From Pseudomonas sp. G.S.17 (GTDB lineage Bacteria > Pseudomonadota > Gammaproteobacteria > Pseudomonadales > Pseudomonadaceae), in the NCBI RefSeq assembly GCF_038096165.1, contig NZ_CP151076.1, positions 3,531,501 to 3,595,500 on the forward strand: 64,000 nt of DNA, given 5' to 3'. Both the position numbers and the translations under genes were made by a program. Below, piece after piece: positions 1 through 64,000 of the stretch. Each line of letters starts with the position of its first letter. The stretch's first letter is position 1. Under the pieces are notes generated by a model, which was not told where the DNA came from, ran no database searches, and worked only from the letters and a program-made list of their open reading frames with translations.

Positions 1-837
1 GTGTTTCACGGAAAATTTGGCCGTGTCGCGTTGCTCAACATGGATCGAGCCTTGGTGACTCACACCCATTCCGAATGCCACGTGCTGGTCAAGGTTTCCG
101 GGGAAGACACCTACTTCAACGTCAATGGACGGCGAGTTCCCCTGGCGGATCGCAGCGCAGTGCTGGTCAATGCCTGGGAGCCGCATTTCTATGACCCGCA
201 ACCCGGGGCCGGCAATACCCTGATCCTGGCGCTGTACATCGAACCGGCATGGCTGGCCACCGCTCAGCAGTCGCTGGCGCTGAGTGCACGGCCGGACTTC
301 TTCCCGCATCCGTGTATTGACCTGTCGCTGCAGATTCGCACCCTGGCCGATATCCTGATTGCCGAGATGCACGGCTACGGGTTGGTCCCCAAGGAGCGCA
401 TCGAGTTCCTGCTGTTCGATTTCCTGATCCAGTTGATCGAAGACTTTTCCCAGTGGCGCCAGCTATGGCGCCAGGGTGCGCCGAGTCATGGCGAGTTTCG
501 CGACGCACGCATCCGCCGTGGCACGGCTTACTTGCTGGAACATCTTGAACAACCCGACCTGATCGACAACGCGGCGCGTGCCAGTGGATTGTCCAGAGCG
601 CACTTCTTCGCCCTGTTCAAGAAAGACACCGGCATGACGCCGACCCTGATGGTCAACGACGCCCGCATGCGCCGCGCGTTTACCTGGCTGGAGCGCGAGC
701 GCAGCGGCACTCTCGGACTGCTGTCGGAGAGTCTCGGGTTCTCTGAGCAGGGCCATTTCACCCGCTTCTTTCGCCAGCACATCGGCGCCTCACCGAGCCA
801 GTACCAGCGTGTGGTGGACAGCTACGCCAACAGTTGA
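1..837 (+). CDS. AraC-family transcriptional regulator (may extend upstream of window)
   Basis: One-component regulator of about 278 residues. The N-terminal half looks like an AraC-type cupin sensing domain, with the HTHSECH stretch near residue 21 and a run of short beta-like segments to about residue 90. The C-terminal ~100 residues carry the two helix-turn-helix units of AraC proteins (ASGLSRAHFFALFKK, then SLGFSEQGHFTRFFRQHIG ending in the typical PSQYQR). The reading frame begins with GTG at the first base of the window, so neither the true start nor the ribosome site can be judged. The effector and targets cannot be told from the sequence. The neighbouring membrane protein is convergent, so the likely target lies outside the window. 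Family assignment is firm; function is open. Confidence 0.9.
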   Translation: MFHGKFGRVALLNMDRALVTHTHSECHVLVKVSGEDTYFNVNGRRVPLADRSAVLVNAWEPHFYDPQPGAGNTLILALYIEPAWLATAQQSLALSARPDFFPHPCIDLSLQIRTLADILIAEMHGYGLVPKERIEFLLFDFLIQLIEDFSQWRQLWRQGAPSHGEFRDARIRRGTAYLLEHLEQPDLIDNAARASGLSRAHFFALFKKDTGMTPTLMVNDARMRRAFTWLERERSGTLGLLSESLGFSEQGHFTRFFRQHIGASPSQYQRVVDSYANS

Positions 838-939
838 GGCCCAGCTGCAGGTCGAATTGCCCCACGGATCATGGTGTCACTGAAGATCGGACAATCGACG
901 GGATCCGACAACACCGGCGGCTGGCGTAGACATGGCGGA

Positions 940-1371
940 TTAGGCCAGTCGCCCCCACGTCTGAACCAGCCCGACAAGATGGGTAATACCGAAAACGATG
1001 CAGATTGCCGAGCTGATCCAAATGAATCGCCTGGTTCGGCCGGTATCCTTCAATAGCAAAGGCCCGGCGAAACCGCGTAGCAGGTAGATGACCGTAATGA
1101 CGCTCAGCGCTGGGCGCAGCAGTGGTAACGGACGAATCACCGCCGCGCCGGACAAGGCATACGCCGCCCAGACCATCAGGACCAACGCGATTCCAGTCGT
1201 GATGATTGCCGGAAACGCTCTTCCCGCCTCTGCCGCGCGAATAAAGCGTTTGCCCGCGCCAGCAAGCCGATACCCGGCAGGACCCGCAATGACAACCCCC
1301 ACATGCAAAACGGCAGCCCCGGCGCTGAACGCTGCGCTGATGATCAGTGCCAGATTGTATTCGTCGCCCAC
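940..1371 (-). CDS. Small integral membrane protein, unassigned
   Basis: A 143-residue protein with about four hydrophobic segments (near residues 5-30, 55-75, 80-105 and 115-135) separated by short polar loops. No catalytic motif is visible, and it resembles conserved hypothetical inner-membrane proteins of pseudomonads. The start is GTG at 1369-1371, chosen because an AAGGAG-like ribosome site lies about six bases upstream on the minus strand. It stands alone, convergent with the AraC regulator and downstream of the broken GGDEF gene. No function is proposed. Confidence 0.7.
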   Translation of the reverse strand: MGDEYNLALIISAAFSAGAAVLHVGVVIAGPAGYRLAGAGKRFIRAAEAGRAFPAIITTGIALVLMVWAAYALSGAAVIRPLPLLRPALSVITVIYLLRGFAGPLLLKDTGRTRRFIWISSAICIVFGITHLVGLVQTWGRLA

Positions 1372-1485
1372 GCGTTTCTCCTTCCCTGGATAGCCGAGAC
1401 AGGTGCATCTCGGAAGCGACTCCGCATCGCCATGTACTCGGGATTGTAGACATCCTCGACCGATGTGCAGCCAGGCCCGAAGCTT

Positions 1486-2987
1486 TTATTGCGCCTCGCC
1501 AGTAATATCAACCATCAACCGATTACGACCGGCTGCCTTGGCTCTATACAGGGCCTGGTCTGCCGCTTCGATCAATTCAAGTTGTCGGCCCAGAAGCTGC
1601 GCTCCCGGTCTGGACGCCACACCAATACTGGCCGTAACCCTTTGGAATGGGCTTTCACCATGCAGAATGTTTAAATCCATTAGTGTCTGCAGAATATGCT
1701 CTGCAACAATAATGGCACCTGTAAGATCAGTGTTCGGCAGGATGACAGCCAATTCTTCACCGCCATAACGCGCGACGAAATCCGCAGGGCGCTTCAGGCA
1801 ACACCTGATTGCCTCGCTTACCGCCTTAATACACTCATCACCGGCGACATGCCCGTAAGTATCATTAAACCGTTTGAAATAACAAGCATGCTGCCTTCAC
1901 GGTGAGCACGATTGGTTTCGCCGGCCAACGTTTCGTCAAAGGTTCTGCGGTTGGCGATGCCTGTCAGTTGATCTCTGGAAGCAAGCACTTTAAGTTGTTT
2001 GTTGATTTCAAGAAGTGCCTCACGGGCCTCCGTCAAATCAGCTTCAGCCTCGATCCTGCGTTTAATATCTTTAATCAAGAGCCAACCGATTCCACTTACA
2101 GCAAACAGCAAGACCAACACCACTCCGGCCGAAAGTGCAGACTCGCTCCGCCATGCGGTCAGTGCCTCGCTCTTTCCGATTGCCACGGTCGTCACCAGCG
2201 GCAGACTCTCATTTCGACGGAATGCATAGAGCCGCTCTACACCATCGAGACTGGAAACATAAGATGCAGTTCCAACCGAACGATCGACCAGGTACCGCGT
2301 ATATAACGGCGAAGTGGAGAAGTTGCGCTCCATGTCCTGCTCTCTAAATGGATAACGCACCAGCATCTGGCCATCCGTATAGGTCAACCCGATAGCACCA
2401 TCCTGTCCTACATCGATTTTTCCGAACAAGTCCAGGAAGTTTCTGATCCCCAAAGTAACCGCCACTACGCCTGCGAACTGGCCTTGTTGATTGTCGATGC
2501 GTCTGCTGACGGTAATGACCCAGTTATGCGTAGAGCGACTGCGAATGGGCGGACCGATAAAAGCCTCCCTTGAAGGGTCGTTTTGATGATGGATGAAAAA
2601 TGCCCGATCACTGCTATTGGCAAACGCTCCCTTTTCTCCACCGGTGGATGCCATAAGCCATTCGCCATTCTGGCCGTAAATAGTAATACCATTAACTTGG
2701 GCGAGCAGATATTGTTGTTCGCTCACCAACTTGCGAATGCGTTCGATTTGCGCCACATCAATTTCTTCGCTTTCCAAGCGCTCTACCAGGCCAAGTAATA
2801 GCATCGAACTCTGTTTGATAACGCTCTCAGAGTAGGTATCCAAAGCCTGGGTCAGGTTAAGGCTATTGACTTTCACCTCATTGAGCGCCCGTTCTCTGGA
2901 CGCCCATACCGTCCACCCCGTCAATAACGCCAAGGAGAAAAAAACGACAAACACGAGAGTGACAGCAAGACGGATACCATTTTTCAA
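1486..2987 (-). pseudogene. Cache-type diguanylate cyclase, frameshifted within the GGDEF domain
   Basis: The intact gene would encode an inner-membrane diguanylate cyclase: a transmembrane helix at the N terminus (FVVFFSLALLTGWTVW), a periplasmic double-Cache sensor (to about residue 275), a second membrane helix, a linker and a GGDEF domain. The upstream frame stops at 1818, shortly after the domain opens (ASRDQLTGIANRRTFDETL). The remainder continues in another frame from about 1878 (FKRFNDTYGHVAGDECI) through GGEEL to the stop at 1486. The stretch that should hold the conserved D-x-D before FKRFNDTYGH is absent at the frame change, so the lesion looks like a small deletion of coding sequence rather than a single miscalled base. 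The product would lack the metal-binding aspartate and the active loop. Signal input may survive, synthesis of cyclic-di-GMP should not. Confidence 0.85.
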
Positions 2988-3211
2988 TTTCGCACCTGAT
3001 GGAAAGTTCTACATCCAAGTTGAACCGAGCCTGCTACCCAACCGCAGCCAGGTGAAAGCGCGAGCATACTACGCCACCTGTAGCGGTCCGTTGCTGAAAA
3101 ATACTACAACTACTGTCGTCCATTAGTTGAAATGAAGATGCGACGTGCGAGATGCAGAGACAGTAGCCCATTACGAAGCGCTGATCTGCGGGCTTGATTG
3201 CCGCGCCTTCG
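2988..3211. other. Intergenic region, no gene seen
   Basis: This stretch lies upstream of the broken GGDEF gene and downstream of the 3212-3976 membrane protein. I see no coding similarity, no strong hairpin with a T-run and no clear promoter. Short frames here have no recognisable features. Confidence 0.4.
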
Positions 3212-3976
3212 CTACCGTCTAGCCAACACCCTCGCCAGCACAAAAGTTGCCACGACAGCCAACACGACGGCGGTAGTGATAGACGCAAACGCGCCCCACT
3301 GCAAAATTGAGTTTTTGAGGGTCAGGTAGAACCCGACTACGCCAACAGCGCCAATGGCGTTGCCTCGGACGATTGCACTGAGTTCGTGACGCCCGCCCTG
3401 GACGTGGGCGAACACTGCGAGAGGCCAGGCGATCACCGGGATCGGCGCCAGCAGCCCACTGAACACCGGCCCGAGCCACTTTGCGCTTGCGGTAATCGCC
3501 AAAAGCAGCAGCGTGGCCGTCAACATGCGCATCGGGATGACCCAACGCGGCACCGGGACATAGGGCGCGGCGCTGGTCTTCGCCTGTTTCGACGTGGCTA
3601 CTATTATCAGGATGACCAGCAGCAGCGTGGCAATGACGGACAGTGCCAGCAATCCCAAACCGCTCATCAACAAGGCAGCTGCAGCGTAAAACACCACGGC
3701 CGCAATGCAGCCAGGCAACGCCGAAACTCTCAGGGTCACCAAGAGGTAAAACAAATAGGTCGCCTGAATCGCCGCCAGTCCGGCCAATGCCCCTGGTACT
3801 GCCGCCGAGGCAAATGCCGCGCCCTGCTCAAGGCTGAGAAACAGCATGACCAGCGCCGAGGTGATGGGCAGTCCCGAGAGAAGCCCGCCGATTTGCGTGC
3901 CCCAACGCTTGGCAGCCAACGAGATGGCCAGCATCAGCGCGGGTGTGATGAGTAACTTGAGGTAGAAGGCAGTCAT
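3212..3976 (-). CDS. Polytopic inner-membrane protein, unassigned
   Basis: A 254-residue, very hydrophobic protein with roughly eight transmembrane segments and short loops. One internal polar loop lies near residues 125-145 (ATSKQAKTSAAPYVPVPRW). The N-terminal part has the glycine- and proline-containing stretch GGLLSGLPITSALVMLF, and a similar VFSGLLAPIPVIAWPLAVF recurs in the second half. This suggests an internal duplication of the kind seen in small permeases. The ATG at 3974-3976 is preferred over the upstream TTG of the same frame because the hydrophobic N terminus starts directly after it. It may be read through from the catabolic operon upstream (75 bases away), but the role is unknown. 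Confidence 0.7.
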   Translation of the reverse strand: MTAFYLKLLITPALMLAISLAAKRWGTQIGGLLSGLPITSALVMLFLSLEQGAAFASAAVPGALAGLAAIQATYLFYLLVTLRVSALPGCIAAVVFYAAAALLMSGLGLLALSVIATLLLVILIIVATSKQAKTSAAPYVPVPRWVIPMRMLTATLLLLAITASAKWLGPVFSGLLAPIPVIAWPLAVFAHVQGGRHELSAIVRGNAIGAVGVVGFYLTLKNSILQWGAFASITTAVVLAVVATFVLARVLARR

Positions 3977-4051
3977 GGACAGGTACGTCAAAGCTAAAGG
4001 TCCGGAGGAGCCTATAGCTTTCAAGCGCTGTTTGCCTGACGAATGGGTTCG

Positions 4052-4879
4052 CTATAGCGGTTTGAATCCATACAACCTGGCTGGATTGTCCACCAGAATC
4101 CGGCGTCGAACGTGGTCATCAAGTGCCCACTCGCTGAGCAAATCCAGCATGGCCATGTCATCGGGCGCGGGGCTGCGGCCCGGATGCGGCCAATTACTCG
4201 CCCAAAGACAGCGCTCTGGAAAGGCCTGCACCAACGTTCGCGCCAGCACGCTCACGTCTTCGTAATGGGGTGGTCCTGACTTCGACGTCTCGTACGGCGC
4301 GGACACTTTGACCCAGACCTTGCCCGAATCCAGCAGACTCAACAGGCTTTTGAACCCGGCGTGATCAATGCCGACCGGCTCGAGAAACTTGCCGGTGTGA
4401 TCGATGCTCACCAGGCTTGGCAATGCGCGGATACGCGCCTCGAAGTCGGGCAACTGTCGACCGTCGACCTGAAGATTGATCACCCAACCCAGCTCGGCGA
4501 TCCGCGCGGATATCGGTTCCAGCGCGTCCCAACCCAAGGCGCCCTGGGCGTCGGGAATGAGCATGAAGCGTACGCCGCGCACGCCTGCGCTGTGGAGCCT
4601 GGCCAAGGTTTCGTCACTGGTATCGGGCGCGATGACAGCGATTGCCCGCGCAGCGTCCCCTGCTTGCGCCAAGGCATCGAGCAGGCAATCCATATCGAAA
4701 CCGTATCCATTGGCCTGAACCAGTAATGCACGCTCCAGACCCAGACGCCGCTGCACTTGCTGGTAATCACTCCAGCTCGCGCGGGCGATCTGTTGCGTCA
4801 GGGGAAAACGCTCAGGCTCGTAAATATGCACGTGGCAATCGCAAGCGCCCGGCATCGGGCTCAAAGAGGATTCACTCAT
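4052..4879 (-). CDS. Amidohydrolase (PF04909 type, 2-pyrone-4,6-dicarboxylate hydrolase-like)
   Basis: A 275-residue TIM-barrel hydrolase of the amidohydrolase-2 group. It opens with the metal-binding HxH motif (CDCHVHIYEPERFPL), has the SIDHTGKF strand typical of lactonase-like members, and ends with LWASNWPHPG. Relatives open lactones such as 2-pyrone-4,6-dicarboxylate or sugar lactones. The usual aspartate of the final motif (SDWPH) is asparagine here. The start codon overlaps the end of the D-2-hydroxyacid dehydrogenase gene by 8 bases, so the two are translationally coupled. In context it probably hydrolyses a lactone made by the dehydrogenase or taken up by the TRAP system. The substrate is inference. 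Confidence 0.8.
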   Translation of the reverse strand: MSESSLSPMPGACDCHVHIYEPERFPLTQQIARASWSDYQQVQRRLGLERALLVQANGYGFDMDCLLDALAQAGDAARAIAVIAPDTSDETLARLHSAGVRGVRFMLIPDAQGALGWDALEPISARIAELGWVINLQVDGRQLPDFEARIRALPSLVSIDHTGKFLEPVGIDHAGFKSLLSLLDSGKVWVKVSAPYETSKSGPPHYEDVSVLARTLVQAFPERCLWASNWPHPGRSPAPDDMAMLDLLSEWALDDHVRRRILVDNPARLYGFKPL

Positions 4880-5900
4880 GGGACAGCTCCACGCTTGAGT
4901 TGCTTTTCACGCCGAACAGGCGCGAGGCCCGGCTGGCGTGTTCGAGGTTGACCGCATCAGAGGGGACTTTGCCGGCCAGCAGGGCCTGGACCTGGCGAAC
5001 GGTGTCCATTGCCTGATGCTCGCTGGCTTGAGGGGTAAGGCCGCCGATGTGCGGGTTGGCGATGATTTTCGGGTGAGCCGCGATTGCCGGTGTGGGCATC
5101 TGATCTTCGGCGCGCCCTACATCCAATGCGCAACCCGCGATGACCTGCTCATCGAGGGCAGCGACCAGCGCTTGTTCATCGACGAGTTCGCCACGGGATG
5201 CATTGATGAAAAACGCGTGAGGCTGCATGGTCTGGAATGCCTTGCGACCGAACAGGTTCGCGGTTTCAGGGCTGGCCGGCGCCAGGCAGACGACGTAGTC
5301 CGAAGCGGAGGCCACCTCTGCGAACGACGCCTGTCTGATCCCCGGTTCATGGGCCGAGACAAACGGATCGCAGACCAGCACATTCATCTCAAAAGCCCGC
5401 GCCATGGTTGCGAGTTTCCTGCCGATGAAACCGTAGCCGACGATGCCCAGGGTCGAGCCGCGCAGTTCCCGGCCCATGGTGACTGCGGGGATCCTGCCTT
5501 GCCAGTAATCAGCGGCAGCGCGACTGATGCCGCGACTCAGATCGATCATCACGCCCATGACCCATTCGCTTACGGAAGTATCGAAACCGGGGGTAGCACG
5601 AGTCACCAGTACGCCGTGGGCACTGGCGGCCTCGACGTCGATGTTGCGGATATCCACCGCCACCCGACAAAACGCCGCCAGGCCCGGCAATTGTTCGAAC
5701 AACCGCGCGGGTGCGGCCGTTTCGCGACTGGAGACAATGATCTGGCACCCTTGCGCCGCCTCAATCAGCTCATCAACCTGCAACAGGTGACGCGAAGTAT
5801 TGAGCTTGACCGTGGCGCACTCGCGTAATTGGTCAAGTGCACGCTTGCTGTAATAGTTTTCCAGCGTTTGAGGTGAGTGCGTCAGGAATATCTTGGTCAT
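4872..5900 (-). CDS. D-isomer-specific 2-hydroxyacid dehydrogenase
   Basis: A 342-residue NAD(P)-dependent dehydrogenase. Visible are the Rossmann glycine motif GIVGYGFIG (near residue 152), the catalytic arginine in INASRGELVDE, the glutamate region DVGRAEDQMP and the catalytic histidine in NPHIGGLTPQAS. The ATG at 5898-5900 is chosen because an AAAGGGA site lies upstream; a longer frame adds 17 residues that do not belong to the fold. It lies 14 bases after the LacI gene and overlaps the amidohydrolase. It probably interconverts a 2-hydroxy- and a 2-oxo-acid imported by the TRAP carrier. The exact substrate cannot be read from sequence. Confidence 0.9.
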   Translation of the reverse strand: MTKIFLTHSPQTLENYYSKRALDQLRECATVKLNTSRHLLQVDELIEAAQGCQIIVSSRETAAPARLFEQLPGLAAFCRVAVDIRNIDVEAASAHGVLVTRATPGFDTSVSEWVMGVMIDLSRGISRAAADYWQGRIPAVTMGRELRGSTLGIVGYGFIGRKLATMARAFEMNVLVCDPFVSAHEPGIRQASFAEVASASDYVVCLAPASPETANLFGRKAFQTMQPHAFFINASRGELVDEQALVAALDEQVIAGCALDVGRAEDQMPTPAIAAHPKIIANPHIGGLTPQASEHQAMDTVRQVQALLAGKVPSDAVNLEHASRASRLFGVKSNSSVELSHE

Positions 5901-5914
5901 GTCATTCAGTCCCT

Positions 5915-6958
5915 TTATGAATTTGCCGGAGCGGCTACCGACTGCCGGCACACCAGGTCGGGTTGGAAAATCAGATTGACCGGGGTTTGCTCCATCTGCC
6001 GGGAGCGCTCCACCACGCGTTGCACCATGGCATCGGCCATTGCATCGAGCGGCATCGCCACCGAGGTCAGGCCGGGGTTGGTGAACGCCGCGATGGACAA
6101 GCCGTCCATGCCCACCACCGAAATATCCTGAGGTACGCGCAGGCCGGCCTGATGCAGGCCAGACATGAAGCCGATGGCGAGCAAGTCGTTGACCGTGACA
6201 ATGCCGGTGGGCATCGGGCGCATGGCCTTGATCTGACTGGCCATGGCAAAACCCAGGCTGGCCAGCTCGGAATCGCCGAAGATCTCGGCCACCTGGCCTT
6301 CGATCACTTCGCTGCTGTCCTGCAACCCAGCCTCAGCGACCCGTTTGAAAAAGCCGGCAATTTTGTTGGAGCGACTCACGGTTTTGCCGCCTGGAACCAG
6401 AAATGCCAGACGCGAATGCCCATGAGCGATCAAATGATCTGCGGCGACGTAACCGGCCTGAAAATTATCCGGCGACATGTGATCGACCTGGGAATGCTCG
6501 GCCAGGTCGATGCTGCGGTCATAGCTGACCACCGCCAACCCGCGCGACACCGCATCTTCAAGGTGGCGCTCGTCATCCATCGACGAGACCACAATCACCG
6601 ACTGCACGCCAAACGAAAGCAAGTCTTCGAACATCCGTGCTTCGTGCTGCTTGTCACGATGGGTATTGGCCAACAGCAGGCGATACCCGTAACGCTCCTG
6701 CGCTGCGGCTTCGATTTTCAGGGCCAGTTGCCCGTACATGGGGTTGGCGGTCGACGGTACCAGCAGGCCAAGCATCGGTGTATGCCCGGTCTTGAGCTGC
6801 CGTGCCGCGCGGTTGGGCCGATAATTCAGTTGGCTGATCGCCTCCTCTACCCGGCGATAGGTCGCTGCACCCAGCTTGTCGGTTCGGCCGCTCAGGACGT
6901 TGGACACTGAGCTTACCGATACGCCTGCCAGGGCTGCTACATCGTGAATCGTTGCCAT
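5915..6958 (-). CDS. LacI-family transcriptional regulator
   Basis: A 347-residue repressor. The N-terminal helix-turn-helix is classical (TIHDVAALAGVSVSSVSNVL), followed by the hinge (RPNRAARQLKTGHT) and a periplasmic-binding-protein-like effector domain with TGIVTVNDLLAIGFM and VVGMDGL. It sits inside the operon it probably controls, 10 bases after the TRAP permease gene and 14 bases before the dehydrogenase, so it would be autoregulated. Tandem palindromes of LacI type stand in front of the first gene of the operon (10027-10054) and are the obvious operator. The inducer is unknown but is probably the transported acid or a derivative. Confidence 0.93.
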   Translation of the reverse strand: MATIHDVAALAGVSVSSVSNVLSGRTDKLGAATYRRVEEAISQLNYRPNRAARQLKTGHTPMLGLLVPSTANPMYGQLALKIEAAAQERYGYRLLLANTHRDKQHEARMFEDLLSFGVQSVIVVSSMDDERHLEDAVSRGLAVVSYDRSIDLAEHSQVDHMSPDNFQAGYVAADHLIAHGHSRLAFLVPGGKTVSRSNKIAGFFKRVAEAGLQDSSEVIEGQVAEIFGDSELASLGFAMASQIKAMRPMPTGIVTVNDLLAIGFMSGLHQAGLRVPQDISVVGMDGLSIAAFTNPGLTSVAMPLDAMADAMVQRVVERSRQMEQTPVNLIFQPDLVCRQSVAAPANS

Positions 6959-6967
6959 CTTTTTGCC

Positions 6968-8914
6968 TTAACCCATATTAAAAGTGCGTGGCAGCCACAA
7001 CGAAATCGAGGGCACCAGAACAATCAGAACCAACATCATCGCCAACAGCAGCAAGTACTTGAGCATGCGCCGCGACACGTCTTCGACCTTGGTGCCGGTC
7101 ATCGCGCAGGTGGCGAACAATCCCAGGCCAAAAGGCGGTGAAAACAGTCCCAGGCCCATGGCAATTACCGACACGGTACCGAAGTGCAACGGATGAATAC
7201 CAACCTGAACCGCAATCGGCACCAACAACGGGCCGAAAATAATCAGCGCGGGCGCGCCTTCTAGCACCGCACCAAAGACCACCATGATGATGACCGACGC
7301 GAAGAGAAACGCCAGCGGGCCATAGTCATGTGCCAGGGCGAGCATGAAATCGGAGATGATCGCCGGGATTTGCAGGATCGTCAGCGCGAACGCCACGCTG
7401 GACGCCGCGGCAATAATGAACAGGATGCCGGCGGCCATCGCTGCCGAACGTACGAACAGCGCGGCAATTGCGCGAGGCGTCAGTTCGCGGAAGGTCACGC
7501 CGCCGACCAGCAACGCGTAGACCACGGCAAACGCCGACACTTCGGTGGAAGTCGCGACACCGGACGTCACGCCCTTGCCGATCATCGCCACCATGATCAG
7601 CGCCACCAATGCGCCGCCCATCAGCCGCAGCAACGGGGTACGCAGGGGAAACGCTTCATTGGGGTCGACCTTGCGTCCGAAGATCACCGCTAGGGTCGCC
7701 AAACCCATGGCCAGCACCACAGCGGGCACGATCCCGGCCAGGAACAGCCCGCCAATGGAGATGTTCGCGACAAAGCCCATGATGATCATGTTGATGCACG
7801 GTGGAATGGTTTCCGCCATCACTCCGGAGGCCGCCAAGACGGCTGCGGTTTCGTTGGGATCCTGACGCGTGCGGCGCACGGCGGGGACGACGATGCCGCC
7901 AACAGCGGCGATATCCGCCAGTTTCGAACCGGATACGCCGGAAAAGAACGCCGTCGCCAGAATGGTGATCAGGTTCATCGAGCCGCGCACGCGTCCAAAT
8001 ACCCTGACAAGTAACTCGATCAGGCGCGCGGACATCCCGTTGACCTCCATCACCAGGCCTGCCAGGACGAAGAATGGAATGGCCAGCAACACGAAGTGAT
8101 CCATGCCCGCCATGACTTGCTGGGAATAAATGACCATCGGCAACGACGGGTCGCCCATGAAATACAGCAGCGCACACATTGCCAGGACAAAGGCGATGGG
8201 CACGCCGACCAGTAATCCGCCAACGAAGCCCAACAGCAGCAGCGCCCAGGGTTGCAGGGCCAAGGCTTCAAACCGGGTATTCCAGCCCCAGACTGCGGCG
8301 CTGACGACGATGCAGCCCAGCAGGCTCAGCCACGTACTGCGCGTTGCACCGTTAATGGCATTGGCAACGCCGACGATGGTCATCAGCAGCGCGCCGACGA
8401 ACACTGGCAATACGTTCAGCCATTGCGGAAGCCCCATCGGCGTCGAAACATTGGCCGAGTCCTCAAGCAGCAACCAGGAAGAGAAAGCCAGTCCCGCTGC
8501 CGTTCCCGCGACCGCCCAGCCGCCAATCTGCAGCGCCACTTGCTGCCAGCCAGCCGGCAACAAGGCGCGAAAGAAATCGACATGCACGTGCTTGCCTCGG
8601 GCGAGCACCGTGGCACCGCCGAGGAACACCAGCATCACCATCAGGCCACGGGCGACCTCCTCCGCCCAATCCACCGGCTGGTGAACGAAGTAACGCAGGA
8701 TCACCGAGGCGAACACCACGGCCACGTCGACAGCCAACACCACCGCGCACAGACGTTCGGTGAAGGTACACAGCGCAGCGAGGAGCCGACCACTGGCCGC
8801 CCGGTTGTTGAATCCCCACTCCTGAGTGGGGACGAGCAGGCCCGCAGCGTCCAGCGGGCTTTCGTGCCCAGGTGGATCCGCGGCGACGGTTACGCTCAAG
8901 GATGGGTTCATCAC
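6968..8914 (-). CDS. TRAP transporter permease, fused DctQ-DctM
   Basis: A 648-residue inner-membrane protein that joins the two permease subunits of a tripartite ATP-independent transporter. Residues ~40-200 are the small four-helix DctQ part (VILRYFVHQPVDWAEEVARG is its typical signature). Residues ~215-648 are the large DctM part with about twelve helices and the usual LAIPFFVLAGLVMEVNG and GVSGSKLADIAAVG stretches. Fusion proteins of this kind are well known. It lies 67 bases downstream of the binding-protein gene and drives sodium-coupled uptake of the ligand delivered by that protein. Confidence 0.93.
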   Translation of the reverse strand: MMNPSLSVTVAADPPGHESPLDAAGLLVPTQEWGFNNRAASGRLLAALCTFTERLCAVVLAVDVAVVFASVILRYFVHQPVDWAEEVARGLMVMLVFLGGATVLARGKHVHVDFFRALLPAGWQQVALQIGGWAVAGTAAGLAFSSWLLLEDSANVSTPMGLPQWLNVLPVFVGALLMTIVGVANAINGATRSTWLSLLGCIVVSAAVWGWNTRFEALALQPWALLLLGFVGGLLVGVPIAFVLAMCALLYFMGDPSLPMVIYSQQVMAGMDHFVLLAIPFFVLAGLVMEVNGMSARLIELLVRVFGRVRGSMNLITILATAFFSGVSGSKLADIAAVGGIVVPAVRRTRQDPNETAAVLAASGVMAETIPPCINMIIMGFVANISIGGLFLAGIVPAVVLAMGLATLAVIFGRKVDPNEAFPLRTPLLRLMGGALVALIMVAMIGKGVTSGVATSTEVSAFAVVYALLVGGVTFRELTPRAIAALFVRSAAMAAGILFIIAAASSVAFALTILQIPAIISDFMLALAHDYGPLAFLFASVIIMVVFGAVLEGAPALIIFGPLLVPIAVQVGIHPLHFGTVSVIAMGLGLFSPPFGLGLFATCAMTGTKVEDVSRRMLKYLLLLAMMLVLIVLVPSISLWLPRTFNMG

Positions 8915-8981
8915 GGGTATCTCTGATTGTTATTGTCGATAGCTGCGCAATTGAAGTCGCGGCACCCTGAATGAGCCGCGA

Positions 8982-9998
8982 TCAACTCCGTGACGCTTCG
9001 ATGGCCGCCAGCACCGGGGCAGTGACGGGATTGCTCTGAGTGAACGGTACCCAGAGTTTTTCGCGCATCAGCTGCCGGGTGGCGTCTCGCTCGCTGTCCG
9101 CCATCGGGAAAAAGGTCATGCCCGACTTGGCAAGGGCGGCAACTGCTTCAACGCCCTTTACTTTCGCAGTTTCGCGCTGATGGATGCTGGCGTCCCGGGC
9201 AGCCGCGATAAACGCTGGCTGAAGATCAGCAGGAATCTTCGCCAGGCCACGCTTGCCGATCACTGCAATGCACGGGCTGAACAGGTGATTGGTTTGCCAG
9301 CAATTGCGCACCACTTCATCGAGCTTGTTGGCCAACACGCTGGCGGCATCGTGTTCAAAGCCTTCCACGACGCCAGTCTGCACTGCGGTATAAACCTCGT
9401 TGAACGCAATCGGAGTGGGAATGGCGCCCAGCAACTTGAACGTCTCGATGAACGCCTGAGTCGGCAAGACCCGCAGCTTGACGTTCTTCATGGCTGCCAG
9501 ATCCTTGATCGGCGCCTTGGTGTAGACACTGCGCGCGCTGAAATGCGAGCCCCAGCCGATGACCGAACAACCGGTCCGTTCCTGCAGCAGCTTGTTGTAG
9601 ATATCGCCGACGCCGTTATCCACTGCCTTGGCTACATGGGCATAGCTGTCGAACAGGAAACCCAGGTCGAGCAATGCCAGTTCGGGCAACGCCGTCGCCC
9701 AGATCGAACTGCCAGTGACCATCATGTCGATCGACCCCAGGCGCACCTGCTGCACCACGTCGGCTTCCTTGCCCAATTGACCGTTGGCAAAAAAATCGAT
9801 GCGCACTTTGTCGCCCAAGGCTTGTTGGAGATTCTCGGCAAAGCGTTGGTAAAACAGGAAATGCGCCGAGTTCTGATCGGACGGCATGGTGGAAGACAGT
9901 CGCAGCACGGGAGTCGCAGCACGGCTGAAGGTTGGCAGAGACAAAGCAGCAGCGCCAAGGGCTGCCGACTGAACGAAACGACGGCGGGTCAGATTCAT
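8982..9998 (-). CDS. TRAP transporter periplasmic binding protein, DctP family
   Basis: A 338-residue exported binding protein. The N terminus has a twin-arginine-like signal (NLTRRRFVQSAALGAAA) ending around SRAATPV. The mature part has DctP features: QLGKEADVVQQVRLGSIDMM, the conserved arginine in VKLRVLPTQ that pairs with a ligand carboxylate, and FNEVYTAVQTGVVEGFEHD. The ligand should therefore be an organic acid. It is the first gene of the operon; the spacer upstream holds the LacI-type operators. Ligand identity is not visible. Confidence 0.92.
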   Translation of the reverse strand: MNLTRRRFVQSAALGAAALSLPTFSRAATPVLRLSSTMPSDQNSAHFLFYQRFAENLQQALGDKVRIDFFANGQLGKEADVVQQVRLGSIDMMVTGSSIWATALPELALLDLGFLFDSYAHVAKAVDNGVGDIYNKLLQERTGCSVIGWGSHFSARSVYTKAPIKDLAAMKNVKLRVLPTQAFIETFKLLGAIPTPIAFNEVYTAVQTGVVEGFEHDAASVLANKLDEVVRNCWQTNHLFSPCIAVIGKRGLAKIPADLQPAFIAAARDASIHQRETAKVKGVEAVAALAKSGMTFFPMADSERDATRQLMREKLWVPFTQSNPVTAPVLAAIEASRS

Positions 9999-10026
9999 AG
10001 TGTTCTCGATGGTTTTTGTTATTTTT

Positions 10027-10054
10027 AGTAAAACGTTTTACTAAATCGTTTTAC
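10027..10054. promoter_or_regulatory. Tandem LacI-type operators of the TRAP operon
   Basis: 10027-10042 is a perfect 16-base palindrome, AGTAAAACGTTTTACT, with the central CG expected for LacI-family operators. It is followed at 10041-10054 by a second, imperfect copy (CTAAATCGTTTTAC). Both lie about 30-55 bases upstream of the binding-protein start on the minus strand, where a repressor would block transcription. The LacI protein encoded at 5915-6958 is the likely ligand. The palindrome is seen directly; the pairing with that regulator is inference. Confidence 0.8.
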
Positions 10055-10110
10055 AGAGAGTAGTCCTCATGTCGATTTTTTCAATAAATAATTTTATTTT
10101 TCATGCAAAG

Positions 10111-10329
10111 GTGGGGAATTCGCTGGAACGCGCCATGGTGTTCCAGAACTACGCGCTGTCCCCGCACATGACCGTCGCGCAAAACCTGGGTTTCAGCTTG
10201 CACCTGCGCAAGGATTCGCCTGAATGTATTTAAAAAGCGGCGCAGGAAACAACGACCAAGATTTATCTGCGCGCGTCGTTTCTGATTGAACAACTAGGCC
10301 TGAGTCCAGCATTGACAAGGCTCGAATGA
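10111..10329 (+). pseudogene. Relic of a sugar-type ABC transporter ATPase
   Basis: The plus-strand frame reads ERAMVFQNYALSPHMTVAQN followed by LGFSLHLRK, the stretch between Walker A and the signature motif of MalK/UgpC-type ATPases. An in-frame TAA follows, and after it the same frame continues to IEQLGLSPALTRLE, which resembles the next helix of the family (ILGLEPLLDR). Walker A, the ABC signature and Walker B are all absent. It is a leftover of perhaps 70 codons from a deleted transporter operon, next to the LacI operators. Confidence 0.75.
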
Positions 10330-10340
10330 ATATCGAGCCT
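10318..10340. terminator. Possible hairpin terminator
   Basis: AGGCTCGA (10318-10325) and TCGAGCCT (10333-10340) form an 8-base-pair stem around a 7-base loop. It lies between the ABC relic and the end of the HupE gene. No T-run follows on either strand, so the terminator role is uncertain. Confidence 0.3.
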
Positions 10341-10418
10341 GAGGTTACGCCTTCCCTGGCAGCACCCATTGATCGCGCCGCATGTCAGTGCACGTATTCG
10401 CACGAACGCATTGCACGT

Positions 10419-11000
10419 TTATCCCACCAGTAACAGACCGCCAATTCCAGCCGAAACCAGGCCGATGCTGCGAATGAGTGGTACGCCAGCGACAGGCGTC
10501 CAGCGCGACAGCGCATAACCAGCGGCGTGCAACGCGGATGTCGCGATGACAAAGCCTGCGGCAAATCCCATGGGGCTGCTCATCTCCGGTAATTCCAGAC
10601 CATGAGCAATCCCGTGGATCGCTCCGAAAAGTCCGCTGATCACGATACTCACGGCCAGCGGCGGACGTGCAGCCACTGCCACCAGCAAACCCAGAGCAAG
10701 TACCGAGGCCGCAATGCCGGTTTCCAGATACGCCACGGCAAAGCCGTTGAATCCCAGCAATCCGCCCAACAACATACAGCCGACAAACGCCGCAGGAAGC
10801 ATCCAGCGGGCGTTGGCCTGTTGCTGCGCCGTCCAAAGACCAACCGCAAACATCGCCAACAGGTGATCCATCCCGCTCAGGGGATGAACCACCCCGGCCA
10901 GCAGTCCTGATTCATCATGTCCGGGATGGGCAAATGCAAACATCGGTAGCGCTGACAGTGCGCAGCACAGGGCCACGCGGGTAGCTCGAGTCATCAGCAT
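10419..11000 (-). CDS. HupE/UreJ-family membrane protein
   Basis: A 193-residue inner-membrane protein of the HupE/UreJ family, whose members are thought to import nickel or cobalt. After a cleavable-looking N terminus the protein shows AHPGHDESGLLAGVVHPLSG and MDHLLAMFAVG, the histidine-rich first part of the family, and GLFGAIHGIAHGLELP later, with about six membrane segments. The ATG at 10998-11000 is preferred because AGGAG lies six bases upstream; the longer frame starts before that site. No urease or hydrogenase gene is in the window. It follows the amidase gene at 75 bases and may be co-transcribed. Confidence 0.85.
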   Translation of the reverse strand: MLMTRATRVALCCALSALPMFAFAHPGHDESGLLAGVVHPLSGMDHLLAMFAVGLWTAQQQANARWMLPAAFVGCMLLGGLLGFNGFAVAYLETGIAASVLALGLLVAVAARPPLAVSIVISGLFGAIHGIAHGLELPEMSSPMGFAAGFVIATSALHAAGYALSRWTPVAGVPLIRSIGLVSAGIGGLLLVG

Positions 11001-11074
11001 GGAAGGCTCCTCTATTCTGAGTCGACGCAAGCGCCAGCGAACCTGTCGCCAGCGCCATGTCCGGGGGGATTCGC

Positions 11075-12610
11075 TTACGCGCGCGGTGGTTTAGGGAATG
11101 CGCCGCGGGCCTGCTCGTAGGCTTGCGCAACTCGCAACGCCACGGCGTCCTTGAAACGCGGTGCGACAATCATCATCGCGACCGGCAGACCGTCCGCCAG
11201 ACCGGCAGGAATCGACGTCGCCGGGTGTCCGGTCAGGTCGAACGGCGCCGTGTTGGCCAACATGTTCAAGGCGCTGTGGACGTACTCTTCCACAGGCGCA
11301 TCCGGCGCGGTAAGCGGGGTTGCCACGAAGGGCATGGTCGGCATCACCAGCACGTCGAAATCCTTGAACGCTTCGTCATACTGGCGGGTCAATTCCGGCA
11401 CCAGCATCCGCGCCTTGGCATAGTAGGCGCCATGCAGGTTTTTCAGGCTGTAGTGACCGGTCAACGCCACGGCCCGCACGCTGCTGGACAGTGCATCGGC
11501 GTGTTCGCGACGCTTCTCGCCGAAATAACTCATGATGTCCGGATCGTAATAACCATCGACATTCATGCCATAGCCATTGCCTTGCAGCATCTGGTAGGCA
11601 GCACCGTCAGTGGCAATCACGTTCCACAGATCCATGGCAACCCCTGAGTGCCATGGGGCACTGGCTTCGCCAACCGTGGCGCCAAGTTTTTCCAGTGGCT
11701 CAACGGCCGCCTTGACCAGCGCATCCACCTGGGGTTCAGACATGCCGGGAATGGCAAAACCTTCGCGCAACAAGCCGATTCTCAGGCCGGCAACGCCGTC
11801 GTCCAGAGTCGCAAGGCAGTTGACCGACGGCGGATTTTTTTGCCGTGAATCGAGGCCGTCGGCACCGGCGATGACATCAAGCATCACGGCGACATCGCGG
11901 ACGTTATTGGCCATCGGGCCGACGTGATCGATGGTTCGCTCAATCGGGAAAGCGCCGGTGTAGGGCACCAGGCCGTAAGTCGGTTTGTGGCCGACGATAC
12001 CGCTCCAGGCCGAAGGCATGCGGATCGAGCCGCCCTGATCGCCGCCGATGGCCATATCGACTTCTTCAAGGGCAACCAACACCGCACTGCCGCTGGACGA
12101 ACCGCCGGCATTACGCGTCAGATCCCATGGGTTTTTCACCGCTCCGCTGGCTGAGGTGAAACTGGCGCCGGAGAAACACAGGTCTTCACAGACCGACTTG
12201 CCGACCACCGTTGCGCCCGCTGCCAGCAGGCGCTTGACCACCGTGGCATCCTCGGACGGCACGTAGCCGTCCAGGCTCAGCGAACCGTTGGCCATTGGCA
12301 CACCCGCCACCGAGACGTTGTCCTTGATCACCACCGTCCGGCCGGCCAATGGGCCTTGCGCCGCACCGGCGATATGGGTTTTTACGTACCACGCGCCGTG
12401 CACGTTGTCGGCGTCCGCCGCCTTGCTGTATTCGCGCTTTGGCGGTTGCTGCGCGACGTTGGCGGCATATAGCGCGTCAATGGCTTCGTAAGAGTTGAGG
12501 GTTTCGTCGGCCAGATTGAGGAAGGACTCCATCTGGCTATCGGTAAGATGGTAGCCGTGGTCTTCAGCGGCGATCAGAAAGTCGGCTTTGCCGGGGCGTT
12601 TTACGGACAT
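11075..12610 (-). CDS. Amidase, amidase-signature family (Rhodococcus nitrile-pathway type)
   Basis: A 511-residue amidase that hydrolyses a carboxamide to acid and ammonia. The Ser-cisSer-Lys triad is visible: Lys96 in VVIKDN, Ser171 in NAGGSSSGS and Ser195 in DQGGSIRMPS. These numbers coincide, as I recall, with the triad of the Rhodococcus amidase that works after nitrile hydratase, and the length is close to that enzyme's. The start ATG has a GGAG site. It lies 214 bases downstream of an AmiR-type antiterminator gene, so induction by a small amide through AmiC/AmiR is likely. No nitrile hydratase gene is in the window. Confidence 0.92.
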   Translation of the reverse strand: MSVKRPGKADFLIAAEDHGYHLTDSQMESFLNLADETLNSYEAIDALYAANVAQQPPKREYSKAADADNVHGAWYVKTHIAGAAQGPLAGRTVVIKDNVSVAGVPMANGSLSLDGYVPSEDATVVKRLLAAGATVVGKSVCEDLCFSGASFTSASGAVKNPWDLTRNAGGSSSGSAVLVALEEVDMAIGGDQGGSIRMPSAWSGIVGHKPTYGLVPYTGAFPIERTIDHVGPMANNVRDVAVMLDVIAGADGLDSRQKNPPSVNCLATLDDGVAGLRIGLLREGFAIPGMSEPQVDALVKAAVEPLEKLGATVGEASAPWHSGVAMDLWNVIATDGAAYQMLQGNGYGMNVDGYYDPDIMSYFGEKRREHADALSSSVRAVALTGHYSLKNLHGAYYAKARMLVPELTRQYDEAFKDFDVLVMPTMPFVATPLTAPDAPVEEYVHSALNMLANTAPFDLTGHPATSIPAGLADGLPVAMMIVAPRFKDAVALRVAQAYEQARGAFPKPPRA

Positions 12611-12824
12611 GGTGTTCTCCAGATAACGTTAAGGACTGCCCGAAATCGGGCGATCATCGACTCGAACCGGCCATGCTCGATGCACAGGCTGCGGTTCGTT
12701 CCGGAGGACTTCGTTGTCCACGCCGGTCACCACGCGGTGTTCCATACCTGCCGGGTAAGGGCGTATGGCAAACGTCCACGCAGAAGAGGATCAAGCCGTC
12801 AGCGGCTTGATGCTCAAAGGCTGT
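12611..12824 (-). promoter_or_regulatory. Structured spacer between amiR-like and amidase genes; candidate antitermination leader
   Basis: This 214-base spacer is long for an operon and folds: ATCAAGCCG/CGGCTTGAT (12790-12811, 9 base pairs, 4-base loop), CGAACCG/CGGTTCG (12663-12698) and GCCCG/CGGGC close to the amidase start. AmiR-type ANTAR proteins act by binding paired stem-loops in a leader ahead of the amidase gene, so this is where a target would be expected. The loops do not show the usual ANTAR loop bases clearly, and no T-run terminator is obvious. The role is inference. Confidence 0.4.
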
Positions 12825-13457
12825 TCAGGAACAGGCTCGTTGAAACAGTTCATGGGCCTTGACCAGCGCCTCGGCAATTTTCTCCACCGGTTCGCGCTTG
12901 GCCATGGCTTGATCACGCAATGCGTTGTAGGCGTCGATTTCCGACATGCCCTTGGTTTCAATCAGAATGATTTTCGCCTGCTGCACGGTACGCATGACCG
13001 CCATGCGTCCTTCCAGACGCTTGACGTGTTTCTCACGCTCGCGTGCCTTGCGCGACTGGCTCAAGGTAATCGCCAGCGCCGTCAGCAGGCCGAAGGATTT
13101 CACGGGTGACGGGATCACCGAGCAGGCATTCAGCTGTACCAGCGCTTCGACGATGATCGGGTTCTCGTAGGCAATCACCGGAATGATTGGCGGCGTGCTG
13201 GCGTGCAGCAGGCACGGTGTATTGGTCGAAAGGCTTTCCGGCGACACCGCCAACACGATCACGTCCGCCTCGATAGCCAGGCGTTCCGGGATCGGCCACT
13301 GCACGCGCACCTGACAACCGATGCGTTGCAACTGCTCGATCAGGTTGCGGCCGTCTTCGTCATCCGGATGCATCACCAGCACACTGACATCGCGCAAATC
13401 CTTGATGCCGCTGGCGCTGTCGTTGCGCAGGCGTTTTTTGGCGGCACGCAAGGTCAT
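12825..13457 (-). CDS. amiR: AmiR-like ANTAR-domain antiterminator
   Basis: A 210-residue response-regulator-like protein. The first ~120 residues form a degenerate receiver domain (VSVLVMHPDDEDGRNLIEQL) without the standard phosphorylation site pattern. A coiled-coil linker (KAREREKHVKRLEGRMAVMR) leads to a C-terminal ANTAR domain (VQQAKIILIETKGMSEIDAY) that binds RNA. The start ATG at 13455-13457 overlaps the last base of the amiC-like stop (ATGA) and has GGGAG upstream; an alternative start nine codons upstream is less likely. AmiR of P. aeruginosa is held inactive by AmiC and released by amides. The same mechanism is expected here. Confidence 0.9.
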   Translation of the reverse strand: MTLRAAKKRLRNDSASGIKDLRDVSVLVMHPDDEDGRNLIEQLQRIGCQVRVQWPIPERLAIEADVIVLAVSPESLSTNTPCLLHASTPPIIPVIAYENPIIVEALVQLNACSVIPSPVKSFGLLTALAITLSQSRKAREREKHVKRLEGRMAVMRTVQQAKIILIETKGMSEIDAYNALRDQAMAKREPVEKIAEALVKAHELFQRACS

Positions 13458-14602
13458 GGTCGACTCCCGGCAGAGCTGGACCAATCATTGAAATTGGGCG
13501 CGATGGCATATGGGTCGGGCTTGAGGGCGCTCTCGCTCTCATAAAGGATGTCGAACTGGCCCTCGGCGTTGGCTCGGCCGATGCGCGAAAACAGGTACGT
13601 GTGGTGGTTGTCCGCGTCGACCCGGATGCGCCCTTGAGGTGCTTCAAATTCCAGGCCGCGCATGGCTTGCAAGACGTCTTCCACTTCGGTGCTGCCAGCC
13701 CGCACGATTGCCTTGGCCAACAGATGGACCTGAAAGTAAGCGGCCTCCCAGCATCGGTCGGTGACCTGATGCTGACCGAACAGCTCGCGGTACCGAGCGA
13801 TGCATTGGCGATTGTTCGGCGTGTCGACCGACTGGAAATAGGTCGCTGCCGAAATGTGCCCGGCGCCCAGATGAGCGCCCATTTGCTGAATATCCGTTTC
13901 GCTGGTCGTCAGGCTGGCGATGGGCATCACGGCGGGGTCAAAGCCCGCGTCGGCGTAGGCTTGATACAAATGCCCCATGGTTTCGCCAACCACCGTGGAG
14001 AAGATGAACGACGGCTTCAGCTCCCTGGCCTTGACCATCAACCTGGCGAAATCTTCCGGCCGGGCGTTTTTCAGCGGCAGGTAGTATTCGCCCAGTTTGG
14101 TGCCGCCGCGCTCGTACAGCAGGTCGCTCATCAGGCGGTTGGTTTCGTAGGGATAGACGTATTCCGAGCCGATCATCAACACGCGATTGCCGAAGTTATC
14201 CAGCATGTAGTTGCCCAGCGGCAACGCGTTATGGTTTGGGGTCGCGCCGGTATAAATGATATTGCGTGAATATTCGAAACCTTCGTAATACACCGGATAC
14301 AGCAGCAGCGCGTCATAGCGCTCGACGATGGGCAATGCCGCCTTGCGCGCCGCAGAGGTGTAGCAACCGAAGAAAAAACGCAGGTGCTCTTCGCGGATCA
14401 GTGACTCGATGTGCATGGCATAAAGCGCAGGTGTCGAATCGGGATTGCGGGTAATCAGTTCCAGAAGCCGGCCATCGACGCCACCGGCGGCGTTGATCTG
14501 CTGGATGGCGAACTGCGCGCCGCGCATTGTTGAGCACTCGGCAGCAGCGGTGACGCCGGTGTCGGAAAACAGACCGCCTATGCGGATCGACTGGTCAGCC
14601 AT
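13454..14602 (-). CDS. amiC: AmiC-like amide sensor, negative regulator of AmiR
   Basis: A 382-residue cytoplasmic protein with the periplasmic-binding-protein fold, lacking a signal peptide. It follows P. aeruginosa AmiC closely along its length: GLFSDTGVTAAAE at the start, FFFGCYTSAARKA, YPVYYEGFEYS, IIYTGATPNHNALPLG, PIASLTTSETD and the ending KPDPYAIAPNFNDWSSS. AmiC binds short amides and controls AmiR by protein contact. Start ATG at 14600-14602. Translationally coupled to amiR by a 4-base overlap. Upstream stands an amidase relic, which may be what remains of the gene this regulator once followed. Confidence 0.93.
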   Translation of the reverse strand: MADQSIRIGGLFSDTGVTAAAECSTMRGAQFAIQQINAAGGVDGRLLELITRNPDSTPALYAMHIESLIREEHLRFFFGCYTSAARKAALPIVERYDALLLYPVYYEGFEYSRNIIYTGATPNHNALPLGNYMLDNFGNRVLMIGSEYVYPYETNRLMSDLLYERGGTKLGEYYLPLKNARPEDFARLMVKARELKPSFIFSTVVGETMGHLYQAYADAGFDPAVMPIASLTTSETDIQQMGAHLGAGHISAATYFQSVDTPNNRQCIARYRELFGQHQVTDRCWEAAYFQVHLLAKAIVRAGSTEVEDVLQAMRGLEFEAPQGRIRVDADNHHTYLFSRIGRANAEGQFDILYESESALKPDPYAIAPNFNDWSSSAGSRP

Positions 14603-14617
14603 GCCTATAAACCTTGT

Positions 14618-15060
14618 TCAGCGTGCGCCCAACAGTTCGGTGGCACGCAGCGTCTTCCCGAGCCGATAGAGCGCCAACGTCGCCGGCTCCAGATATTCGG
14701 AATCGATACTGCGCCCCGTAGCGGCGGCAATGGCGTCGATCCAGGCAGCTGTGTTTGATGACCAGAAGCGTCCATTGAGCTCGACAAACGCATCCCAGCT
14801 CAGGCCGATGTCCGGCTGCATTTCTTCGACCCGATGGCCCAGCAGCTCAAGATTGCGCGCCGTCTGCATCAAGGCGGCCTCTACCGCAGGATGCAGCGCT
14901 TGACCGTTCAGCGGGCGAGTTTGCACGCCGATACGCAATGCACCGGGCTGACGCCGGGATTGCTCCAGAAAACTTGTTGCAGGGGCGGGATACGGAACGG
15001 GTCACCTGATGCGCAGCCATGGATGGCGTCCAGCAATGCACTGGCCGAACTGCCAGACGC
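14618..15060 (-). pseudogene. Truncated and frameshifted amidase relic
   Basis: The minus strand carries the middle to C-terminal part of an amidase-signature enzyme, in two frames. The first part reads ALLDAIHGCASGDPFRIPPL (about 15040-14975). After a frame change the second part reads SFLEQSRRQPGALRIGVQTR, then PLNGQALHPAVEAALMQTA onward to a stop at 14618 after LGKTLRATELLGAR. The catalytic Lys and Ser region is missing, and the C-terminal region that should follow is also gone. It differs in sequence from the intact amidase at 11075-12610, so it is not a simple duplicate. Confidence 0.8.
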
Positions 15061-15283
15061 TGAGCACCCGGCCCGAACGCTGATTCACACCCATAAACAG
15101 CGGCAGTTTCGTCGGTTAGTCGCCCTTTGCTCTCAGCTGGAACTGAACGAGCCGGAGCAGATTGCCGAAGAACTTACCCTGTTGATGGAAGGCGCCCAGG
15201 TGGTGGCGCAGAACAAAGGAGTCGAGAAGGTAGGCGAACGCCTGACCCGGATGGTACAGCGGCGGCTGCAGACCGCCGCTTGA
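15034..15283 (+). pseudogene. C-terminal relic of a TetR-family regulator
   Basis: The plus frame reads NALAELPDAEHPARTLIHTH, then LELNEPEQIAEELTLLMEGA and VVAQNKGVEKVGERLTRMVQ to a TGA at 15281-15283. This is the C-terminal ligand/dimer domain typical of TetR proteins (LALLLEGA-like helix and the final arginine-rich helix). No DNA-binding N terminus can be found upstream; that side is occupied by the antisense amidase relic. The fragment cannot make a functional repressor. Confidence 0.7.
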
Positions 15284-15316
15284 ACTGCAGGGCCTTGCAC
15301 CCCGAAACGCGTTGAT

Positions 15317-16087
15317 TCAGTCCAGCCGGCGACACAGATAAGCCTGGGTCTGATAAGGAAACTCAATGGTTTCACGGCCGCGCAAGGCCGGGTGAGTGCG
15401 GATCAACGTCCGCAACTGAGCAGCCACCGCCGCTTTCTCTGCAGAAGGCAGAGCTGCGATAAAACTCACCGACAGAAAACGATCCAGGATTACGGCTTCG
15501 GGCGAGCCAGTATGGGTGTACTTGAAGCAGGTCAGTTCCGGCGCCGAGAAGTAGCGACCGTTGAACGCCAGTCGCCAGTTTCCAGTGTGAAAACGCGGAG
15601 TATCACCTTCGTAGGGCGTGATGATTCTGGTAATGGCTGCCACCCAGTCCACGGACTCATCACGCACATTCCAGATCAGCCCAAGCCGGCCACCGGGTTC
15701 AAGCACTCGGTGAATCTCGCCGAGCGCCGTTTCATTGGCAAACCAGTGAAACGCCTGGGCGCATACCAGCGCCTGCGCTGCGCCAGCATCGAGTGGAATA
15801 GCTTCGGCAGTGCCCGGCAGAATCCTGATGTTCGGTAGATGCCTGGCAAACTCGGCTCGCATGGCTTCGACCGGCTCGACGGCAATGACCTCAATTTCCA
15901 TTGTTTCCAGCAGGAGCGTGAGCTTCCCGGTACCGGCGCCCAAATCAATCACCGTCGAGCCAGGGCTGATGCCCAATGTATCGCTAAGCCATGGCCGTAT
16001 TTCGCCTGGATAGTCTGGGCGGCCCTGGGTGTAGGTACCCGCTTCTTTTGAGAAACCTTCTTGAGCCGCCTGATGCACAACTGTCAT
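15317..16087 (-). CDS. SAM-dependent methyltransferase (class I)
   Basis: A 256-residue cytoplasmic methyltransferase of the Methyltransf_11 type. Motif I is clear (VIDLGAGTGKLTLLLE), followed by motif II (IEVIAVEPVEAMR), motif post-II (TAEAIPLDAGAAQALVCAQA with FHW) and LEPGGRLGLIWNV. The N terminus GFSKEAGTYTQGRPDYP fits the family of 'arylamine/ubiquinone-like' methyltransferases of unknown substrate. The ATG at 16085-16087 is chosen because GGAGG lies nine bases upstream; the longer frame adds 11 residues. It is a single gene, divergent from the chemoreceptor. Confidence 0.88.
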   Translation of the reverse strand: MTVVHQAAQEGFSKEAGTYTQGRPDYPGEIRPWLSDTLGISPGSTVIDLGAGTGKLTLLLETMEIEVIAVEPVEAMRAEFARHLPNIRILPGTAEAIPLDAGAAQALVCAQAFHWFANETALGEIHRVLEPGGRLGLIWNVRDESVDWVAAITRIITPYEGDTPRFHTGNWRLAFNGRYFSAPELTCFKYTHTGSPEAVILDRFLSVSFIAALPSAEKAAVAAQLRTLIRTHPALRGRETIEFPYQTQAYLCRRLD

Positions 16088-16191
16088 TCCAGCGATCCTC
16101 CATGTGAATGAGTAATACACAGCCAGTGCGCAAACTCCTCCAGAAGGCCCATTCCAGAGCCATCACAACTACTAAACATTTCCGGCAACAC

Positions 16192-16218
16192 TAAAGTCAT
16201 TGACAGTATGGCCGATAG
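16192..16218 (+). promoter_or_regulatory. FliA (sigma-28) promoter of the chemoreceptor gene
   Basis: TAAA at 16192-16195, exactly 15 bases, then GCCGATAG at 16211-16218. This matches the sigma-28 consensus TAAA-N15-GCCGATAA with one mismatch. It lies about 80 bases upstream of the chemoreceptor start, so the receptor should be made together with the flagellar late genes. Confidence 0.85.
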
Positions 16219-16295
16219 AGAGACTGGCAACTAGCCACCTCTCGTCGAGAGATAGCTCAGTGTGCTCCTCCCTAAATATGTCAGCAGGATGACCG

Positions 16296-17936
16296 ATGAG
16301 CTGGATCAATGACGCAAAACTCTCGACCAAACTGATCACAGCCTTCGTGCTGTGTGCGTTCATCACACTGGGCGTAGGCGTCCTGGGCAGCCAGGGAGTT
16401 TCCAGGCTATCGGAGAACCTGAAACTGGTGTTCACCAACAATCTGGTGTCTGTCTCCAACACCGCGCAAACCAAAACCAAGGCGGTCGGACAAAGCCGCG
16501 ATCTTTACCGGTTGTACCTGGCCACTGCCGCCGGTTTGCCACAAAGCGTGAAAGATGAATTCATTGCATCGATGAACGCCAACCGACTGGCCAGCGAGAA
16601 AGCATTCGCCGACTACCGAAAAACACCGCTTGCCGATGACGAACGTGCCGCTGGCGACAAAATGCAACAAGACTGGCCGGTTTATCAGGCGATGGTGCAA
16701 AAGTACGTCAGCCTGATGCAGGCCGGCGATCTGGAGAACGGCCGCGCCCTGCTCTTGGGCGACTTGCAAAAGACTTACCGCTCGGTCATGGACGGGTTGA
16801 CAGTGATGGTCGATTCCAATGACCGGCAAGTAGGTGAAGGCGCCGAAGATGCAAGCCGTCTGGAGTCATCATCGAAGACTTCGCTGTATGTTGGCATCGC
16901 AGTGGCATTCATTGCCGCAATCCTGCTCGGAATGTTTATCAGCCGCCTGATCAGCCGCCCCATTGCCAATGCCGTGGCGAGCGCTCGCAGCATTGCCGAA
17001 GGTGATCTGACCCAGCACATCATCAGTACCGGCCACGATGAGGCCGGCCAGTTGTTGACCGCTCTGGCGGACATGCAGAGCAGCCTGAAAAGCACGATTC
17101 AACAGATCGCCAGCGCATCGGACCAACTGGCGTCGGCTGCCGAGGAGCTGACCGCCGTCACTGACAATGGCAGCCGTGGTCTGGTCCGCCAGAACGACGA
17201 GATCCAGCAGGCGGCAACCGCCGTCACGGAAATGACCTCGGCTGTCGAAGAAGTCGCACGCAATGCCGTCTCCACCTCCGAAGCGTCCAGAACCACCAGC
17301 GAGCAAGCCAGCAATGGTCGCGACCAGGCCCGCAGCGCCGTCGCCGCGATCAACAGCGCAACCACTGAAATTGCCGCGTCCACTGACATGGTCAAGAATC
17401 TCGCCGTTCAGGTGCGCGACATCGGCAAAGTGTTGGACGTGATCCGCGGGATCGCCGAACAAACCAACCTGCTGGCCCTGAACGCTGCCATCGAAGCCGC
17501 AAGAGCGGGCGAACAGGGCCGTGGCTTTGCCGTGGTGGCCGATGAAGTTCGCGCCCTGGCGGCCCGCACCCAGGCCTCGACCGGCGAGATTGAAGGGATG
17601 ATCAACAGCGTGCAAGCCAGTGCTGATCAGGCGGTAAGCTCCATGGGTAAAAGCCAGTCACTGGTAACCGATACCCAATCGCTGGCCCTGGCCACAGGCG
17701 AGGCGCTGGAGTTGATTGCCGAAGGCATTTCGCAGATCAACGATCGCAACCTGGTCATTGCCACAGCGTCCGAAGAGCAGGCCAACGTCGCTCGGGAAGT
17801 TGATCGCAATCTGGTCAACATTCAGGATCTATCGACCCAGACAGCGGCTGGCGCCCATCAGACCAACGCCTCGACCCAGGAGCTTTCCAGCCTGGCAATT
17901 TCATTCAATACGCTGGTCGGCCGCTTCCGGCTGTGA
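16296..17936 (+). CDS. Methyl-accepting chemotaxis protein
   Basis: A 546-residue transmembrane chemoreceptor. Order: a first membrane helix ([19 protein letters not shown]), a periplasmic four-helix-bundle sensor (about 35-190), a second membrane helix ([17 protein letters not shown]), a HAMP domain (about 210-265) and the cytoplasmic coiled-coil signalling domain with the strictly conserved hairpin tip ([20 protein letters not shown]). The C terminus lacks a CheR-binding pentapeptide. The short sensor length fits a 4HB_MCP module for a small ligand. AGGA lies upstream of the ATG. Expression by FliA is indicated by the promoter at 16192. Confidence 0.96.
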
Positions 17937-17978
17937 GGCCGACGGCAACGCTGTAGCTCAAAGAAGCCGGATGATTTT

Positions 17979-18863
17979 CTACCCCCAACCATGAGCCTCC
18001 TCGATGAAGTGAAGCACTGCACTGGAGCGCTCATCGATGCGTGAAATGAGCGAAAGCTCACTGACCATTTCTACCTGGGGCAGCGGTATGACCCGCACCC
18101 CAGGCATGGTCAAGCGGGTCATCGCTTCGGGCACGATGCTTAAACCGATACCCGCTGCGACCAATCCCGGGATGCTCATCAACGAAGGCACATGCATGAT
18201 GTTCTCGGGATGCAGTTGATTTTGCCGACAGGCCTGAAGCGTGTGTGACGTCAGGCCGATGCCGGCCGGGTCCTGGAGAAAGACGAACTTCTCGTGCCGC
18301 AGCATCGCCAGTTCGCCGGTAAAGCTATCCACCAGCTCATGGTTGTCCGGCAGCAGCAGGACAAGGTTGGACTGACTGAAAGGATGCGTGCGCAGACGGT
18401 CCGGCAGGTGATCCTTGAACACCCTGGCAAAGGCCAGATCCAGCTTGTGGTCGAGGAGCATTTCGAGTTGCTCGCGAATGCCCGCGTCCACCAGACTCAG
18501 TTTGACCTCGGGGAAAGTGCTGAAGTAATGCCGCAGCAATTGCGGCAAGTTAGCCTCGAACAACGCCGAGTGATAACCGATGTTGATTTCGCCCACCTCA
18601 CCTCTTCTGGCCCGGCGTGCCGCCGCACTGGCCAATTCGCTGGACTCGATGGATTGCCGCGCATGGGGCAGGAACGCCATACCCGCAGCGGTCAGGGCCA
18701 CGCCGCGGTTCTCACGTCTGAACAGCGCCAGCCCGAGTTCGGATTCAAGGGTTCGCATCAATTGACTCAGTGCCGGTTGCGCGATCCCCAGTTGCTCGGC
18801 CGCCCGGCTGAAGTGTTGCAAGTCGGCCGCCACGACGAAGGCCTTCAGGTGTCGCAGTTCCAT
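17979..18863 (-). CDS. LysR-family transcriptional regulator
   Basis: A 294-residue LysR regulator with the usual N-terminal winged helix (FSRAAEQLGIAQPALSQLMR) and a C-terminal inducer-binding domain (INIGYHSALFEANLPQLLR). It is divergent from an MFS carrier and a dehydroquinate dehydratase gene, with a LysR-type box in the shared spacer (18874-18890). A role in inducing that pair with quinate, shikimate or an intermediate is the natural inference. The protein resembles the CatR/BenM branch of aromatic-catabolism regulators in overall layout. Confidence 0.93.
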   Translation of the reverse strand: MELRHLKAFVVAADLQHFSRAAEQLGIAQPALSQLMRTLESELGLALFRRENRGVALTAAGMAFLPHARQSIESSELASAAARRARRGEVGEINIGYHSALFEANLPQLLRHYFSTFPEVKLSLVDAGIREQLEMLLDHKLDLAFARVFKDHLPDRLRTHPFSQSNLVLLLPDNHELVDSFTGELAMLRHEKFVFLQDPAGIGLTSHTLQACRQNQLHPENIMHVPSLMSIPGLVAAGIGLSIVPEAMTRLTMPGVRVIPLPQVEMVSELSLISRIDERSSAVLHFIEEAHGWG

Positions 18864-18873
18864 AGCTCGTACT

Positions 18874-18890
18874 CATAAGTTCAGCTTATG
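18874..18890. promoter_or_regulatory. LysR-type binding site
   Basis: CATAAG-TTCAG-CTTATG is a dyad with 6-base perfect arms and contains T-N11-A, the LysR core. It lies just upstream of the LysR start (18863) and about 140 bases before the divergent MFS gene, the usual position of an autoregulatory and activation site. Confidence 0.65.
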
Positions 18891-19030
18891 CATTTGTACA
18901 GATTTCGATAATTATTCTGCAAGCAGGATGCGTTAACGTCTACCGACTTCGACGCTTCCTGCCAATGCTGTTGTCCAAGCGGAATCGTGTGAGCACCTCA
19001 TAACCATAAAAACAATGACGAGCACCTCTT

Positions 19031-20386
19031 ATGAGCACGATCAGCAACGAGAGTCATGACCAGCGCATGCCTCGCAAAGCGGTAACGGCCGCCACCATCG
19101 GCACCGCCCTGGAGTGGTTCGATTTCACGCTTTATGGCCCGATATCGGCGACCATTCTGCCCAAGCTGTTTTTCCCGGCGATGGAGCCAACGGCCGGCCT
19201 CCTCGCCTCGCTGGCAACGTTCGGTGTCGGTCTGGCTGCGCGGCCATTGGGCGCTATTACCTGCGGTTACCTCGGCGACAAACTGGGTCGGCGCAATCTG
19301 ATGCTGGCCACCGTGACCATGATGGGCCTGGCGTCAGTGCTGATGGGCCTGTTGCCCACCTACGGTCAGATCGGGGTCTGGGCACCGATTCTCCTGGTGC
19401 TGCTGCGCGTCATCCAGGGGTTCGCCCTGGGCGGTGAATCCACCGGGGCGCAGCTCATGGCGCTGGAACATGCCGCGCCCGACCGTCGCGGACGTTACTC
19501 GGGCCTGTTGGGTTTGTGTTCGCCACTCAGCCAGATTTTAGCCAATGCCGTGCTTTTGGGGCTCGCCGCCACGCTTTCCAGCGAACAGTTCGAAAGCTTC
19601 GGCTGGCGCATTCCGTTTGTGATGAGCTTCATATTGGTGATCGTGGCGATTTTAATCCGTCTCAAAGTCGCTGAAACACCGGCGTTCATTGCCCTGAAAA
19701 AAGCGCCAATCAAGCAGAACACCAGCCCGCTGAAATCCGCACTGGGCAGCCACTACAAAACCATCCTGCGGCTGATGCTGTTCTTCTGCTCCCCGGCCGC
19801 GCTGTTCTATCTGATCGTGATCTTCTCGCTGAGCTACCTGACAAAACACCTTGGCATGAGCCAGTCGATGGGTTTCATGTCACTGATGGTTGCCAACATC
19901 TGCGCGATTTTCGGCGCACTGGCGGGCGGCTATCTGTCAGATCGCTGGGGTCGCAAAAAGGCCTTGATCCTTGGCTCGTGCATGACGCTGCTGATCCTGA
20001 TGGTGTACTTCCCGATTCTGAACACGCAAAACGTCTCCGCGATCATGGCCATCATGGGACTGTTCCTGGGCTTCACCCAGTTCCAGAGCGGCATCCAGCC
20101 AGTGGCCTTCGCTGAAGCGTTTCCCACCGAGGTGCGTTACTCCGGCTCGGCCCTGGCCTACACCGGCGCCAACCTGCTGGTCGGCGGCCCGATGCCGATG
20201 ATCGCCGTCTGGTTAATGAGCCAATCCGGTAACTCACCGTGGCCATTGGTCGCGCTGTGCGCCGTCATCAACCTGATCTCGCTGGCCATGATCGTCATCG
20301 GCCCGGAAACCCGAGGCATTGACCTCAACGCCGTCGCCGCACAAGACCCGGTTGACACCGCCTCCACCGCCATCCTCTCCAAATAA
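19031..20386 (+). CDS. MFS metabolite:proton symporter (ShiA/citrate-proton branch)
   Basis: A 451-residue, 12-helix carrier of the metabolite:H+ symporter branch. The opening (AATIGTALEWFDFTLYG) and the loop GYLGDKLGRRNLML after helix 2 are typical, as is GYLSDRWGRKKALILG between helices 8 and 9. This branch includes shikimate, citrate, dicarboxylate and proline/betaine carriers. The next gene, 15 bases on, encodes a type II dehydroquinate dehydratase, so quinate, shikimate or dehydroshikimate is the most probable substrate. A small stem-loop or terminator is not seen between the two, which supports a bicistronic unit. Confidence 0.9.
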   Translation: MSTISNESHDQRMPRKAVTAATIGTALEWFDFTLYGPISATILPKLFFPAMEPTAGLLASLATFGVGLAARPLGAITCGYLGDKLGRRNLMLATVTMMGLASVLMGLLPTYGQIGVWAPILLVLLRVIQGFALGGESTGAQLMALEHAAPDRRGRYSGLLGLCSPLSQILANAVLLGLAATLSSEQFESFGWRIPFVMSFILVIVAILIRLKVAETPAFIALKKAPIKQNTSPLKSALGSHYKTILRLMLFFCSPAALFYLIVIFSLSYLTKHLGMSQSMGFMSLMVANICAIFGALAGGYLSDRWGRKKALILGSCMTLLILMVYFPILNTQNVSAIMAIMGLFLGFTQFQSGIQPVAFAEAFPTEVRYSGSALAYTGANLLVGGPMPMIAVWLMSQSGNSPWPLVALCAVINLISLAMIVIGPETRGIDLNAVAAQDPVDTASTAILSK

Positions 20387-20401
20387 CGCAGCAGGACGAC
20401 C

Positions 20402-20857
20402 ATGAACCGAACTGTCTTCATCCTCAACGGCCCGAACCTGAATCTCCTGGGCCGTCGCGAGCCACACATCTATGGCCACACCACGCTCGAGCAGATTCGC
20501 CAGAGCTGCGTGATGCTGGCCGAGGAACTTGGCCTGGCCTGTGAATTTCGCCAGACCAATCACGAGGGTGTGATGGTCGACTGGATTCAGGAAGCCTTCG
20601 AACAAGGTGCCGCACTCATCATCAACCCGGCAGGCTTTTCGTTTCATTCGATCCCGGTACTGGATGCGTTGAAGCTGATCGACACGCCGCTGATTGAATT
20701 GCACCTGTCGAACATCCATGCACGGGATGAGCTTCATCGCCACTCGATCATGTCCGGCGTCGTCGATGCGGTGATCTGCGGCCTGGGGGCCGACGGTTAT
20801 CCGCTGGCGCTGCGGGCCATCGACGATCTGCTTCGCCGCAGGAGTCTCAACAACTGA
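20402..20857 (+). CDS. aroQ: 3-dehydroquinate dehydratase, type II
   Basis: A 151-residue type II enzyme that interconverts 3-dehydroquinate and 3-dehydroshikimate. Conserved: FILNGPNLNLLGRREPHIYG with the active-site Arg19 and Tyr24, NHEG, and IELHLSNIHARDELHRHS with the catalytic histidine. The loop normally reading NPGAxTHTS is NPAGFSFHS here, so the substrate-binding histidine is displaced. Position next to a transporter and under a LysR gene, rather than with accB/accC as for the housekeeping copy, points to a catabolic role. An RBS-like AGGACG precedes the ATG. Confidence 0.93.
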   Translation: MNRTVFILNGPNLNLLGRREPHIYGHTTLEQIRQSCVMLAEELGLACEFRQTNHEGVMVDWIQEAFEQGAALIINPAGFSFHSIPVLDALKLIDTPLIELHLSNIHARDELHRHSIMSGVVDAVICGLGADGYPLALRAIDDLLRRRSLNN

Positions 20858-20958
20858 CCCAACGCATTGATCGGGCCTGGCCGGTTAGTGGTCGCCGCAA
20901 GGCCCGCTCTCTGCTAAAAGAACAGCCATCTCTCTCAGCGCTTTAAAGGACGTCGACG

Positions 20959-22395
20959 GTGGTTCCTCCGGTTCAAGAGTCAGCGGCGAACGTCGGAACG
21001 GGCATCAGCTTGCAGACCCGACTCATCGCCATTGTCGTCGCAGTCACGTTCTTCATGGAGAATCTGGACGCCACTGTCATTGCCACCGCGCTGCCGAAAA
21101 TGGCGGCTGATTTTGCGGTGAGCCCGGTCGACATGAATGTCGGGATTACCGCGTACCTGCTCGCCGTCGCGATCTTCATACCCCTGTCAGGCTGGGTGGC
21201 GGATCGCTTTGGCGCGCGCCGGGTCTTCACCGCAGCAATCGTGACGTTTACGCTCGCGTCGCTGCTTTGCGCCATGAGCACAAGCTTCGAGGCTTTCGTC
21301 GCATCCCGCGTGCTGCAAGGCATTGGCGGGGCGTTAATGGTGCCGGTTGGACGGCTTGCGGTGCTGCGCAATACCGACAAAAAAGACCTGGTCAAGATGA
21401 TCGCGGTAATTACCTGGCCCGGCCTGGTCGCGCCGATTCTCGGGCCGCTGGCGGGCGGTTTGATCGTCACCCATTTTGACTGGCCATGGATTTTTTATCT
21501 CAATTTGCCCTTGGGCGTGCTGGCCTTGATTGCCGCGTTATGGCTGGTGCCCGCAGGCAAGGAGGAGAACGTACGCAAGTTCGACGGTAGAGGATTTTTG
21601 CTGCTGTCGGGCGCCTGCGCGACGATTCTTGGCGGGCTGGAATGGCTCGGCAGTCATAACGGCAGTGGGTTACTGGTTGGAGCGGGAGTTCTGGCGTCTG
21701 GAATAGTGCTTGCCGCTCTGGCAATCCATCACTGTCGTACCCACGCGAACCCACTCCTGGCGCTCGACACTCTGTCCATCCAGACCTTCAGGGTCAGCGT
21801 CTTCGGCGGATCGATGTTCAGGATGGCGATCAGCGCTTTACCCTTCCTGCTCCCGCTGCTGTTTCAGGTTGCCTTTGGGCTATCGCCGGTTGAAGCAGGA
21901 ACCCTGGTGCTGGCCGTCTTCGCCGGGAACCTGGCGATGAAGCCGCTCACCACCGCCATCATGCAGCGCTATGGTTTTCGTCGGGTGCTGTTGCTCAACG
22001 GGATCATCGGCGTCATGTCCATAGCGGCGTGTGCGTGTTTCACGGCGACCACACCCTTCTGGTTGATCGCTGTCGTCCTGTTCGTTGGCGGGCTGTCCCG
22101 ATCAATGCAGTTCACCTGCTACAACTCAATCGGCTTCGCTGATGTCGAAAAAAGTCGCATGAGTGAAGCCTCTGCACTGTTCAGCATGTTCTTCCAGCTG
22201 GCGATGGGCATCGGCGTGACAGTGGCCGCATTGCTGCTGCGTTTCTCCATGTCCCTGCGAGGAGGGGAAATCGTCGCTCAGGCGTTCGATTTTCGCGTCG
22301 CGTTTCTGGGCATCGCCGCCTTGGGGCTTCTGGGGTTGGTCGATGTCGTGCGGCTGCCCGCGAATGCCGGCGACAGCGTTCTGCGAAAAAGTTGA
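20959..22395 (+). CDS. MFS drug-type efflux pump (DHA2, EmrB-like)
   Basis: A 478-residue multi-helix pump of the drug:H+ antiporter-2 kind. Key stretches: FFMENLDATVIATALPKMA in helix 1, the motif A loop GWVADRFGARRVFTAAI, and motif C-like WPGLVAPILGPLAGGLI. The gene begins with GTG at 20959; AAAGGA lies eight bases before it, and no ATG nearby fits better. It is 101 bases after aroQ and may be independent. No partner membrane-fusion protein gene is adjacent, so it likely exports to the periplasm. The substrate is unknown. Confidence 0.9.
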   Translation: MVPPVQESAANVGTGISLQTRLIAIVVAVTFFMENLDATVIATALPKMAADFAVSPVDMNVGITAYLLAVAIFIPLSGWVADRFGARRVFTAAIVTFTLASLLCAMSTSFEAFVASRVLQGIGGALMVPVGRLAVLRNTDKKDLVKMIAVITWPGLVAPILGPLAGGLIVTHFDWPWIFYLNLPLGVLALIAALWLVPAGKEENVRKFDGRGFLLLSGACATILGGLEWLGSHNGSGLLVGAGVLASGIVLAALAIHHCRTHANPLLALDTLSIQTFRVSVFGGSMFRMAISALPFLLPLLFQVAFGLSPVEAGTLVLAVFAGNLAMKPLTTAIMQRYGFRRVLLLNGIIGVMSIAACACFTATTPFWLIAVVLFVGGLSRSMQFTCYNSIGFADVEKSRMSEASALFSMFFQLAMGIGVTVAALLLRFSMSLRGGEIVAQAFDFRVAFLGIAALGLLGLVDVVRLPANAGDSVLRKS

Positions 22396-22519
22396 AGTGA
22401 TCGACTCGACCCGTTTTTGATTCTGCGTTATCGATCCTTGATGGCTGGGTCCGCGTTCAGCTCGCCCGCCATCTGCAGGCCTGCGTAAGTGGCCTTGTCG
22501 GCGGCAAATTCGCCAATGA

Positions 22520-22759
22520 TCATTGCTGCAGAAGTGGCGGCGTGACACCCACGATGACCGGGGAGAACCTGTCGCACAGCGCGCCGCAGACCGGAAACGC
22601 CAGAAAGCGCGGCAACGATTCGACGAAGAACGCCAAACCGGCCAAGGCGGCGCTATGGGTGGTCTGAAATACAACCTATGGCACGATGAACAACAGAACC
22701 TGATCCGCCAGCCGCGACAGGAACAAGGACGTGAAAAACGCCAGGTAATCCTTCTTCAC
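22520..22759 (-). pseudogene. 5' relic of an MFS exporter
   Basis: The minus strand starts GTG at 22757-22759 behind a good AGGAG site and reads VKKDYLAFFTSLFLSRLADQ, then VLLFIVP, an in-frame TAG, VVFQTTHSAALAGLAFFVES, and PVCGALCDRFSPVIVG to a TGA at 22520. This is the first ~75 residues of an MFS carrier with two stops and no remainder. The conserved motif A region (CGALCDRFSP) is present. Carriers with this start are often linked to siderophore export; the adjacent iron-sigma cassette fits that, as inference. Confidence 0.75.
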
Positions 22760-22934
22760 GCAAAACTCCTGTTGGCGTGGGTAGAGGGTGAGGATGGTAT
22801 CGACGAACCGCGAGCCCGATACGCCGCGCGAAGGATACGTCCAAAGGTCTGTCAATGCATAAGCGGCAGCGGATTGCGACTGTGAAAACGCTGAACGCAT
22901 GCTACAGGCTTGCAGAACAAACACCGCCAACCCT

Positions 22935-22953
22935 AGAATGATAATCAATCCTA
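22935..22953 (+). promoter_or_regulatory. Fur box ahead of the ECF sigma gene
   Basis: The 19-base stretch contains AATGATAATCA, the core of the Fur consensus, and matches about 13 of 19 positions. It ends about 20 bases before the sigma-factor ATG, so iron-loaded Fur would repress the cassette. Confidence 0.7.
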
Positions 22954-22975
22954 ATTGCATTATTGATCTGCCCCT

Positions 22976-23503
22976 ATGCCCACCCCTTCCCCTTTCAAAC
23001 AGCAGGTCAGCGTTTTTTATCGCGATCATCATCGCTGGCTATTTGGCTGGTTACGCCCGCGTGTAGAGTGCCGTGATCTGGCAGCCGATCTGGTGCAGGA
23101 CGTTTTCATCCGGGTGCTGACCGCCAAGGATGCCGCTGCCCAACTTGAAGCCGTGCGTGAGCCAAAGGGTTATCTGGCGACTATCGCGCGCAGGCTGATG
23201 ATTGATCATTTTCGCCGCGCGCGCCTTGAGCGGGCCTGGTTTCAGGCTGTCGCCGAACAACCGGAAGCCGTGACCATCAGCGAAGAATCCAGAGCGATTC
23301 TGCTCGAAAGTCTTTATGAACTGGATGCGATGCTCGCGGGGCTGGGCGCCAATGTGCGGCGCGCGTTTCTGCTGTCCCAACTGGATGGCATGAACTACAA
23401 GGCCATTGCTGCGCAATTGGGCGTCTCCGTCGTGACCATCAACCGCTACATTGCCAAAGCAACGCAGCATTGCATGCTGTATAGCCTTGGCGTGGAGCGC
23501 TGA
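22976..23503 (+). CDS. ECF sigma factor, FecI (iron starvation) type
   Basis: A 175-residue ECF sigma factor. Region 2 is seen in LVQDVFIRVL and YLATIARRLMIDHFRRAR, region 4 in LDGMNYKAIAAQLGVSVVTI with NRYIAKA. The spacing and the Fur box upstream are those of FecI/FpvI-type factors that read siderophore-receptor genes. It lies 5 bases before a FecR-type anti-sigma gene, and the receptor gene follows. In the known mechanism the ferri-siderophore at the receptor signals through FecR to free this sigma factor. No clear ribosome site precedes the ATG. Confidence 0.93.
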   Translation: MPTPSPFKQQVSVFYRDHHRWLFGWLRPRVECRDLAADLVQDVFIRVLTAKDAAAQLEAVREPKGYLATIARRLMIDHFRRARLERAWFQAVAEQPEAVTISEESRAILLESLYELDAMLAGLGANVRRAFLLSQLDGMNYKAIAAQLGVSVVTINRYIAKATQHCMLYSLGVER

Positions 23504-23508
23504 TCACG

Positions 23509-24468
23509 ATGACCACTCTGAACCCTCAGCAGCGAGTGGCGCTTCAACAGGCCGCACACTGGTTCACCAAGCTGCAAAGCGAGGATGTTACCTGTGCGGA
23601 TCAAGGTGCCTGGGGCGAATGGCTGGCCAGCTGCGCAGAAAACCGCTGGGCCTGGGAACAGGCGCAGCAATTGCAGCAGCGCCTGCACGGTCTACCAACG
23701 GGCGTGACGGGACGCGCATTCAGCCTGGCCGATCAACCGGAACAAAGCGGTCGCCGCACGTTACTCAAAGGCCTGGTCCTGGCGGTCGGTGGCGGCATGC
23801 TCAGCTATGGCGGATATCGACAAGCGCACACCGCGGGCTGGACGGCGGATTATCGTACGGCCACCGGCGAACAACTCAGAATCGTATTGGCGGATGGCAC
23901 CCAGTTGCAGCTCAACACCGCAAGCGCGGTGGATGTCGCGTACGACACCAACAGCCGCCGACTGGTGCTGCGCGACGGCGAGATCCTGGTCACCACCGCC
24001 CGGGATCCTGCTGGTCGACCGTTTTTTGTGCAAACGCCGCAAGGTATCGTCCAGGCGCTCGGCACACGATTCTCGGTGCGCAGTGACGACGGTGGTGCAC
24101 GGGTTGCGGTATTCGAGCATCAGGTTCGCATTACTCCGCTCGCCGGCTCGCCGCTGGTAGTGGATGCCGGGATGCAGTGCGCGTTCGATAGCCTCCAGGC
24201 GCAAGCTCCCTCCCCCGTGACACCGGGTCAGGATGCCTGGAGCAAGGGCGTGCTGGTCGCCAACGAGCAACGTCTCGACAGCTTTCTCGCGGAACTGGGC
24301 CGCTACCGCTCCGGCTGGCTGCGCTGTGACCCTGCAATTGCCGGGCTGCGCATCAGCGGTGCCTTTGCCTTGAACGACACTGATCAGGCCTTGCAGGCGC
24401 TGACCACCAGCTTGCCGGTGCGGATAGAAGAAAAGACCCGCTACTGGGTAACCGTCTTGCGGCGTTAA
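23509..24468 (+). CDS. FecR-type anti-sigma/sigma regulator
   Basis: A 319-residue inner-membrane regulator. The cytoplasmic N-terminal part has the FecR signature with DUF4880-like tryptophans (AAHWFTKLQSEDVTCADQGA with WGEWL, then NRWAWEQ). One membrane helix follows (LLKGLVLAVGGGMLSYGGY, about residue 85-105). The periplasmic part carries the FecR domain (YRTATGEQLRIVLADGTQLQ with LNTASAV and VVDAGMQCAF). It passes the receptor signal to the sigma factor encoded just upstream. Length and order are typical. Confidence 0.93.
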   Translation: MTTLNPQQRVALQQAAHWFTKLQSEDVTCADQGAWGEWLASCAENRWAWEQAQQLQQRLHGLPTGVTGRAFSLADQPEQSGRRTLLKGLVLAVGGGMLSYGGYRQAHTAGWTADYRTATGEQLRIVLADGTQLQLNTASAVDVAYDTNSRRLVLRDGEILVTTARDPAGRPFFVQTPQGIVQALGTRFSVRSDDGGARVAVFEHQVRITPLAGSPLVVDAGMQCAFDSLQAQAPSPVTPGQDAWSKGVLVANEQRLDSFLAELGRYRSGWLRCDPAIAGLRISGAFALNDTDQALQALTTSLPVRIEEKTRYWVTVLRR

Positions 24469-24569
24469 AAAAAATCACTGTTGATGATAGGTTTTCTCAT
24501 TCTCGTTCGACTCATTGAGCAATGGGGTACACAGCCCGCCCGCCAATCAAGACGACGAGACATCCACAG

Positions 24570-26999
24570 ATGAAAATACCCTTCAAGACCGGCCGCCTCA
24601 CGACGGGTCTTCGCGGCGCCCTGCTTTGCTCTACCTTGCTGGGGATCGGCGCTTCATTGCCGGCTTATGCCAACGAGGGCAGCGTGCGCGAGTACCACAT
24701 CGGCGCGGGCGACCTGGGGACGGCCCTGACCCGCTTTGCAGCCGAGGCAGGCGTTGTCTTGTCGTTTGATCCGGCGCTCACGCGGGGGCTGAGCTCTACA
24801 GGGCTGGACGGGAAATTCGCCATGACCGAAGGCCTTGAGCGTTTGCTGGCCGGTTCAGGCTTACGGGCGATTCAGGAAAGTGACGGACGCTATTCCCTGC
24901 GCCCCGGAAACTCCCAGACCTCGGCAATAGAGTTGGGCCGCACGGACATCGTGTCCAATGAACTGGGGACCATCACCGAGGGCTCTGGATCCTATACACC
25001 GGGCACCATCGCCACCTCAACGCGCCTGGTCCTTTCCCCGCGCGAGACACCGCAATCGATCACCGTCGTCACGCGCCAGCACATGAATGACTTCGGTCTG
25101 AACACTGTCGACGACGTGATGCGCCATACACCGGGCATCACCGTGTCGGCGTTCGACACCGAGCGCAGCAACTACTATGCCCGCGGGTTTTCGATCAATA
25201 ACTTCCAGTACGACGGTGTTCCCTCCACCTCCCGCAACGTGGCGTATTCCGCGGGTAATACCCTGAGTGACATGGCCATTTACGACCGCGTCGAGGTGCT
25301 CAAGGGCGCGACCGGGCTGTTGACGGGTGCCGGATCGCTTGGCGCCACGATCAACCTGGTGCGCAAGAAGCCCACCGCCGACTTTCAGGGACATGCCAGC
25401 CTGGGTGTCGGTTCCTGGGACAACTATCGCAGTGAGCTGGACGTAAGTGGCCCCCTGACCGAAACCGGCAATGTCCGCGGCCGCGCCGTTGCCGCTTATC
25501 AGGACAAAAACTCGTTCATGGACCGCTATTCGCGCAAGAGCCCGGTGTACTACGGGATCATGGAACTCGACCTGTCGCCGGACACCATGCTCACGGTCGG
25601 CGGTGACTACCAGGACAGTCTGCCCAAGGCGTCCACGTGGTCGGGAAGCTTCCCGCTGATTGATGCCAATGGTGATCGCAACCACGTCTCGCGCTCGTTC
25701 AACAACGGTGCCGACTGGAGCAGCTGGGAGCAATACACGCGCACTGTATTCGCCATGCTCGAGCACAACTTCGATAACGGTTGGGTCGGCAAACTGCAGC
25801 TGGATCACAAGATCAATGGTTATCACGCCCTCATGGGTTCCATTCAGGGCAGCACGCCAAACGCCGATGGCACCTCATCCATCACGCCGGGTAAATACAC
25901 CGGCGAAACCGTCAGCGACTCGGCCGACCTGTACGTCACCGGACCGTTCAGCCTGCTGGGCCGGGAGCACGAACTGGTAGTGGGCGGCTCCATTGCCACG
26001 TCGACCTGGAAAGGTAAAGGTTTCTGGGATTACACCACCTACGGCCCCAACGTCGTGGATTTCAACAATTGGCACGGCAACTTCCGCGAACCAGATTGGG
26101 GCTCGCAGACGCAATGGATCGACGACACCGTGCGCCAGACAGGTGCCTACGTCACCACACGCCTGAACATCACCGACGACTTGAAGGTGTTGCTCGGCGG
26201 GCGCGTAGTCAATTACCAGCTGACCGGTATTACCCCGTCGTACAAGGAAACCGGCCGCTTCGTGCCCTACGTCGGCGCGGTCTATGACCTGAACGACACC
26301 TATTCGGTGTACGCCAGCTACACGGACATTTTCATGCCGCAGGAAAACTACAACCGCGACCGCGACAACAAAATCCTTGATCCGGACGAAGGCCAGAACT
26401 ATGAACTTGGCATCAAGGCCGAGTTCTTCGACAAGCGATTGAACGCCAGCGCCGCTTACTTCGAGATTCGTGAAGACAATCGCTCGGTTTCCGACGATGA
26501 CTACAACAATCGCCAGCCCACCCCTTCCAACTATGCGTTCAAAGGCACCAAAGCCGTCACCAAGGGTTATGAAGTGGAGATGTCCGGCGAGCTTTCGCCT
26601 GGCTGGCAGCTGCAGGCTGGCTACACGCACAAGATCGTGCGTGACGATAACGACATCAAAATCTCTACCTTCGAGCCCGAAGATCAAATCAGCCTGTATA
26701 CCTCCTACAAGTTGAAAGGCAGTCTCGACAGGCTCACCATCGGCGGCGGCACCCGCTGGCAGAGCGTTGCATGGCAGGATATCTACAACTCCCCGCATGG
26801 CCGCTACGAGGAATTCTCCCAGAAAGCCTATTGGCTGGTGGACGCCATGGCCCGTTATCAGTTCAGCGACAATCTCTCGACGACGCTGAACGCCAATAAC
26901 ATCTTTGATAAGTCTTACTACACCAACATCGGCTTCTACAATTCTGCGGCCTACGGCGAACCGCGCAACTTCATGCTCACAACTCGCTGGGACTTCTGA
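24570..26999 (+). CDS. TonB-dependent siderophore receptor with STN signalling domain (FpvA/FoxA-like)
   Basis: An 809-residue outer-membrane receptor. A signal peptide ends near LPAYA-NEG. An STN domain (about 35-110, REYHIGAGDLGTALTRFAAE) contacts the FecR partner. The plug domain follows (LSPRETPQSITVVTRQHMND; YDRVEVLKGATGLLTGAGSL), then a 22-strand barrel ending in the aromatic terminus LTTRWDF. The start chosen is the ATG at 24570; the frame extends 16 codons upstream, but the signal peptide fits this ATG. It is the target of the sigma/anti-sigma pair just upstream. The ligand is a ferri-siderophore, identity unknown; no biosynthesis gene is in the window. Confidence 0.95.
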   Translation: MKIPFKTGRLTTGLRGALLCSTLLGIGASLPAYANEGSVREYHIGAGDLGTALTRFAAEAGVVLSFDPALTRGLSSTGLDGKFAMTEGLERLLAGSGLRAIQESDGRYSLRPGNSQTSAIELGRTDIVSNELGTITEGSGSYTPGTIATSTRLVLSPRETPQSITVVTRQHMNDFGLNTVDDVMRHTPGITVSAFDTERSNYYARGFSINNFQYDGVPSTSRNVAYSAGNTLSDMAIYDRVEVLKGATGLLTGAGSLGATINLVRKKPTADFQGHASLGVGSWDNYRSELDVSGPLTETGNVRGRAVAAYQDKNSFMDRYSRKSPVYYGIMELDLSPDTMLTVGGDYQDSLPKASTWSGSFPLIDANGDRNHVSRSFNNGADWSSWEQYTRTVFAMLEHNFDNGWVGKLQLDHKINGYHALMGSIQGSTPNADGTSSITPGKYTGETVSDSADLYVTGPFSLLGREHELVVGGSIATSTWKGKGFWDYTTYGPNVVDFNNWHGNFREPDWGSQTQWIDDTVRQTGAYVTTRLNITDDLKVLLGGRVVNYQLTGITPSYKETGRFVPYVGAVYDLNDTYSVYASYTDIFMPQENYNRDRDNKILDPDEGQNYELGIKAEFFDKRLNASAAYFEIREDNRSVSDDDYNNRQPTPSNYAFKGTKAVTKGYEVEMSGELSPGWQLQAGYTHKIVRDDNDIKISTFEPEDQISLYTSYKLKGSLDRLTIGGGTRWQSVAWQDIYNSPHGRYEEFSQKAYWLVDAMARYQFSDNLSTTLNANNIFDKSYYTNIGFYNSAAYGEPRNFMLTTRWDF

Positions 27000-27049
27000 G
27001 AATTTATTCGCAGACATTCCGGACTGACGCACGATGACGCCTCGCCAGT

Positions 27050-27290
27050 TCATCGTGCAACCGGCATAGCCGTGCGGGATACGAGCAATGCCAGCACGGC
27101 AGCTATCAGGAGAAATACCCCGCTGGCGATGAACGTCGCCTGGTAGCCAACGCCGTCATAAAGCAACCCGCCCACGGTCGCGCCAAAAATAATTGCCAGC
27201 TGAATCCCCGCGACCATCAGCCCACCCCCGGCCAAGTCAGGATTGCCCGCAATGCCGAGCTGCTTGCCCTGCTCGACCGCGATGGCCTGG
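27050..27290 (-). pseudogene. C-terminal relic of an MFS transporter (SotB/arabinose-efflux-like)
   Basis: The minus frame reads KQLGIAGNPDLAGGGLMVAG, IQLAIIFGATVGGLLYDGVG and YQATFIASGVFLLIAAVLAL to a stop at 27050. This is the last two to three helices of a sugar-efflux-type MFS protein (GGLMVAxIQLAI...GGLLFD). Everything upstream is missing: its 5' side runs into the plus-strand LysR relic near 27240. A functional carrier cannot be made. Confidence 0.75.
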
Positions 27291-27745
27291 ATATGGCGTT
27301 GGCCTGGGACACCGAACATAAGTCCTCCCATGCGACCCGCCTGGGCGAAACGCAGATGTACTGGATAGGCGCGCGTAACACGCCGCCGGTCAAACGTCTT
27401 GCTGACTCACCCGTGCCATTGATCATGTTTGACGCCCCTTGCGTGCTGCGCAGTGCCGCCACCCAGGCGCTGGATGGGGCGGGAATTGCCTGGCGAATCG
27501 CATTGACCACCCCCAGCGTTGGCGGAATCTGGGCTGGCGTTGCTGCCGGATTGGGCGTGACACTGCGAACCCGCGTTGGACTGCCGAGCCATCTCAGCGT
27601 CATTTCCGGTTTACCGCCGGTGCCAACCCTGGCCTATGTGCTGCACTTCAATGGCGAACACTCCACGCCGGCCGCCAGACAATTGGCTGCGTTGATTCAA
27701 ACGAGCCTTAAAGAACAGGCGTTCAGTTTCACCAACACGAAATAA
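27236..27745 (+). pseudogene. C-terminal relic of a LysR-family regulator
   Basis: The plus frame reads RIARNAELLALLDRDGLDMA, LAWDTEHKSSHATRLGETQM, PVPLIMFDAPCVLRSAATQA and TPSVGGIWAGVAAGLGVTLR to a TAA at 27743-27745. This is the inducer-binding domain of LysR proteins (the PL-xxF...C-xxR and GIxAGVAAGLGV features). The N-terminal helix-turn-helix is missing. It meets the MFS relic tail to tail in the region 27230-27290, so a deletion or rearrangement has fused two truncated genes. Confidence 0.75.
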
Positions 27746-27892
27746 CGCAATGCATCCAGACATCGGCCATCAGTTCGATATGGGGGAAGGAGACAGAGGA
27801 AGCGCTGGCGAACGCCTTGGCGGCGCAACTCGGTCTAACCTGCATGACATGACCCTAAAAACGCTTCAGCCTCTAGATGCACAGGAAATGCA

Positions 27893-28171
27893 ATGACCGG
27901 TATCACAATGCGCCGCTGTTCATCATGGGCCCTGCTCTCTTTGCTCGCCATCAGCCTGGCGCTGATCGCGGGTTGCTCAGGCACCACGCCGACCCAGGGT
28001 TCGAACTGCTACGCAAAAGCGCTGCCCAGCGTCGGCACAGTTGGCCTGGCCTGGGGCTCGTCCTTGAACATGGCGCGCAAAAAGTCTCTGGATAACTGCA
28101 AGCGCTACGCCGGGCGATCCGGCGGTACGCCCAGTACCTGCGAAGTGGTGTTGGCCAAGTGCAAGAATTAG
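27893..28171 (+). CDS. Small lipoprotein, unassigned
   Basis: A 92-residue protein with a lipoprotein signal: a charged start (MRRCSSW), a hydrophobic stretch and the lipobox LIAGC with Cys at about residue 28. The mature part is ~65 residues with four more cysteines (NCYAKALP, DNCKRYAG, STCEVVLAKCKN) that could form two disulfides. The ATG at 27893 has AGGAA ten bases before; an internal ATG at 27908 is also possible. Its end overlaps the convergent CoA-transferase gene by 4 bases. Function unknown. Confidence 0.7.
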   Translation: MTGITMRRCSSWALLSLLAISLALIAGCSGTTPTQGSNCYAKALPSVGTVGLAWGSSLNMARKKSLDNCKRYAGRSGGTPSTCEVVLAKCKN

Positions 28172-29370
28172 CCTTTAACAACTCCAGCAGCCTGTAACGC
28201 CTGAATCTCTGCGTCGGAATAACCCATCTGGGTCAGCAGTTCAGTGGAATGGCTGCCAAGTTCGGGAACGTTCAGGCGTGTGCCGAAGCGCTGACCATCC
28301 ATTTCGAAGGGCAACATGGGCACCTTGACGTTTTCGCCATCAGGCAGCGTCAGCGCCGCCATGCCACCCGAGGCATTCAAGTGGCGGTCTTCGAACAGAT
28401 CCTCGGGGCGCTGGATCGGCGAGAATGGCAGCCCTGCCGCTTCGCAACGGGCCATGACCTCGACCTTGCCCATGCCGCCGAGACGCTGGCTGACAAACGG
28501 CAGGATCTGATCACGAGCCTGCACCCGTTGGTTGTTCTGCACCAGAGTGGGGTCGACAGCCCAGTCGCTGAAGTCAAAGGCCTTGCAGAAGCTTTGCCAT
28601 TGGCCGTCGCTCACAACGCCCAGAAACACCTGCTCATCATCGGCCGTGGTGAACACGTCATAAATGGCCCAGGCCGACACGCGATTGGGCATCGGCGCGG
28701 CGGCCTTGCCGGTCACGACTTTCTGCATCATGTGTTGCGCGACGAGGAAGGCTGAGTTTTCGAACAGGCCGGTCTGTACGAACTGACCCAGGCCGGTCGA
28801 ATTACGTTGGTGCAACGCGGCCAGGATTGAAATGGCACTGAACATGCCGCCCATGACGTCATTCACCGACGCGCCAGCCCGGAGTGGACGCCCCACCGGC
28901 CCGGTCATATAGGCCAGGCCGGTCATCATCTGCACCACCTCATCCAGCGCTGTGCGTTGATCGTAAGGCCCGGGCAGAAATCCCTTCATCGAGCTGTAGA
29001 TGATCGACGGTTTGATCGCCTTGACCTGCTCATAGCCCAGCGCGAGTTTTTCCATGGCGCCGGGACGAAAGTTTTCGGTGACCACGTCCGCGCTGGCGAT
29101 CAGTTTGCGCACGGCCAGCATGCCCTCCTCGGTTTTCATGTCCACGGCAAAGCTTTTCTTGTTGCGGTTATAGGTCATCCAGTAGCCCGCGCCCGAACCC
29201 CGCAAACGCCGGGTGTTGTCGCCCGCTGGAGCCGGCTCGACCTTGATGACTTCGGCGCCAAGATCGGCCAGGACCAGACCACAGGTCGGGCCCATGACCA
29301 TGTGCACGAATTCGACGACGCGGATGCCAGCCAGTGGCAGGGTCTTTTCGGAAGTCTGCTGCATGTTCAT
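28168..29370 (-). CDS. CaiB/BaiF-family (class III) CoA transferase
   Basis: A 400-residue family III CoA transferase that moves CoA between carboxylic acids. Typical: LAGIRVVEFVHMVMGPTCGL at the start, LGAEVIKVEPAPAGDNTRR, and the catalytic aspartate in GASVNDVMGGMFSAISILAA. It overlaps the HMG-CoA-lyase-like gene by 4 bases (ATGA). In this operon it would load CoA onto the imported acid so the lyase can cleave it. Precise acceptor and donor are not visible. Confidence 0.92.
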   Translation of the reverse strand: MNMQQTSEKTLPLAGIRVVEFVHMVMGPTCGLVLADLGAEVIKVEPAPAGDNTRRLRGSGAGYWMTYNRNKKSFAVDMKTEEGMLAVRKLIASADVVTENFRPGAMEKLALGYEQVKAIKPSIIYSSMKGFLPGPYDQRTALDEVVQMMTGLAYMTGPVGRPLRAGASVNDVMGGMFSAISILAALHQRNSTGLGQFVQTGLFENSAFLVAQHMMQKVVTGKAAAPMPNRVSAWAIYDVFTTADDEQVFLGVVSDGQWQSFCKAFDFSDWAVDPTLVQNNQRVQARDQILPFVSQRLGGMGKVEVMARCEAAGLPFSPIQRPEDLFEDRHLNASGGMAALTLPDGENVKVPMLPFEMDGQRFGTRLNVPELGSHSTELLTQMGYSDAEIQALQAAGVVKG

Positions 29371-30308
29371 AAGTCCTTGCTTGCGTAACGAAAATTCTTG
29401 CCGACCCCGGCGTCAGGAATGAAGCCGTACAGCGGCTCGCCCGGCAGGCCTTGGTGCAGCCATTCCCGTGCCGCAACCAGCCGATCAATGTCGACGCCGG
29501 TGCGCAGGCCCATGGACTCAAGCAGGTAAACCAGATCCTCGGTGACGATATTCCCCGAGGCTCCCGGCGCGTAAGGGCAACCGCCCAGACCGCCTTGCGA
29601 GGCGTCGATGGTGGTCACGCCGACATCGAGCGCCGCAACCACGTTCGCCAGCCCCTGGCCCCGGGTGTTATGAAAGTGAGCGCTGCCCGCGACAGGCCCC
29701 AGTTCGTTGCGCAAGCGGGTGAACAGGCGACGCACCTGCGTGGGGTTGGCATAACCGACCGTATCGGCCAGGCCCACCTCCTCCAGGCCGAGTTCGGCCA
29801 TCTTCAGTGCCATGCGGATCACGTCATCTGCCGGCACGACACCTTGCAGCGTGCAGCCGAACACCGTGGAGAGTCCGGCTTCGATCTGCACATGAGGGAA
29901 GTGCTGGTTGCGCCAGGCAACGACCGAGCGAACCTCCTCGATCACTTGCGCATGCGTCTTGCGGATGTTTGCCAGCGAGTGCGGTTCACTCACGGAAATC
30001 GGCAGGGTGATCTTCTGCACACCCGCCTCGAACGCCGCCTGGGCGCCTCGGAGATTGGGCACCAGCGCAGTGACGAACAGCCCCGGCAGCGTGCGGGCGT
30101 GGACGACCAGCTGTGCGGCGTCCGCCATCTGCGGCAGCAACTTTGCCGGGACGAACGAGCCAATCTCGATCTCTCGCAGGCCAGACGCCGCCAAGGCCGA
30201 AATCCAGTTTATTTTCAGCGCTGTCGGCATCGTCGCTGACACGCTTTGCAGCCCGTCCCGTGGCCCTACTTCGCTGATCAACACATCAATGTCGGGATTG
30301 TTTTGCAT
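29367..30308 (-). CDS. HMG-CoA lyase-like enzyme (DRE-TIM family)
   Basis: A 313-residue aldol-type lyase of the HMGL/citramalyl family. Visible: ISEVGPRDGLQS with the metal-site Arg-Asp, GVQKITLPISVS, ADTVGYANP, the metal histidines in SAHFHNTRGQGLANVVAAL and the family signature with catalytic cysteine (GGLGGCPYAPGASGNIVTED). The ATG at 30306-30308 is chosen although the open frame is longer, because the fold begins there. Typical members split 3-hydroxy-3-methylglutaryl-CoA to acetyl-CoA and acetoacetate; a related branched acyl-CoA is equally possible. Confidence 0.92.
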   Translation of the reverse strand: MQNNPDIDVLISEVGPRDGLQSVSATMPTALKINWISALAASGLREIEIGSFVPAKLLPQMADAAQLVVHARTLPGLFVTALVPNLRGAQAAFEAGVQKITLPISVSEPHSLANIRKTHAQVIEEVRSVVAWRNQHFPHVQIEAGLSTVFGCTLQGVVPADDVIRMALKMAELGLEEVGLADTVGYANPTQVRRLFTRLRNELGPVAGSAHFHNTRGQGLANVVAALDVGVTTIDASQGGLGGCPYAPGASGNIVTEDLVYLLESMGLRTGVDIDRLVAAREWLHQGLPGEPLYGFIPDAGVGKNFRYASKDL

Positions 30309-30349
30309 GGTGTTGCCTCTTGTTCGTTTCAGGGCGTCGGCGCGGTCGC

Positions 30350-31636
30350 TCAATGCAGGATGGACAGCGCGCCGATCATCAGCGACATCACGAACATCAC
30401 GCCGACCGTGCCCAGCGACCATTTCAGGGAGATGCGCTGGTTGTCCGCATAGTCGACATCCAGCAGCCCGCACAGCAGGTAGGTCGAAGCCACCAAGGGA
30501 CTCAGCACATGGACCGGCTGACCGATCAGCCCGGCGACGGCCATCTCCATGGGACCAATACCGTAATGGCTGGCGGTATCGGCGAGGATCGGCAGGATGC
30601 CGAAATAGAACGCGTCGTTGGTCAGCACGTAGGTGCCCGGCATGCTCAACAGCGCGGTAATCAGTGACATGTACTGCCCGGCCCACTGCGGAATGATGTA
30701 GATCAGGCTTTCCGAGATGGCCTTGATCATGCCGGTGCCGGTCATGATGCCGACGAAAATCCCTGCCGCGAAAATCAGCAACGACACCAGCATCACGTTA
30801 TCCGCGTGGCGGGCGATCAGGGCTTTCTGTTCTTCGATTTTCGGGAAGTTGACCACCGCGCCGAGGCCGAACGCGAGCATGAACAAAATCGGCAGGGGCA
30901 ACATGCTCATGACCATGCAGGCAATCAATGTGATGGTGAGCACGGCATTGAAGGCGAAGCGCCAATCCCCAGGTCTGGACTCCTTGAAATGATCCATGCC
31001 CTCGCCTTCGCGCAGCTCGATCACACCCAGACGACGCTTCTCCATACGGCCCAGCAAAAACGCCACGAACACCACCCACGCCAGCGCGGCGAGCATCATC
31101 GGCAGCATTTCCATGAACAGACTCGCGATGTCCACATGCATCGCACTCGCGGCGCGGGAAAACGGCCCGGCCCAAGGCAGCATGTTCATCACGCCGTTAC
31201 TCAGCAACAAGACGGTCGCCATGACTTGCAGGCGAATGCCAGTGCGCCGGTACAACGGCAAGAGCGCGGCGGTGGTGATGATGTAGGTCGTCGCACCGTC
31301 ACCATCGAGACCGACGCAGATACCGAGAATGGCGCTGCCGATCACGATTTTCTGCGGATCGCCCTTGACCACTTTGAGGATCAACTTGACCAGCGGATTG
31401 AACAGGCCGGCATCGGTCATCATCGAAAAGTACAGAATCGCGAAAGTGAGCATGATGCCGGTGGGTGCGAGCATCTTCACCCCGTCGATCATCATCGGAC
31501 CAAGCCCGGCGGCGAAACCGCCGATACAGGCGAAGACCACCGGGACCAGCATCAGCGCCACCAAGGGCGAGAGCCGGCGGCTCATGACCAGGTACATGAA
31601 GCAGGTGATCATCGTATAGCTGAGGATCGTCAGCAT
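30350..31636 (-). CDS. CitMHS-family citrate-type carrier
   Basis: A 428-residue inner-membrane protein with about twelve helices, of the CitMHS citrate/metal:H+ symporter family. Characteristic are the GICVGLDGDGATTYIITTAA loop, LPLYRRTGIRLQVMA and NGVMNMLPWAGPFSRAASAM, and LSMPGTYVLTNDAFYFGILP near the end. Members transport citrate with Mg or Ca and related acids. Placed between RraA and the lyase, it would import the operon's substrate, a citrate-like tricarboxylate or branched dicarboxylate. Confidence 0.93.
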   Translation of the reverse strand: MLTILSYTMITCFMYLVMSRRLSPLVALMLVPVVFACIGGFAAGLGPMMIDGVKMLAPTGIMLTFAILYFSMMTDAGLFNPLVKLILKVVKGDPQKIVIGSAILGICVGLDGDGATTYIITTAALLPLYRRTGIRLQVMATVLLLSNGVMNMLPWAGPFSRAASAMHVDIASLFMEMLPMMLAALAWVVFVAFLLGRMEKRRLGVIELREGEGMDHFKESRPGDWRFAFNAVLTITLIACMVMSMLPLPILFMLAFGLGAVVNFPKIEEQKALIARHADNVMLVSLLIFAAGIFVGIMTGTGMIKAISESLIYIIPQWAGQYMSLITALLSMPGTYVLTNDAFYFGILPILADTASHYGIGPMEMAVAGLIGQPVHVLSPLVASTYLLCGLLDVDYADNQRISLKWSLGTVGVMFVMSLMIGALSILH

Positions 31637-31749
31637 GGGTTCCCTCTTTTTTTTGGTTTTATCTGGGTGACGTTTTACGGGTGCAACCCGGCAGCCATCA
31701 GCAGCGATGACCGAGAGCGTGTTGAGTGCGAGGTATCAGTGCAATGAGC

Positions 31750-32448
31750 TCAGACCGGCAGGCCTTTGGCGCGCAGCAGCGCGTCGAATCGTTCAGGGTT
31801 CGCTGTACCGAGGCGGTTGGTTTCGCGGATTGAAGCTTCCCGCTCCAGATGAGCGAGGGTTTTCGGCAGCAGCGCGGCAACGTCGGCCTGCGGCACCGCC
31901 AGCACGCCATCCGCGTCGCCGAGCATCAGGTCGCCCGGCATCACACACAAACCGGCGCAGGCAATCGGCACGTTGATTTCACCGGGTCCGTCCTTGCTTG
32001 GGCCCCGATGGGTATGCCCCGCCGCGAACACCGGGAGGATACCTTCGGCCAATTCCTCAAGATCACGAACGGCTCCGTCAATGACGATCCCGCCCAGTTT
32101 CACGCGCAATGCGGTGGTGCGGACCAGGCCGCCAATCACCGCCTGACTGAGATCGCCAGCGCCGTCGATAACCAGCACATCACCGGGCTGCACCATCATC
32201 AGCGCCTTGTGCACCATCAGGTTGTCGCCGGGCCGGACGCGCAGGGTAAACGCCGGGCCGCAAAGCTTGAGTGTCAGGTCGCCGTGGTAGATGTGCAATC
32301 CCCGGGCGCCGATGCTGCGACCCAGGCAATCCCCCGCAACCGCTACCGGAATCGTGCGAAAAGCGGCAACCAGTTCACTGTCCAGGCCGTCATTGCGCGG
32401 ATTGATGCGGTAGCCGGTTGGCCAGTCATTGAGAGCAGAAGTGGTCAT
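31750..32448 (-). CDS. RraA-family aldolase (4-hydroxy-4-methyl-2-oxoglutarate aldolase-like)
   Basis: A 232-residue RraA-fold protein. It has the GxGD-like turn region VIDGAGDLSQAVIGG and the catalytic Arg-Asp in IVIDGAVRDLEEL. The family splits 4-hydroxy-4-methyl-2-oxoglutarate or 4-carboxy-4-hydroxy-2-oxoadipate to pyruvate plus pyruvate or oxaloacetate, and decarboxylates oxaloacetate; RNase E inhibitor forms are shorter. Here, 12 bases after a 2-hydroxyacid dehydrogenase and in a catabolic operon, an aldolase role is much more likely than RNase E control. Confidence 0.88.
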   Translation of the reverse strand: MTTSALNDWPTGYRINPRNDGLDSELVAAFRTIPVAVAGDCLGRSIGARGLHIYHGDLTLKLCGPAFTLRVRPGDNLMVHKALMMVQPGDVLVIDGAGDLSQAVIGGLVRTTALRVKLGGIVIDGAVRDLEELAEGILPVFAAGHTHRGPSKDGPGEINVPIACAGLCVMPGDLMLGDADGVLAVPQADVAALLPKTLAHLEREASIRETNRLGTANPERFDALLRAKGLPV

Positions 32449-32460
32449 GGGTATCTCCGG

Positions 32461-33435
32461 TCAGAGGGGAAGGATGTCGGCGTTGACACAAGACGTACGC
32501 GGCACAGGCTTGCCACTCAAAAAATCAGTCACATTGGTTGCTGCGTCCCGAGCCATGGCGGCCAGCGCCGCTGGCGTCGAACCGCCGACATGGGGCGTCA
32601 GCAGCACGTTGTCCAGGCTCAGCAACGGGCTGTCGGCAGGGAGTGGCTCGATGGCCATGGTGTCCAGGCCGGCGGCGTACAGCCGACCGCCGCGCAAGGC
32701 CTCGACCAACGCCGCTTCGTTGACGACTTCGCCTCGTGCGGTATTGATCAGGACGGCGTGCTCGGGAAGCAACGCAAGTTCAGCCGCGCCAATCAGGTCC
32801 CGGGTTTGCGCAGTGAGCGGTACGTGCAGGCTCAGGACATCGCTGAGGGGCAATAAAGCCGCCAACGAGCCCATGCGCTCGGCGCCCATCAGGTCGCTGT
32901 CGGCGGCGAGGAATGGATCGTAGACGCGCACGGCCATGCCCAGCGCCTGACACACCGTGGCGACTTTTCGCGCGACCTGTCCGAAACCCACCAGCCCCAG
33001 GGTGCGACCTTGCAATTCCAGGCCGTCCTGAGCGCGGGACCAGCGACCGGCGCGGATTTCGTGGTCCATCCAGCTCACTTTGCGGGCGGCGCCAAACATC
33101 AGGGCCAGGGTCATTTCGCACACCGACTGCGCGTTGGCGCCCGGAGTGACATAAACCGGGATTCCCCGGGCGCTGGCCGCCGCAACATCGATGTTGCTCA
33201 CGCCAACGCCGTGTTTAGAGATGACTTTCAGGCTCGGGCACGAGGCAATCGCCTGTTCGCTCAGCTCGAAAGTGCGGGAGATCACGGCGTCCACCGGGTG
33301 GGTCGCCATCAGGTGCTCGATGTCGGCGACTTCCTGCCCTTGACGCACGAACAGGACGCGGCAGCCTTGCTGGTTGAGGATGTCCAGTCCTGCAGGGGCC
33401 AGGCGCTCTGCAGTGACGAGAATGCTGTAGGTCAT
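32461..33435 (-). CDS. D-isomer-specific 2-hydroxyacid dehydrogenase
   Basis: A 324-residue NAD(P)-dependent dehydrogenase, first gene of the operon. Rossmann motif GLVGFGQVA, the catalytic Arg in INTARGEVVNE and the His in TPHVGGSTP are present. It shares little obvious similarity beyond the family with the dehydrogenase at 4872-5900. The ATG at 33433-33435 is preferred over an upstream codon of the same frame. It would oxidise a 2-hydroxy-acid to the 2-oxo-acid that the RraA aldolase could split. Confidence 0.9.
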   Translation of the reverse strand: MTYSILVTAERLAPAGLDILNQQGCRVLFVRQGQEVADIEHLMATHPVDAVISRTFELSEQAIASCPSLKVISKHGVGVSNIDVAAASARGIPVYVTPGANAQSVCEMTLALMFGAARKVSWMDHEIRAGRWSRAQDGLELQGRTLGLVGFGQVARKVATVCQALGMAVRVYDPFLAADSDLMGAERMGSLAALLPLSDVLSLHVPLTAQTRDLIGAAELALLPEHAVLINTARGEVVNEAALVEALRGGRLYAAGLDTMAIEPLPADSPLLSLDNVLLTPHVGGSTPAALAAMARDAATNVTDFLSGKPVPRTSCVNADILPL

Positions 33436-33625
33436 AGTGGACGCCTTGTTTTGATTATTGGCATCGGTACCGACTTCACGCATCGTCGCCTACCGCCATG
33501 ACCCCATGTTTAACCTATTCCTCGTATAAATCTATTTCCGCTTTTTTATTCAACTATGAATGTTATTGATAGAAATACCCATGCTTCGCCCATGCTGGGG
33601 AAATGGGTAACACTTGCTGGATTAT
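33436..33625. other. Spacer between operon and LysR gene, promoter region
   Basis: About 190 bases, AT-richer than the genes (for instance 33515-33565). The operon promoter must lie here since the LysR gene, on the same strand, ends at 33626. I see no confident -35/-10 pair or operator. Confidence 0.4.
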
Positions 33626-34543
33626 TCAGTCCTGCTCGGAGTGATCAGTGAACAACGCCGTCCCTTCTCGCTTGAGCAAGTCGACGATGTAAGCAGCAGG
33701 CGGCGAAACGTAAGCTTCGCGGCGCATCACCAGGCCGAAACTGCGTTTCATGGTGGTTTCTGCAAGCGGGACTTCACGCAACGTTGCGCCGATCTTGCCG
33801 ACCCCCAGGTTATGCCTGGAAATGAAGCTCAACAGCGGCGTATGAGCGATCAGTCGCGGCATCATATTGATGGAGTTGGTTTGAATCTGGATCTGCGGCA
33901 TATCCAGCTGATGATTGAAAAATGTGTTGTCCAGCCAGCGCCGCGTTGCCACGGTCGGCGCCGCCAACACCCAGCGCCAGTTGCACAGGTCGGCCATGCT
34001 GATCGGTTGTTTGAACAACGCATGGTCGACGCTGGCAACCACCACCACTTCGTCCTGCAACAATGCGAAGGTTTCGAACTGGGCGACATCCACCGCCGAT
34101 AACGGACAGATCAACAGGTCCAGTTGTCCCGTGCGCAATGCATTGAGCAGCATATCGTTCTGCCCGGTGACCAGCTCCAGGGTCAGGTCCGGCGCGGTCT
34201 CCAGCAACAGCGAAACCAGGCTGGGCAACAGGTATTCGGCGGCAGTCGGGCCGCAGCCAAGCCGCACATTGCCCACGGTGCCTTTGGCGAAATCCTGAAT
34301 TTCCCGACGGGTTTCCTGCACGCCCTGACGCAGATGTCGCGCCCGCATCAGAAGCAATTCACCTGCGGGCGTAAGGCGCATCCGACGGCCCTCGCGGAAA
34401 AACAACGCGGTACCGAGGGTTTGCTCCAGGCGCTGAACGCTTTTCGACAGCGCAGGCTGTGTGCGATGCAGCTTGTCACCGGCGCGACCGAGATTGCCCA
34501 GATCAGCGATGGTTTCGAAATAGTAGAGGTCGCGTAAATCCAT
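33626..34543 (-). CDS. LysR-family transcriptional regulator
   Basis: A 305-residue LysR regulator. The winged helix is at the start (LYYFETIADLGNLGRAGDKL; RTQPALSKSVQRLEQ), followed by the inducer-binding domain (VRLGCGPTAAEYLLPSLVSL). The ATG at 34541-34543 is used because the DNA-binding domain begins directly after it; the open frame extends further to 34684. It lies immediately upstream of the five-gene catabolic operon in the same orientation, and is the likely regulator of it. The inducer is unknown. Confidence 0.92.
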   Translation of the reverse strand: MDLRDLYYFETIADLGNLGRAGDKLHRTQPALSKSVQRLEQTLGTALFFREGRRMRLTPAGELLLMRARHLRQGVQETRREIQDFAKGTVGNVRLGCGPTAAEYLLPSLVSLLLETAPDLTLELVTGQNDMLLNALRTGQLDLLICPLSAVDVAQFETFALLQDEVVVVASVDHALFKQPISMADLCNWRWVLAAPTVATRRWLDNTFFNHQLDMPQIQIQTNSINMMPRLIAHTPLLSFISRHNLGVGKIGATLREVPLAETTMKRSFGLVMRREAYVSPPAAYIVDLLKREGTALFTDHSEQD

Positions 34544-34824
34544 CGAGACAAATTCCACTTTGGTTTGGGCAGCAAGCTTGATCCGTTGCCCATTGGGCGG
34601 ACCGGATGGCGTGTATTTCCTGAAGAGCATGTTACTCCGCAGGTTCAAATCAGTTATTGATCCTGTCATCGGGAACAACGGCACTCAGCGTCATTCAAAC
34701 AAACTGAGCTTGCGTAATTTGATACTGTGTCATCGGATTTTTCGACGCAAACGCATTTTGGTGATTTTCTGCTCGTTACTTGAGCCTGCTTCACCCGTCT
34801 CAAAAGCCTTCAAAGGGAAAAATT

Positions 34825-37083
34825 TTGACCGCTATCGACACTGAAGCATCGCTGCAAGCCGCTATCGATAATTGCGCTCGGGAACCTATTCGCATCCCGG
34901 GCAGCATCCAGCCTCAAGGCTTCCTGATCGTCATTGATGAAGCGGCGATGAAGATCGTCCAGATCAGCGAAAACATTGCGCAATGGCTGAATATCGAGCA
35001 GACATCCCTGTTGGATATGGAGCTGGATGCGCTCGTCGAGAATGGCTCAGCGTACGTGGCCCAGCTGGGTGAACTTGACGAAGATGCGTCGCAGCCCTGC
35101 CACGTTGGTGATGTCACTTTCCTTCAGGGCGATCAATCCGGCCACCCGGTCGCGATGATGCTCCATCGCAACGATGACGTGTTGATTGCCGAGTTTGAAC
35201 CTGCCGGCGACACGGCTTCCGCTCACGGCCGGCTGTATCCGTTGGTGCGTTCGTTCATCAGTCAGATGCGTGAAGACGAAAGCGTTGACGAACTGTGTAA
35301 TCGCTCTGTGTCCTTCATCAAGCGCATCACCGGCTTCGGGCGGGTCAACAGTTATCGATTCGATAAAGACGGCAACGGCGTGGTCAACGCCGAGCTGGCC
35401 AACGATGGCTACCCCAGCTATCTGGGCCTGTGCTTCCCGGCGTCGGACATTCCCCGCCAGGCGCGCGAGCTCTACTGCGCCAACCGCATCCGGATCATTG
35501 CCGACGCCAACTACGTGCCCTCCGCGATTATCCCGGCGATCAACCCCAGGACCCAGCGCCCTCTCGACTTGAGCTATGCGACCCTGCGCAGCGTTTCGCC
35601 CGTGCATCTGCAGTACATGCGCAACATGGGTACCGGGGCATCCATGTCCATCTCGATTGTGGTTGAGGGTGAACTGTGGGGGCTGATTTCCTGCCACAAC
35701 TCAGAACCCCGCTCTGTCAGCTTTCAGACCCGCTCGGCCTGCGAACTGCTGGGCAGGGTGCTGTCATTGCAGGTGGAAACCAAGGAGGCTCACCTGCGCA
35801 ATCAGCGCATGCTGGGCCTGCGAAGAGACATCGTCCAGATGTTGGCGGCAATGGCCGATCAGGACAGCGTGTTCAACGGGCTCAAAGCCCTGCCTGATAC
35901 GTTTATCCGTTTTGTCGGTGCCACCGGCGCGGCGGTCGTCTCTGATAACGAATGCGACCTGTACGGCCAGACACCGCCGGAAGGACAGGTTCGGGCGCTC
36001 GCCGCCTGGCTGACCAAACGCAATGGAGCGGATGTCTTTCACACCGACAATGTCGGGGTGGAAATTCCGCAGTTGCCCGGGCTGGCCAAATCCGTGAGCG
36101 GCGTTTTGTCCGTATCCATCTCCGTGCTGCATTCGAACTTCCTGATCTGGTTCAAATGCGAGCAGGCCCGTACCGTTCATTGGGCGGGAAGACCAGAAAA
36201 AGCCATTGATCAAAGCGGCTCGTTAAGTCCCCGTCAGAGCTTTGATCTCTGGAAACAAAAGGTCGAAGGCTTCTCCACGAGCTGGGACGCAACCGAACTG
36301 GAAGGTGTCGCCGAACTACGCCTTGCTGTGCTCGGAATTGTCTTGCGCAAGGCGGAGGAAATGGCCCAGCTGACCATCGAGCTCAAGCGCAGCAACAAAG
36401 AGCTTGAAGCGTTCTCCTACAGCGTTTCCCATGACTTGCGCGCCCCGCTGCGCCACATTGCCGGCTATGCCGAGTTGCTCACGGACATGGAGCAGGGAAA
36501 CCTCACCGAACGTGGCCAGCGTTTCCTGGGCACCATCGGCGAGTCAGCAAAATTTGCCGGGACGCTGGTGGACAACCTGCTCAGTTTTTCCCAAATGGGC
36601 AGATCGGCAATGCGTCAGTCAGAGGTCGATCTGACCGCCATGGTCGAGTCGATCCGGACTGAAATGCAACCTGACTACGAAGGCCGGACGATCGAGTGGG
36701 TGGTTCGGGACCTGCCGGTCATCATTGCCGACCCTGCGTTCCTGCACCTGGCGATGCGCAACCTTATCGCCAACGCCATCAAGTACACCCGCACCAAAAC
36801 GAACGCCGTCATCGAGATCGACGCCTTCAAACGCGACAACGTTGTCGAGGTCAGCATCCGTGATAACGGCGTGGGCTTTGACATGCAATACGCAGACAAA
36901 CTGTTCGGGGTCTTCCAGCGCCTGCACCGGATGGAGGAATTTGAAGGCACTGGCATCGGCCTGGCCAATGTCCGGCGGATTATCGAGCGTCATGGCGGCA
37001 CCGTCCGGGCGCAAGGCGTGCTCAACCAGGGCGCGGTCTTCTCCTTCACCCTACCCATTCAAACCCTGAGTCCAGTTGCCTGA
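34825..37083 (+). CDS. bphP: Bacteriophytochrome histidine kinase
   Basis: A 752-residue photoreceptor kinase. Order: PAS with the biliverdin-binding cysteine (Cys17, AAIDNCAREPIRIPGSIQ), GAF with the DIP motif (FPASDIPRQARELY) and the chromophore histidines (SVSPVHLQYMRN; LWGLISCHNSEP), PHY with the tongue motif PRQSFDLWK, then HisKA (YSVSHDLRAPLRHIAGYAEL) and HATPase. The start is TTG at 34825 behind AAAGGG. The otherwise invariant PHG after the PAS knot is PQG. No heme oxygenase gene is next to it, so biliverdin must come from elsewhere. Phosphotransfer partners are probably the next two genes. Confidence 0.95.
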   Translation: MTAIDTEASLQAAIDNCAREPIRIPGSIQPQGFLIVIDEAAMKIVQISENIAQWLNIEQTSLLDMELDALVENGSAYVAQLGELDEDASQPCHVGDVTFLQGDQSGHPVAMMLHRNDDVLIAEFEPAGDTASAHGRLYPLVRSFISQMREDESVDELCNRSVSFIKRITGFGRVNSYRFDKDGNGVVNAELANDGYPSYLGLCFPASDIPRQARELYCANRIRIIADANYVPSAIIPAINPRTQRPLDLSYATLRSVSPVHLQYMRNMGTGASMSISIVVEGELWGLISCHNSEPRSVSFQTRSACELLGRVLSLQVETKEAHLRNQRMLGLRRDIVQMLAAMADQDSVFNGLKALPDTFIRFVGATGAAVVSDNECDLYGQTPPEGQVRALAAWLTKRNGADVFHTDNVGVEIPQLPGLAKSVSGVLSVSISVLHSNFLIWFKCEQARTVHWAGRPEKAIDQSGSLSPRQSFDLWKQKVEGFSTSWDATELEGVAELRLAVLGIVLRKAEEMAQLTIELKRSNKELEAFSYSVSHDLRAPLRHIAGYAELLTDMEQGNLTERGQRFLGTIGESAKFAGTLVDNLLSFSQMGRSAMRQSEVDLTAMVESIRTEMQPDYEGRTIEWVVRDLPVIIADPAFLHLAMRNLIANAIKYTRTKTNAVIEIDAFKRDNVVEVSIRDNGVGFDMQYADKLFGVFQRLHRMEEFEGTGIGLANVRRIIERHGGTVRAQGVLNQGAVFSFTLPIQTLSPVA

Positions 37084-37099
37084 TTGAGGAACAAACGTG

Positions 37100-37561
37100 A
37101 TGCTCAAACCCATATTGCTGGTCGAGGACAATCCCCACGATCTGGAGCTGACCCTGATCGCTCTGGAACGCAGCCAGCTCGCCAATGAAGTGATCGTCGT
37201 TCGTGACGGCGCGGACGCGCTTGATTACTTGTTCCGCCGCAATGCCTACGCGCAAAGGCTCGACGGCAATCCCGCAGTACTGCTGCTGGATCTGAAATTG
37301 CCCAAAGTCGATGGGCTGCAAGTGCTGGAAGCCGTTCGCCAGTCGGAAGAGCTGCGCAGCATTCCCATTGTCATGCTGACCTCGTCCCGTGAAGAGCCTG
37401 ATTTGTCGCGCGCCTATCAACTGGGCGTCAACGCCTACGTCGTCAAGCCTGTGGAGTTCAAGGAGTTCGTCAGCGCCATTTCCGATCTGGGTATTTTCTG
37501 GGCCGTACTGAACGAGCCGCCACCCGGATCGGTCAGAGCTCAACGTCGTCCCGGTTCCTGA
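37100..37561 (+). CDS. Rcp1-like single-domain response regulator
   Basis: A 153-residue receiver protein of the kind paired with phytochrome kinases (Rcp1). Acidic pocket ILLVEDNPHDLEL, phospho-aspartate in VLLLDLKLPKVDG, switch MLTSSREEPD and lysine in AYVVKPVEFKEF. No output domain. A GTG one codon upstream is also possible; the GAGGA site fits either. It follows the phytochrome by 16 bases and probably receives its phosphate, and may pass it to the hybrid kinase by contact. Confidence 0.93.
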   Translation: MLKPILLVEDNPHDLELTLIALERSQLANEVIVVRDGADALDYLFRRNAYAQRLDGNPAVLLLDLKLPKVDGLQVLEAVRQSEELRSIPIVMLTSSREEPDLSRAYQLGVNAYVVKPVEFKEFVSAISDLGIFWAVLNEPPPGSVRAQRRPGS

Positions 37562-37588
37562 CCCTTATTGATAAGCGCAGTCGACTTA

Positions 37589-39967
37589 ATGCCATTGAAT
37601 GCACTGAGAATCCTCCTGATTGAAGACAGCCCGCACGATGCGGAGCTGGCACTTCTGGCATTGGAAGCCAGCGGCATCGAAGTTGACTCAACTCTGGTTC
37701 ACAACCACCACGGCGCGGCTCAAGCCCTGAGCCAACAGGTATTTGACGTCGTTCTGTGCGACTTCCTGCTGCCGGGTTCCTCCGGCGCAGACGTGCTGAA
37801 AATCGCCCAGCAGCTGACCCCCAAGACCCCTTTCATTTTTCTGTCAGGGATTTTCGGTGAGCAGCAGGCAGTGGAAATGATGCGTCTGGGGGCGGTGGAT
37901 TACGTCCTCAAGCAAAACCTGAAGATGCTGCCCAAGGCCGTCAAGCGGGCTGTCTCCGAGGTCCGCGAACGCGCACAACGCAAGGCCGCCGAGTCGGCGC
38001 TGCAAGACGTTGAAGTACGTGCCCGGTTGGCCATCGAGGCGGCAATGATGGGCGTCTGGGAGCTTGAACCGTTGACCGGGCGGGTGCTGTGGGATGAACG
38101 CTGCAACGCCTTGTACGAAATACTCCCCAACAGCCCCGTCGACCTGCCGTTTCTTCTGGCCCGCTGTCATCCGGATGATCGAGCGCAGCTTGAGCTGAAA
38201 ATCAACGAGGCCATGTCAAAGGAAGCCGACTACCAGATTGAATACCGGGCGCTGATGCCGAGTGGTCGATCACGCTGGTTGTTTTCCAATGGACGCTCGG
38301 TGTTTGAAAATGGCCAATGTGTACGCTTCACGGGTGTGATGCAGGACATCAGCGAGCGTAAGCAGGCGACCAGGGAACTGGTGGAACTCAACAAAGCGCT
38401 GGGCGCACGCGTTGAACTGCGAACCCGTGAGCGCGACCGCACCTGGGAGTTGTCCCGGGAGTTGCTGGCCGTGTTGCAGCTCGACATGACGCCCATATCG
38501 TTCAACCCGGCGTGGGAAGCGGCTTTGGGCTGGTCCAATCAGCAGATCAGCCAGATGCGCCTGTGGGAATTGATCCACCCGCTGGATCTTGACGCCACAG
38601 TCGCAGAAGTCGCGAGCATTGCACGCGGCAATATCTCGACCCGCTTCGTCAATCGCATGAAGCACCGCTCCGGTGACTATCGCTGGCTCTCCTGGACAAT
38701 CGTACCCGAGGACGGACTGATGTATGCCGCCGTTCGCGATATCACCGAAGAACGCGCGGTAATAGATGAACTTGCCGCTGCCAACAAACTGCTTCGCGCG
38801 CAAATCAGCGAGAAAGAGCGCATAGAAGCCGACCTGCAGCAGATGCAGCGGCTTGAAGTGGTCGGCCAATTGACGGCTGGCGTGGCCCACGATTTCAACA
38901 ACCTGCTGACCGTGATCCTGACCAGCACCGCCTTCGCTATCCGCGATATCGAACGCGGCACACTGGACAAGACCATCAACCGTTTGCAGAACGTCAAGGA
39001 TGCCGGGGAACGCGGCGCACGGCTCACCGCTCAGTTGCTCTCGTTTTCGCGCCGGCAACGGTTGCAGCCTGCGGCGATCAGCCTGAACGACACGATCCGC
39101 AGCATGGGGACTCTGCTGGTCCGTGCATTGGGAGGCAGCGTCTGGATTGAAACCGATCTGGCCACCGACCTCTGGTACGCCATGGGTGACCCGACGCAGA
39201 CTGAAATGATCATCCTCAACCTTGCCATCAACGCGCGCGATGCGATGGCAAAAGGTGGTCCCCTGTCCTTCTCGACCTTCAACGCAGAAATCACCAGGCC
39301 TGCAGTGCGCCCCGAGGATCCGGAACCGGGTAAGTATGCGGTTCTGGCCATCAGCGATTCGGGGAGCGGGATGAGTGCGCAGACGTTGAAGCGCGCATTC
39401 GAGCCGTTCTACACCACCAAGGATGTCGGTAAAGGCTCAGGGCTGGGCCTGGCCCAAGTGTTCGGATTCGCCAAGCAGTCAGGCGGCGGCGTCATGATCG
39501 AGAGTGAACTGGGCGTGGGTACCAAGGTGATGGTCTATCTGCCCAGTGTGGCCAAACCTGAGACCCTGCCGAAAGAAATCCCGGCAGAGCCAGATCCCGC
39601 ACACGAAGCCGGTTCGCACACCATTCTTCTGGTCGACGACGACCCTGACGTCCGCTCCGTTACCGTGCAGATGCTTGATTCCATGGGTTACACCGTGAAA
39701 CAGGCGCAGGACGGCGTCGAGGCTCTGGAAATGCTCAATCATTCCATCGATCTGGTGCTGACCGATTTCGCCATGCCTGGCATGACAGGTGGTGAGCTGG
39801 CCGCACTGATCTATGAAAACCATCCGGAAATACCGGTGCTTTTCGTGACCGGCTATGCCGATACCGATGTGCTGGGTCTGGAAGGCTCGCTGGTAGTACA
39901 AAAGCCGTTCAACGAAAGCGATCTGCAGGCCAAGCTGCATAAAGTGTTGAGCAACAGCAAACGTTAA
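37589..39967 (+). CDS. Hybrid histidine kinase, REC-PAS-PAS-HisKA-HATPase-REC
   Basis: A 792-residue cytoplasmic sensor kinase without membrane segments. An N-terminal receiver (ILLIEDSPHDAELALLALEA; VVLCDFLLPGSSG) is followed by PAS domains (about 135-265 and 290-400), a HisKA box (GQLTAGVAHDFNNLLTVI), an ATPase domain with GKGSGLGLAQVFGFAK, and a C-terminal receiver (ILLVDDDPDVRSV; VLTDFAMPGMTGG). The ATG at 37589 is preferred to an upstream TTG. It lies 27 bases after the receiver gene and belongs to the phytochrome operon, so it likely couples light input to further signals. Confidence 0.94.
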   Translation: MPLNALRILLIEDSPHDAELALLALEASGIEVDSTLVHNHHGAAQALSQQVFDVVLCDFLLPGSSGADVLKIAQQLTPKTPFIFLSGIFGEQQAVEMMRLGAVDYVLKQNLKMLPKAVKRAVSEVRERAQRKAAESALQDVEVRARLAIEAAMMGVWELEPLTGRVLWDERCNALYEILPNSPVDLPFLLARCHPDDRAQLELKINEAMSKEADYQIEYRALMPSGRSRWLFSNGRSVFENGQCVRFTGVMQDISERKQATRELVELNKALGARVELRTRERDRTWELSRELLAVLQLDMTPISFNPAWEAALGWSNQQISQMRLWELIHPLDLDATVAEVASIARGNISTRFVNRMKHRSGDYRWLSWTIVPEDGLMYAAVRDITEERAVIDELAAANKLLRAQISEKERIEADLQQMQRLEVVGQLTAGVAHDFNNLLTVILTSTAFAIRDIERGTLDKTINRLQNVKDAGERGARLTAQLLSFSRRQRLQPAAISLNDTIRSMGTLLVRALGGSVWIETDLATDLWYAMGDPTQTEMIILNLAINARDAMAKGGPLSFSTFNAEITRPAVRPEDPEPGKYAVLAISDSGSGMSAQTLKRAFEPFYTTKDVGKGSGLGLAQVFGFAKQSGGGVMIESELGVGTKVMVYLPSVAKPETLPKEIPAEPDPAHEAGSHTILLVDDDPDVRSVTVQMLDSMGYTVKQAQDGVEALEMLNHSIDLVLTDFAMPGMTGGELAALIYENHPEIPVLFVTGYADTDVLGLEGSLVVQKPFNESDLQAKLHKVLSNSKR

Positions 39968-39995
39968 CGCCGGAGTCGCACAACAGACCGGCCGG

Positions 39996-40148
39996 TCAAG
40001 GCTCGACAGGCTCAGAGGTCCCGTTCGCCCAGTCCCGAACCGTTTGAGCGAACAGCCGCAACGCCATCAGGGGATGACGATTGGCGGGGTAATACAGGCA
40101 GAGTCCTGAATAATTAATGACAGCAGCAAACTCGGGCACCTGGTCGCG
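39996..40148 (-). pseudogene. C-terminal relic of a LysR-family regulator
   Basis: The minus frame reads AAVINYSGLCLYYPANRHPL and MALRLFAQTVRDWANG to a stop at 39996. The LCLYYPxNRH plus final helix is the usual end of LysR inducer-binding domains. About 45 residues remain; upstream (40149-40302) nothing further of the gene is recognisable. It is one of several relics of regulators in the window. Confidence 0.65.
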
Positions 40149-40302
40149 CTCGCCCGACGAGGCGATACATTTAGTAATCATTTGGTCCACTGCGCAAGAC
40201 GCATGTCATCTCCGCGAGCAGGCGCGGTTTGACGAGATAGCAGATACCCATGCATGCCCGCGCAGGCCACCTTCGTACCGAAAGCGGCCGCTTTACTTGC
40301 GC

Positions 40303-40977
40303 TCAGTACGGGCTGTGCAACTTGTAGCCCACCCCGTGATGGGTGTGCAGCAGAGGTATGTCAAAAGACTTATCGATCGCCTTGCGCAGCAGGTAGATAT
40401 TACTGCGCAAACTATCGGTATCCGGAGTATTGGTACCCCAGATCGCTTCTTCAAGTTCCTTTCGTTTTACCACCAAAGGACTTTTGCGCATCAGCAATTC
40501 GAGAAATACCAGATTGGTCGGGTTCAGCTTGAGCAATTTGCCGCCACGACAGACTTCGAGAGAGTCCAGATCGTAGGTCAAGTCATGAACTTGAAGCATG
40601 CGATTACTTAACCCTGTTGAACGGCGGGCGACCGCTTCGACGCGAGCAAATAGTTCGGACAGGGCGAACGGCTTGACGATGTAGTCATCCGCACCCACTT
40701 TGAACCCGGCCAGCCGATCACTCAATTCATCCCGGGCTGTAAGCATCAGGATGGGAACCTGTTGCCTGGTATTTTCTCGCAGGTTTTTACACACCAGATT
40801 GCCATCCATGCCGGGCAGCATAAGGTCCAGTATGATGGCATCGAAGTTGCCTGTTACTGCCAGATGTAACCCTGCCAAGCCGTCCAGGGCGCCGACAACT
40901 TCACAGCCTTTAAGTGTGAAGTATTCGGTTATATTGGCGAGAATATCCTTGTGATCTTCGATAACAAGTATTCGCAT
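40303..40977 (-). CDS. OmpR/PhoB-family response regulator, orphan
   Basis: A 224-residue response regulator. Receiver domain: MRILVIEDHKDILANI, phospho-Asp in AIILDLMLPGMDG, MLTARDELSDRL, and ADDYIVKPF. The winged-helix output domain follows (FLELLMRKSPLVVKRKELEE; IYLLRKAIDKSF; HTHHGVGYKL). The ATG at 40975-40977 has GAGGG upstream; the longer frame extends past it. No histidine kinase gene is adjacent. The partner may be one of the kinases elsewhere or lost. Confidence 0.93.
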   Translation of the reverse strand: MRILVIEDHKDILANITEYFTLKGCEVVGALDGLAGLHLAVTGNFDAIILDLMLPGMDGNLVCKNLRENTRQQVPILMLTARDELSDRLAGFKVGADDYIVKPFALSELFARVEAVARRSTGLSNRMLQVHDLTYDLDSLEVCRGGKLLKLNPTNLVFLELLMRKSPLVVKRKELEEAIWGTNTPDTDSLRSNIYLLRKAIDKSFDIPLLHTHHGVGYKLHSPY

Positions 40978-41062
40978 ATATCCCTCTTCATTATTATTCA
41001 AATGCGGCTCTGCCAACCCCTGTCGATAATCCGGACAAATACGTCTGATTGTCGAATTGACT

Positions 41063-41386
41063 TTATACGCAGCCATTCGAATCGGCCTGCAGGTAGCGTT
41101 GAACCAGACGCAGGCCCACCAGCGGTAGCCCGACACCCGCAACAAACACGCTCCACACAATGCTTTCGAGGCCAAACGCAATCAACGCTGTGCCCACGAA
41201 CGCTGCCGGCAATACCGGAAACAGCGCTAGACAAATCAACAATGCGTGAGGACCCAACAATTTTTTTAGTCGGCCTTTCGCGTTGAAGATGCAGACTATC
41301 CAGAGCAAAGCCCAAACACCGATGCTCACTAAATAAAGGGCTAGATGAAGTAGATCCCCCACCATTCCATACCCATGCATATCCAT
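41063..41386 (-). CDS. Small membrane protein, unassigned
   Basis: A 107-residue protein with three or so hydrophobic helices (about 10-33, 45-65 and 70-90) and a cysteine near its end. It precedes the orphan response regulator (86 bases) in the same orientation and could be transcribed with it. No family is recognised. The composition looks native. Another nested start in the same frame extends it; ATG at 41384-41386 is used. Confidence 0.6.
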   Translation of the reverse strand: MDMHGYGMVGDLLHLALYLVSIGVWALLWIVCIFNAKGRLKKLLGPHALLICLALFPVLPAAFVGTALIAFGLESIVWSVFVAGVGLPLVGLRLVQRYLQADSNGCV

Positions 41387-41686
41387 TCCTCCATACCCGC
41401 TTACGGCTTAATCCTTGAATCTGTAGACGGTTGCCTGCGTAGCGTACTCCATTTCCGGACAGTAAATGCGCAGCAATCCGTTGCAGGCAGCCGCGCCTGC
41501 CAATGATCACTGTTTAGTTGGCGTTTAAACGACAGTGAACTAGTGAACAGCTGCAGGAAAAAAACCAACTGCAGCACTCGTAGCGTTTGGCTGTAGACAG
41601 CCGTGTTTACGGTGAGAAGAGCTAATACTCAGGCAAAACTGCACAGCCCCAGGCTCGAAGGGGGAATCGAGCCCGGAGCGTTTAAA
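41387..41686. other. Intergenic region with hairpin near its right end
   Basis: No gene is visible. It contains AT-rich short stretches (about 41520-41550, with GTTTAAAC) and a stem-loop at 41652-41673. Confidence 0.4.
41652..41673 (-). terminator. Possible terminator of the alcohol-dehydrogenase pseudogene
   Basis: GGCTCGA (41652-41658) pairs with TCGAGCC (41667-41673) around an 8-base loop. On the minus strand it follows the stop at 41687, with only a short T-run further on. The stem sequence matches that of the hairpin at 10318-10340. Confidence 0.4.
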
Positions 41687-42456
41687 TCAGGCTGCCGCAG
41701 CCTCTTTTTTGAGGCTGTTCATGGCAATCACGAATCGGTACTTCACATCACCTTTGAGCATGCGCTCGTAAGCTTCGTTGATGTTCTGGATGTCGATCAT
41801 CTCGATATCCGAAACGATTCCGTGTTTAGCGCAGAAATCCAGCATGTCCTGGGTTTCCTGAATGCCACCGATCAACGAACCGGCCAGGCTACGCCGCTTG
41901 AAGATCAGGTTGAACACAGTCGGCGATGGGTGTGGGCTGTCAGGCGCACCGACGAGGGTCATGGTGCCATCGCGCTTGAGCAGCGAGAGAAACCCGTCGA
42001 GATTATGCGGTGCGGCCACAGTGTTGAGAATGAAATCCAGGCTGTTGGCGAATTTCGCCATTTCATCCGGATTCTGCGACACCACGACTTCATCGGCACC
42101 CAGACGCAGGCCGTCTTCGCGCTTGTCAGGCGAGCTGGTGAACAGCACCACATGCGCGCCCATGGCGTGAGCGATCTTGACGGCCATGTGCCCCAGACCA
42201 CCCAGACCGACAACACCGACTTTCTGGCCTGGCTCGACGTTGCCGCCAACTGCGGTTACGCAACCGACAACTTCATGACCGGGAACCGACGGGTAAAGGG
42301 TGTTCTGCCACTCATTGCGCACGGTGTGCAGGTCGGAATGGCACACCCCGCAATAGAGAATCTCGATCTGCACATCGTCGGCGCTCGACGTTCGAAGGTG
42401 AACGCCTTGAGCGATTCTTTGGGAATCTGCGCTGCTTAGCTATAAGGCTTGGCCAT
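41687..42456 (-). pseudogene. Zinc alcohol dehydrogenase (YahK/AdhC-type), triply broken
   Basis: The gene starts ATG at 42454-42456 behind AAGAGG and reads MAKPYS, then TAA, then AAQIPKESLKAFTFERRAP, then a one-base frame change, then QIEILYCGVCHSDLHTVRNE and so on to the stop at 41687. After VTAVGGNV the protein jumps straight to EPGQKVGVVGLGGLGHMAVK. Family members have about 110-120 more residues there, with four structural zinc cysteines, a catalytic zinc ligand and the substrate pocket. So it holds a nonsense codon at position 7, a frameshift and an in-frame internal deletion. Related enzymes reduce aldehydes with NADPH. Confidence 0.88.
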
Positions 42457-42541
42457 TGCAATCACCTCTTGATAGACGTTGAGTACTAGCTGACCAGCAT
42501 AGCGGCTCAATCGTTTAAGTGAATGACAGCCCGATCCCCGA

Positions 42542-43246
42542 CTACATTGCCGCCTTCACCAACACCGGCTCAGCCTGATAACGGTCAGGATACAACTGCT
42601 TCAACTGCGCCACTTTGGGCAAATCGTTGATCACGATGTACGGATGCATGGGATGGCGGGTCAGAAAATCCTGATGTTCCTGCTCTGCCGGGTAGAACCC
42701 GTTGAACGATTCGAGCCTGGTCACAATGGGCTTGTTGAACGAATGCGCGGCGTCCAGTTGAGCGATGTAAGCCTGGGCAACACGTTGCTGTTCGCTGCTT
42801 TTGGTGAACAGTGCCGAACGATACTGGGTGCCGCTATCCGGTCCCTGGCGATTGAGTTCGGTTGGGTTGTGGGCCACCGAAAAGTAGATTTGCAGCAAGG
42901 TCCCGTAACTGACCTGAGCGGGATCGAAGGTGACTTCGACGGATTCCGCATGGCCGGTATCGCCCTCACTGACCCGCTCGTATTGGGCGGTGTCGGATGT
43001 GCCGCCGGCATAACCGGAAACGGCTTGCTTGACACCTTTGACATGTTCGAACACGCCTTGCACGCCCCAAAAGCAGCCACCGGCAAACACGGCCGTTTCA
43101 CTGTGGGCCTGGGTGATTTCGTCAATGGCTGGCGGCGCCAGGCGCACCGCGTCCTCAGCGGCAAAGGCGGCGACGGAGCATTGGCCGATAAAACCGGCTG
43201 CGGCCAGTTGCAACACAATCCGGCGCAACGTAAATGGGGTTTTCAT
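42542..43246 (-). CDS. msrA: Peptide methionine sulfoxide reductase MsrA, exported
   Basis: A 234-residue MsrA with an N-terminal Sec-type signal (RRIVLQLAAAGFIGQCSVAA ending AFA-AED). The catalytic motif is intact (AVFAGGCFWGVQGVF), followed by SGYAGG and the typical YCxxIFSVAHNPTELNRQGPD-like stretch, here YFSVAHNPTELNRQGPDSG. Reduces methionine-S-sulfoxide in proteins. The signal peptide places it in the periplasm. It lies 30 bases after dipZ. Confidence 0.94.
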   Translation of the reverse strand: MKTPFTLRRIVLQLAAAGFIGQCSVAAFAAEDAVRLAPPAIDEITQAHSETAVFAGGCFWGVQGVFEHVKGVKQAVSGYAGGTSDTAQYERVSEGDTGHAESVEVTFDPAQVSYGTLLQIYFSVAHNPTELNRQGPDSGTQYRSALFTKSSEQQRVAQAYIAQLDAAHSFNKPIVTRLESFNGFYPAEQEHQDFLTRHPMHPYIVINDLPKVAQLKQLYPDRYQAEPVLVKAAM

Positions 43247-43276
43247 GAGACTGACTCCTGAATCAATGAATGATGA

Positions 43277-45067
43277 TCAACCGAAAGTAAACGCATACGC
43301 CGAGACACCCGGATCGAGAAATTCGATGCTGAAGGTTCGGTCCTGCACGCTGCCGGGCTGGCGCACCAGCTGATACAAGCGTTGTTCTGTCACGCTGCCG
43401 CTGCCGTCAGGGGCTACGTCGGTACCGTGGGCGTCGCCGGGCGCTTTGCCGTCGATCAACACCTTGAAGCGCACCGGTTTGCCAACGGCTCCAGGCCCGA
43501 GCACCAGATGCAGGTCCCGCGCATGAAAGCGGTAAACAATGCGACTCGCCGAGGCGTCGGCAGCGGCCTGTTCGGAGCCGACGTTCCATTTACCTTCCAG
43601 GCTCCAGTCATTGAGCGCCAGTTGCGGCGCCGGGCTGTAGCTCTTCACGGCGTCCGGCAACAGGCCTTGGGCAGGAACAAACTGTTCCGCGCGCTGGTAA
43701 CCGACATAGGTTTCCGGGGATTGCACGTCGTTCATGTCCGCCGCCTGTTGCACACCCTGGGCGTTGGCAGTGATCAGGCCGTCGGCGACCTTGGTGGCAC
43801 CCGCTTCACGGAGCAGTTGCTGGATGACGCGTTCCGATTCTGCGTAATCGCCTTCGCCAAAGTGGTGATAACGAATGCGGCCCTGAGCGTCGGCAAAATA
43901 GTGGGCCGGCCAGTATTGGTTGTTGAAAGCACGCCAGATCTTGTAGTCGTTGTCGACCGCCACCGGGTAATTGATACCCAGGTCTTTCATCGCCTTGGTG
44001 ACGTTGCCGATAGTGCGCTCGAAGGCAAATTCCGGCGCGTGTACGCCAATCACCACCAAACCCTGATCGCGGTACTTCTCGGCCCAGGCTTTGACATAAG
44101 GCAACGTGCGCAAGCAGTTGATGCAGGAGTACGTCCAGAAATCCACCAGCACGACTTTGCCTTTCAACGCCTCGGCGGTCAGCGGCGGCGAATTAAGCCA
44201 CTGCACGGCGCCGTCCAGCGCCGGTAGATTGCCCTCGACCGGCAAGCTGTCCGCCGCCTGATTGGCGGCTTTCATCATGCTCCCGCTGCCTGGATTCTGC
44301 GCCATCATCGCCCCGTTGCTGCTCGGCGACTTACCGGCCAGTCGGCCAACCAGTGCCTGTTCGATGCCGCCGGTTGAGGCCGTCGATACCTTGGCCAGAA
44401 TTCCGGTATCCAGCCCCAGCGCAATCGCTGCCACGCCAGCCAGCATGGCGACGCCCAAACCCCGTCGCACCCACTCGCCAGCACCGATGGAACGTTTCAT
44501 CGCCGCAAAAACCTTACCGCCCAGCAGCAACGCAACTGCGAGTGAGGTGCAGGCACCTGCGGCGTAAGCCAGCAATAACAAGGTCGTGCCGATACTCGCG
44601 CCTTGCAGCGCCGCGCCGGTCAGCACCAGGCCCAGAATCGGTCCGGCGCAAGGTGCCCAGAGCAAGCCGGTCGCGACGCCAATCAGAAACGACGCGCCAG
44701 GACGCGGCCGGGGATCATTGCCCGCAGCTTCGGACAGTCGACCGCCAGCTGCCACCAGTGGTCGGGTCAGGCGTTCGGCCAGTTTTGGCAACACGAGCGT
44801 CAGGCCGAACAAGGCAACGAACAGCAAGGCCAGCCAGCGCCCGTATTGATTGACCTGCACCACCCAGCCGCCGCCCACCGCTGCCAGCGTGGCGACGAGG
44901 GCGAAGGTCAGCGCCATGCCGGCCAGCAATGGCAAGCCGCTTTTCATGAACGGCTGCCCGGTGCGGGCGAAGACAAACGGCAGTACCGGCAAAATGCATG
45001 GGCTGACAATCGTCAGCACGCCGCCGAGATAAGCAAGGACCAGAAGCCACATAAATTCGACCTGCAT
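43277..45067 (-). CDS. DipZ-like thiol-disulfide transmembrane protein (CcdA-thioredoxin fusion)
   Basis: A 596-residue protein in three parts. The first ~240 residues are a CcdA/DsbD-type membrane domain with the reactive cysteines in SPCILPVLPF and WAPCAGPILG. A periplasmic thioredoxin/TlpA domain follows (LVDFWTYSCINCLRTLPYVK) with a CINC active site. The last ~150 residues form a beta-rich carbohydrate-binding-like domain (RFHARDLHLVLGPGAVGKPV). It moves electrons from cytoplasmic thioredoxin to periplasmic acceptors. Between exported msrB and msrA it is the probable reductant for both. Confidence 0.93.
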   Translation of the reverse strand: MQVEFMWLLVLAYLGGVLTIVSPCILPVLPFVFARTGQPFMKSGLPLLAGMALTFALVATLAAVGGGWVVQVNQYGRWLALLFVALFGLTLVLPKLAERLTRPLVAAGGRLSEAAGNDPRPRPGASFLIGVATGLLWAPCAGPILGLVLTGAALQGASIGTTLLLLAYAAGACTSLAVALLLGGKVFAAMKRSIGAGEWVRRGLGVAMLAGVAAIALGLDTGILAKVSTASTGGIEQALVGRLAGKSPSSNGAMMAQNPGSGSMMKAANQAADSLPVEGNLPALDGAVQWLNSPPLTAEALKGKVVLVDFWTYSCINCLRTLPYVKAWAEKYRDQGLVVIGVHAPEFAFERTIGNVTKAMKDLGINYPVAVDNDYKIWRAFNNQYWPAHYFADAQGRIRYHHFGEGDYAESERVIQQLLREAGATKVADGLITANAQGVQQAADMNDVQSPETYVGYQRAEQFVPAQGLLPDAVKSYSPAPQLALNDWSLEGKWNVGSEQAAADASASRIVYRFHARDLHLVLGPGAVGKPVRFKVLIDGKAPGDAHGTDVAPDGSGSVTEQRLYQLVRQPGSVQDRTFSIEFLDPGVSAYAFTFG

Positions 45068-45089
45068 AAAATGAATAAAAAAAAACGGT

Positions 45090-45599
45090 TCAAGCCGCCT
45101 GGGGTTTGAAGTTCATCGCCACGCCGTTCATGCAATAGCGCTGCCCGGTGGGTTTGGGGCCGTCGCTGAACACGTGGCCCAGATGGCCGCCGCAGCGCGA
45201 GCAATGCACTTCATCGCGTGATACCCCGAAAGACCGGTCGGTCTGCACCGCCACAGCCTTGTCCAATGGTTGCCAGAAACTCGGCCAACCGGTGTGGCTG
45301 TCGAATTTGGTCGCCGAGGAAAACAACGGCAGATCGCAACCGGCGCAGACGAAAACGCCGTCCCGATGCTCATTGTTCAGCGGGCTGCTGTAAGGTCGCT
45401 CGGTGTCCTGTTCGCGCAGCACCTGATATTGCTCGGCGCTGAGCAAGGCGCGCCATTGCGCCTCGCTGTGCGTCACCTCGAACACCTGCGCTGCGCTGGC
45501 TTCATCGACCAGCACCGGGAACCGGCTCGACGCGCCGACGGCCAATGCTGCAAGGCCTGCCCCGCCGCTCACTATCAGAAACTGCCGCCGTGAAAACAT
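45090..45599 (-). CDS. msrB: Peptide methionine sulfoxide reductase MsrB, exported
   Basis: A 169-residue MsrB with a twin-arginine-like signal (FSRRQFLIVSGGAGLAALAV). The enzyme part has both CxxC zinc sites (VCAGCDLPLFS; CSRCGGHLGHVF) and the catalytic cysteine in RYCMNGVAMNF. Reduces methionine-R-sulfoxide. Start ATG at 45597-45599 with GGAGA eight bases upstream; a longer frame is rejected. It lies 22 bases before dipZ and starts the msrB-dipZ-msrA unit. Confidence 0.94.
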   Translation of the reverse strand: MFSRRQFLIVSGGAGLAALAVGASSRFPVLVDEASAAQVFEVTHSEAQWRALLSAEQYQVLREQDTERPYSSPLNNEHRDGVFVCAGCDLPLFSSATKFDSHTGWPSFWQPLDKAVAVQTDRSFGVSRDEVHCSRCGGHLGHVFSDGPKPTGQRYCMNGVAMNFKPQAA

Positions 45600-45667
45600 G
45601 ATCTTCTCCGAAACATCCAGGTGGTTGGCATGGAACACAGCCTAGGCGCGCAGTGATCGCCAAATCC

Positions 45668-45692
45668 TCACGTGAAGTTAAACAATTCGTGA
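45668..45692. promoter_or_regulatory. Dyad in the divergent msrB/response-regulator promoter
   Basis: TCACG (45668-45672) faces CGTGA (45688-45692), with AA and TT extending the arms toward the centre. It lies in the 151-base divergent spacer, between msrB (start 45599) and the response regulator (start 45751). A response-regulator site is expected here; the assignment is speculative. Confidence 0.35.
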
Positions 45693-45750
45693 TAACTCGG
45701 GCCGCGGAAAACCCGCACAATGGGGCCATTGCGTTGAAGGATTGAACTGA

Positions 45751-46467
45751 ATGGAACAGAGCAAACGGGTTCTCGTGGTCGAGGACGACGTGCATATCGC
45801 CGACCTGATCTGCCTGCATCTACGCGATGAGCAGTTTGAAGTCGTGCACTGCGCCGATGGCGATGAAGGCATGCGTCTGTTGCAGCAAGGGAATTGGGAC
45901 GCGCTGATCCTCGATCTGATGCTGCCCGGCGTCGATGGCCTGGAAATCTGCCGCCGCGCCCGCGCCATGGCCCGCTACACGCCGATCATCATCACCAGCG
46001 CGCGGTCCAGCGAGCTGCATCGGATTCTCGGTCTGGAGCTGGGCGCCGACGATTACCTGGCCAAACCCTTTTCCATGCTTGAACTGGTGGCGCGGGTCAA
46101 GGCGCTGCTCAGGCGCGTGGACGCCATGGCTCGCAACCTGAAGATGGACGCCGGCAGCCTGATCATCGGCGGGCTCAATATCGACCCGATCACCCGTGAT
46201 GTGTCTCTCGAAGGCCGTCGCCTGGAGCTCACGCCTCGCGAGTTCGACCTGTTGTATTTCTTCGCCCGCCAGCCCGGCAAGGTGTTCTCGCGCATGGACC
46301 TGCTCAACGCGGTGTGGGGTTACAGCCACGAAGGCTACGAACACACCGTCAATACCCACATCAATCGCCTGCGGGCGAAGATCGAAGCCGATCCGGCACA
46401 ACCGGCGCGCATCCTTACCGTATGGGGCCGAGGCTACAAATTTGCCGCCGCGGAGGAACAGCCATGA
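45751..46467 (+). CDS. OmpR-family response regulator of the msr unit
   Basis: A 238-residue response regulator. Receiver: RVLVVEDDVHIADLICLHLR, phospho-Asp in ALILDLMLPGVDG, GADDYLAKPF. Winged helix: LELTPREFDLLYFFARQPGK, DLLNAVWGY, INRLRAKIE, VWGRGYKF. It overlaps the kinase gene by 4 bases and is divergent from msrB. The likely regulon is the msr genes; the sensed stress is probably oxidative or thiol related. Confidence 0.94.
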   Translation: MEQSKRVLVVEDDVHIADLICLHLRDEQFEVVHCADGDEGMRLLQQGNWDALILDLMLPGVDGLEICRRARAMARYTPIIITSARSSELHRILGLELGADDYLAKPFSMLELVARVKALLRRVDAMARNLKMDAGSLIIGGLNIDPITRDVSLEGRRLELTPREFDLLYFFARQPGKVFSRMDLLNAVWGYSHEGYEHTVNTHINRLRAKIEADPAQPARILTVWGRGYKFAAAEEQP

Positions 46468-47981
46468 GGCTGACCCTGAGCAAACGCCTGTCGCTGGTGT
46501 TCGCCGTGTTGCTGCTGGTGTGCTGCGGTACGTCCGCGTGGATGCAGGTGCGCGCCAACCGGATGCATGAGCTGGAAGTGGTGCAAGGCCTGTCACGCGA
46601 TCTGGCCCAGCACATCGCCCGTGACACGGTGCTGATGGACAGTAATGGCATGATGCCGGGCGCGGTCCGCGACCTGTTCAATCAGCTGATGCTGGTCAAC
46701 CCCAGCGTCGAAGTCTATCTGCTCGACACTGATGGGCGGATCGTCGGCAGCGCTTCGCCCGAGGGCAGGATACGTCGGGACAGAATCGACCTGGCACCCG
46801 TGCACCGTTTGCTGCAAGGCGACGCCCTGCCAATACTCGGTGACGATCCGCGCAGTGATCAGGCGCGCAAGGTGTTCAGCGCAGCGCCGCTGACCGTGGA
46901 TGGCAAGCCGGCAGGCTATCTCTACGTGGTGCTGCTCAGTGAAGAACACGATCGCCTGGCCGAGCGCGGCGCCACCAGTGCGGCACTCAATACCGCTTTG
47001 CTGTCCATCGGACTGGTCGCGCTGCTGTGCCTGATCGCCGGCCTCACGGCATTCGCGCTGATCACCCGACCGTTGCGGCGTCTCACCGAAACCGTCAGCC
47101 AGTTCGATATCGACGGCGCTCCGGTGGCACCGCCGACAACAGCACCCACCGAATACGCCGCCAGTCACGATGAAATAGCCATGCTTGACGCCGCATTCCG
47201 GCAAATGCAGGCACGCCTGAGTGCTCAATGGAGTTCGCTGACCCGCCAGGATCAGGAACGCCGCGAATTGGTTGCGAATATCTCCCACGACCTGCGCACG
47301 CCGCTGGCTTCGCTGCATGGCTATCTGGAAACCTTGTCGCTCAAGGACGCCACGTTATCCCCCGCCGATCGCCGCCGCTATCTGGGCATCGCGCTGGATC
47401 AGAGCCGCAAGGTCGGCGGGCTGGCGCAATCGCTGCTGGAACTGGTACGGCTGGAGCACGGTTTCGTGCAGCCGGTGCTGGAGCGTTTCCCGCTGACCGA
47501 TCTGGTGCAGGACATTTTTCAGAAATTCGAACTGACCGCCGAGGCGCGGCGCGTGGAACTCAAGGCGTCCTTCGCCCCCAACGTGTCTGCCGCCTGCGCT
47601 GACCTGGGGCTGATCGAGCGCGTGCTGACCAATCTGTTCGACAACGCCTTGCGCCACACGCCCGAAGGTGGGGAAATCGAGCTCAGCCTGCGCCCGCATG
47701 GCGCCGTTATCGAAGTCACGATCAGCGACACCGGCCCCGGCATTGCCGCTGAACTGCGCGAAGGCCTGTTCCTGCGACCGTTCAACATCGGCGGCGCACG
47801 TCGCGATGGCGGCCTGGGGTTGCGCATCGTGCATCGCATCCTGCAACTGCACGGCCGCGATATTCAGCTGGTCGACGTTCCCGGACGCGGCGCGACGTTC
47901 CGCTTCTCCCTGCCGGTGGATCAGCAAACGGCGGAGCAATGGGCGGTGCGCTCGATGAATGTGAATTCACTGGGAAGTTAG
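46464..47981 (+). CDS. Membrane sensor histidine kinase of the msr unit
   Basis: A 505-residue kinase. Membrane helices at about 10-30 and 170-195 flank a ~140-residue periplasmic sensor (LAQHIARDTVLMDSNGMMPG onward). HAMP, HisKA (VANISHDLRTPLASLHGY) and HATPase (GGLGLRIVHRILQLHG) follow. The start ATG overlaps the response-regulator stop. Periplasmic sensing fits control of periplasmic msr repair. No cysteine pair is seen in the sensor, but methionines are. Confidence 0.93.
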   Translation: MRLTLSKRLSLVFAVLLLVCCGTSAWMQVRANRMHELEVVQGLSRDLAQHIARDTVLMDSNGMMPGAVRDLFNQLMLVNPSVEVYLLDTDGRIVGSASPEGRIRRDRIDLAPVHRLLQGDALPILGDDPRSDQARKVFSAAPLTVDGKPAGYLYVVLLSEEHDRLAERGATSAALNTALLSIGLVALLCLIAGLTAFALITRPLRRLTETVSQFDIDGAPVAPPTTAPTEYAASHDEIAMLDAAFRQMQARLSAQWSSLTRQDQERRELVANISHDLRTPLASLHGYLETLSLKDATLSPADRRRYLGIALDQSRKVGGLAQSLLELVRLEHGFVQPVLERFPLTDLVQDIFQKFELTAEARRVELKASFAPNVSAACADLGLIERVLTNLFDNALRHTPEGGEIELSLRPHGAVIEVTISDTGPGIAAELREGLFLRPFNIGGARRDGGLGLRIVHRILQLHGRDIQLVDVPGRGATFRFSLPVDQQTAEQWAVRSMNVNSLGS

Positions 47982-48002
47982 CGGGTTGTTACAAGGCGAG
48001 GT

Positions 48003-49199
48003 TTAAACCACCCATTTGATCTTCGCCGGTAATCGGGCAATAAAAGCTGTTCCCGCCTCCACCGTCGACGTCACAGTGAGGCTGCCGCCGTGTGCGCTGA
48101 CAATCTGCGAGGCGATGTAAAGCCCCAGGCCCAGCCCTTCCCCGCGCTGTCCTGCTTCCGAACGGGTGAACGGTTCGAACAGCAACGGCATCAGTTGAGT
48201 CGGGATCGGCGGCCCTTGATTGACCACGGACAGCACGACCTCATCATTGTCCGAATAGGCCCGAACCTCGACAGGTGTCCCGTTTGCCCCATGAGTCACC
48301 GCGTTGCCCAGAAGGTTGGACAGGAGCTGCGTGATACGCAGCGCGTCGCAGTAGATACCCGCTGGCAGGTCCAGATAATGATCCAGGATTGCAAACGGGT
48401 GTGAGGCCTGCACTTCATCCACCGTCAACTTGAGCGTATGCCCCAGATCGTCGACCAGTTGGCGCTTGACGGGAATTCCGCCGCCCATCCGTCCACGGGC
48501 GAAATCCAGAACATTCTCGATCAGGACGCCCATGCGTACCGAGCTGTTGCGGATGGCGGAAATCAGATTGAGTGAGCGCTTTTCCGCTGTCTTGCTTTGC
48601 AACAGATCCGCACTCATCCGGATTGCACTCAAGGGCGTGCGCAAGTCATGCCCCAGGACAGCAATGAACTGGTCTCGCAGCATTCCCGTTTCATTGGCGT
48701 TGACCAGCGCCGCCTGGGTTGCCTCCAGGTTGCTCTGGGTATCGAGACTCATCGCAATCAACTGGGCGAACAGCGTCAGGGTCTTGACGATGGCCGGTTC
48801 TTCAAGATTCGCCGGTACCGAATCGATTGCACATAACGTTCCGAAGAAATCGCCATTGGCCTTGATGATCGGGATGGAAATATAACTTTCCAGTCCATAC
48901 AGCTTGGGGGTGTGGTGTGACGAGAAAATCGGATGTGCGCTGGCGTGGCCGAAGATCACCGGCCTTTGGTGCTGCCGAATTTCATGACAGATGGTCGACT
49001 CCAGCACCAGCTCGCCACCGGGTTTCAAACCAAAATTGATTGAATCATCGACAGCACACGCCACCCAGTTTTTTTCAGTGACCCTGGCGACAGCGGCGAA
49101 ACGCATCCCGGTCAGGTGTTTGACCATGCTCAAAATGACCGGAACGGCTTCAATAGAGCCGACGGCTGCAATATCAACAGAGAATTCAGATCTGGTCAT
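48003..49199 (-). CDS. GAF-domain histidine kinase
   Basis: A 398-residue cytoplasmic kinase: a GAF sensor (about 15-165, IPVILSMVKHLTG-like start near SIEAVPVILSMV; GHASAHPIFSSHHTPKLYGL; FFGTLCAIDSVPA), HisKA (IAVLGHDLRTPLSAIRMSAD) and HATPase (GLGLGLYIASQIVSAHGG). It is convergent with the msr kinase and has no receiver gene next to it. The Cys in GTLCAID is the type seen in light- or redox-sensing GAF relatives but is common across GAF kinases. Confidence 0.93.
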   Translation of the reverse strand: MTRSEFSVDIAAVGSIEAVPVILSMVKHLTGMRFAAVARVTEKNWVACAVDDSINFGLKPGGELVLESTICHEIRQHQRPVIFGHASAHPIFSSHHTPKLYGLESYISIPIIKANGDFFGTLCAIDSVPANLEEPAIVKTLTLFAQLIAMSLDTQSNLEATQAALVNANETGMLRDQFIAVLGHDLRTPLSAIRMSADLLQSKTAEKRSLNLISAIRNSSVRMGVLIENVLDFARGRMGGGIPVKRQLVDDLGHTLKLTVDEVQASHPFAILDHYLDLPAGIYCDALRITQLLSNLLGNAVTHGANGTPVEVRAYSDNDEVVLSVVNQGPPIPTQLMPLLFEPFTRSEAGQRGEGLGLGLYIASQIVSAHGGSLTVTSTVEAGTAFIARLPAKIKWVV

Positions 49200-49307
49200 C
49201 GGTCAACAGGTCAAATGAACGGGTGGCAAAGATTAGCGTGAAACCTGGAGAGACGCCTAAACAAAGGTGGTTGGCAATCGCCTGAAAGCCAATCGCTGCG
49301 AACGAAC

Positions 49308-50189
49308 TCATCGCACAATCGGCTGTTGCTGCATCAACTGCAGCAGTGGCTCGTATTCTTCATGGCTGGCCGGGACGATGCTGGATGCGTTCTGAGCCTT
49401 CAGAAATGAGGCAAGGCCCTGCTGATCGTTCAACATCGCGGCGCGAATTCGCTCTTTCAGCAATGGACACAGGCTGCCGCCGAACACGTAAGGATCGTAG
49501 TAGATCGGCGTCGAGCGCCACAGCACGTTGAACGTGTCGCGAGTGATTCGTCCGCTGTTCAGATACGCGTCAACCCGTACGCTTGCCACAAATGCCGCGT
49601 CCACCCGGCCATCCAGCAGCGCGTCCAGAGACTTGTCGTGGGAACCGGAATACACCACAGAGCTGAAAAACTGCGTCAGCGGTAGCCCCGCTTGCGCGGA
49701 AAACTCGGCATTGGGCACGACACTGCCTGACGTGCTCGCCGGGTCGCTCAATGCGACCTGACTACCGCGCAATGCCTCAAGGCTGCTGGCGTCCTGGCGC
49801 CGCGTCAGCAGGAGCGACTGATAATGATGCCCCGCCGGGGTGAAATAGCCGGGGCTTATGGTCAGGCTGGCGAACGGTTCGATACGGGGGTCGCGCTGGC
49901 GGGCGAGGATGTAGGACGCCGGTCCAAGCCAGGCGATATCGACACCACCGGAGACAATTGCATCGATCACGCTTTCATAGGAAGAAGCCGGGACTATTTC
50001 CACCGGGATGCCCAGCGCAGTGCTCAGGCGCGTGAGCAGCGGCTGATACTCAAGCAGCAGGACTTCCACGGTTTTATTGGTCTTCGGGATGATTGCGAAG
50101 CGCAGACTCCGTTGACTGCACTCGGCATCAGCCAGGGCACTGGACAGCATTGTCATCAGCAGAACAGTCACAACTATTACTGCGCGCAT
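49308..50189 (-). CDS. PhnD-like periplasmic binding protein
   Basis: A 293-residue exported binding protein (PhnD/TAXI group, PF12974): signal peptide AVIVVTVLLMTMLSSALADA, then LRFAIIPKTNKTVEVLLLEY, AIVSGGVDIAWLGPASYILA and ALSDPASTSGSVVPNAEFSA. Such proteins bind phosphonates or phosphate esters for ABC uptake, but no ABC permease or ATPase gene is here. Its start lies inside the end of the GGDEF-EAL gene (13-base overlap), so the two are one translational unit, suggesting that it feeds a ligand signal to that protein. Confidence 0.9.
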   Translation of the reverse strand: MRAVIVVTVLLMTMLSSALADAECSQRSLRFAIIPKTNKTVEVLLLEYQPLLTRLSTALGIPVEIVPASSYESVIDAIVSGGVDIAWLGPASYILARQRDPRIEPFASLTISPGYFTPAGHHYQSLLLTRRQDASSLEALRGSQVALSDPASTSGSVVPNAEFSAQAGLPLTQFFSSVVYSGSHDKSLDALLDGRVDAAFVASVRVDAYLNSGRITRDTFNVLWRSTPIYYDPYVFGGSLCPLLKERIRAAMLNDQQGLASFLKAQNASSIVPASHEEYEPLLQLMQQQPIVR

Positions 50190-52504
50190 GCTTTTTCCAT
50201 CGCGTTGGTGAAGGGGGGATATTCATCAAGCTGGGCTGCAGACAGCGGTCGACTGAAGTGATAACCCTGAACCATGTCGCAGCCGGCCAGCTTCAGGCAA
50301 ATGACCTGCTCGCGGGTTTCCACGCCTTCGGCGACCACTTCCAGCCCCAGGCGTTTGGCCAGAATGATGGTAGAGGCGACGATGGGATTGTCATCGGGGC
50401 TGTTGGACAACGGCGCAATCACCGCGCGATCGATCTTCAACTTGGTCAACGGCAGCGATTGCAGATGAGCGAAACCTGCATAACCCTGACCAAAATCGTC
50501 CAGGCTGATAGCCAGACCTGCGGCGCGCAGGGATTTGAGGTGCTCGATGCCCTGCCCTTCATGATCCAGCACCGAGGTCTCGGTAATTTCCAGCTCCAGT
50601 TGCTGCGGCTCAATGCCGTAACGTTCAAGTTCGCTGAGTAGCTTTTGGCTGAAGTCGGCCTGGCGCAGCTGTATCGCCGAGATATTGATTGCCAGTCGTG
50701 CGCGATTGCCCTGTGCCTGCCAGCGCGCCAGGTCCTCGCACGCCAGGCGCAGCACTTCCCAGCCAAGCGCAGTGATGAAACCGCTGCGCTCGGCCAGGGA
50801 GATAAATTGATCCGGATAGAGCAATCCGAAGTCAGGGTGCTGCCAGCGCACCAATGCTTCGTAGCTTTCCACGAGCATGGAGTCCAGACGGATCTGCGGC
50901 TGATAGTGAAGCAAAAACTGTCGCTCGCTCAGCGCTCCGGCAAACGCCTGCTCCAGCGTGAACTCCTTGATGTCCGCGACGTTAAGCGACGGGTCGAAAA
51001 ACCGATATTGTCCGCGCCCCGCTCTTTTCGCCGAATACATTGCCGCATCAGCGCAGCGGATCATGCCCTCGACGTCCTGACCGTCACGCGGGCAAATGCT
51101 CACGCCAACACTGGGACTGGTACTGAGTTCATGCTCTTCCAGCGAGTAAGTCGCCGAAAGCTTGTCCACCAGCATTCGAGCCCAGGCATCGATCTGCTCC
51201 TCGCTTCGCTCTCCGGCCAACAACACGACAAATTCGTCGCCACCGAAACGCGCCGCCGCGTCACAGGGTTCCAGCAAGCGGCTGATGCGCCCGGCAATCG
51301 CCTGCAACAGCAAATCACCGGTGCGATGCCCCAGGGAATCGTTGATCGATTTGAAGCGGTCCATATCGATGAACAGAATGGCCAGCAACTGCCGCTTGCC
51401 ACGCTGCTGCGTCAGAACCTGTGTCGCAACTTCCATGAACTGGCGCCGGTTGTGCAGACCGCTCAAATGGTCCGTGGCGGCGGCATGACTGCTGCGTCGG
51501 TGCTCTTCCTCCAGCCGGCTTATCAGGTCCTGATTGATCTGCTGGGCCTGTTCCAGTTCCGCGAATGCTTCCTGGCGCCGGTGTAACACGCGCAGGGTCC
51601 AGATCAGGCTGCCGAGAATGAACAGCGTCATACAGAGATTCAGCCAGAGCTGCCGTTCATAGGTGAGTTGCGATGGGGCAAGGATTTCGTCGCGCTGTTG
51701 ACTGACGATCACGCTGAAGCCGCGCTGTGACGTCCGGCGATACAGGCTCTGGAATTGCGCGGTAGAGGAATATTGGGTGATTTCCCCGGACTCAACGCCA
51801 CTGCTCGTCAGTTCCGGGTTGAGTGCCACTCCGGCAACCACAACGCCGCTGCTGGTCAGCCGCAACCGCTCATGGCCGTCGTTATCGAGCAAACGCATCA
51901 TGCCGCTACGGCCCAGGTCAATGTGCTCGAAGAGTGCCGCCAGATAACCGATATCCAGCTGTACCAAAAGGATGCTGTCGAGCTCGCGCATCGAAGGGTC
52001 GGCCAACGGCAACAGGAAAGGCAGGCGCCAGTTCGGCGGCGCGGATTCGTTTGGTGAGTCGGGCAAGCCCGGCAGGAAGGGTTTGAGGCCGTTGCGATCA
52101 ATGTGGCGCTGCAATTGCGCCAGCCAATCCCCGGGCAGTTGCTGTGGCTCGTCAACATGAGTGCCGGAAAGTAGACGCCCCTCCCGGCTGTACAGGCTCA
52201 TGCGTTTAAGTACCGGATCCTCGGCAAGCATCCGCACCAAACCCCAACTGCGTTGGTCCCGGTCTTCGATGTCACTGCGCGCAACCTTGCCGATGGCCTG
52301 GGCGCGGTCGACCAGCTGACGCAGGTTTTCCGCAGCTATCGTAGCCAGGTTCAGATGTTCGGCTGCCTTGGCTGCCAGCGCTTCGTCACGAGAGGTGGCT
52401 TTCTGCTGGAAGAACAGCCCCCACAGAAATACCAGTGTGGCCGCGCACAGCATCACCAGGAGCAGTCGCAACAGGCCCAGCGAGGAAGAAAAAAGGCGAA
52501 TCAC
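50177..52504 (-). CDS. Membrane-anchored GGDEF-EAL protein (cyclic-di-GMP enzyme)
   Basis: A 775-residue protein: a membrane helix (LLRLLLVMLCAATLVFLWGL), a periplasmic ~240-residue region (dCache-like), a second membrane helix (LCMTLFILGSLIWTLRVL), a coiled coil, a GGDEF domain with intact FGGDEFVVLLAGE, and an EAL domain with ESYEALVRW and further conserved IDDFGxGY-like SLDDFGQGYAG. Both catalytic cores look intact, so net activity cannot be predicted. It overlaps a PhnD-like binding-protein gene, probably its periplasmic signal partner. Confidence 0.94.
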   Translation of the reverse strand: MIRLFSSSLGLLRLLLVMLCAATLVFLWGLFFQQKATSRDEALAAKAAEHLNLATIAAENLRQLVDRAQAIGKVARSDIEDRDQRSWGLVRMLAEDPVLKRMSLYSREGRLLSGTHVDEPQQLPGDWLAQLQRHIDRNGLKPFLPGLPDSPNESAPPNWRLPFLLPLADPSMRELDSILLVQLDIGYLAALFEHIDLGRSGMMRLLDNDGHERLRLTSSGVVVAGVALNPELTSSGVESGEITQYSSTAQFQSLYRRTSQRGFSVIVSQQRDEILAPSQLTYERQLWLNLCMTLFILGSLIWTLRVLHRRQEAFAELEQAQQINQDLISRLEEEHRRSSHAAATDHLSGLHNRRQFMEVATQVLTQQRGKRQLLAILFIDMDRFKSINDSLGHRTGDLLLQAIAGRISRLLEPCDAAARFGGDEFVVLLAGERSEEQIDAWARMLVDKLSATYSLEEHELSTSPSVGVSICPRDGQDVEGMIRCADAAMYSAKRAGRGQYRFFDPSLNVADIKEFTLEQAFAGALSERQFLLHYQPQIRLDSMLVESYEALVRWQHPDFGLLYPDQFISLAERSGFITALGWEVLRLACEDLARWQAQGNRARLAINISAIQLRQADFSQKLLSELERYGIEPQQLELEITETSVLDHEGQGIEHLKSLRAAGLAISLDDFGQGYAGFAHLQSLPLTKLKIDRAVIAPLSNSPDDNPIVASTIILAKRLGLEVVAEGVETREQVICLKLAGCDMVQGYHFSRPLSAAQLDEYPPFTNAMEKACAQ

Positions 52505-52709
52505 AACTATTCTTCCAGCCGCGAGAAAGCGCCAAATTACTCCCGGTATGTAACGGAATTATTACAGTCGGACTCATGTTGCTGCCGAGCCTGATCCGGA
52601 TCGCGTTTCGAACTGAAAGCCCGCCGCTACGCCCCTCACAGGTCGCTACATACTTATTACCCACTCATTTGCCTAGCCCTTCATCCTTCCCGCCCACGCC
52701 GCAAACTTT
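52505..52709. other. Divergent spacer between the GGDEF-EAL and brnT genes
   Basis: About 205 bases with no coding features; it should hold the promoters of both units. No clear promoter motif was found. Confidence 0.4.
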
Positions 52710-52732
52710 GAATATACATATCGAATATGCAT
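52710..52732 (+). promoter_or_regulatory. Direct repeats ahead of brnT, probable BrnA operator
   Basis: GAATATACAT (52710-52719) and GAATATGCAT (52723-52732) are near-identical copies 13 bases apart, ending just before the brnT ATG. BrnA-type antitoxins autoregulate by binding in this position. Seen directly as repeats; the operator role is inference. Confidence 0.6.
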
Positions 52733-52733
52733 A

Positions 52734-53009
52734 ATGACTTTCAGAATCCAGTTTGACCCTGCCAAAGGCCGAAAAAACCTGCTTAAACACAATGTTCGCC
52801 TCGCTGATGCAGAATCCGTTTTGTACGACGACCATGCACTGACAATAGAAGACAACGATCACGACGAACCGCGCTGGATCACCATTGGAGACAGCGGCAA
52901 GGGGCAGATTCTGGTAGTGGCGTACACCTACCGCGATCCGAACTTCATCAGATTGATCTCGGCCAGGAAGGCTAGCGCCCGGGAAATCAATCTTTACAGA
53001 GGCAAATGA
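52734..53009 (+). CDS. brnT: BrnT-family toxin
   Basis: A 91-residue toxin of the type II BrnT family (RelE-like ribonuclease fold). Conserved: IQFDPAKGRKNLLKHNVRLA, DDHALT, DEPRWITIGDSGKGQILVVA and RLISARKASAREINLY. Members cleave RNA and are neutralised by BrnA. The start is right after the operator-like repeats. No SD is seen, so translation may be leaderless or weak. Confidence 0.93.
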   Translation: MTFRIQFDPAKGRKNLLKHNVRLADAESVLYDDHALTIEDNDHDEPRWITIGDSGKGQILVVAYTYRDPNFIRLISARKASAREINLYRGK

Positions 53010-53012
53010 CTG

Positions 53013-53363
53013 ATGAAAGAGCATTACGACTTTAGCAACGCCAAACGCGGACCGGTTGCACCTGTCAAGGGCAAGAGCCGCATCACGATTATGCTGGACG
53101 ATGTGGTGCTTCAGGCGGCACGGGAACGTGCCGACGAGCAAGGCATCGGCTACCAGACACTGATTAATGGATTGTTGCGGCAGGTGTTGAAGGTCGATAC
53201 CAAGCAGGATGCAACAGAAAAACGCCTGCTGAGTACGGGGGACGAATTGAGCGTCACCGCTTTCAATCGCCGTGAAGTTGAAGCACTGGAGGCTCAGCTA
53301 AACAGCATGGCCAGCTCACTTCATGTGCTTTTGAGTGTTCACAGTAAAGCCTCGTCGACCTGA
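53013..53363 (+). CDS. brnA: BrnA-family antitoxin
   Basis: A 116-residue antitoxin, 3 bases after brnT. It has the usual start KEHYDFSNAKRGPVAPVKGK and the ribbon-helix-helix stretch SRITIMLDDVVLQAARERAD followed by EQGIGYQTLINGLLRQVLK. It is longer than many BrnA proteins (about 80-100 residues), with an extra C-terminal helix (VEALEAQLNSMASSLHVLLS). It should bind BrnT and repress the operon. Confidence 0.92.
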   Translation: MKEHYDFSNAKRGPVAPVKGKSRITIMLDDVVLQAARERADEQGIGYQTLINGLLRQVLKVDTKQDATEKRLLSTGDELSVTAFNRREVEALEAQLNSMASSLHVLLSVHSKASST

Positions 53364-53442
53364 GACATATTGGCCAAGGCCGAGCCAGCCGCTTGCGGGC
53401 TGACCAGGCTCAAGCATTCCACACCTGATGAAACCCTCGCTA

Positions 53443-54690
53443 TTACGGCGCGGCATCTTCCTGAGACAACTGCGTGATCAACGCCACGGTCAGGTAAAGC
53501 CTCGGAGCAATGCTCGACAGTTAGATGTATTCATCATCAGCGTGCAAGCCGGCGCCGACTACGCCCATGGTTTCCAGCACAGCCGGTTTGGCGCTGTCCG
53601 GCACGTATGCGTAGCCCGCATCGGTGCCGAAACGCATGGCGATAGGCTCAATGTTGTGACCGATTTCGCCATAAAGCGCCTGTGCGGTTTTTGCCAGCTG
53701 CTCGGAGCCCGGATTTTTCGCCAAGGGTGGGCGGCCTTTTTCCAGGCGCAACGTCACTTCAGTGCCATCAATGAGTTTTTTTGCCACGATGCGTTGGGCA
53801 TCGGCGAGTACCCGGTCGGTTTCACTCAGGTCGGAGTAACGCATGTCAGCCTCGGCCGAGGCGCTGGACGGGATGATGTTGCGCTTATCGCCGCCCTTGA
53901 TCAGCGTCCAGTTGACCGTGGTGCCTTTGGCCGGATCGCCAAGATCCTTGAGCTGCAACATCTGGTGCGCCAACTCCATGGCCGCATTGTGCCCGGCTTC
54001 AGGCGCTGAACCGGCGTGGGATGACTTGCCCTTCACGTCGAGAATCAAACCGTTGATGCCGTTGGTGGCGACAGTCACTGCGTCTCTGTCTGGCGGCTCA
54101 AACGAGAATACGTAGTCGTGCTGTCGAGCGAGCTCGGCGATGATTTTTTTCGAACCAGCGGAACCGGTTTCCTCATCGGGGTTGAACAGCACCGTGAGGG
54201 TACCGAAATCCTTGAACTTCTCATCCTGCAGCAGCCGCAATGAATGCAGAATCATCGCCACGCCGCCTTTGGCGTCAGCAACACCGGGACCATAGGCGCG
54301 CTCGCCGTCGACCTTGAACGGACGTTTCGCGGCTGTGCCTGGCCCGAACACCGTGTCGTAATGGACCATCAGCAGAAAATTCTTGCTGCCAGTGCCCTTG
54401 ATAGTGCCGACGATGTTGTCGCCAGCGGACGGGCTCGCAGGTGTCGTGGTGACTTCAGCACCCAACGCCTTGAGCCGCTCGACCAGCACCGCGCTGACGG
54501 TTTTCAGGCCAGGCGCCTGGCCGGTTCCGGTATCAATGTCCACCAGCTGTTTGACGGTGGCCAGATAGGATTTTTGTTCAGCCTCGGCTTTTTTCAGCAG
54601 TTGAGCGGGTGCCAGGTCGTTAGCGAACGCGGTACAGGACAAGAATGAAAACGCGAGCGCGACGGCGATGGGTGAGCGTCGAATAAGCAT
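53443..54690 (-). pseudogene. M20 metallopeptidase (glutamate carboxypeptidase-like) with late nonsense codon
   Basis: A periplasmic M20 peptidase of the carboxypeptidase-G2 type: signal peptide (AVALAFSFLSCTAFA), metal motifs LMVHYDTVFGPG, GVADAKGGVAMI and NPDEETGSAGSK, and AGLHADDEYI. A TAA at 53521 cuts the frame right after the metal-binding HADDEYI at residue 389. The same frame goes on with LSSIAPRLYLTVALITQLSQ and EDAAP to a second stop at 53443, which gives the expected family end. So a single-base change removes the last 25 residues including the final helix. A partly active truncated protein cannot be excluded. Confidence 0.85.
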
Positions 54691-54858
54691 GCTGGTTCCT
54701 TCAGATCATTGCGAATTGAAGGTCCATCTTTACCCATCGATCCCCTCAATGCCACCCACCGTTTCAGGTGCCCACGTAAATCGATGAAAAAATACCGGGC
54801 ACTCATCGTCACTCGCGCAGTCTGCTTAAGACACTGCAAACCCGTCACTGGAGAGCTC

Positions 54859-55485
54859 ATGATTACCGTCCACCACCTTAACAACTCCCGCTCGCAACGC
54901 ATCCTCTGGCTACTTGAAGAGCTGGGCCTGCCCTACGAGATCAAACGCTACCAGCGTGATCCGAAAACCAATCTCGCCCCGGCGGAACTCAAGGCCATCA
55001 ACCCGCTGGGCAAATCTCCGGTGATTGAAGATGGTCCCCACGTACTGATTGAGTCAGGTGCCATCGTCGACTACCTGATCCGCCGCCACGGCAATGGCAA
55101 ACTGCAACCGGACCCTGCGTCCGCCACCTACGACGAGTACGTGCAGTGGCTGCACTTTGCCGAAGGCTCGGCGATATTGCCGCTGATGCTCAACCTTTAC
55201 GTCGGTCGCCTGGGTGATGCCGGCGCGCCGCTGCTGCCACGGATCAACTCGGAACTGGATAACTACCTTGGCTACCTGAACAACGCGTTGGGCCTGACGC
55301 GGTATCTGGTTGGCGAAGAACTCAGCGGTGCCGACATCCAGATGAGCTTTATCGGCGAGTTCGCCAAAGCGCAGGGCAAAATTGGCCCCTACCCGCATCT
55401 GGCCGCCTGGGTAGAAAGGTTTCAGGCGCGACCGGCCTATAAAAAAGCGATCAGCCATGGCGGCGAGTACGCGTTCGCCAAATAA
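54859..55485 (+). CDS. Glutathione S-transferase
   Basis: A 208-residue GST: thioredoxin-like N-terminal domain (HHLNNSRSQRILWLLEELGL; KSPVIEDG; LIESGAIVDYLIRRHGNGKL) and an all-helical C-terminal domain ending with the YPHLAAWVERFQARPAYKKA motif. The start ATG at 54859 is chosen because the fold begins there; the frame is open further upstream. It conjugates or reduces with glutathione; substrate unknown. It neighbours a dehalogenase-like hydrolase and so may be part of electrophile defence. Confidence 0.93.
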   Translation: MITVHHLNNSRSQRILWLLEELGLPYEIKRYQRDPKTNLAPAELKAINPLGKSPVIEDGPHVLIESGAIVDYLIRRHGNGKLQPDPASATYDEYVQWLHFAEGSAILPLMLNLYVGRLGDAGAPLLPRINSELDNYLGYLNNALGLTRYLVGEELSGADIQMSFIGEFAKAQGKIGPYPHLAAWVERFQARPAYKKAISHGGEYAFAK

Positions 55486-55657
55486 GGGGTTCGCGCCAGG
55501 CTAGAATCTGTTTTCCCTGTGGAGAGGACTTCCCTGCCGATTAACCACGATGCGTGGATGACGCGATCACCAAAGCGCTGTTGATTGCAGGGGAGGATTC
55601 AATAAGCTGGTGCGCGCATAACACTGTAGCGCGAGTCACCGCCAAGGGAGTCATTTC

Positions 55658-56533
55658 ATGTTTACCGGATTCCACAAAGACACACGCCAGGTCAACGGCG
55701 TCGAGATCAGTTACCGCAAAGGTGGCGAGGGTCCCGGCCTGTTGCTGCTGCACGGCCACCCGCAAACCCATGTGATCTGGCACAAGATTGCCGAACAGCT
55801 GGCTCTGGAGTTCACTGTGATTGCCGCCGACTTGCGCGGTTACGGCGACAGCAGCAAACCACCCGCCAATGAAGGGCACAGCAACTATTCGAAACGAGAA
55901 ATGGCCCGGGATGGCGTGGAATTGATGCAGGCGTTGGGTTTCGACGAATTTTCGATTCTGGCCCATGACCGTGGTGCGCGTGTCGCCCATCGTCTGGCGC
56001 TGGATCATCCCCAAGCCGTGCAGCGTATGGTGTTACTCGATATCGCGCCGACCCTGTCAATGTACGCGCAGACCAACGAAGCCTTCGCCCGCGCTTATTG
56101 GCACTGGTTTTTCCTGATACGTCCGGCGCCGTTGCCAGAAAGCCTGATCGAAGGCAATCCCGAGATGTACTTGCGCAGCGTCATGGGTAGCCGCAGTGCC
56201 GGCCTGAAACCCTTTACCGATGAAGCGTTCGCCGAATATCTGCGCTGCCTGCAACTGCCCGGCGCGGCGCGAGGTATCTGCGAGGACTATCGCGCTGCCG
56301 CGACCATCGATCTGGAACATGACCGCGCCGACATTGCCGCGAACAATCACCTCAGGCTGCCACTGCTGGTCATGTGGGGCGCCGAAGGCACTGTCGGCCG
56401 CTGCTTTGATCCGCTCAAGGAATGGCAGCAAGTGGCAACCGATGTGCGTGGCAAAGCCTTGCCAGCGGGGCATTACATTGCCGAAGAAGCCCCTGAATTG
56501 CTGCTCGCCGAGGTCCTGCCCTTTTTTCGTTAA
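55658..56533 (+). CDS. Alpha/beta hydrolase, fluoroacetate (haloacetate) dehalogenase-like
   Basis: A 291-residue alpha/beta hydrolase. It carries the haloacetate dehalogenase set: HGHPQTHVIW, DLRGYGDSSKP, the nucleophile and halide-carboxylate arginines in HDRGARVAHR (Asp104, Arg105, Arg108), Asp128 in VLLDIAPT, His149/Trp150 in YWHWFF and His272 in AGHYIAEEAPE. As I recall, these positions agree with Burkholderia FAc-DEX FA1 to within a residue. It would split fluoro- or chloroacetate to glycolate and halide. GGGAG precedes the ATG. Epoxide hydrolase function is less likely given the HW pair. Confidence 0.9.
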   Translation: MFTGFHKDTRQVNGVEISYRKGGEGPGLLLLHGHPQTHVIWHKIAEQLALEFTVIAADLRGYGDSSKPPANEGHSNYSKREMARDGVELMQALGFDEFSILAHDRGARVAHRLALDHPQAVQRMVLLDIAPTLSMYAQTNEAFARAYWHWFFLIRPAPLPESLIEGNPEMYLRSVMGSRSAGLKPFTDEAFAEYLRCLQLPGAARGICEDYRAAATIDLEHDRADIAANNHLRLPLLVMWGAEGTVGRCFDPLKEWQQVATDVRGKALPAGHYIAEEAPELLLAEVLPFFR

Positions 56534-56621
56534 GCGCAGCACGGCGATCGAATCTGCAATGCCTGCCCCCGACTTCCCCATGGGAAACCCGCAAAAAATA
56601 CGAAATGTGAAAATTTCGTTA

Positions 56622-56640
56622 TTGAGTGATAACAATTTGC
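56622..56640 (+). promoter_or_regulatory. Possible Fur box ahead of TonB receptor
   Basis: TTGAGTGATAACAATTTGC matches about 11 of 19 bases of the Fur consensus, around the TGATAA core. It lies some 90 bases before the receptor start. Close by, CGAAAT/ATTTCG (56601-56618) forms a dyad. Confidence 0.4.
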
Positions 56641-56728
56641 AATCACGACTGATAGTATTTGCGCCTAAGAATCAGTCGTATTGCCAAGGAGGCTTTTCAC
56701 CATTCTCTGCACTTCAGGTATTCGCCCC

Positions 56729-58930
56729 ATGGTTTTCGCATTTCCGTCGCGCCCAACCCTGCTCGCACTCTGCTGTTCCGTCAGTTTCATGGCCCACGCT
56801 GCCGAGCCGGTGGTCGAACTGGGTGCCACTGATGTCAACGCCGAAGCGGTCAAGGCCAATTCGAACACGCTGCCTGAAACCTTCGCGGGCGGTCAGGTAG
56901 CACGAGGCGGCCAAATGGGCGTACTGGGTAACCAGGACAACATGAACGTGCCGTTTACCATGACCAGCTACACCTCGAAGCTGATCGAAGACCAACAAGC
57001 CGAAGACGTTGGCGACGTGCTGCTCAACGACCCATCTGTGCGTCAATCCTATGGTTTCGGTAATCAGGCTCAGGTGTTCGTGATCCGTGGCCTGCCGCTG
57101 AATGGCGATGATATTTCCTACAACGGGCTGTACGGCGTACTGCCACGCCAGATTCTGTCCACCGACGCCATCGAACGCGTTGAAGTGTTCAAAGGCCCGA
57201 ATGCCTTCATCAATGGTGTCAGCCCTACCGGCAGCGGTCTTGGCGGTAGCGTCAATCTGCAACCCAAACGCGCCGGTGACGTTCCGACGCGTCGCTATAC
57301 CCAGGACATCAGCTCCGACGGCCGTATCGGCGAGCACCTGGACCTCGGCCAGCGTTTCGGCGATGACAACCGCTTCGGCGCGCGCGTCAACCTCAGCCAG
57401 CGTGAAGGTGAAACTGCGGTCAACGATCAAGATCAGCGCACCAAGCTGTTCGTCGCCGGCCTGGACTATCGCGGCGACAAATTCCGCGTGTCCACTGACT
57501 TCGGTTATCAAAAACAGCGCGTCAACCATTTGCGCAACACCGTGCAACTGGGTACCGCAACCCGCATTCCAACCGCGCCTGACGCCAGCCATAACTACGG
57601 CCAGAGCTGGACCTACACCGAGACTGAAGACACTTTCGGCATGATGCGCGGCGACTGGGACCTGAACGACAGCTGGACGGCCTACCTGGCCGGTGGCGTC
57701 AAGCACACCCGTGAAACCGGGGTTTATGGCACGCCAGCCCTGGTGGGTAACACTGGCCGGGCCACCATCAGCGGCTCGGAAATTCCGCACAATGAAGACA
57801 ACACCAGTTTCGCCGCAGGCCTCAATGGCCGCTTCCAGACTGGCCCGATCAGCCATCAGATCGCAATTGGCGCCACGACCATCTGGACCGAGCAGGAAAA
57901 CGCCTACACCTTCTATCGACCTACCGTAGGCAATACCAATATCTACAACGCGAACAAACTGGCCAAACCTACCGACGGCTACTTGACCGGCGGCGACATG
58001 GGCGATCCTGGCGTCACGGGTAAAACCCGCAACCGCAGCCTGGCGATCTCCGATACCTTGGGTCTGTTCGACGACAGCCTGTTGCTCACCTACGGCGTGC
58101 GTCGCCAGCAACTGCGCGTGGAAAACTACCTGTACGACGGCAGCACCTTCAATGGCGTGGCTAACCCTGCCAACGACGGTAGCCGCAGTTCGATCTACGA
58201 CGAGGCCATCACCACACCGGTGTACGGCATTGTCTACAAGCCCACCGAAATCATCTCGCTGTACGCCAACCGTATCGAAGGTCTGGCCAAAGGGCCGGTT
58301 GCGTCAGGTACCGGCATCACCAACCTGGGTGAAGCTTTCCCGCCGGGTCGCACCAAGCAACTGGAAGCCGGCATCAAGCTGGACATGCAGAGCTTCGGCG
58401 CCAATCTGGGAGTGTTCCGCATCGAGCGGCCTACCGACGGCTTCGTGGATGCCGCCAGCCGCTTGTATGTGCGTGACGGTCAGCAGGTCAACAAAGGGAT
58501 TGAGTTGAGCGTGTTTGGCGAGCCGATCGAAGGCCTGCGTTTGATGGCCGGCGGCACGCGGATGACCTCCGAGCTGAAAAACACCTCCGGCGGTCTCAAC
58601 GACGGCAATCACGCGATTGGCGTGCCGACCTTCCAGCTCAACGCCAGCGCAGACTGGGATATCCCTGGCCTGGAAGGCGCAGCGCTCAACGCCCGCATGC
58701 TACGCACTGGCGGTCAGTATGCAGATCAGGCCAACAACCTGAGCCTGCCGACCTGGAACCGCTTTGATGCTGGCGCACGGTACAAGATGCGGGTTGAACA
58801 GAAAGACCTGACCTTGCGCGTGAACGTGGAAAACATCACTGACAAGAACTACTGGGCTTCCGCCAACGGCGGTTATCTGACCCAGGGCGAGCCGCGTCTG
58901 GTGAAATTCTCGGGCACCATCGATTTCTGA
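56729..58930 (+). CDS. TonB-dependent receptor (ferrichrome/siderophore type, no STN)
   Basis: A 733-residue outer-membrane receptor: signal peptide (LLALCCSVSFMAHA-AEP), plug domain (TMTSYTSKLIEDQQAEDVGD; RQSYGFGNQAQVFVIRGLPL; DAIERVEVFKGPNAFINGVS), then a barrel with the usual aromatic end (LVKFSGTIDF). It lacks an STN domain, so it is not a signalling receptor. The ATG at 56729 is used because the signal peptide fits it; an AGGAGG lies about 35 bases upstream, near a non-ATG frame start. The ligand is probably a hydroxamate siderophore; not provable here. Confidence 0.94.
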   Translation: MVFAFPSRPTLLALCCSVSFMAHAAEPVVELGATDVNAEAVKANSNTLPETFAGGQVARGGQMGVLGNQDNMNVPFTMTSYTSKLIEDQQAEDVGDVLLNDPSVRQSYGFGNQAQVFVIRGLPLNGDDISYNGLYGVLPRQILSTDAIERVEVFKGPNAFINGVSPTGSGLGGSVNLQPKRAGDVPTRRYTQDISSDGRIGEHLDLGQRFGDDNRFGARVNLSQREGETAVNDQDQRTKLFVAGLDYRGDKFRVSTDFGYQKQRVNHLRNTVQLGTATRIPTAPDASHNYGQSWTYTETEDTFGMMRGDWDLNDSWTAYLAGGVKHTRETGVYGTPALVGNTGRATISGSEIPHNEDNTSFAAGLNGRFQTGPISHQIAIGATTIWTEQENAYTFYRPTVGNTNIYNANKLAKPTDGYLTGGDMGDPGVTGKTRNRSLAISDTLGLFDDSLLLTYGVRRQQLRVENYLYDGSTFNGVANPANDGSRSSIYDEAITTPVYGIVYKPTEIISLYANRIEGLAKGPVASGTGITNLGEAFPPGRTKQLEAGIKLDMQSFGANLGVFRIERPTDGFVDAASRLYVRDGQQVNKGIELSVFGEPIEGLRLMAGGTRMTSELKNTSGGLNDGNHAIGVPTFQLNASADWDIPGLEGAALNARMLRTGGQYADQANNLSLPTWNRFDAGARYKMRVEQKDLTLRVNVENITDKNYWASANGGYLTQGEPRLVKFSGTIDF

Positions 58931-58944
58931 TTCACCCGATCCGC

Positions 58945-58991
58945 AGGACCGGCTTCAGGGGGAGATTGGTCTCCCGGCTAAAGTCGGTCCT
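58945..58991. repeat. Imperfect palindromic repeat (REP-like) between two genes
   Basis: The left arm AGGACCGGCTTCAGGGGGAGA and the reverse complement of the right arm (AGGACCGACTTTAGCCGGGA...) agree at most positions around a short centre (TTGG). Such ~45-base palindromes are common between Pseudomonas genes (REP/BIME elements). It may also serve as a terminator for the receptor gene and the convergent helicase gene. Confidence 0.6.
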
Positions 58992-58998
58992 ACGGCAA

Positions 58999-61900
58999 TC
59001 ATGGTGTTGCAGCGGGTTCCACGTTGACCTCCAGTGGCTCGGGAAAATCGACGTGCTGCGCGACTGGCACATCCCTCGATTGCTCCAGCAAATCGCTCAA
59101 CTCAGCATGCAACCGCTGCAAAGCACCTTCCTTGTCGACCCACCATTCGGTGGACCACAACCGCAGCAAATCCCAACCTAGACCGCGCAGAATCGCCCCG
59201 CGCACCTTGTCGCGGTCACGGGCGGTTGCCGCGCTGTGATAGGTCGCGCCGTCGCATTCGACACCCGCGAGGTAATCGCCCGGACGGTCGGGATGAACAA
59301 TCCCCAGATCAATGCGGAAACGTGACACGCCGATCTGCGGCACCACCTGCCAGCCCATCCGACGCAGCCCTTGCGCCACAGCTTCCTCGAACGGCGAATC
59401 GTAGCTGCCCACCGAACCCTGCACCGCCTCGGCCAATGCCCTCGGGCCGCGCTGGGCAAATTCGATGAAGTGTTTGAGATCCCGCACCGCGCGAGCGTTG
59501 GTGCGATTGAGATCGATCATCGACGGATCGAAGGACGAGAACACCAGCATCTCGCGACGCGAACGGGTAATGGCGACGTTCAAGCGCCGCCAGCCGCCGT
59601 CCTTGTTCAGTGGCCCGAAGTTCATCGACATCACTGGCGCACCCGGCTCGGTAGGTCCGTAACCAATGCCGAGCATGATCAGATCGCGCTCGTCGCCCTG
59701 TACCGTTTCCAGGTTCTTCACCACAACCGGTTCAGTCTGGCTGTCCTGAAAGAAGGGTTCGATCTGCGGGTATTGCTGACGGGCAGCGTCCATCAGGTCG
59801 TTAATGAGCTTCTGCTGATCGGAGTTCAGCGTGATGATGCCGATTGAATAACCCGCAGCAATGAACACCGGATCAGTCAGACGCTTGACCGTTTCCTGAA
59901 CGATGGCCTCGGCCTCCACCTGATTGCAACGCCCCTTGCCCTTGGCATAAACACCTTCGACACGCCGCCACTCGACCGCGCTGGCCCGGGTTTCAGCGGC
60001 CGGAAAGGTGATCAGGCTGCTGTCGTAATAACGGTGGTTGGAAAACGCGATCAGGCTTTCATGGCGGCTGCGGTAGTGCCAGCTGAGGCTGTGACTTGGC
60101 ACACCGGCACCCAGGCATTCGTCGAGAATGCTTTCCATGTCTTCGGCCGTGTCGTCGTCCTCGGCATTTGCACTGCGGTTGAAGAAATTGGTTGGCGGCA
60201 TCTGGCGTGGGTCACCGGCAATGACCACCTGTTTGCCCCGCGCGATGGAGCCGACGGCGTCCCAGGGCGCGATCTGTGACGCCTCGTCAAAGATCACCAG
60301 ATCGAACGGCGGCTGATCGGCCGGCAGGAACTGGGCAATCGACAGCGGACTCATGAGCATGCACGGCGCCAGCCGGTTCAGCGCATCGCCCATCTCGATG
60401 GCCAGCTGACGCACCGGTTTATGCCGCCGGGACTTTTGCAGCTCATGCTTGAGAATGGCGAAGCCGCTGTTCTTGGCAATGTCGTTCTTCGACGGAATCA
60501 GGCCACACAGCTTTGCGCGAATGTAGCGCACGGTGAGTTTCGCCAGCTCGTCGTCCAGACGGTTGAACGTGGCGATATCGCTCATATGCTCGGCAGCGAC
60601 GAAGGTTCTCAGCAATGGCTCGCCATCAATGCCTACTGTGGCAAACCAGTGGGAATACGCAGTAACAAACGTCGCTTCGATGGCCGAAGGCGGCAAGCTG
60701 CCCTGCTCCAGCGCCTGAGCCAAAGGCGCGAGCCCTGCTTCGCCCGCCTGCTCGCGGACCCGGCACCAGTCGCACCACGCCTTGAGCTGTCCTTCCTGTT
60801 GCTCAATAGCGGCACACGTCGCACGAAGCTCGGCAACGCTCGGCAGCATTTCGCTTTGGGTCACGGCCAGCTCGGCAAATAGCCGGACGGCGTCATCGTA
60901 GCGGGCCACGGCCTGCTGCAAGGTCGCCAGTGCCGTAGCGATCTGGCCGCCCGCGCCAAGCATGTCATTGGCGTCAATCACCAACCGTGACACGGCACTG
61001 CGCAACGCGATCAACTGCTCAGGTGACTCAACCAGCGCCCTGAGCCGGGCACGCAAACTTTCCGCCAGTACCACGGCTTTAAGCGTGCGGGCGCTGTCAC
61101 TGGCAAGTCCGTTCCAGCCGGGAATCGATTGCAATTCGGGAGCCAGCTTGTCCAGCTCCAGCAATTGCGCCTGCAAACGTTCAAAGATCAGCAGATCGCC
61201 TGGCACGTCCGGCAAACCCGCAGCACCACCCACCAAAGCCAGCTGCGTGGCGACTTTCTTTTTGCCGAGGTTAGCGAAGAACCAGAACTTGCCCTCGGCC
61301 TCTTGCCAGTCCCTGCGCATGGCCTCGACAGGAACCCGGCGACAGGCTTCGTCGGCGTAGTTCAGCGACAGACTTTCCTCCAGCTCGCGGTAATCGGCGA
61401 GCAACTGGCAAGCGTGCCGGCCGGCTTCGATACGCGCAATGGCATCCGGCGCGAAGGCGAACGACAGGTTCAGGCCGTGGCATTCAACGAGCAGACCGGC
61501 CAGATCATTCAGCTGTTGAAGGTGCGCCACTTCCGTTACCGGCAACGACAAGTGCGTCAACGCCAGTATTCTTTCAGCAGCGCTGATCAGGGCATCAAGT
61601 GCTTGGGGCAGTTCGCGGGCGCTGCTGACGATCTGCGCTTGCCAGGCGTTGGACCATTGGGTCTGCGCCAGCACACCAAACTTGCCCGACAGGTCACGCG
61701 CAGCGGTGCCATTCAGTCCCAGGCGGCGGGCGAGATCCAGCAAACCCGCGTACTGGTCCGCATCGTGTTCAATGCCTGCCGACCACGCCAGACGCGGCGT
61801 CGCGGGGCCATGGTCGCGCACGACACGACCAATGGCCTGATGCAACGACAGGCCGTTCGGCCAACGTCGATGCAACACTTCGACCATTTGATTGAGTCGC

Positions 61901-64000
61901 GAACGCAGCGTCTGTAACCGGTCGGCCTCACGCTGCCACTCCTCGGTGCTCAAGGTGTCGCGTACATCCCAGGCGCGGTCCAGTTGTTTGAGGACCTCGA
62001 CCTTGGACGCTTTGCTTGAATGCAGCTCCAGGCAAAATTCGCCCAGGCCTTTCTCTGCCAACCGGCGATACACCACGTCGAGTGCTGCACGCTTTTCCGC
62101 CACGAATAGCACGCGACGGCCGAGTGCCAGGTTGTGGGCGATCATGTTGGCAATGGTCTGGGATTTGCCGGTACCGGGCGGCCCGTCGAGCACGAAGCTG
62201 TGTTTACCCGCAGAAGCCACCACTGCCGAGAGCTGCGACGAGTCTGCCGCTAAGGGGGTGAACAGCTGTGCCGGTGTTACGGTCGCGTCGAGCTGCTCGG
62301 GGCGCGGGAAATCATCAGAGCCGGCAAAATCTTCACCGCCTGCATCGCGCTCCAGCAAGTGCCGGACCAGCGGGCTTTGCAGCAGCTGTGCTGCGTTGGC
62401 ATTGAGATCTTTCCACATCAGGTACTTGGCAAACGAGAAGGTGCCGAGCACCAGTTCGGTACTGACTTCGAACCCAGGCACATCGCGGACGGCGCGGCGC
62501 ACCTTATTCCAGATGCCCTCGACATCAATGCCGCTATCATCGCTCGGCAAATCGCCGTCCAGCCCCGGAATGACCAGCTCGAAATCGTGGCGCAGAAGTT
62601 CCAGCAACGTCAGGTTGAAGCGCGGTTCTTCGTCCAGCAAGCTCAGGGTGACCCCCGACAAGGCGCTTTTGCGTTCGAGTTTGACGGGCAGCAGAATCAG
62701 CGGCGCAGAGTAGCTTTTCGGGTCGTCGACACTTTTCTTCCACTTGAGAAAACCGATTGCCAGGAACAGCGTGTTCGCCCCGCCCTCCTCCAGATCGCTG
62801 CGTGCCTTGCGGAACAGATCAATCAACGTCGCTTCGAGTTTGGTTTTTTCCAGACTGGCAAGCACTTCGCCGCGAGCCAACGCCTGACGCGCGACTTCAT
62901 CGACCAGACTTTCATGATTCTGCTGTTCATAGAGTGCGGAGTCACGGCCACTGCTGTTCAGGTCCGGCACGGCCAGCACGCGGATACGCTGGCCGCTGGA
63001 CAGCAGATCTTCCAGAGCCGCCGGATCAGGGCACAACAAACGCACACCTTTGGCACTGTCCGGCAGGTGCAGCAAGCGATTGCGGGTGGTGAGGTCGAGC
63101 AGTTTGCGCTGCCAGAGCGTCAGCTTGCCTGCTGGCCCATCGCTGCTGTCGTTGATTTCCACGTCGAAGCCGGGCAGTAACGGCGCTTCTTCCAGGCCTT
63201 CAACAGCCGGTGGCGTTGCATCCGCCTCGGCTGGCGAATTCGGGCCGGGGGCCAGGGCTATCGGGCGAATCTTCTGCATCCGCGCGCGATGCACGTCGAT
63301 GGCCATGATGAACTGTTCATCGTCCAGTTGCCGCTCAGCAGCGGCGACTGCCTGACTGAAACCCGGCACCGGTGCCTGAGTCGCCAGGGTGGTTTCGAAC
63401 ACCACCATTTCCTTCAAGTCCAGGCGCTTGCGCACCGCCGACGCCTCGTCGGTCAACAACTGCGAGAACTCCTGAGGCTGCAGCCAGACACCCGCGAAAG
63501 CGTGGCCTTTGGTCATGATCAGCAAGGCATTCAACCCGGCCTGCTCCAAGGCGGCGGCAAACAGCAGCGCGGTGTCCAGACAGGTCGCCACGCCGTTTTC
63601 CAGGATCATGCCTGGCGGCCGGATTCTCTGGCCCTGCTGCTCGAAACTGGCGGGTGGCAGCGCGTAGCTCAGCTTGAAACCGCAGACTGCGGACCAGATC
63701 GCGGAAGCCAGTTCCCAGGTCCGTGTGCGTGACTTGCTTTCATAGCCGTCAATGCCGTCTTTCTTCCCGGCGCGGCGCAATACCTGCGAAGCGGCTTTGA
63801 GCACGCGGTCGACCGCAGGATCATTGGGCATGCAGAACGCAGCCAGCAACTCAGGCATGGCGCTGAGACCGCCCCACTCCGTGCGCGCCAGCAGTTCGGT
63901 CGCAACGCGTTGCTCGACGATCAGTTCGTCGCCCCGAGACAAGCGCAGCACGACTTCGGCGCCAAGGCTTTCAGTAAGGCCAGCCAGATAACCGGCGTTG
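58999..64000 (-). CDS. Large transglutaminase-like/SF1 helicase/Vsr-like nuclease protein (5' end outside window)
   Basis: More than 1650 residues; the frame is open to the window edge, so the start is not seen. Four parts can be read. (1) A transglutaminase-like module: GVATCLDTALLFAAALEQAG with a Cys (codon at 63580-63582) and GHAFAGVWL with a His (63502-63504). (2) A DUF4011-like region (LTLWQRKLLDLTTRNRLLHL). (3) An SF1 helicase split by a long insert: Walker A DGPPGTGKSQTIANM, Walker B LVIFDEASQI, GDPRQMPPT, WHYRSRHESL, VQGDERDLIMLGIG and NVAITRSRREML. (4) A C-terminal Vsr/REase-like nuclease (FRIDLGIVHPD; GVECDGATYH). Role unknown; a nucleic-acid surveillance or defence function is inference. 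Confidence 0.9.
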   Translation of the reverse strand, partial: NAGYLAGLTESLGAEVVLRLSRGDELIVEQRVATELLARTEWGGLSAMPELLAAFCMPNDPAVDRVLKAASQVLRRAGKKDGIDGYESKSRTRTWELASAIWSAVCGFKLSYALPPASFEQQGQRIRPPGMILENGVATCLDTALLFAAALEQAGLNALLIMTKGHAFAGVWLQPQEFSQLLTDEASAVRKRLDLKEMVVFETTLATQAPVPGFSQAVAAAERQLDDEQFIMAIDVHRARMQKIRPIALAPGPNSPAEADATPPAVEGLEEAPLLPGFDVEINDSSDGPAGKLTLWQRKLLDLTTRNRLLHLPDSAKGVRLLCPDPAALEDLLSSGQRIRVLAVPDLNSSGRDSALYEQQNHESLVDEVARQALARGEVLASLEKTKLEATLIDLFRKARSDLEEGGANTLFLAIGFLKWKKSVDDPKSYSAPLILLPVKLERKSALSGVTLSLLDEEPRFNLTLLELLRHDFELVIPGLDGDLPSDDSGIDVEGIWNKVRRAVRDVPGFEVSTELVLGTFSFAKYLMWKDLNANAAQLLQSPLVRHLLERDAGGEDFAGSDDFPRPEQLDATVTPAQLFTPLAADSSQLSAVVASAGKHSFVLDGPPGTGKSQTIANMIAHNLALGRRVLFVAEKRAALDVVYRRLAEKGLGEFCLELHSSKASKVEVLKQLDRAWDVRDTLSTEEWQREADRLQTLRSRLNQMVEVLHRRWPNGLSLHQAIGRVVRDHGPATPRLAWSAGIEHDADQYAGLLDLARRLGLNGTAARDLSGKFGVLAQTQWSNAWQAQIVSSARELPQALDALISAAERILALTHLSLPVTEVAHLQQLNDLAGLLVECHGLNLSFAFAPDAIARIEAGRHACQLLADYRELEESLSLNYADEACRRVPVEAMRRDWQEAEGKFWFFANLGKKKVATQLALVGGAAGLPDVPGDLLIFERLQAQLLELDKLAPELQSIPGWNGLASDSARTLKAVVLAESLRARLRALVESPEQLIALRSAVSRLVIDANDMLGAGGQIATALATLQQAVARYDDAVRLFAELAVTQSEMLPSVAELRATCAAIEQQEGQLKAWCDWCRVREQAGEAGLAPLAQALEQGSLPPSAIEATFVTAYSHWFATVGIDGEPLLRTFVAAEHMSDIATFNRLDDELAKLTVRYIRAKLCGLIPSKNDIAKNSGFAILKHELQKSRRHKPVRQLAIEMGDALNRLAPCMLMSPLSIAQFLPADQPPFDLVIFDEASQIAPWDAVGSIARGKQVVIAGDPRQMPPTNFFNRSANAEDDDTAEDMESILDECLGAGVPSHSLSWHYRSRHESLIAFSNHRYYDSSLITFPAAETRASAVEWRRVEGVYAKGKGRCNQVEAEAIVQETVKRLTDPVFIAAGYSIGIITLNSDQQKLINDLMDAARQQYPQIEPFFQDSQTEPVVVKNLETVQGDERDLIMLGIGYGPTEPGAPVMSMNFGPLNKDGGWRRLNVAITRSRREMLVFSSFDPSMIDLNRTNARAVRDLKHFIEFAQRGPRALAEAVQGSVGSYDSPFEEAVAQGLRRMGWQVVPQIGVSRFRIDLGIVHPDRPGDYLAGVECDGATYHSAATARDRDKVRGAILRGLGWDLLRLWSTEWWVDKEGALQRLHAELSDLLEQSRDVPVAQHVDFPEPLEVNVEPAATP

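Follow-up and report, generated by a model that had tools for sequence, protein, structure and literature searches.

Giant bacterial proteins that join a transglutaminase-like peptidase, an SF1 helicase and a Vsr-family REase in one chain, with no modification gene (the MTES_1575 type), were proposed in 2013 as stand-alone defence, a proposal that included protein cleavage and in which the tail was to recognise the invading DNA (accessible text of PMC3710099). The protein described here resembles them in all three domains; unlike the HEPN giant protein of that type in the same accessible text, it has no HEPN domain (Pfam, E up to 0.5), and unlike MTES_1575-type proteins as set out there it has no winged-helix/DUF3320 region, either in the protein, in the fetched flanks or in the genome. 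A works-like analogy can be drawn with Hachiman HamAB, in which a sensor helicase restrains an effector nuclease (PMC12278908, in its available part); HamAB is a pair of proteins, and the likeness drawn here is one of function. Long parts of the Hhe profile (NF042953) also align with our protein, at 820.5 bits, which is far below the cut-off of 2000; Hhe is listed as 'Gao Hhe' in the available part of PMC11291487, and the available part of PMC9519451 does not mention it.

The closest described family is a curated one. NCBIfam release 20 model NF058533, an equivalog named 'anti-phage protein ProA' with a cut-off of 1500, scores the full protein at 2082.9 bits and the window part alone at 2020.1 bits. 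The alignment spans model positions 2-1720 of 1903, and since the last 183 positions (1721-1903, the DUF3320 region) are absent we file the protein as a short form and not as the full architecture; coverage of those positions is no criterion of the model's cut-off. By curated score, this copy is an intact member of an already catalogued anti-phage family, in a short variant, and is about 46% identical to the form of about 2210 aa that scores highest in the genus. The PADLOC profile PDC-S37, a candidate defence family, is matched over most of its length (1121.9 bits, profile positions 9-1348 of 1550, which correspond to window-ORF residues 292-1644; PADLOC states no cut-off for it). We take the PDC label to denote a candidate family without a tested function. 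In Mokosh systems a helicase is fused to, or partnered by, a nuclease of the PLD type. Membership in Mokosh was considered and rejected: MkoA and MkoC score 82.6 and 67.7 bits with the best stretch in the helicase, and no PLD family is found by Pfam, whereas a PLD-like domain is listed for Mokosh in the available part of PMC10952713.

An initial annotation, made from the letters of the DNA, had guessed that this gene is a single-gene defence system, and the ProA and PDC-S37 matches agree; they also supersede its statement that the protein cannot be assigned to a named defence system. Its inference is an independent rediscovery of the idea printed in 2013 (accessible text of PMC3710099). A literature search, with subscription papers mostly outside it, turned up neither a paper that gives this protein the name ProA nor a phage test or a printed mechanism for the ProA family.

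Domain layout and proposed mechanism

The giant protein noted in the window (the whole 64,000-nucleotide stretch of Pseudomonas sp. G.S.17 that was analysed) is real. Its open frame runs off the window edge, and the full gene, with an ATG start and 1743 codons, begins 231 bases beyond the window frame (Table 1). We regard the protein as more than a chance frame because the frame is kept across phyla and because 13 close pairs of tail-less genes have dN/dS values of 0.06-0.14. Conservation was read from a 108-row alignment in which some rows are one gene fetched twice and from which 3 of the 80 fetched loci were left out (L087, frameshifted; L096 and L122, cut). Conserved in it are the Walker A, DEASQ, HYRSR, VQGD and NVAxTR motifs of the helicase and D1641, E1658 and H1665 of the nuclease. 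The helicase does contain an insert of about 530 aa, one of the least conserved stretches of the protein, and a variable linker lies between the transglutaminase-like domain and DUF4011.

Table 1. Features of the gene in window coordinates; residues are numbered throughout on the full 1743-aa protein, and the window frame starts at residue 78. Row counts refer to the 108-row alignment.
Feature	Coordinates	Strand	Evidence
Gene part in window (residues 78-1743 of 1743 aa)	58999..63999	-	full gene in its own genome L002:500-5731 (-), start equivalent to 64230; NF058533 2082.9 bits
End of N-terminal beta-sandwich (residues 1-114; in window 78-114)	63889..63999	-	
Transglutaminase-like domain (residues 117-325)	63256..63882	-	
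Cys217 codon, proposed nucleophile	63580..63582	-	C in 108/108 rows; V, A or P in 7/7 readable genes of one sibling clade
His243 codon	63502..63504	-	108/108 rows
Glu279 codon, third residue of proposed triad	63394..63396	-	108/108 rows
DUF4011 (residues 376-546)	62593..63105	-	PF13195 153.6 bits, cut-off 22.2
SF1 helicase, first part with Walker A (residues 656-760)	61951..62265	-	AAA_11 from residue 663, 59.5 bits, cut-off 27; 34/105 columns invariant
Walker A GPPGTGKS (residues 683-690)	62161-62184	-	
Long variable insert (residues 761-1290)	60361..61950	-	16/530 columns invariant, mean major-residue frequency 0.55
SF1 helicase, second part, DEASQ to NVAxTR motifs (residues 1291-1600)	59431..60360	-	AAA_12 at residues 1367-1565, 54.0 bits, cut-off 27; 89/310 columns invariant
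Vsr-type REase_MTES_1575 nuclease (residues 1614-1711)	59098..59391	-	PF18741 114.4 bits, cut-off 38.2; 28/98 columns invariant
Short unconserved end (residues 1720-1743 and stop) where a DUF3320 tail would stand	58999..59073	-	no DUF3320 in own genome

An earlier fold search with residues 1-376 returned matches filled by the beta-sandwich, and the transglutaminase-like domain was then modelled and searched alone. The model of residues 115-330 has a pLDDT of 91.7 and matches mostly transglutaminases and other enzymes of the transglutaminase superfamily. The model has the alpha/beta fold, the Cys at a helix start and the His on a following strand that define transglutaminase-like proteins. The closest sequences to the motor are SMUBP-2, Sen1, Dna2 and Upf1 chains, enzymes that act on ends, flaps or single strands. 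The domain reading of the initial annotation (transglutaminase-like, SF1 helicase, Vsr-like nuclease, DUF4011) is borne out by Pfam, conserved residues and the fold search, and so is the long insert that it saw inside the helicase.

On this evidence, and on that of the distribution, the neighbours of relatives and the natural variants given below, we think it probable that the gene encodes an anti-phage system of the ProA kind that consists of one protein, here in its short form, with a predicted mechanism that leads from a sensor motor to a nuclease. The SF1 motor (Upf1/Dna2/SMUBP2-like) would scan nucleic acid, its choice of substrate aided by the fast-evolving insert and by DUF4011; engagement of an abnormal phage intermediate (a free end, gap or fork) would be the trigger, upon which ATP turnover would release or position the C-terminal Vsr-fold nuclease, and this would cut that DNA. 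The Cys-His-Glu arm would be accessory; its most likely role is that of a protease or of a switch working by self-processing, which would either tune the threshold or target a protein of the phage or host. A sensor motor and an effector nuclease in one chain is the best-supported model, with the variable insert as the likely site of specificity and the arm as a regulator or second effector. That this copy restricts phage is inferred, as are its trigger and substrate, the order of events and the target of the arm.

Distribution and genomic neighbourhood

The family is patchy in the window's genus, where 31 of 298 genomes carry a copy over the NF058533 cut-off (one comparison of genus copies has 31 rows and leaves out genome G015, which is over the cut-off only with joined pieces). 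Scanned with this protein, the GTDB species genomes yielded 454 loci that encode a relative, and the best 80 of these, which were kept, reach Alphaproteobacteria, Verrucomicrobiota, Chlorobiota, Bacteroidota, Thermodesulfobacteriota and Campylobacterota; within these best 80, copies from Microvirga, Verrucomicrobiota and Enterobacterales are about 58-66% identical to this protein and lie mixed among the Pseudomonas rows in the tree. Matching plasmid records number 441 (244 from Klebsiella), with at least 80% of the query contained in 67, and in one plasmid examined insertion-sequence transposases flank the gene on both sides; 1 of 50,697 phage records matches, at 37.7% identity. In sibling genus g6, a copy of 1711-1713 aa is present in 10 of at least 13 genomes listed. 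From this gene length we guess that g6 is the P. oryzihabitans group; six named Pseudomonas (P. oryzihabitans, P. rhizoryzae and relatives) have copies of the same length with shared neighbours. This frequency and the shared neighbours look like a resident gene and speak against a purely mobile picture. On the housekeeping distribution that the initial annotation would have counted against defence, the outcome is mixed: the gene is patchy in the window's genus and frequent in g6. A separate record, L072 (CP089930.1, labelled E. coli E69), has a ProA-like gene with no megablast match in 5,426 E. coli genomes, and its species label is possibly wrong.

This copy lies among metabolic genes and has host-like composition (G+C 0.612, GC3 0.727). 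Just outside the window (L002:5894-11787), dctA and genes for a 2-hydroxyacid dehydrogenase, a glyoxalase-like protein, HMG-CoA lyase, CaiB and a LysR regulator stand between the gene and a GntR gene; upstream, where the initial annotation pointed for partners and mobile elements, the neighbours are metabolic. Among the loci examined, P. syringae GR12-2 and Pseudomonas sp. CFII64 have a copy at the same site as the window, beside a TonB receptor, and both lack there the six metabolic genes from dctA to the LysR regulator. An empty site could be proved at neither flank: all 10 further genomes compared at the TonB receptor share only the receptor, and all 8 compared at the GntR-aminotransferase-MFS block have no copy nearby but differ in the other flank. 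Among the 14 copies compared, from 13 genomes, there are about ten neighbourhoods, four pairs share theirs, and the short-form loci were not seen to have any neighbour in common.

Defence genes were sought around 20 loci picked by choice, with 144 of 149 ORFs scanned; these 144 neighbour ORFs match 269 PADLOC families (E up to 1e-10), many families hitting the same protein, and the lead families are type I methyltransferases (4 members) and specificity subunits (3 members). When ten neighbour proteins were checked singly, four did not match at E up to 1e-30 and six did: GajA (L064), a type I MTase and an S subunit (L108), an S subunit and LmuA (L114), and PDC-S46 (L066). The 49 ORFs of this window, a smaller and unmatched control, gave one PADLOC family in one ORF. 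Some relatives keep defence company (Gabija, type I R-M, Lamassu); this copy does not. Two local arrangements may be recorded here: in Alcanivorax jadensis (L114:2562-5199) a type I specificity subunit gene is followed by the LmuA (Lamassu) match near the ProA-like gene, and in the window a bacteriophytochrome-like protein (34780-37083, below the model cut-off) is followed by a large histidine kinase (37568-39967).

The strongest competing explanation is that the protein is a resident genome-maintenance helicase-nuclease, engaged in Dna2/Upf1-like repair or RNA/DNA hybrid processing and called anti-phage by resemblance only. The metabolic neighbours of this copy, the Upf1- and Dna2-like motor and the frequent occurrence with partly shared neighbours in sibling genera all fit such an enzyme, as does a DUF4011 gene that is core in every P. 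aeruginosa isolate, at the flank of hotspot cDHS1 (available part of PMC10250203; the feature shared with our gene is DUF4011). A housekeeping enzyme would sit less easily with the patchy occurrence in the window's genus, the copies on plasmids, the defence genes beside some relatives and the curation of the family by NCBI as anti-phage, and we consider this explanation unlikely.

The arm and the tail in natural variants

The Cys-His-Glu triad is unbroken in every row of the main set, so the arm has a role there that is worth keeping and is not dispensable in most of the lineages sampled. Sibling genus g10 has 8 copies over the cut-off, matched from about model position 100 to 1720, and 7 of the 8 genes are readable (L196-L199 and L201-L203; L200, where an antisense frame was read, is left out). 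In these the N-terminal sandwich and the tail are absent, Cys217 is replaced in all seven (V, A, A, A, P, A, V), His243 is kept and Glu279 is changed to Asp, while the Walker A, DEAS and arginine motifs and the nuclease residues are intact in 7/7. The Cys-less genes form one branch with support of 100 among 28 rows with Cys in a midpoint-rooted tree, and within it dN/dS is higher for the arm than for the nuclease in 4/4 pairs (0.17-0.53 vs 0.08-0.20), nearly equal in one of them (0.166 vs 0.157). The simplest reading is that catalysis was lost and constraint relaxed.

Eight further relatives (L204-L211; 1601-1642 aa), six from the genus scan and two from sibling genera, score 1434-1464 bits, just below the ProA cut-off, and are near relatives that are not ProA by that cut-off. 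At most 43 residues precede column 350 in them, and the fetched flanks contain no arm either (best E 2). All carry a tail, 209-212 residues long, their best piece is 38-42% identical, and the residues of helicase and nuclease are intact in 8/8. Because both the Cys-less and the arm-less relatives keep the helicase and nuclease residues, the helicase-nuclease is likely the core and the rest accessory. The initial annotation had given the protein a protease- or transferase-like arm that could act on protein targets; the same idea was printed in 2013 (accessible text of PMC3710099), but these two groups weaken the case that the arm is essential. They also bear on the explanation that the arm is the effector and the helicase-nuclease only a sensor, so that DNA, once recognised, would set the arm to cleave or cross-link a protein of host or phage in abortive infection: the transglutaminase-like fold and the complete triad are what such an effector would have, yet one clade does without the Cys and the relatives just below the cut-off do without the whole arm, and we hold this explanation to be quite improbable beside that of a sensor motor coupled to a nuclease.

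DUF3320 is present in 7/7 tailed relatives scanned, 73-133 residues past the nuclease, and tail-less proteins end 0-43 residues past column 1719 in the 90-row tree set. With a tail defined in the tree by a length of at least 150 residues and not by a domain match (DUF3320 itself was verified in the 7 tailed proteins), 27 of the 90 rows are tail-less, L123 and L126 among them lying near contig ends. Tail presence requires 11 changes on this tree (1719 shared columns), at least 9 of them forced by branches with support of at least 95; the tree is a quick one that leaves out 18 rows (identical ones and 10 listed long-form ones), and the count is blind to gain versus loss and could be inflated by recombination. 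Loss is supported as the direction because tails occur across the phyla sampled and because two snapshots of it were found. In P. petrae an out-of-frame tail remnant stands at the end of the short-form gene (L080:13258-13425; 56 residues, 48%, E 2e-5). In P. cerasi, compared by BLAST with the same site in strain KUIN-1, 665 bases are absent with 12 bases in their place, the absence ending, in the BLAST alignment, at the stop codon of the tailed gene; across the first 1719 residues the tail-less gene and the tailed KUIN-1 gene are 96.6% identical. The fetched flanks were searched for a split-off DUF3320 gene and gave none (the queries included the end of L087, whose matches there are nuclease), and this strain's own genome (6.27 Mb, 2 contigs) has no DUF3320 match.

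The short form is not dying: tail-less genes are under strong purifying selection, the 13 close and partly overlapping pairs giving 0.02-0.10 for the nuclease part, and a 14th pair, L112-L114, has a dN/dS of 0.04 with dS saturated. That the short form is a decaying remnant, made non-functional by loss of the tail, is very unlikely, since the P. petrae remnant and the repeated tail changes that suggest it are set against this low dN/dS, the intact catalytic residues and the frequency of the short form in a sibling genus. The repeated changes, together with selection on the tail-less genes, also speak against the tail as the recogniser of invading DNA.

From these variants we put forward, tentatively, that ProA-type proteins are modular. 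DUF4011, the SF1 helicase and the Vsr nuclease are the only part present in every variant seen; the DUF3320/winged-helix tail would be repeatedly shed and hence not be the DNA-recognition part, so that recognition would reside in the helicase, the insert or DUF4011; and the arm would be a detachable regulator that works by cleaving itself or a protein of phage or host, and that can lose its activity and stay on as scaffold, or be missing altogether, without an end to defence. The family and the domain-based idea of defence were already known, and what is new is the short form without the tail, the finding that tails have changed repeatedly and the relatives in which the Cys or the arm has been lost naturally. 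Copies without the tail, copies without the arm's cysteine and near relatives without the arm are natural deletions and so ready-made comparisons: P. cerasi against KUIN-1, with the other variants, would assign sensing, switching and cutting to their modules, and would show if an arm that cleaves protein plays a part in a defence protein directed at DNA.

Tailed and tail-less copies also occur side by side in a single genome, G022, which has a 1945-aa tailed copy (C1:311719-317466) and a 1743-aa tail-less copy (C43:91002-96173) at different sites.
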